DNA of 37,291 nt from Candidatus Zixiibacteriota bacterium. Its GTDB lineage: Bacteria; Zixibacteria; MSB-5A5; DG-27. The position numbers and the translations under genes were made by a program. Positions 1 through 37,291 of this stretch are shown here, in pieces (the first letter of the stretch is position 1; the number at the start of each line of letters is the position of its first letter). The stretch spans positions 1 to 37,291 of the forward strand of contig JAUWHO010000032.1 of NCBI GenBank assembly GCA_030605835.1, in the 5' to 3' direction. The notes beneath the pieces were generated by a model. It ran no database searches, was not told the DNA's origin, and saw nothing but the letters and a program-made list of their open reading frames with translations.

Positions 1-1
1 G

Positions 2-172
2 GTGGTCGACGAGGTGGTCGCCGCCGGGGTAAAGGCAATTCTGAGCTTCGCCCCCACCAACCTGAAAGTTCCGGAGGAGGTTTTCCTCCGCACCGAGAAC
101 ATGGCCATCGAACTGGAGCACCTCTCCTTCCATTTGGCGAAAAGCTACTACCGCCGTCCCGCTCGTCCTTAA
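2..172 (+). CDS. rex: Redox-sensing transcriptional repressor Rex, C-terminal fragment
   Basis: The window opens inside a reading frame that ends in TAA at 170-172. The 56 visible residues match the end of Rex: a VVAAGVKAILSFAP segment from the Rossmann domain, then KVPEEVFLRTEN, then a final helix (NMAIELEHLSFHLAK). In the Rex family this last helix is domain-swapped between the two subunits of the dimer. Rex senses the NADH/NAD+ ratio and represses fermentation and respiration genes. The DNA-binding winged helix and the nucleotide-binding glycines lie outside the window. The short basic tail (YYRRPARP) is not conserved in the family as I know it. Confidence 0.85.
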   Translation: MVDEVVAAGVKAILSFAPTNLKVPEEVFLRTENMAIELEHLSFHLAKSYYRRPARP

Positions 173-239
173 ACGTTGACAGATCACTTTTGCAATCATT
201 TCTTGAGGGGAGTCTTTCCTTTATCTGCGGGAGAGAAAT

Positions 240-674
240 ATGACCGAGTTGTGGAAATATGAGAACTGTCTGGTGTGTGGGGATAAAAACGAAATCGGAA
301 TGAACCTCCCTTTTGACTATGACGGTGAGGTCGCCGCCACCGAATACACCGCCGAGGCCCGTTTCGAGGGTTACAAGGAGGTTTTGCACGGCGGCATTCT
401 GACCGCCCTTTTGGACGAGGTCATGGCGAAAGCGATCTTCGGGAAAAAGATCCTGGCCGCCACCGTGGAGATAAAGGTGAAGTTCAAGAAACCGGTTAAG
501 ACCGGACAGAAGATTAGGCTGGAGGGGAAATATACCGGAGAGAGGGGAAGTCTGATCTTCGCAAGCTCCAGAGCCACACTCCCCGACGGCAATTTGGCCG
601 CCGAAGCGGAAGGGAAGTTTTTTAGACTGAAAGGAGAGAAAAGGCAGGAGTGGTTGGCAGGATTGAACCTGTGA
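240..674 (+). CDS. PaaI-type hotdog-fold thioesterase
   Basis: The 144-residue protein has the size and layout of a single hotdog (4HBT) domain. The segment VLHGGILTALLDEVMAKA, at about residues 48-65, is the family's active-site region: HGG loop followed by the long hotdog helix with an acidic residue. Strands such as TVEIKVKFKKPV follow. Proteins of this type hydrolyse acyl-CoA or related thioesters in the cytoplasm; the substrate cannot be read from the sequence. An N-terminal CLVCG pair of cysteines is seen in many PaaI-like proteins. The start is supported by GGGAGAG just upstream. The gene follows rex by 67 bases on the same strand and may share its transcript. Confidence 0.83.
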   Translation: MTELWKYENCLVCGDKNEIGMNLPFDYDGEVAATEYTAEARFEGYKEVLHGGILTALLDEVMAKAIFGKKILAATVEIKVKFKKPVKTGQKIRLEGKYTGERGSLIFASSRATLPDGNLAAEAEGKFFRLKGEKRQEWLAGLNL

Positions 675-729
675 ACTGCGTTTCTTCAATCCACTTATCC
701 TGTATCGTCATAACTGTCCCGTGAAAACA

Positions 730-757
730 TAGTGGAAGCCTTCAGGTTTCCAAATTC
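730..757 (+). repeat. Dispersed hairpin repeat B, copy 1
   Basis: Arms TGGAAGCC and GGTTTCCA flank a TTCA loop. The 28-base unit matches the reverse complement of 32549-32576 at 25 of 28 positions by eye. The flanking bases (AAATTC on one side) are also shared, so this is a repeat family and not merely two similar hairpins. No coding sequence overlaps it. Confidence 0.7.
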
Positions 758-1042
758 GAAGAGCAGGTGGTTCAAACTCCCCCGACTTCAGGCGCTTTCG
801 TCACACACTGAAGAGGGTAAAGGAAATAGGTATTAAGAGGTAGGAGACCGGGAACGGGGAGTTGTTTGTGGACTGTGAAACGATCTGGATAGTCCAGTGG
901 CCTCCCGCCCGGGGTCTGCCGGAGGTAGATCCATACGTATCCGAACGGACAGAGTCGTTCAACTTTATCGGGTGAAAATGTAATATGTGGAAGGTCACGT
1001 CGATATAGAGGTAAGTACCCCGGATAAAAAGAACAAAAAGAG

Positions 1043-1070
1043 TTGCTTTCCAGAAGAGTCTTATTATATT
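1043..1070 (+). promoter_or_regulatory. Possible sigma70-type promoter for the RRM gene
   Basis: TTGCTT at 1043-1048 and TATATT at 1065-1070 are separated by 16 bases. The -35 box is weak. If used, transcription would begin near 1077 and give a leader of about 205 bases before the RRM start at 1283. Long structured leaders are common on cold-regulated RNA-binding protein genes, but nothing here proves that kind of regulation. Confidence 0.35.
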
Positions 1071-1282
1071 GTGCTCGTGAAAACTGAAAGTCCAACCCTA
1101 TCCGTGAGGTCGCGTTTCCTTATAATCCCGTGAAGAAACAAGCATATTAGTTATCCGGGCCAGACCTGAAATTCGCCCGGGTCTCCCGACGCCTTTCTCT
1201 TCGGTCCCCTCCAAGGTGCGAGGAACAGTCGTTGAGGGGTGGCATAAGGTGGGCGAAAACCATTGTCAGGAGCGTAGAAGGA

Positions 1283-1573
1283 ATGAAAACCAGCAAGCTC
1301 TATGTCGGAAACCTCAACTACCAGACCGACGAGGAACAACTGCGGGAGGCCTTCTCCCAACATGGAACCGTCAGTTCCATCAACATCATCGAGGGGAGAG
1401 GCTTCGCGTTTGTGGAGATGGAAACCGTGGAGGCCGCCGAAAAAGCCAAGGAAGCCTTAGACGGTAGCCAGCTCGACGACCGCAGCATCCGAGTCGATGA
1501 GGCCAGGCCGAAAAGAGGGGGCGACAGAGGGGGCGACAGAGGTTTCAGTCAGAGACGTGATAGCAGGTGGTAA
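1283..1573 (+). CDS. RRM-domain RNA-binding protein
   Basis: A 96-residue protein with a single RNA recognition motif. RNP-2 is KLYVGNL near the N-terminus and RNP-1 is GRGFAFVEM about 40 residues later; the spacing and the intervening helix (TDEEQLREAF) are canonical. The tail after the RRM is rich in Arg, Gly and Asp (KRGGDRGGDRG), like the short glycine-rich tails of cyanobacterial and other bacterial Rbp proteins that bind RNA. The frame is open further upstream, but MKTSKLYVGNL is the expected family start, and AGGAG lies about ten bases before this ATG. The next gene (corA) is 234 bases away, so it is probably transcribed alone. Confidence 0.9.
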   Translation: MKTSKLYVGNLNYQTDEEQLREAFSQHGTVSSINIIEGRGFAFVEMETVEAAEKAKEALDGSQLDDRSIRVDEARPKRGGDRGGDRGFSQRRDSRW

Positions 1574-1589
1574 CCGTTAGAGCCCTCCT

Positions 1590-1625
1590 GTCAGGCTGAG
1601 GCCCCGGGGGGCTCACCGACCTGAC
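1590..1625 (+). terminator. Strong hairpin downstream of the RRM gene
   Basis: Outer arms GTCAGG and CCTGAC enclose inner arms TGAGGCCCC and GGGGGGCTCA, giving a long GC-rich stem 16 bases after the RRM stop. No T-run follows, so it is not a textbook intrinsic terminator. It may protect or end the RRM transcript. Confidence 0.4.
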
Positions 1626-1807
1626 TGAGCTCTGGCGAAAGCCACATAAGCAGAAGGGGTTGATTTTGAGGACCATTTTCGGTAGTCTTTCTGGATACGG
1701 CAGTGGATAAAAGGGCAGTCAGGAACTCGCACAACTTCATCAAGCGACGAACTACTTTCACGCCCGAGAGGCCCTTCACCGTGCTAATCAGCATAACTTG
1801 AACCGCG

Positions 1808-2872
1808 ATGCCCAGATTCATCAAGAAAACATCGAAGAAAATGGGCCTTCCCCCGGGAGCTTTAGTTCATATCGGGGAGAAGAGGCTGGAGGAGACGAGA
1901 ATCTCGATCATCGACTACGACCAGGCGCAATTTCAGGAAAAGGAACTAGAAAAGATTATAGAGTCCCTTCCCTTCAAAGATAAACCGACCGTTACCTGGA
2001 TAAACATAGAGGGCGTACACGAGCTTCAGGTTATAGAGGAAGTCGGAAAGCATTTCAACATACATCCCCTGGTTCTGGAAGACATTCTGAATACCGGGCA
2101 TCGTCCGAAAGTGGAGGATTTTGGGGATTATATCTTCATCATTTTGAAAATGCTCCATTGTGACGAAAAGGATGATGAGATAGAGGCGGAGCAGCTGAGC
2201 ATAGTTCTGGGAACGAATTTCGTCATTTCCTTCCGGGAGAGCGGAAGGGATGTTTTCGATCCCATCCGAGAAAGAATCAGAGATGCAAAAGGTCGCCTCA
2301 GAAAGACCGGTGCTGATTACCTCGCCTATTGTATCGTGGACGCAGTTGTCGACAGCTATTTTGTGATCTTGGAGGAACTTGGAGAAGACATAGACAGTCT
2401 GGAAGAAGAATCGGTGACGGAACCCACCCAGGAGACTCTGCGGCGGATCCACGCTCTGAAAAGAGAGATGGTGTTCTTGCGGAAGTCGGTCTGGCCCTTG
2501 AGGGAGGTGATCAGCACTCTGGAGAGAGGCGACTCATCGCTCATCCACGAATCCACCGGCATCTATTTCAGAGACGTATACGATCACACAATTCAGGTGA
2601 TGGACACTGTAGAGTCGTTCAGGGATATGCTCTCGGGAATGCACGATACCTATCTTTCAAATGTCAGCAACAGAATGAACGCCGTAATGAAGGTTCTGAC
2701 CATCATCGCCACGATATTCATCCCCCTCACTTTTGTCGCCGGCATCTACGGAATGAACTTCAAGTTCATGCCGGAGTTGGAGTGGCGTTGGGGCTATTCA
2801 CTGGTCTTGGCTGTTATGGCTGTTATTGCGGTTTCCATGGTGATCTATTTCAGAAAAAGGAAATGGCTGTAG
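1808..2872 (+). CDS. corA: CorA-type magnesium/cobalt channel
   Basis: The 354-residue protein has the CorA layout: a large soluble N-terminal domain, a long helix (about residues 215-300) and two C-terminal membrane segments. The signature YGMNF follows TM1 (TIIATIFIPLTFVAGI); the GMN loop forms the ion-selective mouth of the pentameric channel. TM2 is followed by a basic end (YFRKRKWL), also typical. The family imports Mg2+ and sometimes Co2+ or Ni2+ across the inner membrane. The start MPRFIKKTSKKMGLPPG resembles known relatives, although there is no obvious ribosome-binding site before it. A LapA-like gene follows 31 bases later and is likely co-transcribed. Confidence 0.95.
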   Translation: MPRFIKKTSKKMGLPPGALVHIGEKRLEETRISIIDYDQAQFQEKELEKIIESLPFKDKPTVTWINIEGVHELQVIEEVGKHFNIHPLVLEDILNTGHRPKVEDFGDYIFIILKMLHCDEKDDEIEAEQLSIVLGTNFVISFRESGRDVFDPIRERIRDAKGRLRKTGADYLAYCIVDAVVDSYFVILEELGEDIDSLEEESVTEPTQETLRRIHALKREMVFLRKSVWPLREVISTLERGDSSLIHESTGIYFRDVYDHTIQVMDTVESFRDMLSGMHDTYLSNVSNRMNAVMKVLTIIATIFIPLTFVAGIYGMNFKFMPELEWRWGYSLVLAVMAVIAVSMVIYFRKRKWL

Positions 2873-2903
2873 CCCGGAGTCGAATTCAGGCAGGAGAGCT
2901 TCG

Positions 2904-3110
2904 ATGAAAGCCAAACATATCATCATTCTCGTCTTAGTCGCTTTGTTCTTGATAATCCTCTTCCAGAATACGCAGGAGGTGACACTGCGCCTGTTCTTCT
3001 GGCAGCAGAGTATGTCGCTTATCATTCTTCTGGCTGCCTTGTTATTCCTGGGTTTTATCATTGGATACGTTGTTGCTAAAATCACCGGCAGGAGGCAAAA
3101 AAGTAAGTAA
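2904..3110 (+). CDS. LapA-domain (DUF1049) small membrane protein
   Basis: The 68-residue protein has two hydrophobic helices: residues 5-20, ending in the characteristic FQNTQEVTLRLFFW, and residues 35-58. This is the DUF1049/LapA pattern (short N-terminal TM, FxQNxxxVxLxFFFW motif, second TM, basic tail). LapA proteins are assembly or scaffold factors in the inner membrane of Gram-negative bacteria. AGGAGAG lies six bases before the ATG. The basic C-terminal tail (GRRQKSK) should face the cytoplasm. Its role beside corA is unknown. Confidence 0.8.
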   Translation: MKAKHIIILVLVALFLIILFQNTQEVTLRLFFWQQSMSLIILLAALLFLGFIIGYVVAKITGRRQKSK

Positions 3111-3249
3111 AGAGGCACCAACGATCCTGGACATGATAGTCGCGCTGCACAGTCTCTCTTCTGGAAGCTGTCGAACGAATCTCAAATTCAGATGACCATG
3201 CCAGCGACCGAGAACTCTCTCGCTGATTTGACAATTTGACTGCAGAACG

Positions 3250-3654
3250 ATGTATACCTTAACCATTGTGACTCCGGAAGAAGTAATCTTCGAGGACGAG
3301 GTCGTCTCCATCGTCGCTCCCGGCAGCGACGGCTATCTGGGAATACTAACTGACCACGCCCCTCTGATCACCGCCTTGGTCCCCGGCAAGCTCACCGTCA
3401 AGGACAAGGGGGGGAAAGAGTCGGTCTTCTCTCTCTCCGGAGGCTTTCTGGAAGTCTCCGACAATGCCGCCACCATTTTGGCGGATGCCGTCGAGCCTGA
3501 GGAGAAGATCGATGTTGAGCGCGCCCGGCAGGCTTCAGAGAGAGCCAAAGAGAGGCTGCAGACGAAAAGCCAGGAGATCGACGTTGCCCGAGCTCAGGCC
3601 GCCCTGTCAAGGGCCCTGAATCGCATCAGGGTCTACGAGGAATCCAACCCCTGA
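3250..3654 (+). CDS. atpC: F-type ATP synthase epsilon subunit
   Basis: A 134-residue protein of normal epsilon-subunit length. The N-terminal beta-sandwich contains the hallmark PGSDGYLGILTDHAPLITAL; the C-terminal part is the two-helix hairpin (ERARQASERAKERL ... ARAQAALSRALNRIRVYEE). The subunit links the rotor stalk to the c-ring and can inhibit ATP hydrolysis through its C-terminal helices. It is normally encoded directly after atpD, but here the neighbours are lapA-like and uvrA and no other ATP synthase gene is in view. No clear ribosome-binding site precedes the ATG. Confidence 0.92.
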   Translation: MYTLTIVTPEEVIFEDEVVSIVAPGSDGYLGILTDHAPLITALVPGKLTVKDKGGKESVFSLSGGFLEVSDNAATILADAVEPEEKIDVERARQASERAKERLQTKSQEIDVARAQAALSRALNRIRVYEESNP

Positions 3655-3699
3655 AGATGGTCTGGACAGTCGGGTTAGGCAGGGCTTAGACCACATCTG

Positions 3700-3734
3700 C
3701 AGAAGATTCGTCGCGCAAGAATGCCTGGCCTATT
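3700..3734 (+). repeat. Dispersed hairpin repeat A, decayed copy
   Basis: This 35-base segment matches 17236-17270 at 30 of 35 positions by eye. In the 17236 copy the core is a perfect hairpin; here the second arm has drifted (TGCCTGGC), so the stem is mostly lost. It lies 45 bases after the atpC stop. Confidence 0.65.
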
Positions 3735-3805
3735 CTCCTTAAGAAACTAACCGCAGAGGTCGGAACTCATCCCATCAGAGTAGAGCCGTCTCCGACACAG
3801 ATAGC

Positions 3806-3820
3806 CCAGAAAAATTCTGG
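3806..3820 (+). terminator. Short hairpin, possible weak terminator
   Basis: CCAGAA and TTCTGG flank AAA, and TTTTAAT follows. The stem has only six pairs. It is 150 bases after atpC and directly before the uvrA promoter, so it could separate the two transcripts. Confidence 0.35.
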
Positions 3821-3829
3821 TTTTAATCC

Positions 3830-3857
3830 TTGAAATCGTTCCTGGGTTTTTTATATT
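3830..3857 (+). promoter_or_regulatory. Sigma70-type promoter for uvrA
   Basis: TTGAAA at 3830-3835 and TATATT at 3852-3857 are separated by 16 bases. The predicted transcription start near 3864 gives a leader of about 60 bases. No LexA-like inverted repeat is evident between the promoter and the ATG, so SOS control is not supported. Confidence 0.6.
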
Positions 3858-3926
3858 GTTAGGTTGTCCGAGATTCTCGCTTGTGAATGAAGTCAGGGAC
3901 AGAGGAACTCTAATCTCCCTTGTTAT

Positions 3927-6761
3927 ATGAGCAGGTCGGCTGACAAGATCTACATAAAGGGCGCCAGGGAGCACAATCTCAAGAATATCGACGTCACCAT
4001 CCCCAGGAACAAGCTGGTGGTCATAACCGGCCTTTCCGGGAGTGGAAAGTCTTCCCTGGCTTTCGACACTCTCTATGCTGAGGGTCAGAGGCGTTACGTG
4101 GAATCTCTGTCCGCCTATGCCCGGCAGTTCCTCGGTTTGATGGAGAAGCCGGATGTCGATTTCATCGAGGGGCTCTCCCCGGCTATCTCCATCGAACAAC
4201 GGGCCGCCGCCAAGAATCCTCGTTCCACCGTGGGGACTGTCACCGAGATTTACGACTACCTCCGCCTGCTTTTTGCCCGGGTGGGCGAACCACACTGTTG
4301 GAAGTGTGGACGTCCCATCTCCCAGCAGACCGTGGAGCAGATCGTCGACAGCGTTCTGGAGACCAGGTCTGGAGCGAGAATGCAGGTTCTTGCGCCTCTG
4401 GTGAGGGGGCGGAAGGGGGAGTATAAAGAGCTCTTCGAGCAGGTCAAAAGGGAGGGTTTCGTCCGCGTCCGCGTCGACGGAAACGTTCTGGAGTTGGACC
4501 GCCCCATAAATCTGGACAAGAAGAAAAAGCACAATATCGAGGTTGTGGTCGACCGCCTTATCAACAAACCGAAAGTGAAGACCCGGCTTGCAGATTCACT
4601 GGAGATTGCCTTGAAACTTGGCTCCGGGCAGGTTCTGGTCGATGTTGCCGGCCAGAGGGAGATGCTTTTCTCGGAGCACTATGCCTGTCAGCACTGTGGC
4701 ATAAGCTACGAGGAGCCGGAGCCGCGGCTCTTCTCCTTCAACTCCCCCTTCGGAGCCTGCCCCACCTGCGATGGCCTGGGAACGAAGATGGAGGTCCACC
4801 CCGATTTGGTCATCCCCGACAAGGACAAGTCCATAAACCGCGGGGCCATTGCCTCCTGGGGAACCCCCCGGGGAGGCTGGTTCGACCAGATACTTCAATC
4901 TCTGGCAGCGCACTACAATTTCTCCCTGAACATTCCCTGGAGGAAACTCTCCGAGAGAATTCGGAGAATCCTTCTTTACGGTTCGGGCTCGGAGGAGATA
5001 AAAATCTCCTACCAGATGCGGGAGGGGAAAGCGCTCTGGGAGCATTACACCACCTTCGAGGGGATACTTCCGAACCTCAATCGTCGTTACCGACAAACCC
5101 AGTCCTCCGGGGTGAGGCGCTGGATCGAGACCTTCATGTCGGTCTCCCCCTGTCTTGAATGTAAGGGAGCTCGCCTCAAAAGGGAGAGCCTGGCGGTATT
5201 GATTAGCGGGGTGAACATCGCCCAGATAGTGGACATGTCGGTGAAAGGGGCCCTAGCTTTTTTCTCTAATCTGAAACTAAACCCCAGACAGAGGCAGATA
5301 GCCCGCCAGATCATAAAGGAGATAAGACAGCGTCTGGGCTTTCTGGTCGACGTCGGGCTGGATTATTTGACCCTGGGCCGCTCTGCAATCTCCCTCTCCG
5401 GAGGCGAGGCCCAGAGAATCCGTCTGGCAACCCAGATCGGCTCCCGTCTGGTGGGGGTGCTTTATATCCTGGATGAGCCTTCGATCGGCCTACACCAACG
5501 AGATAACAAAAGACTCTTAAACACTCTCACCTCCCTCAGAGATCTGGGGAATACGGTGCTGGTGGTGGAACACGACCGCCAGACAATTCTGACCGCGGAT
5601 TACGTTATCGATCTGGGACCCGGCGCCGGGAGGCAGGGTGGATATCTCGTCACCCACGGCTCTCCGAAACAGATCAGCCGCAGCAGAAAATCCCTCACCG
5701 GAAAATACCTTTCGGGGAAAGCGACGATCCCGCTTCCAGCCAAGCGGAGAAAAGGGACCGGAGCCTTCCTCACTCTGGTGGGAGCTAGAGGCAACAATCT
5801 CAAGAGCATAAAAGTCACCTTCCCCCTGGGGATGTTTATCTGTGTGACCGGGGTCTCCGGTTCCGGGAAATCGACCTTGATCAACGAGACCCTTTACCGG
5901 GTGTTGTCGCAGCGGTTTTACAGCTCCAAGATCACACCTCTCCCCTACGAGACCATCTACGGCATTGAAAGGGTGGACAAAGTTATAAGCATCGACCAAT
6001 CCCCGATCGGCAGGACTCCCCGGAGCAACCCCGCAACCTACACCGGGCTCTTCACTCCCATTCGGGATCTTTTCTCGGCGCTGCCGGAGTCAAGGGTCCG
6101 CGGCTACGCTCCCGGGCGGTTCTCGTTCAACGTTCGTGGGGGAAGATGTGAGGCCTGTGAGGGGGACGGCATCATAAAGATCGAGATGCACTTTCTCCCC
6201 GATGTCTACATCCCCTGTGAAGTGTGCAAAGGGAAGAGGTACAACCGCGAGACTACAGAGATCAAATACAAAGGGTTTTCCATCGCCGAGGTTTTAGATC
6301 TCACCGTCGATGAGGCTTTAAAAATCTTCGAGCACATCCCCCCGATTCAAAGAAAGCTCTTCACTCTGAAAAGAGTCGGTCTGGGCTACATTCACCTGGG
6401 TCAATCGGCGACCACCCTCTCCGGGGGTGAGGCTCAGAGAGTCAAACTTTCGGCAGAGTTATCCAAGACCGCCACCGGAAACACCTTCTACATCTTAGAT
6501 GAACCCACCACCGGCCTCCATTTCGAGGACATAAAGATGCTCTTGCAGGTGCTAAACACCCTGGTGGATCGCGGCAACACCGTCCTGGTGATAGAACATA
6601 ACATGGAGGTTATCAAGACCGCAGATTACATAATCGACCTCGGGCCTGAAGGCGGAGACGATGGCGGTTACGTGGTTGCTACCGGCACCCCGGAGGAGAT
6701 CTCAAAGAATGGAAAAAGCTACACCGGAAAGTTTTTGAAGAGGGAGTTGAATATCAGCTGA
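3927..6761 (+). CDS. uvrA: Excinuclease ABC subunit A
   Basis: The 944-residue protein has the full UvrA architecture at the usual length. The first ATPase has a Walker A (GLSGSGKSS, about 35-43), an embedded zinc site (CWKCG), a UvrB-binding region, a second cysteine pair set (CQHCG ... CPTCDGLG) and the ABC signature [12 protein letters not shown] followed by Walker B ([12 protein letters not shown]). The second ATPase has [10 protein letters not shown], an inserted zinc module (CEACEGDG ... CEVCKGKRY), the signature [11 protein letters not shown] and [10 protein letters not shown]. UvrA finds bulky DNA lesions and loads UvrB for nucleotide excision repair. No uvrB or uvrC is nearby. It converges on the tldD-like gene with only 12 bases between the stops. 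Confidence 0.98.
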
Positions 6762-6773
6762 CCCAACCCTGCC

Positions 6774-8219
6774 TCAGGCACCGACCTTCACTTGTCGGAA
6801 TCTTGTCGGAGAAGCACCCTGACCGACCCTGCAATTCTGAGCTGGCTGTCCCTTGCCACAATTCGGAGTTCCCCATACCCTCCAGAAATCCTTATTGGCA
6901 ATGCCATCACAGAAGTTCCAGAAATTCACGGTAGTGCCGGAATAGGTGAGGTTTTTGATCATCTCCCCTAACTTACCATTTTTGATTTCCCAGCCGATTT
7001 CACAACCCATCTGGAAATTCTCCCGGTAGTTGTCGATCGACCAGCTGGCGGTGGTCTCCATATAGAGGCCATCGTCGATCCCAGCGATAAGTTCATCGAA
7101 GGTCTTATCGCCGGGCATCAAGTTGGTGTTGGTCATCCTGACGATGGGGACATTCCCCCAACCATCGGCTCTGGCGGCCCCGGAGGAGCCTCTCCCGATT
7201 CTCGCCGCCGTCTCTCTCGAACTCAGGTAGCCGACCAAAACCCCGTTCTTTATCAGATCGACTTTCTGCGCGGGGACGCCCTCATCATCGTAACCGAAAG
7301 TCCCCAGACCGAACGGGGTGGTGGCGTCGGTGGTGACATTGACGATTTCGGAGGCATATTTGAGCTTACCAAGTTTATCAACTGTCGCAAAGCTGACCCC
7401 GGAGAAATCCCTCTCGGAGCCGAAGACCCGGTCCAGCTCCAGCGGATGACCGATAGATTCGTGAATCTGGAGAGAGACGTGGGAACCATCGAGGACAATG
7501 TCCTTTATTCCCGAGGGACATTCCTTTGCCGACAAGAGAGCAACCGCTTGCTCGGCAATAATTGGCGCATTCTCCTCGAATTTCAACTCCGGGATTAGCT
7601 CATAGCCTCTGCATTCATACTGGCCGGAGGAACCGGGGTAACTGCGTTTCGCCCTCGCCCGGTGTCCTTTTGTGGCGGAACAGTAGATGCCGGCACCGGT
7701 CTGCAGAATCTCCTGCTCTATGCGAGAACCCTCACTGCTGGCGAAATATTGCCACATTCTGCGGAAACTCATGTTAGCTTCATTGGTGGCGATTCCCTCT
7801 TGTTTAGACATCAGATTGCACAGGTGAGCCAAATACTCGATTTTCTCTTTTAGCCGAATAGCAAAGGGGTCGATCTCAAAGGAGCTTTTGTAGTTGCGGA
7901 CGATTCTCCCGAGCGGTGAAAGCGCTACCGGTTCCTTCTTCAGGCGTGCCGAGGCCTTGGCAATCTCGACCGCCAAGCGGCTGATTCGAACAACCTCTTC
8001 CCTATTCAAATCCGCTGAAGAGGCGAAACCCCAGGCACCTTCGGCGATGACTCTGACCCCGAAACCGAAGTCGTAGGATTTCTCAATCAGCTCTGGAACC
8101 GCATTTGTCAGGGTTAGATTCTCATCTTCGGTCCGCACGACGCGGACATCGGCGTAGCTTGCCCCTTTGCGCTTGACCTCATTCAGAGCCAAGTCCGATA
8201 GTCTATGGAAATCAGGCAT
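6774..8219 (-). CDS. tldD: TldD/PmbA-family metalloprotease, TldD type
   Basis: A 481-residue protein of the TldD family, which forms heterodimeric zinc proteases that cleave unfolded peptides and process some ribosomal peptides. The TldD metal motif HExxxH is present as QIHESIGHPLELDRV. The late PNCGKGQP segment carries the third-ligand cysteine of the TldD clade, followed by a QGASPTRFRQVKV end typical of the family. No tldE/pmbA partner gene is visible. I place the start at ATG 8219 (MPDFHRLSDLALNEV); an in-frame TTG at 8261 would add 14 residues encoded inside the palindrome of the upstream gene. No strong ribosome-binding site precedes either. Confidence 0.88.
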   Translation of the reverse strand: MPDFHRLSDLALNEVKRKGASYADVRVVRTEDENLTLTNAVPELIEKSYDFGFGVRVIAEGAWGFASSADLNREEVVRISRLAVEIAKASARLKKEPVALSPLGRIVRNYKSSFEIDPFAIRLKEKIEYLAHLCNLMSKQEGIATNEANMSFRRMWQYFASSEGSRIEQEILQTGAGIYCSATKGHRARAKRSYPGSSGQYECRGYELIPELKFEENAPIIAEQAVALLSAKECPSGIKDIVLDGSHVSLQIHESIGHPLELDRVFGSERDFSGVSFATVDKLGKLKYASEIVNVTTDATTPFGLGTFGYDDEGVPAQKVDLIKNGVLVGYLSSRETAARIGRGSSGAARADGWGNVPIVRMTNTNLMPGDKTFDELIAGIDDGLYMETTASWSIDNYRENFQMGCEIGWEIKNGKLGEMIKNLTYSGTTVNFWNFCDGIANKDFWRVWGTPNCGKGQPAQNCRVGQGASPTRFRQVKVGA

Positions 8220-8241
8220 GTCAATACTTGAAGCGAGTTGG

Positions 8242-8475
8242 TCACGATCTTGAGGTGCCAAATTGGCACCTCAAGTTGCTGAATTCCTCACGTGTCAACC
8301 GAAACATGAAATCACTGGGAAACCGGTCAACGTTTCTTTTCACGGCCCTCTTTAGTTGCTTCGTTTCAACTCCATATAAAATGGCCAAATCGCTGTCGAG
8401 CATTACGTTTTGGCTTCTGATCCGTAGAATTAGGGATTCTATTTGGGCGACACGTATCAGGGATTTCTCAGCCAT
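8242..8475 (-). pseudogene. Truncated ORF6N-domain DNA-binding protein
   Basis: The 77-residue product begins with the ORF6N domain found in phage and mobile-element antirepressor-like proteins. VMLDSDLAILYGVETKQL, then AVKRNVDRFPSDFMFRLT and EEFSNLRCQFGTSRS are near-consensus. In intact relatives this region is followed by a WGGRRYLPYAFTEQGVAML-type segment and a long C-terminal part; here a TGA stop comes directly after FGTSRS, and tldD begins 22 bases later. I therefore call it a remnant. An upstream in-frame start at 8517 would add 14 residues. The 3' end lies in a perfect 27-base palindrome (8249-8275). Confidence 0.75.
8249..8275. repeat. Perfect 27-base palindrome at the ORF6N/tldD boundary
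   Basis: Two 13-base arms (CTTGAGGTGCCAA and its exact complement) flank one central base. It forms the last codons of the truncated ORF6N gene (LRCQFGTSR), so part of the symmetry is imposed by coding, but perfect 13-base arms are unusual. It sits 30 bases upstream of the tldD ATG and could act as an operator or hairpin in the tldD leader. Confidence 0.8.
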
Positions 8476-8531
8476 CTCATCACCCCAGGACTCGCTCCGC
8501 TCCGGTTCTGGGTGCACTTGCTGCAGAAGCC

Positions 8532-8801
8532 CTACCCATATATTTTGACTCCATTTTCCTCAATGACCTTGGTGAAGGAGGACTTAGTGGAAAGGTCGAC
8601 GACGTCAACGGGCACCGAGAGTTCTTTGGCTAGCTCCGCCTGAAACTGGAAGAAGGCCGGCGGGTGAATCCCATCGACCCCGAGGACTATACCGTCCCCC
8701 TCATCACCCTGATCAGCGGAGGAAGGGTGCACCAGGATCCTGGAGGCGCTGTGCCTCTTTGCGCACTCTACAATGATTCTTTTGTCAGCGTCGGAAATCA
8801 T
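8532..8801 (-). CDS. MNT-like nucleotidyltransferase-domain protein, active site degraded
   Basis: The 89-residue protein looks like a minimal nucleotidyltransferase domain of the kind used as MntA-type antitoxin. The C-terminal half (VPVDVVDLSTKSSFTKVIEENGVKIYG) is the recognisable family end. The expected G-S-x-A ... D-x-D catalytic pattern reads instead HPSSADQGDEGDGIVLGV: the glycine before the serine is Pro, and both aspartates of D-x-D are Gly and Val. Each Asp loss can be explained by one base change from a GAT or GAC codon. A good ribosome-binding site (GAGGTGAG) precedes the ATG. No HepT-like partner is adjacent. It may be non-catalytic or decaying. Confidence 0.65.
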   Translation of the reverse strand: MISDADKRIIVECAKRHSASRILVHPSSADQGDEGDGIVLGVDGIHPPAFFQFQAELAKELSVPVDVVDLSTKSSFTKVIEENGVKIYG

Positions 8802-8876
8802 CGTCTCACCTCAATTGATACCACTGTTGTTCCCTCCCAACCAAAACCGTGTATGCCCTGACAAAAATCATTCCCG

Positions 8877-9248
8877 CTACTGCTGAGGGGACAGCATCTG
8901 CGCCAGCTGGAGAGGATTCCCGTCCGGGTCGAAAAAGGTGATCAGTCTGACCATCCCCGGTATATCCTGGGGTTTGCAACAGTCTACTCCCTTGGACTTC
9001 AGCTCCTCGGCGGACTTCAAAGCATCCTCCACATCAAAAACTACGACACCCCCAGCGCCCACGACCTTCTTCTCTACCAGAGAGATGCCGAACTCCAAAC
9101 CCGGGGTGCCGGTCTCATAAGCAATCCAGCCCAGCTTATCGTCGGCATATTTCTGCGTGAAACCGAGAATCTCCGAGTAGAACTTCTTAGCCTCTTCCCA
9201 CTTTGTCTCCGTGATGGGATACCAGACCGTTCCTATTTTGCCCTGCAC
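8877..9248 (-). CDS. VOC-superfamily (glyoxalase/dioxygenase-like) protein
   Basis: The 123-residue protein has the paired beta-alpha-beta-beta-beta repeats of the vicinal oxygen chelate fold. The first half has FYSEILGFTQKYADDKLGWIAYETG; the second ends in the characteristic FFDPDGNPLQLAQ. Members are metal-dependent lyases, dioxygenases or resistance proteins, and the substrate cannot be inferred. The start is GTG at 9248, chosen because AGGAGG lies about seven bases upstream. It is on the same strand as its neighbours but 181 bases from the ZIP gene, so co-transcription is uncertain. Confidence 0.85.
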   Translation of the reverse strand: MQGKIGTVWYPITETKWEEAKKFYSEILGFTQKYADDKLGWIAYETGTPGLEFGISLVEKKVVGAGGVVVFDVEDALKSAEELKSKGVDCCKPQDIPGMVRLITFFDPDGNPLQLAQMLSPQQ

Positions 9249-9429
9249 CTTGTTCCTCCTTCCAACCAGACAAGTCCCCGCTTACTTACCTATTCGTCCT
9301 TACATGCCAACCATGAATTACGTATCAGTGCGTCTCCGACTCTCTCTCCCCCATTTGCAGTAATTAATGCAAATCATCTACACAAAAGCAAGTCCCACGT
9401 TCTGAGCCTCCCTCCAGTCTGAGAACCTC

Positions 9430-10179
9430 TCATGCAAAGAGATTATCTAGCGTCATCATCACGATAAAGCCGATAACCACACCGAAAGTGGCCACCCGCT
9501 CGAAGCCTCCGCGGTGGGTCTCGGGAATGATCTCGTCGGAGATCACGAATAGCATCGCCCCGGCAGCGAAGGCTAACCCGAAAGGTAGGAATGGTCGGGC
9601 GATAGTGACTGCCGCCACTCCGATCAAACCGCCGATCGGTTCCACCAGCCCGGAGAGCGAAGCTACGAGAAGAGCTTTCCCTTTGGAGTAGTCCTCTCTC
9701 AGAAGCGGCAGAGCCACCGCCAACCCTTCGGGCATGTTTTGAAGTCCAATCCCGATTGCCAGGGCAGTTCCCGAGGAAATATCTCCGCTGCCGAAGCCAA
9801 CGCCAACCGCCAGCCCCTCGGGGAAATTGTGAATCGTTATCGCCAGGATGAAAAGCCAGACTCTGCTCAAAGCTGCAGGGAGACCCTCCCGGCCAAGAAT
9901 TGGGTGAAGGTGCGGTACAAGCTTGTCAACCCGGTCCAAGAAAAATGCGCCTACGGCAACTCCAACGACCGTTATCCAGATCCCTCCTGATTCTATGGCA
10001 GGGATAATTAGAGAGAAGCAGGTCGCCGCCAGCATCACTCCCGCGGCAAAGCCCAGCATCCCGTCCAGCAGTTTTCGCGACACCTTTCGAACAAAAAGGA
10101 TAGGTAAAGCTCCGACACCGGTCGCACAACCAGCCGCCAGACTCGCTAAGAATCCGAGGAGAACTATGTTTTCTGTCAT
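9430..10179 (-). CDS. ZIP-family divalent metal transporter
   Basis: A 249-residue integral membrane protein with about eight hydrophobic segments. It carries the two ZIP signature helices that line the metal path: ITIHNFPEGLAVGVGFG (HNFPEG at residues 117-122) and GIGLQNMPEGLAVALPLL (QNMPEG at 147-152). A short histidine-bearing loop (PHLHPILGREG) lies before them. This is the GufA/ZupT-like bacterial group, which usually imports zinc, iron or manganese; specificity cannot be read here. The gene begins 19 bases after the stop of the TIGR04076 gene on the same strand, so the two probably form an operon. Confidence 0.92.
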   Translation of the reverse strand: MTENIVLLGFLASLAAGCATGVGALPILFVRKVSRKLLDGMLGFAAGVMLAATCFSLIIPAIESGGIWITVVGVAVGAFFLDRVDKLVPHLHPILGREGLPAALSRVWLFILAITIHNFPEGLAVGVGFGSGDISSGTALAIGIGLQNMPEGLAVALPLLREDYSKGKALLVASLSGLVEPIGGLIGVAAVTIARPFLPFGLAFAAGAMLFVISDEIIPETHRGGFERVATFGVVIGFIVMMTLDNLFA

Positions 10180-10198
10180 CCGTCGGCTGTCGGGGAAT

Positions 10199-10483
10199 CT
10201 ACTTTTCGCCCTTTTTAAGCCTTCTCACTTCGAAGATGACCAGGTTGACGGGATCGGGGCAGCATACCTTGATGGCATCGGGGTCTTTCTCCCAGAAGTG
10301 GGTGCCGCCGAACTCCAAGGTGCGGGCGGCAGGAATTACGGTCAACATCGCCTCGACGCAAAGCCCGCCGGGGGTGGTACCGCCGCGAAAATAGAACTCA
10401 TCGCCGACTTTGTGTCCCAGGGCACACCTCCCCTTTACCTCCGTGACGCTGACCCTGATGTCCGGGATCTTGTCCGTGGGCAT
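10199..10483 (-). CDS. TIGR04076 family protein
   Basis: The 94-residue protein matches the layout of the TIGR04076 family: VTEVKGRCALGHKVGDEFYF near the start, GGLCVEAMLTVIPAARTLEFGG in the middle and CCPDPVNLVIFEVRRL at the end. The conserved cysteines (in GRCALGHK, GGLC and the CCPDP pair) suggest a metal or cofactor site, but the function is unknown. GGGAGGAG lies directly before the ATG. It precedes the ZIP transporter by 19 bases, which might hint at a metal-related role; that is only association. Confidence 0.85.
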   Translation of the reverse strand: MPTDKIPDIRVSVTEVKGRCALGHKVGDEFYFRGGTTPGGLCVEAMLTVIPAARTLEFGGTHFWEKDPDAIKVCCPDPVNLVIFEVRRLKKGEK

Positions 10484-10714
10484 ATCTCCTCCCGAAATTG
10501 GTTAATCACCGTCGGATGGATATCCGACGGCGTCGCTTCTTTCCCTCCGTGATAGAATTATCCGCTTGGAGAGTCATTTTCCCGGTCAGGCCGGTTTGTA
10601 ACCACACCGCTTTTCTGACTTCGGTTGTCATCAATTCTATGTTAACCTTCCGCCTTCCCGTATCTCCTGCGGAAGAAAGGATTCGAGAACCAAGAAAATC
10701 ATCTCCCAAAAGGA

Positions 10715-10891
10715 TCAAGACTTGCGCTTAAAGATGATGGAGATCCCCAGAACGATCAGAATCACCGGCCACCAGCCTCCGATGAAACCCCAGAAGTTGA
10801 AGTACATGATGCCTAAATTGTCCAGGAGAAAAAGGACGCCGAAGAGAAGAAGGATTATTCCCCAGAAAATCGAGTGACCACTTCGAGACAT
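10715..10891 (-). CDS. Small LiaI/LiaF-like membrane protein
   Basis: The 58-residue protein has two hydrophobic helices separated by a short polar turn: SIFWGIILLLFGVLFLLDN and then FIGGWWPVILIVLGISIIF with a basic tail (KRKS). The DNLG turn and the WWPVILIVLG segment are typical of the LiaI-LiaF-type transmembrane region found in envelope-stress and phage-shock-like proteins. The start at 10891 is favoured by GGAGGT upstream. The 230 bases between this gene and the TIGR04076 gene show no convincing signal. Function unknown. Confidence 0.7.
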   Translation of the reverse strand: MSRSGHSIFWGIILLLFGVLFLLDNLGIMYFNFWGFIGGWWPVILIVLGISIIFKRKS

Positions 10892-11002
10892 TTTTCTTAC
10901 CTCCACGTGTTATCAGTTCCATACAGTCATACGAGAGAAGGAAAGATGAGGTTCACACAAGCTCCGAGACTCAAGGATCCGGGTACTAGCATTAACCCCA
11001 GG

Positions 11003-11467
11003 TCACTCTTCCCATCTCTTCGGAGGTTCCAACCCCAGGATGCGGAAGTATACGATCAGTTGTCCACGATGGTGAACCTGATGCTCCAGTATAACCTGCA
11101 GGGCTTCGTAGATTGGCACTTCCCACCTCCCCTCCATGAATTTCACTACCTTCTCGAGATCCTGATCTTCTAAAGAATTGACCAGCGAGACCGTCTGACG
11201 GTGAATCTCCCAGAATCTCCCGAGTTCCTCCTTCAGGTTCCCTTTGGCTTCGGGTGAGGTTTGGGGACTGGGAAGTCCCAGAGCTTTCGAGACGTCACCG
11301 ACGAACCACAGCTCGTCAGCGATTATGTGGCCGATAGCCTCCTTGAAAGAAAAGGTCCCTTCCCAGGGCCTCCAGTCGAAGCGCTCCTCAGGTATCCCCT
11401 CTAAGATCTTCATGGTTCCGGAGGTTATGCTCTCCAGGAGCTTGATATAATGTTCTACAGTAGTCAT
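11003..11467 (-). CDS. DinB-family protein
   Basis: The 154-residue protein has the DinB four-helix-bundle pattern with its metal-binding histidines: one in helix two (KEAIGHIIADELWF) and two close to the C-terminus (VILEHQVHHRGQLIVYFRILG). The segment HHRGQL followed by RxLGxxPP is diagnostic. DinB/YfiT-like proteins include thiol-dependent transferases and many of unknown activity. I start at ATG 11467 (MTTVEHYIKLLES); the frame extends four codons upstream. A short inverted repeat (TTTGAG, C, CTCAAA; 11468-11480) overlaps the ribosome-binding region. Confidence 0.85.
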   Translation of the reverse strand: MTTVEHYIKLLESITSGTMKILEGIPEERFDWRPWEGTFSFKEAIGHIIADELWFVGDVSKALGLPSPQTSPEAKGNLKEELGRFWEIHRQTVSLVNSLEDQDLEKVVKFMEGRWEVPIYEALQVILEHQVHHRGQLIVYFRILGLEPPKRWEE

Positions 11468-11614
11468 TTTGAGCCTCAAATTTGATGGCGATTTGCTATT
11501 CCTACTTTTCTTAATTTACAGAAAAGAGGTCTCAGTTATCAAGAAGATAATTCTCAAGACTAGAATCATCAAAATGCTGTTCATTTGCGGGAGGGAGAAT
11601 ATATTTTAGTAACT

Positions 11615-12277
11615 ATGAATTCTTCAGAGTCAAAGAGGAGAGACTACTTCTCCAAAAGAGGCGCTGCCATTGAGATAACAGTGATTCTAACTCTCATCTA
11701 TTTCTATATCTGGATTCTGATGCCCTTTCACAATTACACTATTGATGTTCTCGCTTACTTGTCCATCCTTCTGGTTGTTTGTCTCCTTCAGGCTCTTCAC
11801 AGGTTACCTTTGAAGGTGCAGGGGTTGAGATGTGACAACTTCGTGAGGTCTTTGAAACCTGTGGCGATCTTTACTCTGATGTTGACCTCAGCATTGATTA
11901 TTCTTGCTCTTCTCTGGGGACAGTTCAGTTTTAGACCGGAGATGTTCTTGCGCTCCGGGTGGTTTCTTGCGTGGGGTCCCATCCAGCAGTTTCTGCTTCA
12001 GTCTCTCCTCCATCTGCGGGTCAGGTCTATTGTGAACTCACGCTTCGGGAGGATGTTTCTCTCGGCTCTGATATTCTCTTTAGTTCATTTCCCCAACTAC
12101 TATCTGATGGCTTTCTCTTTTGTTGGCGCGTTGTGCTGGTGTTACCTATTCAGCAAACACCCCAACATCTTCACCTTAGGTCTTTCGCACGCAATTCTGG
12201 ACGTGACTCTATTGGTGATCTTCCCTCCAGAACTTCTGGGAAATCTCAGAGTCGGTCCCGGCTTTTGGAGCAGGTAA
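11615..12277 (+). CDS. CPBP-like membrane protein with Gln-Gln in place of Glu-Glu
   Basis: The 220-residue protein has about six membrane segments and the layout of CPBP (CAAX protease and bacteriocin-processing, Abi) intramembrane endopeptidases. The expected EExxxR motif reads QQFLLQSLLHLR, the second motif is SLVHFPNYYLM and the third is LSHAILDVTLL. The two histidine motifs are intact, but both catalytic glutamates are glutamine. The protein may be catalytically altered or belong to a subgroup with this signature. ATG 11615 is the only ATG near the start; GGGAGGGAG lies about 18 bases upstream, which is rather far. The stop codon overlaps the first unit of a heptanucleotide repeat. Confidence 0.7.
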   Translation: MNSSESKRRDYFSKRGAAIEITVILTLIYFYIWILMPFHNYTIDVLAYLSILLVVCLLQALHRLPLKVQGLRCDNFVRSLKPVAIFTLMLTSALIILALLWGQFSFRPEMFLRSGWFLAWGPIQQFLLQSLLHLRVRSIVNSRFGRMFLSALIFSLVHFPNYYLMAFSFVGALCWCYLFSKHPNIFTLGLSHAILDVTLLVIFPPELLGNLRVGPGFWSR

Positions 12278-12434
12278 CAGGAGACAGGTTACAGGAAACA
12301 GGAGACCACGGAGTTCTGCAAAGTGTTTGTTCACATCGGTTGGGGAACAAGGAGTATTCCCTATCACTATTCACTATTCACTATTTACTATTTACTATTT
12401 ACTATTCACTATTCACTATTTACCACTAACCACT
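12273..12434. repeat. Composite heptanucleotide repeat, copy 1
   Basis: Three parts are visible: five 7-base units of the type GGNNACA (12273-12307), a 51-base core (12308-12358), and from 12365 eight exact YACTATT units followed by two decayed ones. The core aligns without gaps to 20650-20700, with 35 of 51 bases equal by eye. It lies between the CPBP gene and the tRNA promoter. Heptanucleotide arrays in intergenic DNA are known from cyanobacteria (STRR elements). Confidence 0.85.
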
Positions 12435-12445
12435 CACCAAACCCC

Positions 12446-12473
12446 TTGACACCAATTTCAGCCAAGCTATATT
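12446..12473 (+). promoter_or_regulatory. Sigma70-type promoter for tRNA-Leu
   Basis: TTGACA at 12446-12451 and TATATT at 12468-12473, spacer 16 bases. The predicted start near 12480 is about ten bases before the mature tRNA, a normal distance. Confidence 0.75.
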
Positions 12474-12489
12474 TAACTGTGATTCGCGC

Positions 12490-12576
12490 GCCGGAGTGGT
12501 GAAATTGGTAGACGCGCCGGACTCAAAATCCGGTGGAGGTATTCCCTCCGTGTCGGTTCAAATCCGACCTCCGGCA
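12490..12576 (+). tRNA. tRNA-Leu (anticodon CAA)
   Basis: An 87-base class II tRNA. The acceptor arms GCCGGAG and CTCCGGC pair fully, with discriminator A at 12576. The anticodon stem CCGGA/TCCGG holds the loop CTCAAAA, giving anticodon CAA for leucine UUG codons. A long variable arm (GGAGG...CCTCC type) and the T arm GTCGG-TTCAAAT-CCGAC are present. The CCA end is not encoded. A run of six T (12578-12583) follows directly and may serve as the 3' end signal. It has its own promoter and is the only tRNA in the window. Confidence 0.95.
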
Positions 12577-12706
12577 CTTTTTTGTTTGAAGACCAGCTGA
12601 TCAAACCGCTCCACTGAACAGACGCTGTAATCTTGACATTTCATCAAGACTGATGTGCAAATCCTGCACCTGCCTCGTTATTGAAGCAGGGTTGTCGACA
12701 AATTCC

Positions 12707-12734
12707 TTGACATAAAAGGGACTTAAACTATAAT
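12707..12734 (+). promoter_or_regulatory. Consensus sigma70-type promoter for the M28 peptidase gene
   Basis: TTGACA at 12707-12712 and TATAAT at 12729-12734, both perfect consensus hexamers with a 16-base spacer. The start near 12741 leaves a leader of about 40 bases before ATG 12780. Confidence 0.8.
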
Positions 12735-12779
12735 GAATTGTAGCGATTCTTTTTTGCCGCTGAACTGATTCCGGAAGTC

Positions 12780-15359
12780 ATGAAACCGTACTACAGCTTA
12801 AACCTGAGTGAGAAAATGAGAAGAAGCGTCAGCCTCTTCTGGTTGATTATTCTCCTTCTCTTGTATGCTGGCACTTATGCCGATGATTTCTCTCCCTACA
12901 GGAATTACCTGGTAAAGGTCGGGATCGATCACCAATTCAGACTCGAGCGTTTGGAAGGCACCGGCTTTCGCTTGCTGACAAGAGATTTTGATTTCGTTTT
13001 GGGCGAGATATTCGCTGAGGACCTTGAGAGCTTAAGGACCATCGGTGTCAGATTCAGAATTCTGGACCAAGACCCGGAGAAAGGAACGTACTACCTCGTT
13101 TACTCGGACAAGGGTAACGTGAGTCTCAAACTCCAACCCTTCCTCGAATTGGTCAAAGTCTTAGATGTTGAAAACAATGTCGCCATAATAAAGGCTTCCC
13201 CGATGATTGCAGAGAGGCTAAGTCTGGAAAGGATGTTCATCCGAAGGGTCGGGAGAGAAACCCTCCCATGGAGGTCGAGACCGGCACCACCTTTCAAGCC
13301 TGTGGAGGTGACAACTGACCCGGTAATAGAGGAAATAATCTCTCAGGTCACGGAATTCTCGGTGGCCAATTTCGATTCGGGTTTATCCGGAGAGTTTGAG
13401 GTTTCTATCGGAGGCGAACCTTACACCCTTTTGACTCGCTATTCCCCGACGGAGGGATGTCTCAAAGCCGGAGAATATCTGGAGGAGAGGTTTGAAGATT
13501 ACGGTCTGGAGACGGAATATGACTACTATTTCTCCGGATATTTGAGGGGGGTTGCGGTTCATACCGACGGGGAACGAGCCTGGGCAGTCTCCCATCTCGA
13601 CCAGATTCTGCGAACCACGGACGGAGGGGATAGTTGGCTTCAGGTTGAAAACGTGTTCAGCCAGGGCTTGTGGTCCGTGGACAATGCTGGATTAGACAGC
13701 GTCTGGGTTGTCGGCTCTCCGGGAATCATTTTAAGGTCAACCAATGGTGGACTGTCATTCCACCAGCAATCTTCCGGGGTTTCGGGATGGCTCTATGACC
13801 TATTCTTCCTCGATTCTAAAAGAGGCTGGGTAGTCGGTGGTGGGGGAGTCATCTTAAAAACCATCAACGGCGGAGAAGATTGGGAGTCACTTTTCTCGGG
13901 GGTGAGCGTGGACCTCCAATCGGTCGTCTTTATTGACACCCTGAACGGTTGGGCTTCCGGACTGGGAGGGACTATCATTCACACCCCTGACGGGGGTGAA
14001 AGCTGGCACATCCAAGATTCCAACAATCGCCAGGGACTTTACGGAATTCAATTCACAGATGAAAACCAGGGTTGGGCAGTGGGAACCAATGGCATGATCT
14101 GTCACACCACCAACGGGGGAGAGAGGTGGGAATTACAAAATTCCGGGACCAACTCCAGACTCTGCGGAATCAACTTCGTAAATTCCCAGGAGGGATGGGT
14201 CGCGGGTTGGAACGGCACTATTTTGCACACCACTAACGGAGGCCTTGATTGGGAGACGCAGAATTCCGGCGTCACCGTCAATCTCTGGGATGTGGAGTTT
14301 ATCGACAGCTCCGAAGGGTGGGTGATCGGTCACAATGTGATTCTCAAAACAACTGACGGTGGTGAGGAATGGCAATCCCAGAAGGAGAACATCGAGGCAG
14401 CGTGGAGAAATGTTGTCGCCACCAAGGTTGGAACCACTTACCCCGATCGGGAGGTCATAATCTGTGCTCATTATGACGCCGTCTCCCAAATCCCCTATCT
14501 GCGAGCTCCCGGCGCCGACGATAATGGTTCCGGCACCACCGCAGTGGAGGAGGCGGCGCGGATTCTGTCGCAATACCCCTTCGAGAACACGCTCAAATTC
14601 ATCGGCTTCTCCGGGGAAGAGCAAGGACTTTTGGGCTCGAAAGCTTACGCTGAGGATGCCTACAATCGGGGCGACAGCATCATGGCGGTTGTGAACTTGG
14701 ATATGATCGCCTACGACAGCGATGATAACTATGCCGGAGAAATCCACTGCGGCACCGATTCCAACTCGATCAATATTGGAGACCTTTTTATGGAAGTTGC
14801 CGCCGAATACCAGCTCCCACTGGTTTTGGAGAAGTTCACTTCAGGAGCGTCAAGAGCCTCTGATCACGCCTCCTTCTGGGACTATGGCTATCCCGCCATT
14901 ATGGGCATTGAGGACAAAAGCGATGATTTCAATCCCCATCTTCACTCCACCGGCGATAATATGTCTATTGTCAACGCCTCCTATTTTGCCGAGTATGTGA
15001 GGGCTGCATTAGCGACGGTGGCAACTCTGGCGGTGCCCGATACACAATTCGTCTCTGTTGAGGATGAGAGCAAATCGGGACTGCCCGTAAGATTCACGCT
15101 GATGCAAAACTATCCCAATCCTTTCAACAGTTCAACAGTGATACCATTTGAGGGTCAAGGAGAGGAGGCCAGGCTGGAGATATTCGATCTTGCTGGCCGG
15201 AAAGTGAAATCCTTCAGGCTGAGCGACCCTTCTGGTGAGGGACAAATAATCTGGGACGGCACCAACGAAACCGGAGAGGAGGTCTCAAGCGGGATATATT
15301 TCTACAGGCTCAGCAGTAGAGATTTTTCCCTGGCAAAAAGGATGGTATTAATCCGATAA
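12780..15359 (+). CDS. Secreted M28-family peptidase with inserted YCF48 propeller and T9SS sorting domain
   Basis: An 859-residue exported protein. A signal peptide covers about residues 14-33. Residues about 190-255 (GLSGEFEVSIGGEPYTLLTRYS ... EYLEERFEDYGL) look like the first part of an M28 peptidase. Seven YCF48/BNR-like repeats follow (about 257-540; each GWxxG...ILxTTxGGxxW). The peptidase then resumes: AHYDA (H564, D566), GADDNGSG (D580), SGEEQG (E613/E614), LDMIAY (D641) and HLHSTGD (H722), which are the zinc ligands and catalytic glutamate of the family. The last 85 residues are a T9SS type A sorting domain (NYPNPFNSST ... SGIYFYRLSS). It is likely an extracellular or surface aminopeptidase. 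GGAAG precedes the ATG; ATG 12816 is an alternative start. Confidence 0.93.
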   Translation: MKPYYSLNLSEKMRRSVSLFWLIILLLLYAGTYADDFSPYRNYLVKVGIDHQFRLERLEGTGFRLLTRDFDFVLGEIFAEDLESLRTIGVRFRILDQDPEKGTYYLVYSDKGNVSLKLQPFLELVKVLDVENNVAIIKASPMIAERLSLERMFIRRVGRETLPWRSRPAPPFKPVEVTTDPVIEEIISQVTEFSVANFDSGLSGEFEVSIGGEPYTLLTRYSPTEGCLKAGEYLEERFEDYGLETEYDYYFSGYLRGVAVHTDGERAWAVSHLDQILRTTDGGDSWLQVENVFSQGLWSVDNAGLDSVWVVGSPGIILRSTNGGLSFHQQSSGVSGWLYDLFFLDSKRGWVVGGGGVILKTINGGEDWESLFSGVSVDLQSVVFIDTLNGWASGLGGTIIHTPDGGESWHIQDSNNRQGLYGIQFTDENQGWAVGTNGMICHTTNGGERWELQNSGTNSRLCGINFVNSQEGWVAGWNGTILHTTNGGLDWETQNSGVTVNLWDVEFIDSSEGWVIGHNVILKTTDGGEEWQSQKENIEAAWRNVVATKVGTTYPDREVIICAHYDAVSQIPYLRAPGADDNGSGTTAVEEAARILSQYPFENTLKFIGFSGEEQGLLGSKAYAEDAYNRGDSIMAVVNLDMIAYDSDDNYAGEIHCGTDSNSINIGDLFMEVAAEYQLPLVLEKFTSGASRASDHASFWDYGYPAIMGIEDKSDDFNPHLHSTGDNMSIVNASYFAEYVRAALATVATLAVPDTQFVSVEDESKSGLPVRFTLMQNYPNPFNSSTVIPFEGQGEEARLEIFDLAGRKVKSFRLSDPSGEGQIIWDGTNETGEEVSSGIYFYRLSSRDFSLAKRMVLIR

Positions 15360-15517
15360 TCCCTGTCATAGTCTCCCTACCGACATCGGTTCTTAAGTCA
15401 AATCGCACTCATCCCCTTCGTTAGGACTCATTCTCTCTCGGTCTCAACAGAAGCGAGAATATCGTCCAACGGAGCAACAGAAAACTCACCACGCCTGACA
15501 GGTTACCTGATCAAATG

Positions 15518-15553
15518 AACGGGAATCCTTTTGCTCCGGAGCAGAGTCCCGTT
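15518..15553. repeat. Nested inverted repeat upstream of the permuted GpmI gene
   Basis: Outer arms AACGGGA (15518-15524) and TCCCGTT (15547-15553) enclose a perfect 12-base palindrome TGCTCCGGAGCA (15532-15543). The right arm abuts the -35 box of the putative promoter for the next gene, so an operator role is possible. No T-run follows, which argues against a terminator. Confidence 0.6.
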
Positions 15554-15580
15554 GACTCCAAAGGGAGCTACGATTATCTT
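15552..15580 (+). promoter_or_regulatory. Possible promoter for the permuted GpmI gene
   Basis: TTGACT at 15552-15557 and TATCTT at 15575-15580 (spacer 17), or TTATCT one base earlier (spacer 16). The predicted start near 15587 gives a leader of about 40 bases. It overlaps the end of the nested inverted repeat. Confidence 0.45.
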
Positions 15581-15625
15581 GATCCCCCAATGGCTTTGAA
15601 TTTTCGTCACTTAACAGAGAGATAG

Positions 15626-17227
15626 ATGTCCAAGCTCAAAAAATTCCTCATGGCCGAAGCCATAAGAGAAGCCTACAGTCGCGGCGAAGAAGAAGAGCAG
15701 ATGGAACCGTTGGTTCTGGTCAACGCGGATGACAGACCCATCGGTCGAATCAACGGTGGCGACTACGTCATCTTCTACAACATTCGTGGGGAACGTGAAG
15801 TTCAGCTTTCAGAGAGTCTTATTGACCCGGATTTCAAGCATTTCCCGGTCGAACCGCCGCCGAAACCCAAGATGGCCACAATGATTCAATACGATAGACA
15901 TCTGGACAAATTCGGAGTGAAAGTCGCTTTCCCGCCTCTGGAGGAGATCAAGGACAGCCTGAGCGAAGTGGTGAGCAAAAACGGCTTGAAGCAGGTCAAG
16001 ATTACAGAATCCGAAAAGGAGGTCCACATCAGTTTTTTCTTCAACGGCAAAAATAAGGAGCCGTTTCCCGCCGAAGACCGAATCAGCATTCCCTCTCCGA
16101 GAGTGAGGAACGTCGATGAGAAGCCGGAGATGAGCATCTCCGAGGTCACAAGAGCCATCGTCGGAAAAATCAATCAGGGGGAACATTCTCTCATCGTTGC
16201 CAACTTCCCCAACCTCGATGTCATCGGCCACACCGAAAACAGGGAGGCGATATTGAAAGCGGTCGAGGCTGTGGACACTCACACCGGGATGGTGGTCGAA
16301 GCCGCTCGAAAGGCCGGAGTGATCACCCTCATCACTTCAGACCACGGAACTGTTGAGAGCTGGCTCTACCCCGAGGGAACCATCGATACCGGACACACCA
16401 AAAGCCCGGTGCATTGCCTCTTGATCGATCCCACCTTGCCGCCATCTTCGAGAGTTTCCCTTAGGGAGGGCGGTGCCCTCACCGACGTCGCTCCCACCAT
16501 ACTTGCTCTTCTGGCGATCCCCAAGCCGGAGGTTATGACCGGCGAGAGTTTGCTCGTCAGCTACCCCAAGTTTGAAAAGGGAAAAAGGCGCCTCCTCCTC
16601 CTGATAACCGATGGCTGGGGCATAACCGATGACGACTACGGCAACCTGATCAAAGCCGCTGACACTCCGGTTATGGACAGCTTCCACGAGCAATATCCTC
16701 TCACCAGCCTGAAGGCCTCCGGCGAAGCCGTCGGGCTTCCGGAGGGGACCGTCGGCAACTCGGAATCCGGACATTCTCACATGGGCTGTGGACGAGTGAT
16801 TTATGCCGACAGAATGAGAATAAAAAAGAGCATCGAGGATGGCTCCTTCTTTCACAACAAGGCCCTCCTCTGGGCGATGAGCAATGCCAAAAAGGAGGAA
16901 AAACCTCTCCACCTCCTGGGGATTGTCTCCTTCTACAGTTCGCACGGGTCGGTCGATTACGCTCTCGCCCTTCTGGAGATGGCCAAAAGAGAAGGGCTGT
17001 CTGAGGTTTACATTCACTCCATGCTGGGACGGCGCGGAGAAAGGCCCGAGACCGGCGCCATCTACACCGAGAAGATCGAGAAAGAGTGTCAGCAACTCGG
17101 TCTGGGGAAGGTGGTCTCGGTGATTGGCAGGTATTATGCGTTAGACCGGGAGGAAAACTGGGATCGCGTGGAGAAGGCCTACCGGCTTTATGTTCACGGC
17201 GAGGGGAGAAAGGTTAAACAGATGTAA
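15626..17227 (+). CDS. Circularly permuted cofactor-independent phosphoglycerate mutase (GpmI-like)
   Basis: The 533-residue protein contains all of GpmI with its halves exchanged. Residues 1-310 match the second half of GpmI: IFYNIRGER (R54, R57), K131, NFPNLDVIGHTEN (D198, H202), SDHGTVE (D239, H240), DTGHTKSPV (H257) and MTGESL, the usual C-terminal end. After a short linker, residues 321-533 match the first half: LLLITDGWG (D329), GNSESGH (S379, the phosphoserine nucleophile), H440, R502/R508 in GRYYALDRE, ending RVEKAYRLYVHGEG. The new termini correspond to neighbouring positions within the canonical transferase domain. GpmI interconverts 3- and 2-phosphoglycerate with two Mn2+. All metal ligands are present, but the canonical SDGGVHSH and DGRDTPP loops read SFYSSHGS and GRRGERP. 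An in-frame TAG directly precedes the ATG, so the start is well bounded. Activity is inferred. Confidence 0.88.
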   Translation: MSKLKKFLMAEAIREAYSRGEEEEQMEPLVLVNADDRPIGRINGGDYVIFYNIRGEREVQLSESLIDPDFKHFPVEPPPKPKMATMIQYDRHLDKFGVKVAFPPLEEIKDSLSEVVSKNGLKQVKITESEKEVHISFFFNGKNKEPFPAEDRISIPSPRVRNVDEKPEMSISEVTRAIVGKINQGEHSLIVANFPNLDVIGHTENREAILKAVEAVDTHTGMVVEAARKAGVITLITSDHGTVESWLYPEGTIDTGHTKSPVHCLLIDPTLPPSSRVSLREGGALTDVAPTILALLAIPKPEVMTGESLLVSYPKFEKGKRRLLLLITDGWGITDDDYGNLIKAADTPVMDSFHEQYPLTSLKASGEAVGLPEGTVGNSESGHSHMGCGRVIYADRMRIKKSIEDGSFFHNKALLWAMSNAKKEEKPLHLLGIVSFYSSHGSVDYALALLEMAKREGLSEVYIHSMLGRRGERPETGAIYTEKIEKECQQLGLGKVVSVIGRYYALDREENWDRVEKAYRLYVHGEGRKVKQM

Positions 17228-17235
17228 CTGACCAT

Positions 17236-17280
17236 CAGAAGGTTTGTCGGGCAAGAATGCCCGACCTATTTATTTTTAAT
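17236..17280 (+). repeat. Dispersed hairpin repeat A, intact copy, also terminator-like
   Basis: A perfect hairpin GTCGGGCA-AGAA-TGCCCGAC at 17246-17265 is followed by CCTATTTATTTTT. It lies nine bases after the permuted GpmI stop and before the convergent EamA gene, so it could terminate transcription. Bases 17236-17270 are shared with the decayed copy at 3700-3734. Confidence 0.75.
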
Positions 17281-17310
17281 AGAATAATCCCCATGGCGGA
17301 GGCCAGGGGG

Positions 17311-18228
17311 CTACCCTGCTCTTGATTCTTCAGATTCTCTGCCGGTGCAAAAAGCCTCGTAACGTTCAGTCCCAAACACCAAGAACACCCCGACAAAAAT
17401 TAGAGCTGCTCCAGCGTATGTCCATGCCGGAGGAACCTCCGCGAAGATGAGAAAGGCCAGAAAGCTCGCCCCCAGCGGCTCTCCTAAGATAGTGGTGGCC
17501 ACAAGGTGGGCCTTGAGGTACTTCAAAATCCAATTGTATAAGGTGTGCCCGATGATTGTGGGCACCAGCGCCAGGAGAACGAACCACAGGAAGGTCAGCT
17601 TGGGATAAGGGTAGAGGGACTCTCCATAGATGACACACAAAACTCCCAGAACAAGTGTCGCCAGAAGATAGACGAAAAAGATATAGGGCAAAAGATTCAT
17701 CCTTTGCCTGACAATCCTTCCACAAAGCATATAAGAGCCGGCGGCGACTGCACCCGCCAATGCCAGCAAATCCCCAAAGAGGTATTCTCGACCCAGACTG
17801 AGATCACCACCAGCGATCAACGCCCCTCCGATTATTGCAGACCCTATCCCCAACAACTGTATTGCTCCTATCCGCTCCTTGAGGAGCAGAAGAGAGAGGA
17901 AGGCTACGAATATCGGCTGCGTCGTCACCAGCACCACGGAGTTCGAAATGGTGGTGTAGAAAAGGGAGGTGAACCACAGCGCAAAATGGATTCCCAGGAG
18001 AAATCCGGACAGGATCGTTAAGGACAATTCACGTTTGCGGATGACCTTCAACTCTGCCAGGAAGGGCGAAAGTGCAAAGGGGGAAAGGAACAGAACCGCG
18101 AATGCCATGCGGTAGAAGGCGGAGACTAATGGCGGTGCTTCGGCCAGGCGGATGAAAATCGCCGCCCAGCTCACCGCCACCACCGCGATGACTAAAGAGA
18201 GGTTTCTCCTTAAGACCTCAGCCTGCAT
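17311..18228 (-). CDS. EamA/DMT-family transporter
   Basis: A 305-residue membrane protein with about ten hydrophobic helices arranged as two EamA repeats. The first repeat includes VVAVSWAAIFIRLAEAPPL and FYTTISNSVVLVTTQPIFVAFLSLLLLKERI; the second includes YMLCGRIV and ATTILGEPLGASFLAFLIFAEVP followed by AGAALIFVGVFLVF. Members export or import amino acids, metabolites or nucleotide sugars; the substrate cannot be assigned. The gene is the last of four codirectional genes (YkgJ-like, membrane protein, PLP enzyme, EamA) spaced 25-79 bases apart. No strong ribosome-binding site precedes its ATG. Confidence 0.9.
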   Translation of the reverse strand: MQAEVLRRNLSLVIAVVAVSWAAIFIRLAEAPPLVSAFYRMAFAVLFLSPFALSPFLAELKVIRKRELSLTILSGFLLGIHFALWFTSLFYTTISNSVVLVTTQPIFVAFLSLLLLKERIGAIQLLGIGSAIIGGALIAGGDLSLGREYLFGDLLALAGAVAAGSYMLCGRIVRQRMNLLPYIFFVYLLATLVLGVLCVIYGESLYPYPKLTFLWFVLLALVPTIIGHTLYNWILKYLKAHLVATTILGEPLGASFLAFLIFAEVPPAWTYAGAALIFVGVFLVFGTERYEAFCTGRESEESRAG

Positions 18229-18307
18229 AGGAAACTAAGAGACCGCATGCGGCGGTGACGCTAACGATTTCGAACGCGGAGTCATCCCTGCAAAGCGGCA
18301 TATCCTT

Positions 18308-19327
18308 TTATGAGAAGAATTTGTCTCTGGCGGCGTAAAGCCCCCAGAGGCCTCCGGTGTGGATGAACAGTATCCTTTTATCCTTAGGGAACATCCCCTT
18401 TTGGAGACAATCGACCAAACCGAAAAGCGTTTTCCCGGTGTAAACGTGGTCGAGGATTATGCCGGTGGATTGCGCAATCTCTCGAATAAACCTGATCTCC
18501 CGGGGATAGGTCTTGGCATATCCCGGCCCGACGTAGCCATCGATGATCCTAATCTCGCTTTTCCTGATGCCGGTTTTGACCTCATATCTCTTCTCGAAGG
18601 ACTTGATCAAGTCAAAAATCGTATGGGTGAAATATCCGGCAGTGAGGCGGACATTGTAGCCGTAAATCTTGACCCTCCAGTCGAAGGATTTGGAGCCGAC
18701 TAAAAGCCCGGCATAAGTCCCCCCGGTGCCGACCGGCACTACGACGGCATCTACCTCAGTCTTCATCTTTTTCAGTTGAGCCATGATCTCGGCGGTCGCC
18801 TTTACGTATCCCCAGACCCCAATCTCATTTGAGCCTCCCTCCGGAATGATGTAGGGCTTGACGCCTCTGCTTCTGAATCGTTCCGCCTCTTCTAACATTA
18901 TCTCATCGATCCGCTCATAATATCTGGGATTGATGAACTTCAGCGAGGCTCCGACCATCTTGTCTAAAAAGAGGTTGCCATCGGGAATCCCTCTCTCTCT
19001 TCCTAACAACACCAGATGTGATTTTATTCCCATGCGGGAGGCCAGGCAGGCAACCGCACGAGCGTGATTGGATTGCAGCCCACCACAGGTGATCAGAACT
19101 TCTGCTCCCGCTTCTCTTATGTGAGGCACGAAGAACTCTAACTTCCGGATTTTGTTTCCCAGAAGGAGACTGCCGGTGAGGTCGTCCCTCTTGATCAGAA
19201 TCTCGCAACCAGAGGTACTCTCGCTTGCGGGGAGGAACGACTCTATGGGAGTAGGTAGCCTCGCCCAACTGGAGGCAGTCGGAAGCCTCTTCCTTCCCCG
19301 CGAAGCTGATTTTGAAGGATCGATCAA
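18308..19327 (-). CDS. PLP-dependent D-cysteine desulfhydrase / ACC deaminase family enzyme
   Basis: The 339-residue protein belongs to fold-type II PLP enzymes of the ACC deaminase/D-cysteine desulfhydrase group. KRDDLTGSLLLGNKIRKLEFF carries the lysine that binds PLP (K59), GGLQSNHARAVA is the substrate-binding loop, VGTGGTYAGLL binds the PLP phosphate, and FIHTGGLWGLYA is the characteristic end. These enzymes break down D-cysteine or related D-amino acids to an oxo-acid, ammonia and sulfide. No ATG exists near the start; TTG at 19327 fits, with AGGAAG a few bases upstream. It lies 25 bases after the membrane-protein gene and 79 before EamA, so a coupled amino-acid transport role for EamA is conceivable. 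Confidence 0.88.
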   Translation of the reverse strand: MIDPSKSASRGRKRLPTASSWARLPTPIESFLPASESTSGCEILIKRDDLTGSLLLGNKIRKLEFFVPHIREAGAEVLITCGGLQSNHARAVACLASRMGIKSHLVLLGRERGIPDGNLFLDKMVGASLKFINPRYYERIDEIMLEEAERFRSRGVKPYIIPEGGSNEIGVWGYVKATAEIMAQLKKMKTEVDAVVVPVGTGGTYAGLLVGSKSFDWRVKIYGYNVRLTAGYFTHTIFDLIKSFEKRYEVKTGIRKSEIRIIDGYVGPGYAKTYPREIRFIREIAQSTGIILDHVYTGKTLFGLVDCLQKGMFPKDKRILFIHTGGLWGLYAARDKFFS

Positions 19328-19352
19328 GTGCTTCCTACATCAGTTGGAGAAA

Positions 19353-19889
19353 TCACTCGGCGCGTTTTCGGCTCTGCCTGGCGATCAAATAGATGCCGAT
19401 GATGATCAGGGCAATGGGCCAGACCCGATAGGAGATGATGCCTAAAACATAAAAGACGATTGAGAAATAGACCAAAAACTTCGCGGCCCCTTTTAAGCCC
19501 TTGACCTCCCCACTCGCATATTCGGTAACCAGAAAAGACAGGCCGACCGACAGAGGGAAGGTAGGCCAGAGATACTGCATCAGCCCCCAGCCGGTGAAGT
19601 TCAGAAAGAAGAAAAGAATGGACACCACCAGCAGTATGACCCCGGGAATTAAGACCCCCTCCACTCCCGGAGACCGCTCCACTTTCGAGAAATAGAGATA
19701 GAAAAAGAAAAAACTCACCAGAAGGGGAAAGATCGGCCACAGTATCTCCATCCCCCACCCGAAAAGGAGATTTCCCAGGAGGAAAAAGACCCCCAGGGCG
19801 ACGAGACCAATGGAGAAACTCCTCTTTATCTTCTCGGAACGCAGCTTTTTCTCAAGCTCGCGGTTCACTGCAATTTCGTCTTCCACCAT
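19353..19889 (-). CDS. Multi-pass membrane protein of unknown function
   Basis: The 178-residue protein has an acidic/charged N-terminus (VEDEIAVNRELEKKLRSEKIKR) and about six hydrophobic helices. Three similar elements recur: GWGMEILWPIFPLLVSFFFF, GWGLMQYLWPTFPLSVGLSFL and SYRVWPIALIIIGIYL, each with a WP..P turn before a helix. That repeated pattern resembles LiaF/DUF5668-type membrane modules. The start at 19889 is favoured by AGGAGG five bases upstream; the frame opens eight codons earlier. It lies between the YkgJ-like gene (38 bases) and the PLP enzyme gene (25 bases). Confidence 0.75.
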   Translation of the reverse strand: MVEDEIAVNRELEKKLRSEKIKRSFSIGLVALGVFFLLGNLLFGWGMEILWPIFPLLVSFFFFYLYFSKVERSPGVEGVLIPGVILLVVSILFFFLNFTGWGLMQYLWPTFPLSVGLSFLVTEYASGEVKGLKGAAKFLVYFSIVFYVLGIISYRVWPIALIIIGIYLIARQSRKRAE

Positions 19890-19927
19890 AGGATCCTCCT
19901 GAAATGATTTCAAAAGAGCTACGATAA

Positions 19928-20341
19928 TTACTTCCTTTTGGTCTTAGTCGAGCGGCTCCGTTTCTTCCTGCGACTTTTCCCCCAGACCTTCTCGATGTAA
20001 TCCTCGAACTCCTCCAAGCTCTTGAACTCGAATTCATAATCGAAGGGAGCGCCGGAGATGTGGCAATCTATTTCTCCTTCGGAATTGACGCCATACTGGG
20101 CACATATCTTGGGCCTCTTCTCGTAGATGGCGCACCTTCCCCGCGGCAGCAAGTATTTACAGAGGTTCTGGAGCTCCAGATACCACTTACCCTCCTCAAC
20201 GAAGATGGACACACCCTGATGGCATAAAAACCAGCGGATGTCATCTAAGTCTTCTTTGTCCCCAGGCTCATCGATCTCTAAGGCGAAATACCTGCAGCAC
20301 TTCGAATCACACTTTTTGCACTCTTTTAGATTGACAATCAC
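19928..20341 (-). CDS. YkgJ-family cysteine-cluster protein
   Basis: The 137-residue protein has the cysteine spacing of the YkgJ family of putative zinc- or iron-chelating proteins: CKKCDSKCCRYFALEID at the N-terminus, then LCKYLLPRGRCAIYEKRPKIC and a later EIDCH. The C-terminus is strongly basic (KSRRKKRSRSTKTKRK), which could bind nucleic acid or acidic surfaces. The function is not known. The start is GTG at 20341, with AGGAT about seven bases before. It is the first gene of a probable four-gene run ending at EamA. Confidence 0.85.
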   Translation of the reverse strand: MIVNLKECKKCDSKCCRYFALEIDEPGDKEDLDDIRWFLCHQGVSIFVEEGKWYLELQNLCKYLLPRGRCAIYEKRPKICAQYGVNSEGEIDCHISGAPFDYEFEFKSLEEFEDYIEKVWGKSRRKKRSRSTKTKRK

Positions 20342-20766
20342 GGACTATCCTAATCTCCCGAGAATCATCCTGAAAATGCTCACGAGAGGATGACTGTATA
20401 CCCTTTTGCCGGAGGCGGTTTCCCGGTCACTCCCTATCTTAAGTGCATCGCGCCCTCAGACATCGCAAACCCACCTCACAGAAGAGACTACTTCGCCAAA
20501 AAAACAGGAACAGGGTTCAAAAGCAAGGGCATTTTTTGTGCAGGGATCAGGGGCAGGTTATTGCGGGTGTCGGTATCGTCCCGGGAAAATGAGAAACGAT
20601 GTGGTCAGGCAACGGGAGACGGGGAAGAGGAAACGGGAGATGGGAGGCCACGGAGTTCGGCAATGTAGCCACCCACACTGTTTGGGGAGGGCGGAGTATT
20701 TACCATTTACTATTCACTATTCACCATTCACCATTCACTGTCAAGTGCCACGAACTATGGACAATC
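20342..20766. other. 425-base stretch without a gene, containing a repeat
   Basis: This gap separates the murI stop from the GTG of the YkgJ-like gene. It holds copy 2 of the composite heptanucleotide repeat (20615-20742). The remainder (20342-20614) shows no convincing gene or promoter; a proline/serine-rich open frame on the + strand has no family resemblance or ribosome-binding site. Confidence 0.6.
20615..20742. repeat. Composite heptanucleotide repeat, copy 2
   Basis: Same organisation and orientation as 12273-12434. Five purine-rich 7-base units (GGAGACG, GGGAAGA, GGAAACG, GGAGATG, GGAGGCC; 20615-20649) precede a 51-base core (20650-20700). Units of the type YAYYATT follow (20701-20735), and a decayed unit ends the element. 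Both cores begin ACGGAGTTC and end GGAGTATT. Confidence 0.85.
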
Positions 20767-21588
20767 TCAGTACATGCCTATGTCCACTCTCCGGGCTTTG
20801 GGAATCTCTCTTCTTAAGAATCTCTCCCCGACGGTAACGAACTTCTCCGGGGTGTCGGAGACGAAGTATCTGTAAGCAACCTTCCCCGACTTGGGGCGCA
20901 GAAGCTTTCTTTTGGTGAGCACTTCCCTGACCTCTAAGGCGGTCTCTTCCGCAGAATCGATGAGACTTACCGCCTCCCCCATGATCTGGGAGATGACCGG
21001 CTTCAGCAGAGGATAATGGGTGCAACCTAAGACTAAGGTGTCCACCCTTCTGGTTTTGAAAAATTTTAGATAATCATCTGCTATCAGGCGCGTTGCCTCC
21101 CTGTTGATGTAGCCCTCCTCAGCCAAGGAGACGAAAAGGGGACAGGCCTTTCCGAAGACCTTGATGGAGTCTGAAATCCGCTTGATGGCTTTGGGATAGC
21201 TGCTGGAGGCGATGGTCGCTTCGGTGCCGATGACGCCGATGCGACCGTTCCTGGTGGCTCGGACGGCGGCTTTTGCCCCGGGCTCAATCACCCCCATCAT
21301 TGGCACCTCGAAATTCCTGCGGAGGTAGGAGAGCGCCACTGCCGAGGCGGAGTTGCAGGCCACCACCACCAGCTTGACCTTCTTACTCAGAAGAAAATTC
21401 ACGTTTTGTCGAGAGAAATTCTTTACCACCTCTTTTGATCGGACCCCGTAAGGGAAGCGACCGGTGTCTCCGAAATAAATGACCTTCTCGTGGGGAAGCT
21501 TTCTTGAGACTTCGGCCACAACCGTCAGGCCCCCAATGCCGGAATCGAAAATCCCGATCGGCAAGTTCCGGCTCTCATCTGAGTTCAT
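20767..21588 (-). CDS. murI: Glutamate racemase
   Basis: The 273-residue protein has all MurI landmarks: IGIFDSGIGGLTV with the substrate-binding Asp-Ser (D15, S16), YFGDTGRFPYG, the first catalytic cysteine in VVACNSASA (C78), GVIGTEATI, and the second catalytic cysteine in LGCTHYPLL (C189). MurI supplies D-glutamate for peptidoglycan precursors. Its ATG overlaps the stop of the upstream amidase gene by four bases (TCAT on the + strand), so the two are translationally coupled. The pairing of D-Glu supply with a cell-wall amidase makes a peptidoglycan operon, with smpB at its head. Confidence 0.97.
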   Translation of the reverse strand: MNSDESRNLPIGIFDSGIGGLTVVAEVSRKLPHEKVIYFGDTGRFPYGVRSKEVVKNFSRQNVNFLLSKKVKLVVVACNSASAVALSYLRRNFEVPMMGVIEPGAKAAVRATRNGRIGVIGTEATIASSSYPKAIKRISDSIKVFGKACPLFVSLAEEGYINREATRLIADDYLKFFKTRRVDTLVLGCTHYPLLKPVISQIMGEAVSLIDSAEETALEVREVLTKRKLLRPKSGKVAYRYFVSDTPEKFVTVGERFLRREIPKARRVDIGMY

Positions 21589-23075
21589 GGTATCCCCTCG
21601 TATTTTCTCTTGAAATCAACCAACCCCCTGCAAATCGCCTCCGCCACTCTCTCGCGGAACTTGCCTTGACCCAGAAGTTTTTCCTCCTCCCTGTTGCTGA
21701 TGAAGGCCACCTCCACCAGAACCGCGGGCATATAGGCTCTATTCAGAACGTAGAATCCCGCCTGGTCAATCCCCCGGGAGGGGATCCTCAGCCGTCCCTT
21801 GAACTGATTTTGTATCAGCTCCGCCAGATCGGACGACTCCCGCAGATACTCGTTCTGGACCATATCCAGGAGGATCAAATCCAGCTCTGAGGTGAGATTC
21901 TCTTCGGAGTATGATTCCGGCTTCTCGAATCGGATGGCGGAATTCTCCAACGCCGCCACCGCTCTGGCTTCGTCGTTCTTCGCCATCGCCAAAAAGAAGG
22001 TCTCCGAACCTCTCGGTTTCCTCTTGGGGGAGGCATTGGCGTGAATGGAGATGAACAGATCCGCGCCGGCTCCGTTGGCGATCTGGGTTCTCTCACCTAA
22101 GGGGAGAAAGGTGTCATCCTTGCGAGTCAGAATCACCTCGAATCCTTCTCTCTCCAGCTTCTCGGCCAACCTCTTGGCGATGTCTAAAACTACCTCCTTT
22201 TCCTTCAGGCCGCTGTGACGACCCACGGCTCCGTCGTCCTCGCCTCCGTGCCCGGGGTCAATCACCACCAAATCGATTTTGTTCTTATCCCAGGTGACCC
22301 CCTCCTGAAAGATGCCGGGACCGGTGCCCCTCTCCCACAGCGAGACCAGAATCCGAGGCGGTTTCTCCTTGAAGCTAATACGATGGTCCATCCTCTTCTT
22401 GACCAGAAACGAGAGCTGGGCGGCGGCCTCGAACTGATAGGTCTTCAGATCCCTTACGATCTCTCCCTTCTCGAAGTCCTCTTGGATCAGGTTGTTAAGA
22501 ATCCCGCCGTGGACGGTGAGGTTCAGCCACCCCTCCTCGGTGATGATGGTCTCATACTTCAAAGCTTCGGTGAGGAGAACCTCCAGCAAGAGGCCGTTGG
22601 CTTTCGGGGTAATCCTCAGACCCTTCACATTGTAGTCGGGGCTCTGAAGATAGAGGCTCTGACTCTCGCGGTCCCATCTGCTTTCCAGCGGTAGAATCTC
22701 TTTTATGATTGGAGCAAAGAAAGCCACCGGGACGTATATGCTCCCATTTCGAAATTCCGCTGGATAATGGAGATTGAAAGTCTCATCCGCGGTGATAACG
22801 TAAGGGGAGAACAGGGTGACCTGAATGAACCTGTCTCCTTTCTCTAAGGTCAATCTCTTCGCAAGCTGATCCCAGCTTGTCTCTGTCCCCAAAAAACTCC
22901 CCAGTTCCGTCAAAGAGATGTAAGTCAATCCCGAGATGGTTTCGGAAGAGACCTCGCCTTCGGTATTATCGATGAAGTTCTTGACGGTGACAGCGGCTGC
23001 GGTCCCGCAAGACAGGTAGATAACGAGACCCAGGAATAACAGCCTCTTTGAGAGTTTTTCCATTCCTCTGGGCAT
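21585..23075 (-). CDS. N-acetylmuramoyl-L-alanine amidase (Amidase_3) with N-terminal stalk domains
   Basis: A secreted protein of about 496 residues. A signal peptide (KRLLFLGLVIYLSCGTAAA) is followed by a copper-amine-oxidase-N-like domain (YISLTELGSFLGTETSWD ... YVPVAFFAPIIKEILPL) and an AMIN-like region of beta strands. The catalytic domain starts at VVIDPGHGGEDDGAVG (first zinc His), continues through EVVLDIAKRLAEKLEREGFEVILTR and SIHANAS (second His) and ends with VLVEVAFISNREEEKLL, which holds the catalytic Glu. It cleaves peptide stems from murein, usually for daughter-cell separation. ATG 23075 is my choice; TTG 23084 and ATG 23063 are possible, and none has a well-placed ribosome-binding site. 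Confidence 0.92.
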   Translation of the reverse strand: MPRGMEKLSKRLLFLGLVIYLSCGTAAAVTVKNFIDNTEGEVSSETISGLTYISLTELGSFLGTETSWDQLAKRLTLEKGDRFIQVTLFSPYVITADETFNLHYPAEFRNGSIYVPVAFFAPIIKEILPLESRWDRESQSLYLQSPDYNVKGLRITPKANGLLLEVLLTEALKYETIITEEGWLNLTVHGGILNNLIQEDFEKGEIVRDLKTYQFEAAAQLSFLVKKRMDHRISFKEKPPRILVSLWERGTGPGIFQEGVTWDKNKIDLVVIDPGHGGEDDGAVGRHSGLKEKEVVLDIAKRLAEKLEREGFEVILTRKDDTFLPLGERTQIANGAGADLFISIHANASPKRKPRGSETFFLAMAKNDEARAVAALENSAIRFEKPESYSEENLTSELDLILLDMVQNEYLRESSDLAELIQNQFKGRLRIPSRGIDQAGFYVLNRAYMPAVLVEVAFISNREEEKLLGQGKFRERVAEAICRGLVDFKRKYEGIP

Positions 23076-23108
23076 TGAGATCAATGGCGACCGAATTGAG
23101 ATTCGCTC

Positions 23109-23576
23109 TCAGCGGTTCTTGTATTTGAGGGTTCTTCTCACTTCCCGCTCGGCGTCCCTTTCGGCGATGGCGGCTCGGCGGTCGTAAAGCTTTTTACCCT
23201 TGGCTAAAGCTATCTCCACCTTTGCCACCTTGCCGCGGAAATAGAGCTTCAGGGGGATGAGAGTCAAACCCCTCTCGACGGTCTTGCCGGTCAATTTGCG
23301 CAACTGGTTTCGATGCAGAAGCAGCTTGCGATCCCTGGTGGGGTCGTGATTGAGACGGTTGCCGGCATCGTAGGGAGGGATGTGCATCCCCAGCAGGTAA
23401 GCCTCCCCCTTCTTGAGCATGGCGTAGCTATCCTTGAGGCTAACCTTTGCCTGCCGGAGGGATTTGACCTCGGTTCCGACCAGAACCAACCCGGCCTCGT
23501 AGACCTCTATGATCTGATAGTCGTGCCGAGCCTTACGGTTGGTGGCGATCACTCTGATGTCCGGGTCCTTTTCTTG
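23109..23576 (-). CDS. smpB: SsrA-binding protein SmpB
   Basis: The sequence is SmpB throughout: VIATNRKARHDYQI, GLVLVGTEVKSLRQAKVSLKDSYA, HIPPYDAGNRLNHDPTRDRKLLLH and KLYFRGKVAKVEIALAKGKKLYDRR. The basic tail (EREVRRTLKYKNR) is the part that inserts into the empty mRNA channel. SmpB binds tmRNA for rescue of stalled ribosomes. I start at GTG 23576 (VQEKDPDIRV), the usual family length of about 155 residues. A TTG at 23615 would add 13 residues but coincides with a likely -35 box. No tmRNA gene is visible in the adjoining intergenic DNA. The gene heads the smpB-amidase-murI run. Confidence 0.95.
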   Translation of the reverse strand, partial: QEKDPDIRVIATNRKARHDYQIIEVYEAGLVLVGTEVKSLRQAKVSLKDSYAMLKKGEAYLLGMHIPPYDAGNRLNHDPTRDRKLLLHRNQLRKLTGKTVERGLTLIPLKLYFRGKVAKVEIALAKGKKLYDRRAAIAERDAEREVRRTLKYKNR

Positions 23577-23586
23577 CACAGTCTCA

Positions 23587-23615
23587 AATATAGATTGGCC
23601 CAAAGTCCCAAGCAA
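23587..23615 (-). promoter_or_regulatory. Possible promoter for smpB-amidase-murI
   Basis: On the minus strand, TTGCTT (23610-23615) and TATATT (23587-23592) are 17 bases apart. Transcription would begin near 23580, only a few bases before GTG 23576, implying an almost leaderless mRNA. No ribosome-binding site is seen, consistent with that idea but not proof. Confidence 0.4.
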
Positions 23616-23662
23616 GCCATTTTAATTCGTGTTTCAAGGACAAGACTGTCCTCCGCACCCTG

Positions 23663-23725
23663 TATCCTACATCCTATATCCTATATTCTATTCCCTATTC
23701 CCTTTCTGCTGTTTGCTGTTTGCCA
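23663..23725. repeat. Heptanucleotide tract without the core
   Basis: Nine consecutive 7-base units can be read: TATCCTA, CATCCTA, TATCCTA, TATTCTA, TTCCCTA, TTCCCTT, TCTGCTG, TTTGCTG, TTTGCCA. They drift gradually while keeping the period. It lies between smpB and a small + strand gene and lacks the 51-base core of the two composite elements. Confidence 0.75.
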
Positions 23726-23870
23726 CGGTGGGTCGAGATTCTGCAAACTGACCGCATATCTTTGCAGCCTCGGCGGGGTTTTTTGACCGAGAACAGACTG
23801 TATACCGCTCTGGCACACCCCTTGCACCGTTGCGCCATCGAAAGAGGCTAGAACTGCGGGAGGTAAATGA

Positions 23871-24011
23871 ATGCCAAAGAGAAAAAAGCAGCCTTACAAG
23901 ATGCCGGACAAAACCTGCTGGCATCTGTATTCGCTTCAAAATCTCAATCCGGAGAAATTCGTGAAAGTAGTGAGCAAGATTCTCAAGAGACAGCATCTGC
24001 TCATTAAGTGA
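23871..24011 (+). CDS. Possible small basic protein, 46 residues
   Basis: A short frame starts at ATG 23871 with GGGAGG seven bases upstream, an ideal spacing. The product begins MPKRKKQPYKMPDKTCWHLY and ends in a basic amphipathic segment (EKFVKVVSKILKRQHLLIK). It is strongly basic with a central C-W-H. I do not recognise a family. An overlapping frame from ATG 23867 gives a 47-residue serine-rich product, but its spacing to the GGGAGG is too short. It could bind RNA or membranes; that is speculation. Confidence 0.45.
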   Translation: MPKRKKQPYKMPDKTCWHLYSLQNLNPEKFVKVVSKILKRQHLLIK

Positions 24012-24380
24012 ACTTCACAGCCCCCGGAAGTCACTGCATTGACTTCGTCGCAATAACTCATTATTACAACAGATCCTCGGTAGGTCTCACTGCCATAAGA
24101 TCTACACTGGTGAGATGCCGCTTCGTGCAGATTTCAGGCAACGCCGGAAGACGGAAATGTGTCGCTGTATCTTGCTTCTCGACCCACCTCAGCTTAGTGA
24201 AGACTCTTAACCACCCCACGGCAATCCCCGATCAGAATAGGGAGGCTTGAGACAAGCTGACCTCGCCAAGAACGGCTCAATTCTCCTTGACAAACTGTCC
24301 GTAAATGATACATTATTAAAGGAAGACCGAAGCAAAGGAACATTCCTTTGACAACTGAATCGAGAGTTTAGGAGGGTAAG
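24012..24380. other. 369-base stretch before the beta-helix gene
   Basis: No gene is supported here. The last 100 bases hold the promoter at 24287-24314, a hairpin CAAAGGAA-CA-TTCCTTTG at 24333-24350 in the leader, and AGGAGGGT before the ATG at 24381. The first 270 bases show nothing I can name. Confidence 0.55.
24287..24314 (+). promoter_or_regulatory. Sigma70-type promoter for the beta-helix gene
   Basis: TTGACA at 24287-24292 and TACATT at 24309-24314 with a 16-base spacer. The leader of about 60 bases contains the 24333-24350 hairpin with eight-base arms and a two-base gap between them. Confidence 0.6.
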
Positions 24381-26450
24381 ATGCGTATTGCGTTAACGAT
24401 TTTGCTTTCAGCGATCGTGTTGTCTCCGTTGACCGCATATGGGATTGATGTCTGGGGAGACCAATGGGGCACCTGGACAAGGGAGAACAGCCCTTACAAC
24501 GTTGTAGGAGAAATCCGCGTCCCACCGGAGTCGACTCTGATCATTGAGCCCGGGGTTGTCGTCGATTTCCAGGGGTACTATTCATTGCTGGTGGACAGCC
24601 TGGCAACACTTCTGGCGGTTGGAAACGAGACTGATTCAGTTGTTTTTACTTGCGATACTCTTGCAAACCCAGATCGCTGGCACGGGATACGTTTTATTTA
24701 CGCCGATAGCAATTCGCAAGTGAGCTATTGTCGCCTGGAATACGGAAAAGCCACTGGAAGCGGGGAAGACCAGAAAGGTGGAGCTATTTATTGTTCCTAT
24801 TCTAGCCCAACGATCACCAATAACAGCCTGAGAGGAAATTCCGCCGAGTTTGGCGGAGCCATTTATTGCTACAAACGCAGACCTATGATACGCGATAACG
24901 CTATCACTGGAAACATTGCTGGCTATGGTGGAGGTATCTGTGCTGAGCGGTGCGGGCGGGTGACCATAGTCTATAATCTAATAAGTCAGAACCGCGGGAG
25001 AGGTGCAGGTGTCTGTTTCATGGTTTCGCACGGAACCCTACGTAAGAACACCATCACGGATAATTTCACCCTCAGTGGGGGCGGGGGGGTTTTGTGCTCT
25101 TACTCCTCGAACCCCGTGATAGAGGACAATATCATCAATGCTAATTCTGCTTGGTGGGGTGGGGGGATCTCCAGCAGCCACTCCGAGCCGTGGATACATG
25201 GAAACACCATAACTGGCAATTCAGCCAGCGCCGGCGGTGGCGGTATTGATTGTACACGCTCTTCCAACCCAATCATAGAGCACAATACCGTAGCCGATAA
25301 TCACTCCGATGAATACGGCGGGGGGATTTCTTGTCACCGAGACTGCCAACCTACGATAAGATACAACACCATCTGCGGGAATTCGGCTACCAACGGGGGC
25401 GGTATTGCCTGTCACGACAGCAGCGGCGCACCAGAGATAACCAATAATACCATAAGTGGGAATTCAGCCGATTTCGGGGGTGGCGGAATTTATTGTGCCC
25501 GTTACTCCAGCCCGATTGTCGTGAACACCATCTTGTGGGGGGACACCGCACCGCTTGACCCAGAGATTCACAGGACCTGGAACTGCGACCCAGAGGTCAC
25601 CTACTGCGATGTCCAGGGTGGTTGGGAAGGTCAAGGGAACATCGATGTCGATCCCCTTTTCGTTGATCCCGTTGCCAGGGATTTTCATCTCCAGCTCGGT
25701 TCTCCCTGTATCAACGCTGGAGACCCAAACTCACCCCCCGACCCCGATGGTACCCGAGCAGATATGGGGGCGTTCTTCTTCGACCATATTGCAGAGGTCA
25801 CCATCACCCCAAAGAATCCCCCAATCCGTATCCCACCGGAGGGAGGAACCTTCAGGTTTGAGGCTACCATTACTAACTTAACCGACACGAGCCTCAATGG
25901 CGAGGTTTGGACGATGGCCAATGTTCCCGGGATAGGTTATTACGGTCCCCTTATCAGGCAGCCTCTCCGCCTGTCGCCCCATCAGACCATCCACCAGCCC
26001 AACGTTGCTCAGCAGGTTCCCGGTCTTGCTCCTGCGGGAGTCTACTACTATATAGCTTATCTTGGCAACTATCCCTCAGTAAAGGTGGACAGCTCCTCGT
26101 TTTCCTTCGTTAAGACCGGTAAGTCCACTGGAGGTAACTGGTCAGTCTACAACTGGTTCGAGGAAACTCCAGAATTGAGTCTGCCGGTGGAGACTTCACT
26201 TCTGGGCAACCATCCCAATCCCTTCAACGCCTCCACCATCATCAGCTATCAATTAGCAGTTGACGGCTATGTAACCGTGCAGGTTTACAACACCTTCGGC
26301 CAGAAGGTGGCGACATTGGTGGACGAAAAACAGGCAGCGGGTCAAAAATCTGTCGATTGGGATGCTTCAGAACTGTCCTCCGGTGTTTATTTCTATAAGT
26401 TGACTGCGGGAGATTTTACCGAGACCAGGAGAATGATGCTGGTGAAGTGA
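24381..26450 (+). CDS. Secreted right-handed beta-helix protein with T9SS-type sorting domain
   Basis: The 689-residue protein starts with a signal peptide (MRIALTILLSAIVLSPLTAYG). From about residue 130 to 395 it consists of parallel beta-helix rungs with recurring elements such as ITNNSLRGNSAEFGGAIYC, ITGNIAGYGGGI and ISGNSADFGGGGIYC, spaced about 22-25 residues. A spacer domain with CINAGDPNSPPDPDGTRADMGAFFFD follows, the motif usual after such helices. The C-terminal 85 residues are a sorting domain (NHPNPFNASTIISYQL ... SSGVYFYKLTAGDF) for type IX secretion and surface attachment. No catalytic residues can be picked out; many relatives bind or cleave polysaccharide. It has its own promoter and an AGGAGGG site. 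Confidence 0.9.
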   Translation: MRIALTILLSAIVLSPLTAYGIDVWGDQWGTWTRENSPYNVVGEIRVPPESTLIIEPGVVVDFQGYYSLLVDSLATLLAVGNETDSVVFTCDTLANPDRWHGIRFIYADSNSQVSYCRLEYGKATGSGEDQKGGAIYCSYSSPTITNNSLRGNSAEFGGAIYCYKRRPMIRDNAITGNIAGYGGGICAERCGRVTIVYNLISQNRGRGAGVCFMVSHGTLRKNTITDNFTLSGGGGVLCSYSSNPVIEDNIINANSAWWGGGISSSHSEPWIHGNTITGNSASAGGGGIDCTRSSNPIIEHNTVADNHSDEYGGGISCHRDCQPTIRYNTICGNSATNGGGIACHDSSGAPEITNNTISGNSADFGGGGIYCARYSSPIVVNTILWGDTAPLDPEIHRTWNCDPEVTYCDVQGGWEGQGNIDVDPLFVDPVARDFHLQLGSPCINAGDPNSPPDPDGTRADMGAFFFDHIAEVTITPKNPPIRIPPEGGTFRFEATITNLTDTSLNGEVWTMANVPGIGYYGPLIRQPLRLSPHQTIHQPNVAQQVPGLAPAGVYYYIAYLGNYPSVKVDSSSFSFVKTGKSTGGNWSVYNWFEETPELSLPVETSLLGNHPNPFNASTIISYQLAVDGYVTVQVYNTFGQKVATLVDEKQAAGQKSVDWDASELSSGVYFYKLTAGDFTETRRMMLVK

Positions 26451-26608
26451 AATTCACAGCAAATTAAACGGATTAAGCAGACCACAGCACTCTCCACTCC
26501 TTGCCGATTCAAACAAACTCACAGAGAGGGTCAAGGCCTGTCGGCTGACTCTATTGGCCCATCTACTTACTGCCCCACTTCTCACCAAGAACACACAGCA
26601 AAAACTGT

Positions 26609-26636
26609 TTGACAAGGAACCGAAAATATCTAAATT
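26609..26636 (+). promoter_or_regulatory. Sigma70-type promoter for the GT117-gmd gene cluster
   Basis: TTGACA at 26609-26614 and TAAATT at 26631-26636, spacer 16 bases. Predicted leader about 90 bases to TTG 26731. Confidence 0.55.
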
Positions 26637-26730
26637 TGTAAAACCCTGTCGGAGGCTTGCCGGAGGCGGACAAGGCATATCGTCTCGGACGACAAAACAG
26701 CTCCGTGTCACCTAACTTTCTGGAGCGGGT

Positions 26731-29220
26731 TTGAATCAAAAGGAAAACCAACTCGAAAAACAACCCCCGGATATGACAAACCTCGCCATCTCCGGGGTGA
26801 TATTTATAATTGCCTTCATTACCTATTTTATCACCAAGTCCCCGACGGTGAGCTTTTGGGATTGTGGGGAGTTCATCGCCTGCTCTTACATTTTGGGAAT
26901 CCCCCATCCTCCCGGGACCCCTCTTTTCATTCTCATCGGTCGTATCTTTACCCTCCTTCCCCTTTTCGAAGAGATCGCTCTGCGGATCAACTTCATCTCA
27001 GTTTTGACTTCGGCGCTGACAGTGTGGCTTTCCTATCTTTTGATTGTGAAAGTTGTCCGGGGTTGGTTCAAAGAGAAGACCGACGGGCTCAACCGCTTCA
27101 TCGCATATGTCGGGGGCGCCACCGGGGCTTTGATCTTGACTTTCTCCGACACCTTCTGGTTCAATGCCGTGGAGGCCGAGGTTTACGGACTGGCGATGCT
27201 TCTGATGGTTTTGATCTGCTATCTGGGCCTCCTGTGGGCGGAAAATCATCAAAAGGAGAAGTCCGGTCGCTACCTGGTCATAATCACTTACCTGGCATTC
27301 CTCTCCCTGGGAGTCCACATGACGGTCTTTTTGACCTTGCCGGTTCTCTTTCTCTTCATCATGATGACCGACAGAGAGAAACTCAACGATTGGCGCTTGT
27401 GGTTGGCCGGCATCTCTTTCTTTCTGGTCACCTTCGCCCTGGTGCCGTTCCTGGTTGCCTCCGCCGCTCTCCTTCTCCTCTCCGGGGCAATCCTACTGAG
27501 CGTGGAGCGCAATAGAGCTACCTGGGGATTTTTGTTCGCCTTAGTGGTGGTGGGGATAGTCGGCTATTCTACTCAGCTTTACATCCCCCTTCGCTCCGCC
27601 TGCGACCCCGCCATCGACGAGAACGACCCCGAGAACTGGGATCGCTTCAAGTATTTCCTGGAGCGCAAACAATACGGGCAGACCTCCATGGTGGAGAAGA
27701 TGCTCCACCGCCGAGGAACCTGGGGAAATCAGTTCGGCACTCACCGCCGCATGGGATTCTGGGGATTCTTTTCTGTGCAATACGGCTCCCCGAATCTGAG
27801 CTCCCTGGGGTTTCTACCCTTTGTTCTGGGGGTCCTGGGAGCCTGGGAGTCCCTGAGGAGAAAATACAAGGTGGGCGTATTCCTGGTACTTATCTTCCTG
27901 ATATGTAGCGTGGGTTTGGTTTTGTATATGAATTTCTCCGACGGCACCCGGGGGGAGCAGTTGGAGGTCAGGGATCGGGACTATTTCTTCACTCCCGGGT
28001 TTTTGTTCTTTGCTATCCTAATTGGAGTGGGATCTGCAGGCCTTCTATCCTGGGTGAGGGAGCTATCAGCAAGGGTTTACCCTCGGCGGTTTACGACTGT
28101 CACCGTGGGGGTTTTGGCGCTTCTGCTTTTGTTCTTCCCCTTCGCAAACACTCTGGGCTACCACTTCGAGTCCCACGACCGCAGGGGGAACTACATCCCG
28201 TATGATTATGCTCACAACATCCTGAATTCCTGCGACCAGGATGCGGTCCTCTTCACCAACGGCGACAACGACACCTTCCCGCTGTGGTTCTTACAGGAGG
28301 TGGAGGGGGTGCGCACCGATGTGAGAGTGGCCAACTTAAGTCTCCTGAACACCCGTTGGTATATCAAGCAATTGAAGTATAAGATGGGAGTTCCCATAAA
28401 GCTCTCAGACGAGCAAATTGATCGCTTGACCGCCTTCATGACCCCTGAGCGGGAAATCGTCAGGGTTCAGGACCAGATGATAAAAGAGATCATCATCTCC
28501 AATAACTGGAAATACCCGATCTACTTCGCGGTGACCGTGTCCCCGGAGAACAAGATGGGACTGAAGGACAACTTCAAAATGGAGGGGATGGCCTACCGGG
28601 TGGTGCCGGAGAAGGGGAAAAACATGGTGGACCCTGAGAAGCTTCGTCATCGCCTCTCGGAGGTCTTCAAGTTCAGAGGACTAAATGATCCCGAAGTCTA
28701 CAAGAGCGAAAGCGACAAGAGACTGGTCGCCAACTACGTAAGCACCTTTTTGCAGTTAGCCGAGTATTACCGGAATGAAGGGCGCCTGCAGGAGGCCATC
28801 GCCCAGGCTACGGAGGCCACCGAGCTGTACACGGACAGCTATCGTCCCTACCTCTATTTGGCTCAGCTCTATTCCGAAACCGGGCAGCTGGACAAAGTCG
28901 AACGACTGGTGGAGACCTCCCGGCCGGAGCTGGGGGAACGACTCTACATAAATTCCGCTTACGCCCTGGCCACAACCGGCGACACCGCTAAAGCGATCGA
29001 GTTTTTCAAGAAGGCCTTGAAGCGGTATCCGAATTCCAATTCCGCCATGCAGCTTTTGTCAAACATCTACTACCGCAGTCAAAGATATGGGGAGGTCTTG
29101 GAGCTGCTCGATGACTGGATAAACGCCCACCCTGAGGATGGTGAGGCCATCGCCCGTCGGGAGGGGATTCGAGCCATCGTAGAAAGCTCCGAGGTGAAAC
29201 TTGGAGGGCTCGGAGGTTGA
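26731..29220 (+). CDS. DUF2723 (GT117-type) membrane protein with C-terminal TPRs
   Basis: An 829-residue protein. The N-terminal half has about ten membrane helices and the DUF2723 signature SPTVSFWDCGEFIACSY followed by LGIPHPPGTPLFILIGRIF. A further motif DGTRGEQLEVRDRDYFFTPGF marks the end of the membrane part. The soluble middle (TNGDNDTFPLWFLQEVEGVRTDVRVANLSLLNT) is also family-typical. From about residue 675 there are TPR helices (AIAQATEATELY, PYLYLAQLYSETGQLDKV, AIEFFKKALKRYPNS). In Bacteroidota such proteins are linked to O-mannosylation-like glycosylation of secreted proteins. The start is TTG with GGAG upstream; the next ATG (26773) has no ribosome-binding site. A terminator at 29323-29350 separates it from gmd. 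Confidence 0.88.
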   Translation: MNQKENQLEKQPPDMTNLAISGVIFIIAFITYFITKSPTVSFWDCGEFIACSYILGIPHPPGTPLFILIGRIFTLLPLFEEIALRINFISVLTSALTVWLSYLLIVKVVRGWFKEKTDGLNRFIAYVGGATGALILTFSDTFWFNAVEAEVYGLAMLLMVLICYLGLLWAENHQKEKSGRYLVIITYLAFLSLGVHMTVFLTLPVLFLFIMMTDREKLNDWRLWLAGISFFLVTFALVPFLVASAALLLLSGAILLSVERNRATWGFLFALVVVGIVGYSTQLYIPLRSACDPAIDENDPENWDRFKYFLERKQYGQTSMVEKMLHRRGTWGNQFGTHRRMGFWGFFSVQYGSPNLSSLGFLPFVLGVLGAWESLRRKYKVGVFLVLIFLICSVGLVLYMNFSDGTRGEQLEVRDRDYFFTPGFLFFAILIGVGSAGLLSWVRELSARVYPRRFTTVTVGVLALLLLFFPFANTLGYHFESHDRRGNYIPYDYAHNILNSCDQDAVLFTNGDNDTFPLWFLQEVEGVRTDVRVANLSLLNTRWYIKQLKYKMGVPIKLSDEQIDRLTAFMTPEREIVRVQDQMIKEIIISNNWKYPIYFAVTVSPENKMGLKDNFKMEGMAYRVVPEKGKNMVDPEKLRHRLSEVFKFRGLNDPEVYKSESDKRLVANYVSTFLQLAEYYRNEGRLQEAIAQATEATELYTDSYRPYLYLAQLYSETGQLDKVERLVETSRPELGERLYINSAYALATTGDTAKAIEFFKKALKRYPNSNSAMQLLSNIYYRSQRYGEVLELLDDWINAHPEDGEAIARREGIRAIVESSEVKLGGLGG

Positions 29221-29322
29221 GTTCCTCACGGAAACCTCAACAGAGCCTTCAGTGATTCCTGTGAGGTCTGTTCTTTTGACGGTGAAACCTAGAGCTGATT
29301 TGAGTGCTCTGAATGGACACCA

Positions 29323-29350
29323 CCCCCTGACCTCCACCAGGGGGATTTTT
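29323..29350 (+). terminator. Intrinsic terminator after the GT117 gene
   Basis: CCCCCTG and CAGGGGG arms with an eight-base loop are followed by ATTTTT. It lies about 100 bases after the stop and about 70 before gmd. It may end the GT117 transcript or act as an attenuator before gmd, for which I see no separate promoter. Confidence 0.75.
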
Positions 29351-29418
29351 CGAAAGACCTCACTTTCCAGAATCAACCCTGACGACATTTGGGAGACCCT
29401 TTTTCGGGAGAAGAGATA

Positions 29419-30402
29419 ATGAAGATCATCATTTCCGGCATAACCGGACAGGACGGATACTACCTTTCGAGACTCCTGGCCTCAAAAGGTGACCAGGTTC
29501 ACGGGATTGTCAGGAGGAATTCCCAAAAATCCTTCGGGGTGTTAGACACTGACCCGGAGCTGAAGTCCAAACTGAAGCTTCACTATGGGGACGTCACCGA
29601 CAAGCACTCCTTGGATACGATCTTCAAGGAGGTTAGGCCCGACCGAGTTTACCACCTCGCCGCTCAGAGCTTCGTCCAGGAGAGTTGGAGCAACCCCGAG
29701 CTTACTTACGAGATCAACATCAAGGGGACCTTGAACATGCTGAATTCCTTCAGAGAGTACAGCCCGGAGGGACGATTCTACTTCGCCTCCTCCAGCGAGA
29801 TGTTCGGGAAGGTCGAGACCAAAAGTCAAGACGAGAAAACCTTCCCCTGGCCTCGCTCCCCGTATGGCATTTCGAAATTGGCCGGTTTCTACACCGGCGT
29901 CAACTACCGGGAGGCCTACGGCCTTTTCGTCTCCAACGGGATTCTCTTCAATCACGAAAGTCCCCACCGCGGGGAGGAGTTCGTCACCCGTAAGATCTCG
30001 CTGGCGGCGGTGAAAATCCACCTCGGCGTGGAAAGCGAGCTGGTGTTGGGGAATCTCGACAGTCAGCGGGACTGGGGTTACAGCGCCGATTACGTGAAAG
30101 CCATGGAGCTCATCCTGGATTATGAGAGGCCGGATGATTTCGTCATCGCCACCGGAGAGACCCACTCCGTCCGGGACTTCGTCCAGACCGCCTTCTCCCA
30201 TCTGGGTCTGGACTGGAAAAAACATGTAAAGGTCGACGAGAAATATAAACGTCCCGCAGACGTCAGCTACCTTCGAGGGGATAGCTCCAAAGCGCGGAAG
30301 CTTTTGGGCTGGAAGCCGACCGTCAGCTTCCAGGAGTTGGTCAAGATGATGGTCGATGCTGATCTAAAGAGAGTTTCCGGTCAGAAGAAAAAAGCTGAAT
30401 GA
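29419..30402 (+). CDS. gmd: GDP-mannose 4,6-dehydratase
   Basis: The 327-residue protein is an extended short-chain dehydrogenase. GITGQDGYY (residues 7-15) is the NADP-binding loop with the Gmd-specific QDG. HYGDVTD and YHLAAQSFVQESW are typical. The catalytic residues lie in FASSSEMFG (Ser-Ser-Ser-Glu at 124-127) and SPYGISK (Y149, K153), and GILFNHESPHRGEEFVTRK is diagnostic for Gmd. The enzyme makes GDP-4-keto-6-deoxymannose, precursor of GDP-fucose, GDP-rhamnose and related sugars; the next enzyme of such a pathway is not in the window. GGGAGAAGAG precedes ATG 29419. Its stop overlaps the next start by four bases. Confidence 0.95.
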   Translation: MKIIISGITGQDGYYLSRLLASKGDQVHGIVRRNSQKSFGVLDTDPELKSKLKLHYGDVTDKHSLDTIFKEVRPDRVYHLAAQSFVQESWSNPELTYEINIKGTLNMLNSFREYSPEGRFYFASSSEMFGKVETKSQDEKTFPWPRSPYGISKLAGFYTGVNYREAYGLFVSNGILFNHESPHRGEEFVTRKISLAAVKIHLGVESELVLGNLDSQRDWGYSADYVKAMELILDYERPDDFVIATGETHSVRDFVQTAFSHLGLDWKKHVKVDEKYKRPADVSYLRGDSSKARKLLGWKPTVSFQELVKMMVDADLKRVSGQKKKAE

Positions 30403-31508
30403 GAATCCTCATAATCAACTGGCGGGATCTGAAGAACCCCTGGACCGGAGGAGCAGAAATCCATATCCACGAGATCGCCTCCCGTCTGGTGAAGGAATAC
30501 GGACACCAGGTCTTTTTCCTCTGCAATCGCTTTAAGAACACTCTTCCGCCAAGGGACAACTACGACGGAATCGAATTCTACCGGGTGGGGACAGAGTATA
30601 CCTTCAACTTTCACGTCCCCTTCTGGCTGAGAAAAAACCTGCCTCAAATCCATCCCGATCTGATCATCGAAGATGTAAACAAAATCCCCTTCTACACGCC
30701 ACTGTATGTAAAAAGGCCGGTATTGGTGGTGATTCCTCACCTCTTCTCGGAGACCGTCTTCCGAGAGATCAATTTCGTTTTCGGGACGTATATCTATCTG
30801 GCAGAGAAGTTGATTCCCAGCGTTTACAGGAGTTGCTATCTCAACGCCATCTCTCAATCCACCAAGGAGGACTTAGTCAAGAAGGGTCTCTCTCCAGACA
30901 AAATCAGTGTTATCGAGTGCGGCATAGATCAGAAAACCTACTATCCCGCAAACGAGAAGTTCGGTGCCCCCACCGTCATTTACGCCGGCCGGCTGAAAAA
31001 ATATAAGTGCGTCCAGCACCTCTTAGAGGCAATCTCCCTGGTGAGGCAGAAGCTCCCGGAGGTGAAGCTGTTTGTGGTCGGGGATGGTGACTATCGCCAG
31101 GGACTGATTGCCTACGCCGCTAAGTTAAATCTAAAGGACACGGTGACTTTCACCGGATATATCTCCCAGCAGGAGAAGGTGGAGCTGCTGCAGAAATCAC
31201 ACCTTCTGGTCTATCCTTCCATAAAGGAGGGATGGGGCATATCCAACTTAGAGGCAAACGCCTGCGGCACCCCAGTTTTGGCCGCCGACGTCCCCGGTTT
31301 GAGAGACTCCGTATCTGTCGGAGAATCGGGACTGCTCTATCCCTTCGGTGATGTCGGGAAAATGGCAGAGAATATTGTCGGCATCTTGACGGATACACTT
31401 CTGAGAGAGAAGCTCGAGCAGGGGGGTCTCAAGTGGGCCTCGAATTTCACCTGGGAGAAGACCGCCGAGAGGTTCAATAATCTGCTGAAGGATTTATTTT
31501 CCGCTTGA
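30399..31508 (+). CDS. Glycosyltransferase family 4 protein
   Basis: The 369-residue protein has the two Rossmann domains of GT-B transferases. The N-terminal domain includes NPWTGGAEIHIHEIASRLV, a typical acceptor-side GGAE loop. The C-terminal domain includes TVIYAGRLKKYKCVQHLLEA, VGDGDYRQGL and the E-x7-E motif PSIKEGWGISNLEANACGTPVLAADV, which binds the nucleotide sugar. The ATG overlaps the gmd stop (ATGA), so the donor made through gmd (a GDP-deoxyhexose) is a plausible substrate; that is inference from position. The next gene overlaps its stop as well. Confidence 0.93.
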   Translation: MRILIINWRDLKNPWTGGAEIHIHEIASRLVKEYGHQVFFLCNRFKNTLPPRDNYDGIEFYRVGTEYTFNFHVPFWLRKNLPQIHPDLIIEDVNKIPFYTPLYVKRPVLVVIPHLFSETVFREINFVFGTYIYLAEKLIPSVYRSCYLNAISQSTKEDLVKKGLSPDKISVIECGIDQKTYYPANEKFGAPTVIYAGRLKKYKCVQHLLEAISLVRQKLPEVKLFVVGDGDYRQGLIAYAAKLNLKDTVTFTGYISQQEKVELLQKSHLLVYPSIKEGWGISNLEANACGTPVLAADVPGLRDSVSVGESGLLYPFGDVGKMAENIVGILTDTLLREKLEQGGLKWASNFTWEKTAERFNNLLKDLFSA

Positions 31509-32503
31509 GAAACGGCATCAAAAGACACTGGAGAACTCTATTCGGGGTTCTGATCAGCCTCTTTTTTCTCTATCTGGCGGTGAGGAAGGTCGACTTTCAC
31601 GCAGTGGGAGAGGCCTTCCGGGAGGCGAACTATCTTTACACCATTCCGAATGCGGTGGCGATCCTCTTCTGCATGTGGCTTCGGGCAGTGAGGTGGCGCC
31701 ATCTTCTCAAGCCGGTCAAATCCCTCTCTGCAGGACGACTCTTCTCTCCGGTGATGATAGGCTTTATGGCCAACAACCTCCTCCCCATGAGGCTGGGAGA
31801 GTTCGTGCGGGCATACTCTCTGGGGGAGAAGGAAAAGATCTCAAAAAGTGCCTCCTTTGCCACCATCGTGGTGGAACGCGTCTTCGATACCTTCATCCTA
31901 CTCTTGATGTTTGCAATCGTCATGGCTTTTTCCCCTTTCCCGGACTGGGCCAACAAGATCGGCTACTCCGCCTTCGTGATAAATATTGCGATTCTACTCT
32001 TCTTTTTCTTCTTGAAGAGTAAGACCGAGCCGACCTTAAGAGTTCTCCAGAGGCTGCTCAAGGTTTTCCCTAAGAAGCTTGCTGATTTCGTCTACAACAC
32101 CACCTGCAGGTTCACCGAGGGTTTAGCGGTTCTCTCTGACCTTAAGAGTCTATTCTATATTGCGGCTCTTTCGGGATTGATCTGGGTCATCACCGCCCTC
32201 TCGAACTATTTCATCTTCCTTTCTTTTGGCTTGCAGCCTCCGCTTTACGCCTGTTTTTTCCTTCTGGTGGTGGTGGCTTTCGCCATAATGCTTCCAGCCT
32301 CCCCGGGATTCATCGGCACCTTTCACTTCGGTTGCACCGTGGCGTTGTCATACTTCAAAATCGATCCCAGTGTCTCGTTCCCCTTCTCGGTCGTGCTGTG
32401 GTCCTGCCAGTATTTCCCCGTGACCCTCCTGGGGCTATATTATCTGCGGAAGGAGCATCTATCCTTAAGGGAAGCCAGAGCTGAAGGGGTTCAGAGTTCG
32501 TAG
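31505..32503 (+). CDS. Lysylphosphatidylglycerol synthase TM-region/YbhN-like membrane protein
   Basis: A 332-residue membrane protein with about eight helices, matching the LPG_synthase_TM (UPF0104) family. Characteristic segments are WLRAVRWRHLLKP, FMANNLLPMRLGEFVRAYSL, ATIVVERVFDTFILL and LPASPGFIGTFHFG. The soluble aminoacyl-transferase domain of MprF is absent, so this is the stand-alone membrane part, a group often found in glycan gene clusters and proposed to move or present lipid-linked substrates. The start codon is TTG, overlapping the preceding TGA (TTGA), a coupling typical of tight operons. Together with gmd and GT4 it probably serves glycolipid or surface glycan assembly. Confidence 0.88.
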   Translation: MRNGIKRHWRTLFGVLISLFFLYLAVRKVDFHAVGEAFREANYLYTIPNAVAILFCMWLRAVRWRHLLKPVKSLSAGRLFSPVMIGFMANNLLPMRLGEFVRAYSLGEKEKISKSASFATIVVERVFDTFILLLMFAIVMAFSPFPDWANKIGYSAFVINIAILLFFFFLKSKTEPTLRVLQRLLKVFPKKLADFVYNTTCRFTEGLAVLSDLKSLFYIAALSGLIWVITALSNYFIFLSFGLQPPLYACFFLLVVVAFAIMLPASPGFIGTFHFGCTVALSYFKIDPSVSFPFSVVLWSCQYFPVTLLGLYYLRKEHLSLREARAEGVQSS

Positions 32504-32509
32504 CAGAGC

Positions 32510-32530
32510 GGCGGGGGACAAGCCCCCGCC
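32510..32530. repeat. Hairpin repeat C, GC-rich
   Basis: GGCGGGGG and CCCCCGCC flank ACAAG, and CTAC follows. Structure and downstream CTA resemble repeat A (stem, short AAG-containing loop, stem, CTA). It lies seven bases after the membrane-protein stop and could terminate the glycan cluster, though no T-run follows. Confidence 0.6.
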
Positions 32531-32548
32531 CTACAATTCAATGACGTT

Positions 32549-32576
32549 GAATTTGGAAACCTAAAGGTTTCCATTA
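32549..32576 (-). repeat. Dispersed hairpin repeat B, copy 2 (inverted)
   Basis: TGGAAACC-TAAA-GGTTTCCA (32554-32573) with flanks shared with 730-757 in reverse orientation; 25 of 28 bases agree by eye. Both copies lie in intergenic DNA. Confidence 0.7.
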
Positions 32577-32609
32577 CACTGAGGGAGACAGAATCTGTCT
32601 AATCTGCTT

Positions 32610-32626
32610 GCCTGCCTGTGGCAGGC
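32610..32626. repeat. Small palindromic insertion in a duplicated 3' flank
   Basis: GCCTGCC-TGT-GGCAGGC is a perfect hairpin. The surrounding sequence (about 32594-32652) matches the 3' flank of the second FG-GAP gene (about 34862-34892), which lacks these roughly 20 bases. It thus looks like an insertion into one of the two duplicated tails. Confidence 0.5.
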
Positions 32627-32673
32627 TTACCCGCCTCTGGCAGGCTGTGAAGCATCCCCCGAAGTGGCGTTAG

Positions 32674-32717
32674 ATGCCCACACCTGACGCAATCTGTCGA
32701 ATGTGGGCATTCGACAG
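32674..32717. repeat. Overlapping, mutually exclusive hairpins
   Basis: Arms CTGTCGAATG (32694-32703) and CATTCGACAG (32708-32717) form one ten-pair stem with a TGGG loop. Alternatively ATGCCCACA (32674-32682) pairs perfectly with TGTGGGCAT (32702-32710). The two structures share bases and cannot coexist. The element lies just downstream of the FG-GAP gene stop on the minus strand. Confidence 0.65.
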
Positions 32718-32727
32718 CACAGCTAGT

Positions 32728-34521
32728 TTATTTCACGAGCACCATCCTTTTGGTCTCAGAGAAATCTCCCGCAGTTAGTTTGTAGAAATAAATCCCGCTG
32801 GCAACTGCTTCTCCTGCCCCGTCTTTCCCATCCCAGGTGAAACTGTGCTTGCCGGGAGTCTTCACGGCGCTTAGTAATTGCCTGATCAGTTCCCCTCTGA
32901 TATTATAGATTGACAGCTTGGTTCCCTCTTTTGCGTGGTTCAGAATTCGGAAGGAGATTTCAGTGGTGGTGTTAAAGGGATTAGGATAGTTCTGATAGAG
33001 GACGAATTGCAACGGCAGGTGCTTTTGCTGCTTATCTCCATAGATGCCCGTCAGTGGCGGCTCTACAAAATGATAATTGCCGGTGTTGTACCGGTCGTGG
33101 CCATATTGGGGCCAGTGGATGGTCTCCGGATTGTAAGGAATCCCCAGATCGTAACACCAGATCCAAGCAGATTCATCGGGGTCTAAAGTGCGCATTCCAG
33201 AGGAAGTTAGCAGCAGATTGGTATAACCGTCATTGTCGATGTCCAATATCTGCGGGGAGGTTTCGCAGTTGAAGCCGCCAACTTCAAGAGGCCACCCTGA
33301 CAGGAGTTCCCCCTTGTGATTATATGCCCAGAAGTAGGAAATCACACTATCTCCCTGCACGTGAAACGCGCTTGAGCCCAGGACAATGTCAGAAAGTCCA
33401 TCTCCATCAACATCCGCAACGATCGGCTCCATACGACAGCATCCTTCGATCTCTATTGGCCAATTCTCCTTGACAGAACCGTCAGGGTTGAATACGTACA
33501 TAAGCTTGTCGGCCGTCATTAACAGGACTGTAGTTACGATGTCTAACTGGTCATCACCGTCTATGTCTCCCACGACGGGGGTGGTCACCGGGAAACCGTT
33601 ACCCCAATGGTAAGGCCACCCTGCTTGTACCTCGCCGCAGTTGTTATACACAGTAACATCCCCGGTGTTGTTAACGTGGTGGCATGTGGAAACTATAACT
33701 TCCAAGAGGCTGTCGCCGTCAACATCTGCCAGCACCGGGCGGGTGAAATCGTCCACGTATAGCGGGGCAGGCTTGTACACGGGCCAGCCCGGAATCGAAG
33801 CACCATATATGTCAAAGCCGAAGATATGATTATTACTGGCCAGCACGATATCGGGGCTCCCATCCATATCCAAATCACCTATCGAAATGGCCGCGACGAT
33901 AAAACTATCCGGATAAACCGAAAGCGGGAAGCCGGGGAAATCATTCCCTTCATAATCGAGTATTCGTAGAAGGGTATCATAGCGACAGGTATATAAGATC
34001 TCCAGCTTGCCGTCAGAGTCTAGGTCATATATGGTGGAATGCATTGGCTCGCGGTATAGGTCATCGGGTTGACCTGCCTGTATGCGCTTGGGATAACCGG
34101 GGATGTCATCACCGAATATGTTCATAACATGAATGCGGTGAATCCGACGATTGGGCCGTTCATGGTAAAAGATTACAACCTCTTCCAAGCCATCACCATT
34201 AATGTCTCCTAGCGCAGATTTGAGCTTGATAATTTGACCTGTGTCTGCCACCGGCCAGCCTGGATAGACAGATGAATCCTGATTGATGACGTAGAAAGAG
34301 TCGCTGACGGCAAAGGCGATGCTCTTTAGCTTAGTTTCGGGGTCTCCAAAATGGTTTGTGCCACCCACCGGGCCCAACACCCCCGCTCCGAAGACTTCTC
34401 GGTGAACCTCAAAAGGCCAGCCTGGCATCAGCTCCGGAACCTGGGCCCGCAGTTCTGAAACAGAAAGCAAAGTTAGCACAGGAATTAGCACGATCAGAAC
34501 GGACCTGCTGGTACCCTTCAT
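32728..34521 (-). CDS. Secreted FG-GAP/VCBS-repeat protein with T9SS sorting domain (paralogue 1)
   Basis: A 597-residue exported protein. A signal peptide (SVLIVLIPVLTLLSVSELRAQ) is followed by a propeller-like region of about seven repeats. Each repeat has a calcium-loop-like D-x-D-x-D-G (DINGDGLEEVVIF, DLDSDGKLEILY, DLDMDGSPDIVLAS, DVDGDSLLEVIVS, DIDGDDQLDIVTT, DVDGDGLSDIVLGSS) and most are paired with a PGWP or GWP turn. The last 85 residues are a T9SS sorting domain (YQNYPNPFNTTTEISF ... SGIYFYKLTAGDF). Such proteins are usually surface adhesins or integrin-like scaffolds. ATG 34521 has GGAGGT in front; the frame extends nine codons upstream. Expression probably depends on the attenuator-like leader at 34547-34691. 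Confidence 0.9.
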   Translation of the reverse strand: MKGTSRSVLIVLIPVLTLLSVSELRAQVPELMPGWPFEVHREVFGAGVLGPVGGTNHFGDPETKLKSIAFAVSDSFYVINQDSSVYPGWPVADTGQIIKLKSALGDINGDGLEEVVIFYHERPNRRIHRIHVMNIFGDDIPGYPKRIQAGQPDDLYREPMHSTIYDLDSDGKLEILYTCRYDTLLRILDYEGNDFPGFPLSVYPDSFIVAAISIGDLDMDGSPDIVLASNNHIFGFDIYGASIPGWPVYKPAPLYVDDFTRPVLADVDGDSLLEVIVSTCHHVNNTGDVTVYNNCGEVQAGWPYHWGNGFPVTTPVVGDIDGDDQLDIVTTVLLMTADKLMYVFNPDGSVKENWPIEIEGCCRMEPIVADVDGDGLSDIVLGSSAFHVQGDSVISYFWAYNHKGELLSGWPLEVGGFNCETSPQILDIDNDGYTNLLLTSSGMRTLDPDESAWIWCYDLGIPYNPETIHWPQYGHDRYNTGNYHFVEPPLTGIYGDKQQKHLPLQFVLYQNYPNPFNTTTEISFRILNHAKEGTKLSIYNIRGELIRQLLSAVKTPGKHSFTWDGKDGAGEAVASGIYFYKLTAGDFSETKRMVLVK

Positions 34522-34546
34522 AACCAAACCTCCCATTTGTGCAAGC

Positions 34547-34587
34547 AAAAAACCTCTCTTGTTGCAGGATGTGCTACAAGGAGAGGT
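34547..34587 (-). terminator. Intrinsic terminator inside the leader of FG-GAP paralogue 1
   Basis: On the minus strand ACCTCTC and GAGAGGT form a seven-pair stem, extended by TTGT/ACAA after a one-base bulge, and six T follow. It lies only about 25 bases upstream of the start codon, in the transcript that begins near 34691, so it must be bypassed for expression. A similar hairpin is at 37231-37269. Confidence 0.75.
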
Positions 34588-34610
34588 GAGCTGCCCCTTC
34601 GAGAAGCTTC

Positions 34611-34646
34611 GCTAATCCTCGGGTAAATGGACTTTCCGGTATTAGC
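34611..34646 (-). promoter_or_regulatory. Leader stem, possible aptamer or antiterminator part
   Basis: GCTAAT and ATTAGC (34641-34646 and 34611-34616) pair perfectly across a 24-base loop. On the RNA, GAGCT at the 5' side could instead pair with AGCTC just before the terminator, offering an alternative fold. I could not match it to a riboswitch class I know. Confidence 0.4.
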
Positions 34647-34697
34647 TCTTTTTGCTCTACAACCCATTGGGCCCCCAGCCAGCCCTGCCCCCATTAC

Positions 34698-34725
34698 ACG
34701 ATAATCACCTCCAGCGATTTGTCAA
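34698..34725 (-). promoter_or_regulatory. Sigma70-type promoter for FG-GAP paralogue 1
   Basis: On the minus strand TTGACA (34720-34725) and TATCGT (34698-34703) are separated by 16 bases. Transcription would start near 34691. Confidence 0.55.
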
Positions 34726-34904
34726 GCTTTTTTCCAAACTTGTGAAAGATTTGATTTCAGAATCTGTCAGGCAGCTTCGATGCGGTATTTCTATCTTCTG
34801 AAATGAACTCCGTCATTCCAAGCTCCGGCGTCAGGCCACTGGGCTACCCACAGCAACTCACAATCTGCTCGATCTGCTTGTCCGCCTCTGGAGGGCTGTG
34901 AGCC

Positions 34905-36689
34905 TCACTTCACCAGCACCATTCTCTTGGTTTTAGAGAAATCGCCAGCGGTTAGTTTATAGAAATAGATCCCGCTGGCAACTGCTGTTCCTGCCCCGTC
35001 TTTCCCATCCCAGGTGAAACTGTGCTTGCCGGGAGTCTTCACGGCGCTCAGTAATTGCCTGATCAGTTCCCCTCTGATATTATAGATTGACAGCTTGGCT
35101 CCCTCTGTTGCGCGGTTCAGAATTCGGAAGGAGATTTCAGTGGAGGTGTTAAAGGGATTAGGGTAGTTCTGATAGAGGACGAATTGCAACGGCAGCTGCT
35201 TTTGCTCCTTATCGGCATAGATGCCCGTCAGTGGCGGCTCTACAAAATGATAATTGCCGGTGTTGTAGCGGTCGTGGCCGTATTGATCCCAGTGAATAGT
35301 CTCCGGATTGTAAGGAATCCCCAGGTCATAACACCAGATGTAAGCAGATTCGCCGATATCTAATTCCCGCATCCCCGAAGATGTCAAAACCAGGTTCGCA
35401 TAACCGTCGTTGTCGATGTCAAGTACCTGTGGAGAAGTTTCGCAACTGAAGCCCAGCACCTCGATGGGCCAACCGTCCAAGACCTCCCCTCGGTAATTGA
35501 ATGCCCAGAAGTAAGACCGTACAGTATCCCCTTGGGTGTGGTAGGCGTTTGAGGCCTGAACGATGTCCGCCAGGCCATCGCCGTCAACATCTGCAATTAT
35601 CGGCTCCATACGACAGTAACCCTCCACTTCTATGGGCCAACCATCTTTGATGCTGCCATCCGGATTGAACACATATATGGAAGGTCCGACATGAGCACGT
35701 AAAACACCCACCACGATGTCAAGTCGATTGTCACCGTCAATATCTCCCACTACCGGAGAAGTCCTGACGATGGACTCATCCCACACGTAAGGCCAACCAT
35801 CTTCGAGTGTTCCTCTCTCAGTATAGACATACAGTGCTCCGCCAGCACTCCCCCGTTTTACGAAGGGAACCAGGACTTCCAGAAAGTCGTCCTCATCAAT
35901 GTCTGCCAAGACCGGGCGGCCTTTATATGCGACAATGTAGCCGGTAGGGCTGTTGACAGGCCAACCTTCTACTGGGTTGCCCAGATAGTCCCAGGCGAAC
36001 AGGTGATGATATGCGCCCACGACCATATCAGCACTGCCGTCCAGGTCCAGGTCCCCGATCGATGTTCTTGCCTCGATAAGAGTATCTGCGGATACTGAAA
36101 TTGGAAACCCCGGGAAGTTGTTCCCCTGATGGTCCAGTATGTAAAGTAGCGAGTCATTGGAAAAGGCGAAGATGATCTCCAGCTTGCCATCTTCGTCCAA
36201 GTCGTATAGGCTTACAGCACAGGGGGTGTGCCCGCGTCCAGGGTCGAAAACTTTGGGGTAACCAGGTATATCATCCCCGAAGATGTTGAGGACGTGCAGA
36301 CGGTGACGCCACTCCCCGGTCCCCTCCCACCAGAATACGACAATTTCTTCGAGTCCATCTCCATTTACATCACCTACCGGATGTTTGCCGGGGTTGGCAT
36401 CACCAGTATCGCAGACTGGCCAACCGGGATAGACAGTTGAGTCGGTGCGAATAACGTAAAAGGTGGAGTCATATACTTCGAAAGCAATATCCTTGAACCC
36501 GGTCTCGGGATCGGTAAAGTAGTTCACACCTTCCAGGGGTCCAAAAACCTCACGCGGGTAGAAATCTCGGTGCACCTCAAAAGGCCAGCCTGGCATCAGC
36601 TCCGGAACCTGCGCCGGCAGTTCTGAAACACAAACGAACGTCAGCACCAGAATTGATGCCTTTATCAAGAATCCATTGCGAATTTTCAT
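34905..36689 (-). CDS. Secreted FG-GAP/VCBS-repeat protein with T9SS sorting domain (paralogue 2)
   Basis: A 594-residue protein with the same architecture as paralogue 1. It has a signal peptide (KASILVLTFVCVSELPAQ), about seven D-x-D-x-D-G repeats (DVNGDGLEEIVVFW, DLDEDGKLEIIFAF, DLDLDGSADMVVG, DIDEDDFLEVLVPF, DIDGDNRLDIVVGV, DVDGDGLADIVQAS) with GWP turns, and a sorting domain (NYPNPFNTSTEISF). The last 150 codons are much closer to paralogue 1 than the central repeats. ATG 36689 is preferred because GGAGAGG lies upstream; ATG 36704 has no such site. It follows the small secreted protein gene by 77 bases with a strong hairpin between, and may be read from the same leader. Confidence 0.9.
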   Translation of the reverse strand: MKIRNGFLIKASILVLTFVCVSELPAQVPELMPGWPFEVHRDFYPREVFGPLEGVNYFTDPETGFKDIAFEVYDSTFYVIRTDSTVYPGWPVCDTGDANPGKHPVGDVNGDGLEEIVVFWWEGTGEWRHRLHVLNIFGDDIPGYPKVFDPGRGHTPCAVSLYDLDEDGKLEIIFAFSNDSLLYILDHQGNNFPGFPISVSADTLIEARTSIGDLDLDGSADMVVGAYHHLFAWDYLGNPVEGWPVNSPTGYIVAYKGRPVLADIDEDDFLEVLVPFVKRGSAGGALYVYTERGTLEDGWPYVWDESIVRTSPVVGDIDGDNRLDIVVGVLRAHVGPSIYVFNPDGSIKDGWPIEVEGYCRMEPIIADVDGDGLADIVQASNAYHTQGDTVRSYFWAFNYRGEVLDGWPIEVLGFSCETSPQVLDIDNDGYANLVLTSSGMRELDIGESAYIWCYDLGIPYNPETIHWDQYGHDRYNTGNYHFVEPPLTGIYADKEQKQLPLQFVLYQNYPNPFNTSTEISFRILNRATEGAKLSIYNIRGELIRQLLSAVKTPGKHSFTWDGKDGAGTAVASGIYFYKLTAGDFSKTKRMVLVK

Positions 36690-36727
36690 AATCGGCCTCT
36701 CCATCTTCTATGGGATATCTGACACTT

Positions 36728-36753
36728 AGAAGGGGGGCTTTCGCCCCCCTTCT
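36728..36753 (-). terminator. Very strong intercistronic hairpin
   Basis: An 11-pair stem (AGAAGGGGGGC with its complement) capped on the minus strand by GAAA, a GNRA tetraloop. It lies between the small secreted gene and FG-GAP paralogue 2. No T-run follows on the minus strand, so it may be a partial terminator or an mRNA stability element. Confidence 0.6.
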
Positions 36754-36766
36754 CTTTTCGCTCACG

Positions 36767-37147
36767 TTACTTTTCGGGGGTCCCATCAACGCAGGCGACG
36801 CCATCTTTTCGGACCTCACTGCCTTCGAGATAGTAGAAAGTCGGGCTGATTGACTGCTTCTCACAGTCGTTAGCGTAAATCCTAAGGCGATAGTAATCGC
36901 TCTCCAGGTCATTCCAGATGGAGTAGGTGTTCGGCTCGTTGGAGGAAATGAAGTCCCAAAACTCCGTCCAGCTGAAATCAGAGTTGAGTATCCGTGCAGT
37001 GTCCTGGTAATAGTGCTCCCACGGGTACGGGTAGGTCACATCCCCATAGATATGACCGTCCCACGCTTTAAGCGCCTGCGTGTTTACAAGCCCAAAATAG
37101 ACACAAACGACAACCAGTAGAATTCCAATGAGAAGTGCTTTTTTCAT
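36767..37147 (-). CDS. Small secreted protein of unknown function
   Basis: The 126-residue product has an N-terminal signal peptide or membrane anchor (MKKALLIGILLVVVCVYFGL). The remainder is rich in Tyr, Trp and acidic residues (YPYPWEHYYQDTARIL, SDFSWTEFWDFI, DLESDYYRLRIYANDCEK) and has two cysteines that could form a disulfide. I do not recognise a family, and there is no sorting domain. ATG 37147 is preferred over the frame start four codons upstream. It lies at the head of the same run as FG-GAP paralogue 2, behind a leader with a terminator hairpin, so it may be an accessory subunit or periplasmic partner of that protein; this is inference from position. Confidence 0.65.
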   Translation of the reverse strand: MKKALLIGILLVVVCVYFGLVNTQALKAWDGHIYGDVTYPYPWEHYYQDTARILNSDFSWTEFWDFISSNEPNTYSIWNDLESDYYRLRIYANDCEKQSISPTFYYLEGSEVRKDGVACVDGTPEK

Positions 37148-37230
37148 CTTATACCCCAAATTACTCTGTTAACTTCCTCTGTTTCAAACCAAAAGAGAGG
37201 GCGTTATCGGTGGTGCTCTACCCTGAAAGC

Positions 37231-37269
37231 AAAAACCCCTCTTGTGTTGCAGTACTAAACAGAGAGAGG
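37231..37269 (-). terminator. Intrinsic terminator in the leader of the small secreted protein gene
   Basis: On the minus strand CCTCT pairs with AGAGG, TGT/ACA extends the stem, and five T follow. It lies about 80 bases before ATG 37147. The loop shares CTGCAAC with the terminator at 34547-34587, and GGATTAGC precedes both. The promoter and the 5' part of this leader are beyond the window edge. Confidence 0.6.
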
Positions 37270-37291
37270 CTAATCCAGTCCGTGAAGCAGC

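Follow-up and report, generated by a model that had tools for sequence, protein, structure and literature searches.

Cofactor-independent phosphoglycerate mutase (GpmI, iPGM) has the domain order phosphatase-transferase-phosphatase, with the phosphatase domain formed by residues 1–76 and 311–511 and the transferase domain by residues 77–310. In the B. stearothermophilus enzyme, Asp154 reportedly contacts the free hydroxyl of the substrate, and it is a proposed acid/base in the transfer reaction. In the open-access papers that we searched, we found neither a statement of this role nor a description of a circularly permuted iPGM. Paralogues of iPGM have been described as rare (PMC2964296). Here we analyse an iPGM-like CDS of 533 aa with an ATG start at positions 15626–17227 (+ strand) of a window of 37,291 nucleotides, i.e. 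the whole stretch of Candidatus Zixiibacteriota DNA under study. The initial annotation described this CDS as a phosphoglycerate mutase in which the halves of GpmI are swapped in one uninterrupted frame. The circular permutation is almost certainly real, with support from profiles, pairwise alignments, phylogeny and comparative genomics. The identity as a mutase, however, is doubtful given the loss of Asp154 in all 13 permuted proteins readable at this position, a rewritten loop around His123 and the presence of a normal GpmI in 11 of 14 Bacillota hosts. The protein probably belongs to a previously undescribed family of circularly permuted iPGM paralogues.

With GpmI of B. stearothermophilus (PDB 1ejj) as the reference for alignment and canonical numbering, a phmmer search against the PDB matched residues 11–311 of the ORF (15656–16558, + strand) to canonical residues 218–510 (i-E 9e-64) and residues 320–528 (16583–17209, + strand) to canonical residues 3–211 (i-E 4e-55). 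The two matches are collinear, non-overlapping and swapped, so that practically all of GpmI is covered; the expectation that the halves would represent complementary parts of the enzyme was thus confirmed. According to phmmer, residue alignment and tblastn, the first stretch comprises transferase part 2 followed by phosphatase part 2 with the Mn ligands D198, H202, D239, H240 and H257, and the second comprises phosphatase part 1 (D329, S379) followed by transferase part 1. Between them, phmmer and the comparison with relatives define a junction linker, SYPKFEKG (residues 312–319; 16559–16582, + strand), that connects the former C-terminus with the former N-terminus, while the new termini correspond to the canonical stretch around residues 212–217. 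All PDB matches of the ORF in phmmer were cofactor-independent phosphoglycerate mutases. The Pfam model Metalloenzyme is split into two stretches, iPGM_N positions 1–131 align to ORF residues 399–529 with the remaining positions 125–216 at the start of the ORF, and the NCBIfam models are split in the same way. Searches by tblastn with two canonical proteins placed the breakpoints at 16558 and 16577–16583, the same as phmmer, and revealed no GpmI remnants in other parts of the window. The resulting domain order of the ORF is transferase-phosphatase-transferase. As initially annotated, the permuted protein would have a contiguous phosphatase domain and a transferase domain in two parts, which is consistent with the alignment and the generally accepted domain limits.

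Modeling of the protein in its native order with AlphaFold2 gave a mean pLDDT of 83 and a pTM of 0.77 with 11 sequences (a run with 8 sequences was poorer, with a pLDDT of 65). The junction region at residues 310–330 was predicted with a pLDDT of about 79–91. All 22 PDB matches of this model with E < 0.001 in Foldseek are iPGMs. They align over approximately 282 columns each with a TM of ~0.45, which alone is no proof of the global fold; matches spanning about half of the chain are expected when a sequential aligner faces a permutation. A structure search of BFVD returned no significant match.

The permuted proteins are not a one-off but a scattered, probably rare family, present in at least 14 bacterial genomes besides that of the window. 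All remaining GpmI matches in the window's phylum (133 genomes searched) are canonical. The search of related genomes proposed in the initial annotation found the swapped order in 14 Bacillota genomes, which together with the window's genome makes 15 carriers in all. A scan of named genomes yielded one relative, in Butyricicoccus pullicaecorum (L041), and alignment showed that it has the swapped order with the same breakpoints as the window's protein. Full-length matches in permuted order were present in 3 of 87 genomes of the family of Butyricicoccus, the one of G187 in two pieces. An order-level search of 394 genomes returned only the query genome G133, and a phylum-level sample of Bacillota contained the permuted gene in 12 of 399 genomes, G133 included. 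The permuted copy of G842 is cut by a contig end. In G187 (L114:8211–9494), an apparent frameshift near residue 410, due to decay or sequencing error, leaves frames of 428 and 121 aa. Among viral contigs, plasmids and phages, searches yielded either no relative or two-piece matches that read as canonical. The same-genus genome G001, which is 52% complete, matched in short repeats only, with no counterpart of the gene or of the sequence around it, and is therefore uninformative.

Comparison of up to 14 permuted proteins (13 readable at some positions) with 64 canonical ones allowed a closer look at the active site. Both metal sites and the phosphoserine are intact: canonical D12, D403, H407, D444, H445, H462 and S62 correspond to D329, D198, H202, D239, H240, H257 and S379 of the window's protein and are kept in 14 of 14 permuted proteins. 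The substrate residues, among them the Arg/Lys that bind phosphate and carboxylate, are retained as well: canonical H123, R153, R185, R191, R261, R264 and K336 correspond to H440, R470, R502, R508, R54, R57 and K131 and are kept in every permuted member readable there. The initial annotation had listed all of these equivalents except R470, and each of them proved correct by alignment. Its further statement that the protein has lost nothing essential is not upheld. Canonical GVHS around His123 is rewritten to SSHG (residues 438–441; 16937–16948, + strand), which is present in 14/14 permuted and 0/64 canonical proteins, and canonical DGRD aligns with GRRG (residues 468–471; 17027–17038, + strand), placing Gly471 at the position of Asp154. 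All 64 canonical proteins have Asp at position 154, in contrast to Ser in 12 and Gly in one of the 13 permuted proteins. The latter is the window's protein, in which D151, G152 and D154 are replaced by G468, R469 and G471, and which is the sole member with both Gly154 and altered D151/G152. In addition, Ser334 (14/14) and Leu189 (13/13) are common to the permuted proteins and neither state is the canonical consensus; V122, S124, T334, M189 and D154 are the states of 64/64 canonical proteins. With the metal and phosphoserine residues kept and Asp154 lost, the protein should still be able to form the phosphoserine, and a difference would be expected in the return transfer or in the substrate. 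Ser or Gly at position 154 would make room for a second phosphate.

For phylogenetic analysis, 14 permuted proteins were rotated into canonical order, with G187 left out for its frameshift, and combined with canonical proteins of the window's phylum, Bacillota, Proteobacteria and Bacteroidota. In the maximum-likelihood trees, a branch with a support of 100/99 separates all 14 permuted proteins from the canonical ones. Holding the window's protein with the canonical GpmI of its own phylum was rejected (p-AU 0.005), as was a second canonical placement (p-AU 0.0006), the usual caution applying to these tests as the protein forms a long branch without close relative. Tree, AU test and shared residues support the view that the permuted proteins are monophyletic and would have a single origin. 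In the simplest route, gpmI would have undergone a single in-frame tandem duplication/fusion and then have lost the outer halves. Six pairs of permuted proteins from Bacillota gave dN/dS values of 0.05–0.18, indicative of purifying selection among these Bacillota members.

An assembly or binning chimera at 15626–17227 is virtually inconceivable, although the assembly is a draft of 53 contigs and the permuted form occurs in one genome only within the window's phylum. The ORF lies in the interior of a 37-kb contig, its G+C content resembles that of its neighbours, and identical order and breakpoints are found in 14 independent Bacillota genomes. A misassembly at the junction, which the initial annotation had named as the event that could overturn its reading, is therefore excluded in practice. 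The permuted relatives in Bacillota also rule out a one-off event. It is likewise very unlikely that the window's lineage acquired the permutation independently and merely converged with the Bacillota family. Such an origin could account for the long branch and for the canonical states E231, N259, W195 and D299 that the window's protein has kept, but it would have to explain the identical breakpoints, the SSHG, S334, L189 and RG[ED]R common to the window's and the Bacillota proteins, and the outcome of both the monophyly and the AU analysis.

As to function, we consider it reasonably probable that the protein is a neofunctionalised permuted iPGM paralogue from a monophyletic, undescribed family that acts on a putative phosphoglycerate-like substrate. 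It would adopt an iPGM-like two-domain fold and employ a metal-activated phosphoserine intermediate as in iPGM. The residue with the proposed hydroxyl-handling role is gone and a normal phosphoglycerate mutase usually coexists, so the reaction is probably not the glycolytic 2-PG/3-PG mutation. Instead, phosphate is probably transferred to, or hydrolyzed from, another phosphoglycerate-like compound. The main rival is an ordinary phosphoglycerate mutase for which the swap is neutral and the loss of Asp154 is compensated, serving as a backup for 2-PG/3-PG interconversion; we regard this as possible but unlikely. It would agree with the retention of all metal ligands, the phosphoserine, His123, R153, R185, R191, R261, R264 and K336, and with the score of the ORF against the equivalog model TIGR01307 (487.5 in two stretches, cut-off 330.65). 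Furthermore, no canonical GpmI was found in G693, G951, G619 or the window's genome (G000), so that a contribution of the permuted protein to glycolysis is still conceivable in these genomes. On the other hand, Asp154 is found in 64/64 canonical and 0/13 permuted proteins, canonical GpmI accompanies the permuted gene in 11 of 14 Bacillota carriers, the window's genome encodes an ApgM above the curated cut-off, and the stricter NCBIfam model NF003897 scores far below its cut-off (399.9 versus 862). A catalytically dead or regulatory pseudoenzyme is quite improbable: key residues of the transferase domain are altered, most of all in the window's copy (D151/G152/D154 to G/R/G), and the Bacillota copy of G187 is apparently frameshifted, but all permuted proteins retain the metal-site ligands and the phosphoserine, under purifying selection, and the gene can reside in an operon with metabolic genes.

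The genomic setting of some relatives offers a more specific version of the favoured reading as a neofunctionalised paralogue. In clade A, the permuted gene closes a cluster that starts with a GntR/UTRA regulator and continues with a cyclic-2,3-diphosphoglycerate synthetase (cDPGS) homologue (8ork match, E 1e-133) and then with the PhnS2-like binding protein, the fused permease and the ATPase of an ABC importer that is PhnS2/U2/T2-like (phosphonate-type). This order is complete in G606, G693, G619 and G819. It lacks the regulator in G951, where the contig begins at the synthetase. In G842, permease and ATPase adjoin the permuted gene and the synthetase lies on another contig, whereas in G795 the ATPase adjoins and no synthetase was found. 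An operon of GntR/UTRA regulator, cDPGS homologue and phosphonate-type ABC importer was noted in Bacillota at L105:2031–9715 and likewise at L102, L103, L104 and L109. Homologues of cDPGS occur in 6 of 15 carriers versus 0 of 39 comparison genomes, but the link is confined to one subclade whose members are not independent. Given the position beside the cDPGS homologue and the importer, a good candidate for the substrate of clade A is 2,3-bisphosphoglycerate or some related compound that is imported. The extended proposal that permuted iPGMs synthesize or degrade a compound of the 2,3-bisphosphoglycerate type, with clade A, its cDPGS homologue and importer forming part of a (cyclic) diphosphoglycerate pathway, is rather doubtful. 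The solute cDPG is reported from hyperthermophilic methanogens only (PMC10690619).

Other carriers have different neighbours. A phosphohexomutase gene adjoins the permuted gene in three of the four genomes of clade B (G810, G705, G735, G632), and in Butyricicoccus and relatives HAD hydrolases are located upstream. None of the clade A, clade B or Butyricicoccus-type neighbours was found beside the window's gene. Upstream lies the gene of a large peptidase of the M28 family (12780–15359) that carries YCF48/BNR repeats and a C-terminal sorting domain of the secretion type, and downstream a convergent EamA transporter. Just 3' of the permuted gene, an intergenic repeat (17234–17320) has the inverted repeat GTCGGGCAAGAATGCCCGAC as its core, and similar copies exist at three places in G001, the best with 83% identity over 87 bases. 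The window's genome lacks the partner genes of clade A; its only cDPGS-like match is a 449-aa frame (L115) with weak partial similarity to cDPG synthetase at G000:C30:115281–115655 (E 2e-6; 0.003 versus 9sxb), possibly a remote relative of this enzyme.

When an enzyme with several domains that close on each other is permuted in nature, the outcome is a clean evolutionary experiment in which the two domains exchange the roles of host and insert. Since the permuted form has also given up an active-site residue that is otherwise invariant, it may reveal how the iPGM scaffold was put to a new use. In clade A, the operon opens the function to direct testing. Automatic annotation would name the permuted proteins GpmI since they score above the cut-off of TIGR01307, and a glycolytic phosphoglycerate mutase could be wrongly assigned in genomes without the canonical gene. 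Among related systems, ApgM (the archaeal-type iPGM) belongs to the same AlkP-type metalloenzyme superfamily but is shorter and unpermuted, and the permuted protein reaches 19.7 bits with TIGR00306 compared to a cut-off of 320. The ApgM relative PhpG, defined by an NCBIfam model, provides a precedent for an enzyme of the phosphoglycerate mutase family with another transfer reaction. The phosphopentomutase DeoB, encoded by a separate gene in the window's genome (L003), shares the superfamily and the phosphatase core, but its cap domain differs and its order is canonical. The closest system is GpmI/iPGM itself (TIGR01307; PDB 1ejj, 1o98, 4my4), with ~40–43% identity to each half and with both domains, the metal ligands, the phosphoserine and the listed substrate residues in common. 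In contrast to GpmI, the permuted form has swapped halves, no Asp154 and SSHG in place of GVHS, and it is usually a second copy in the genome.
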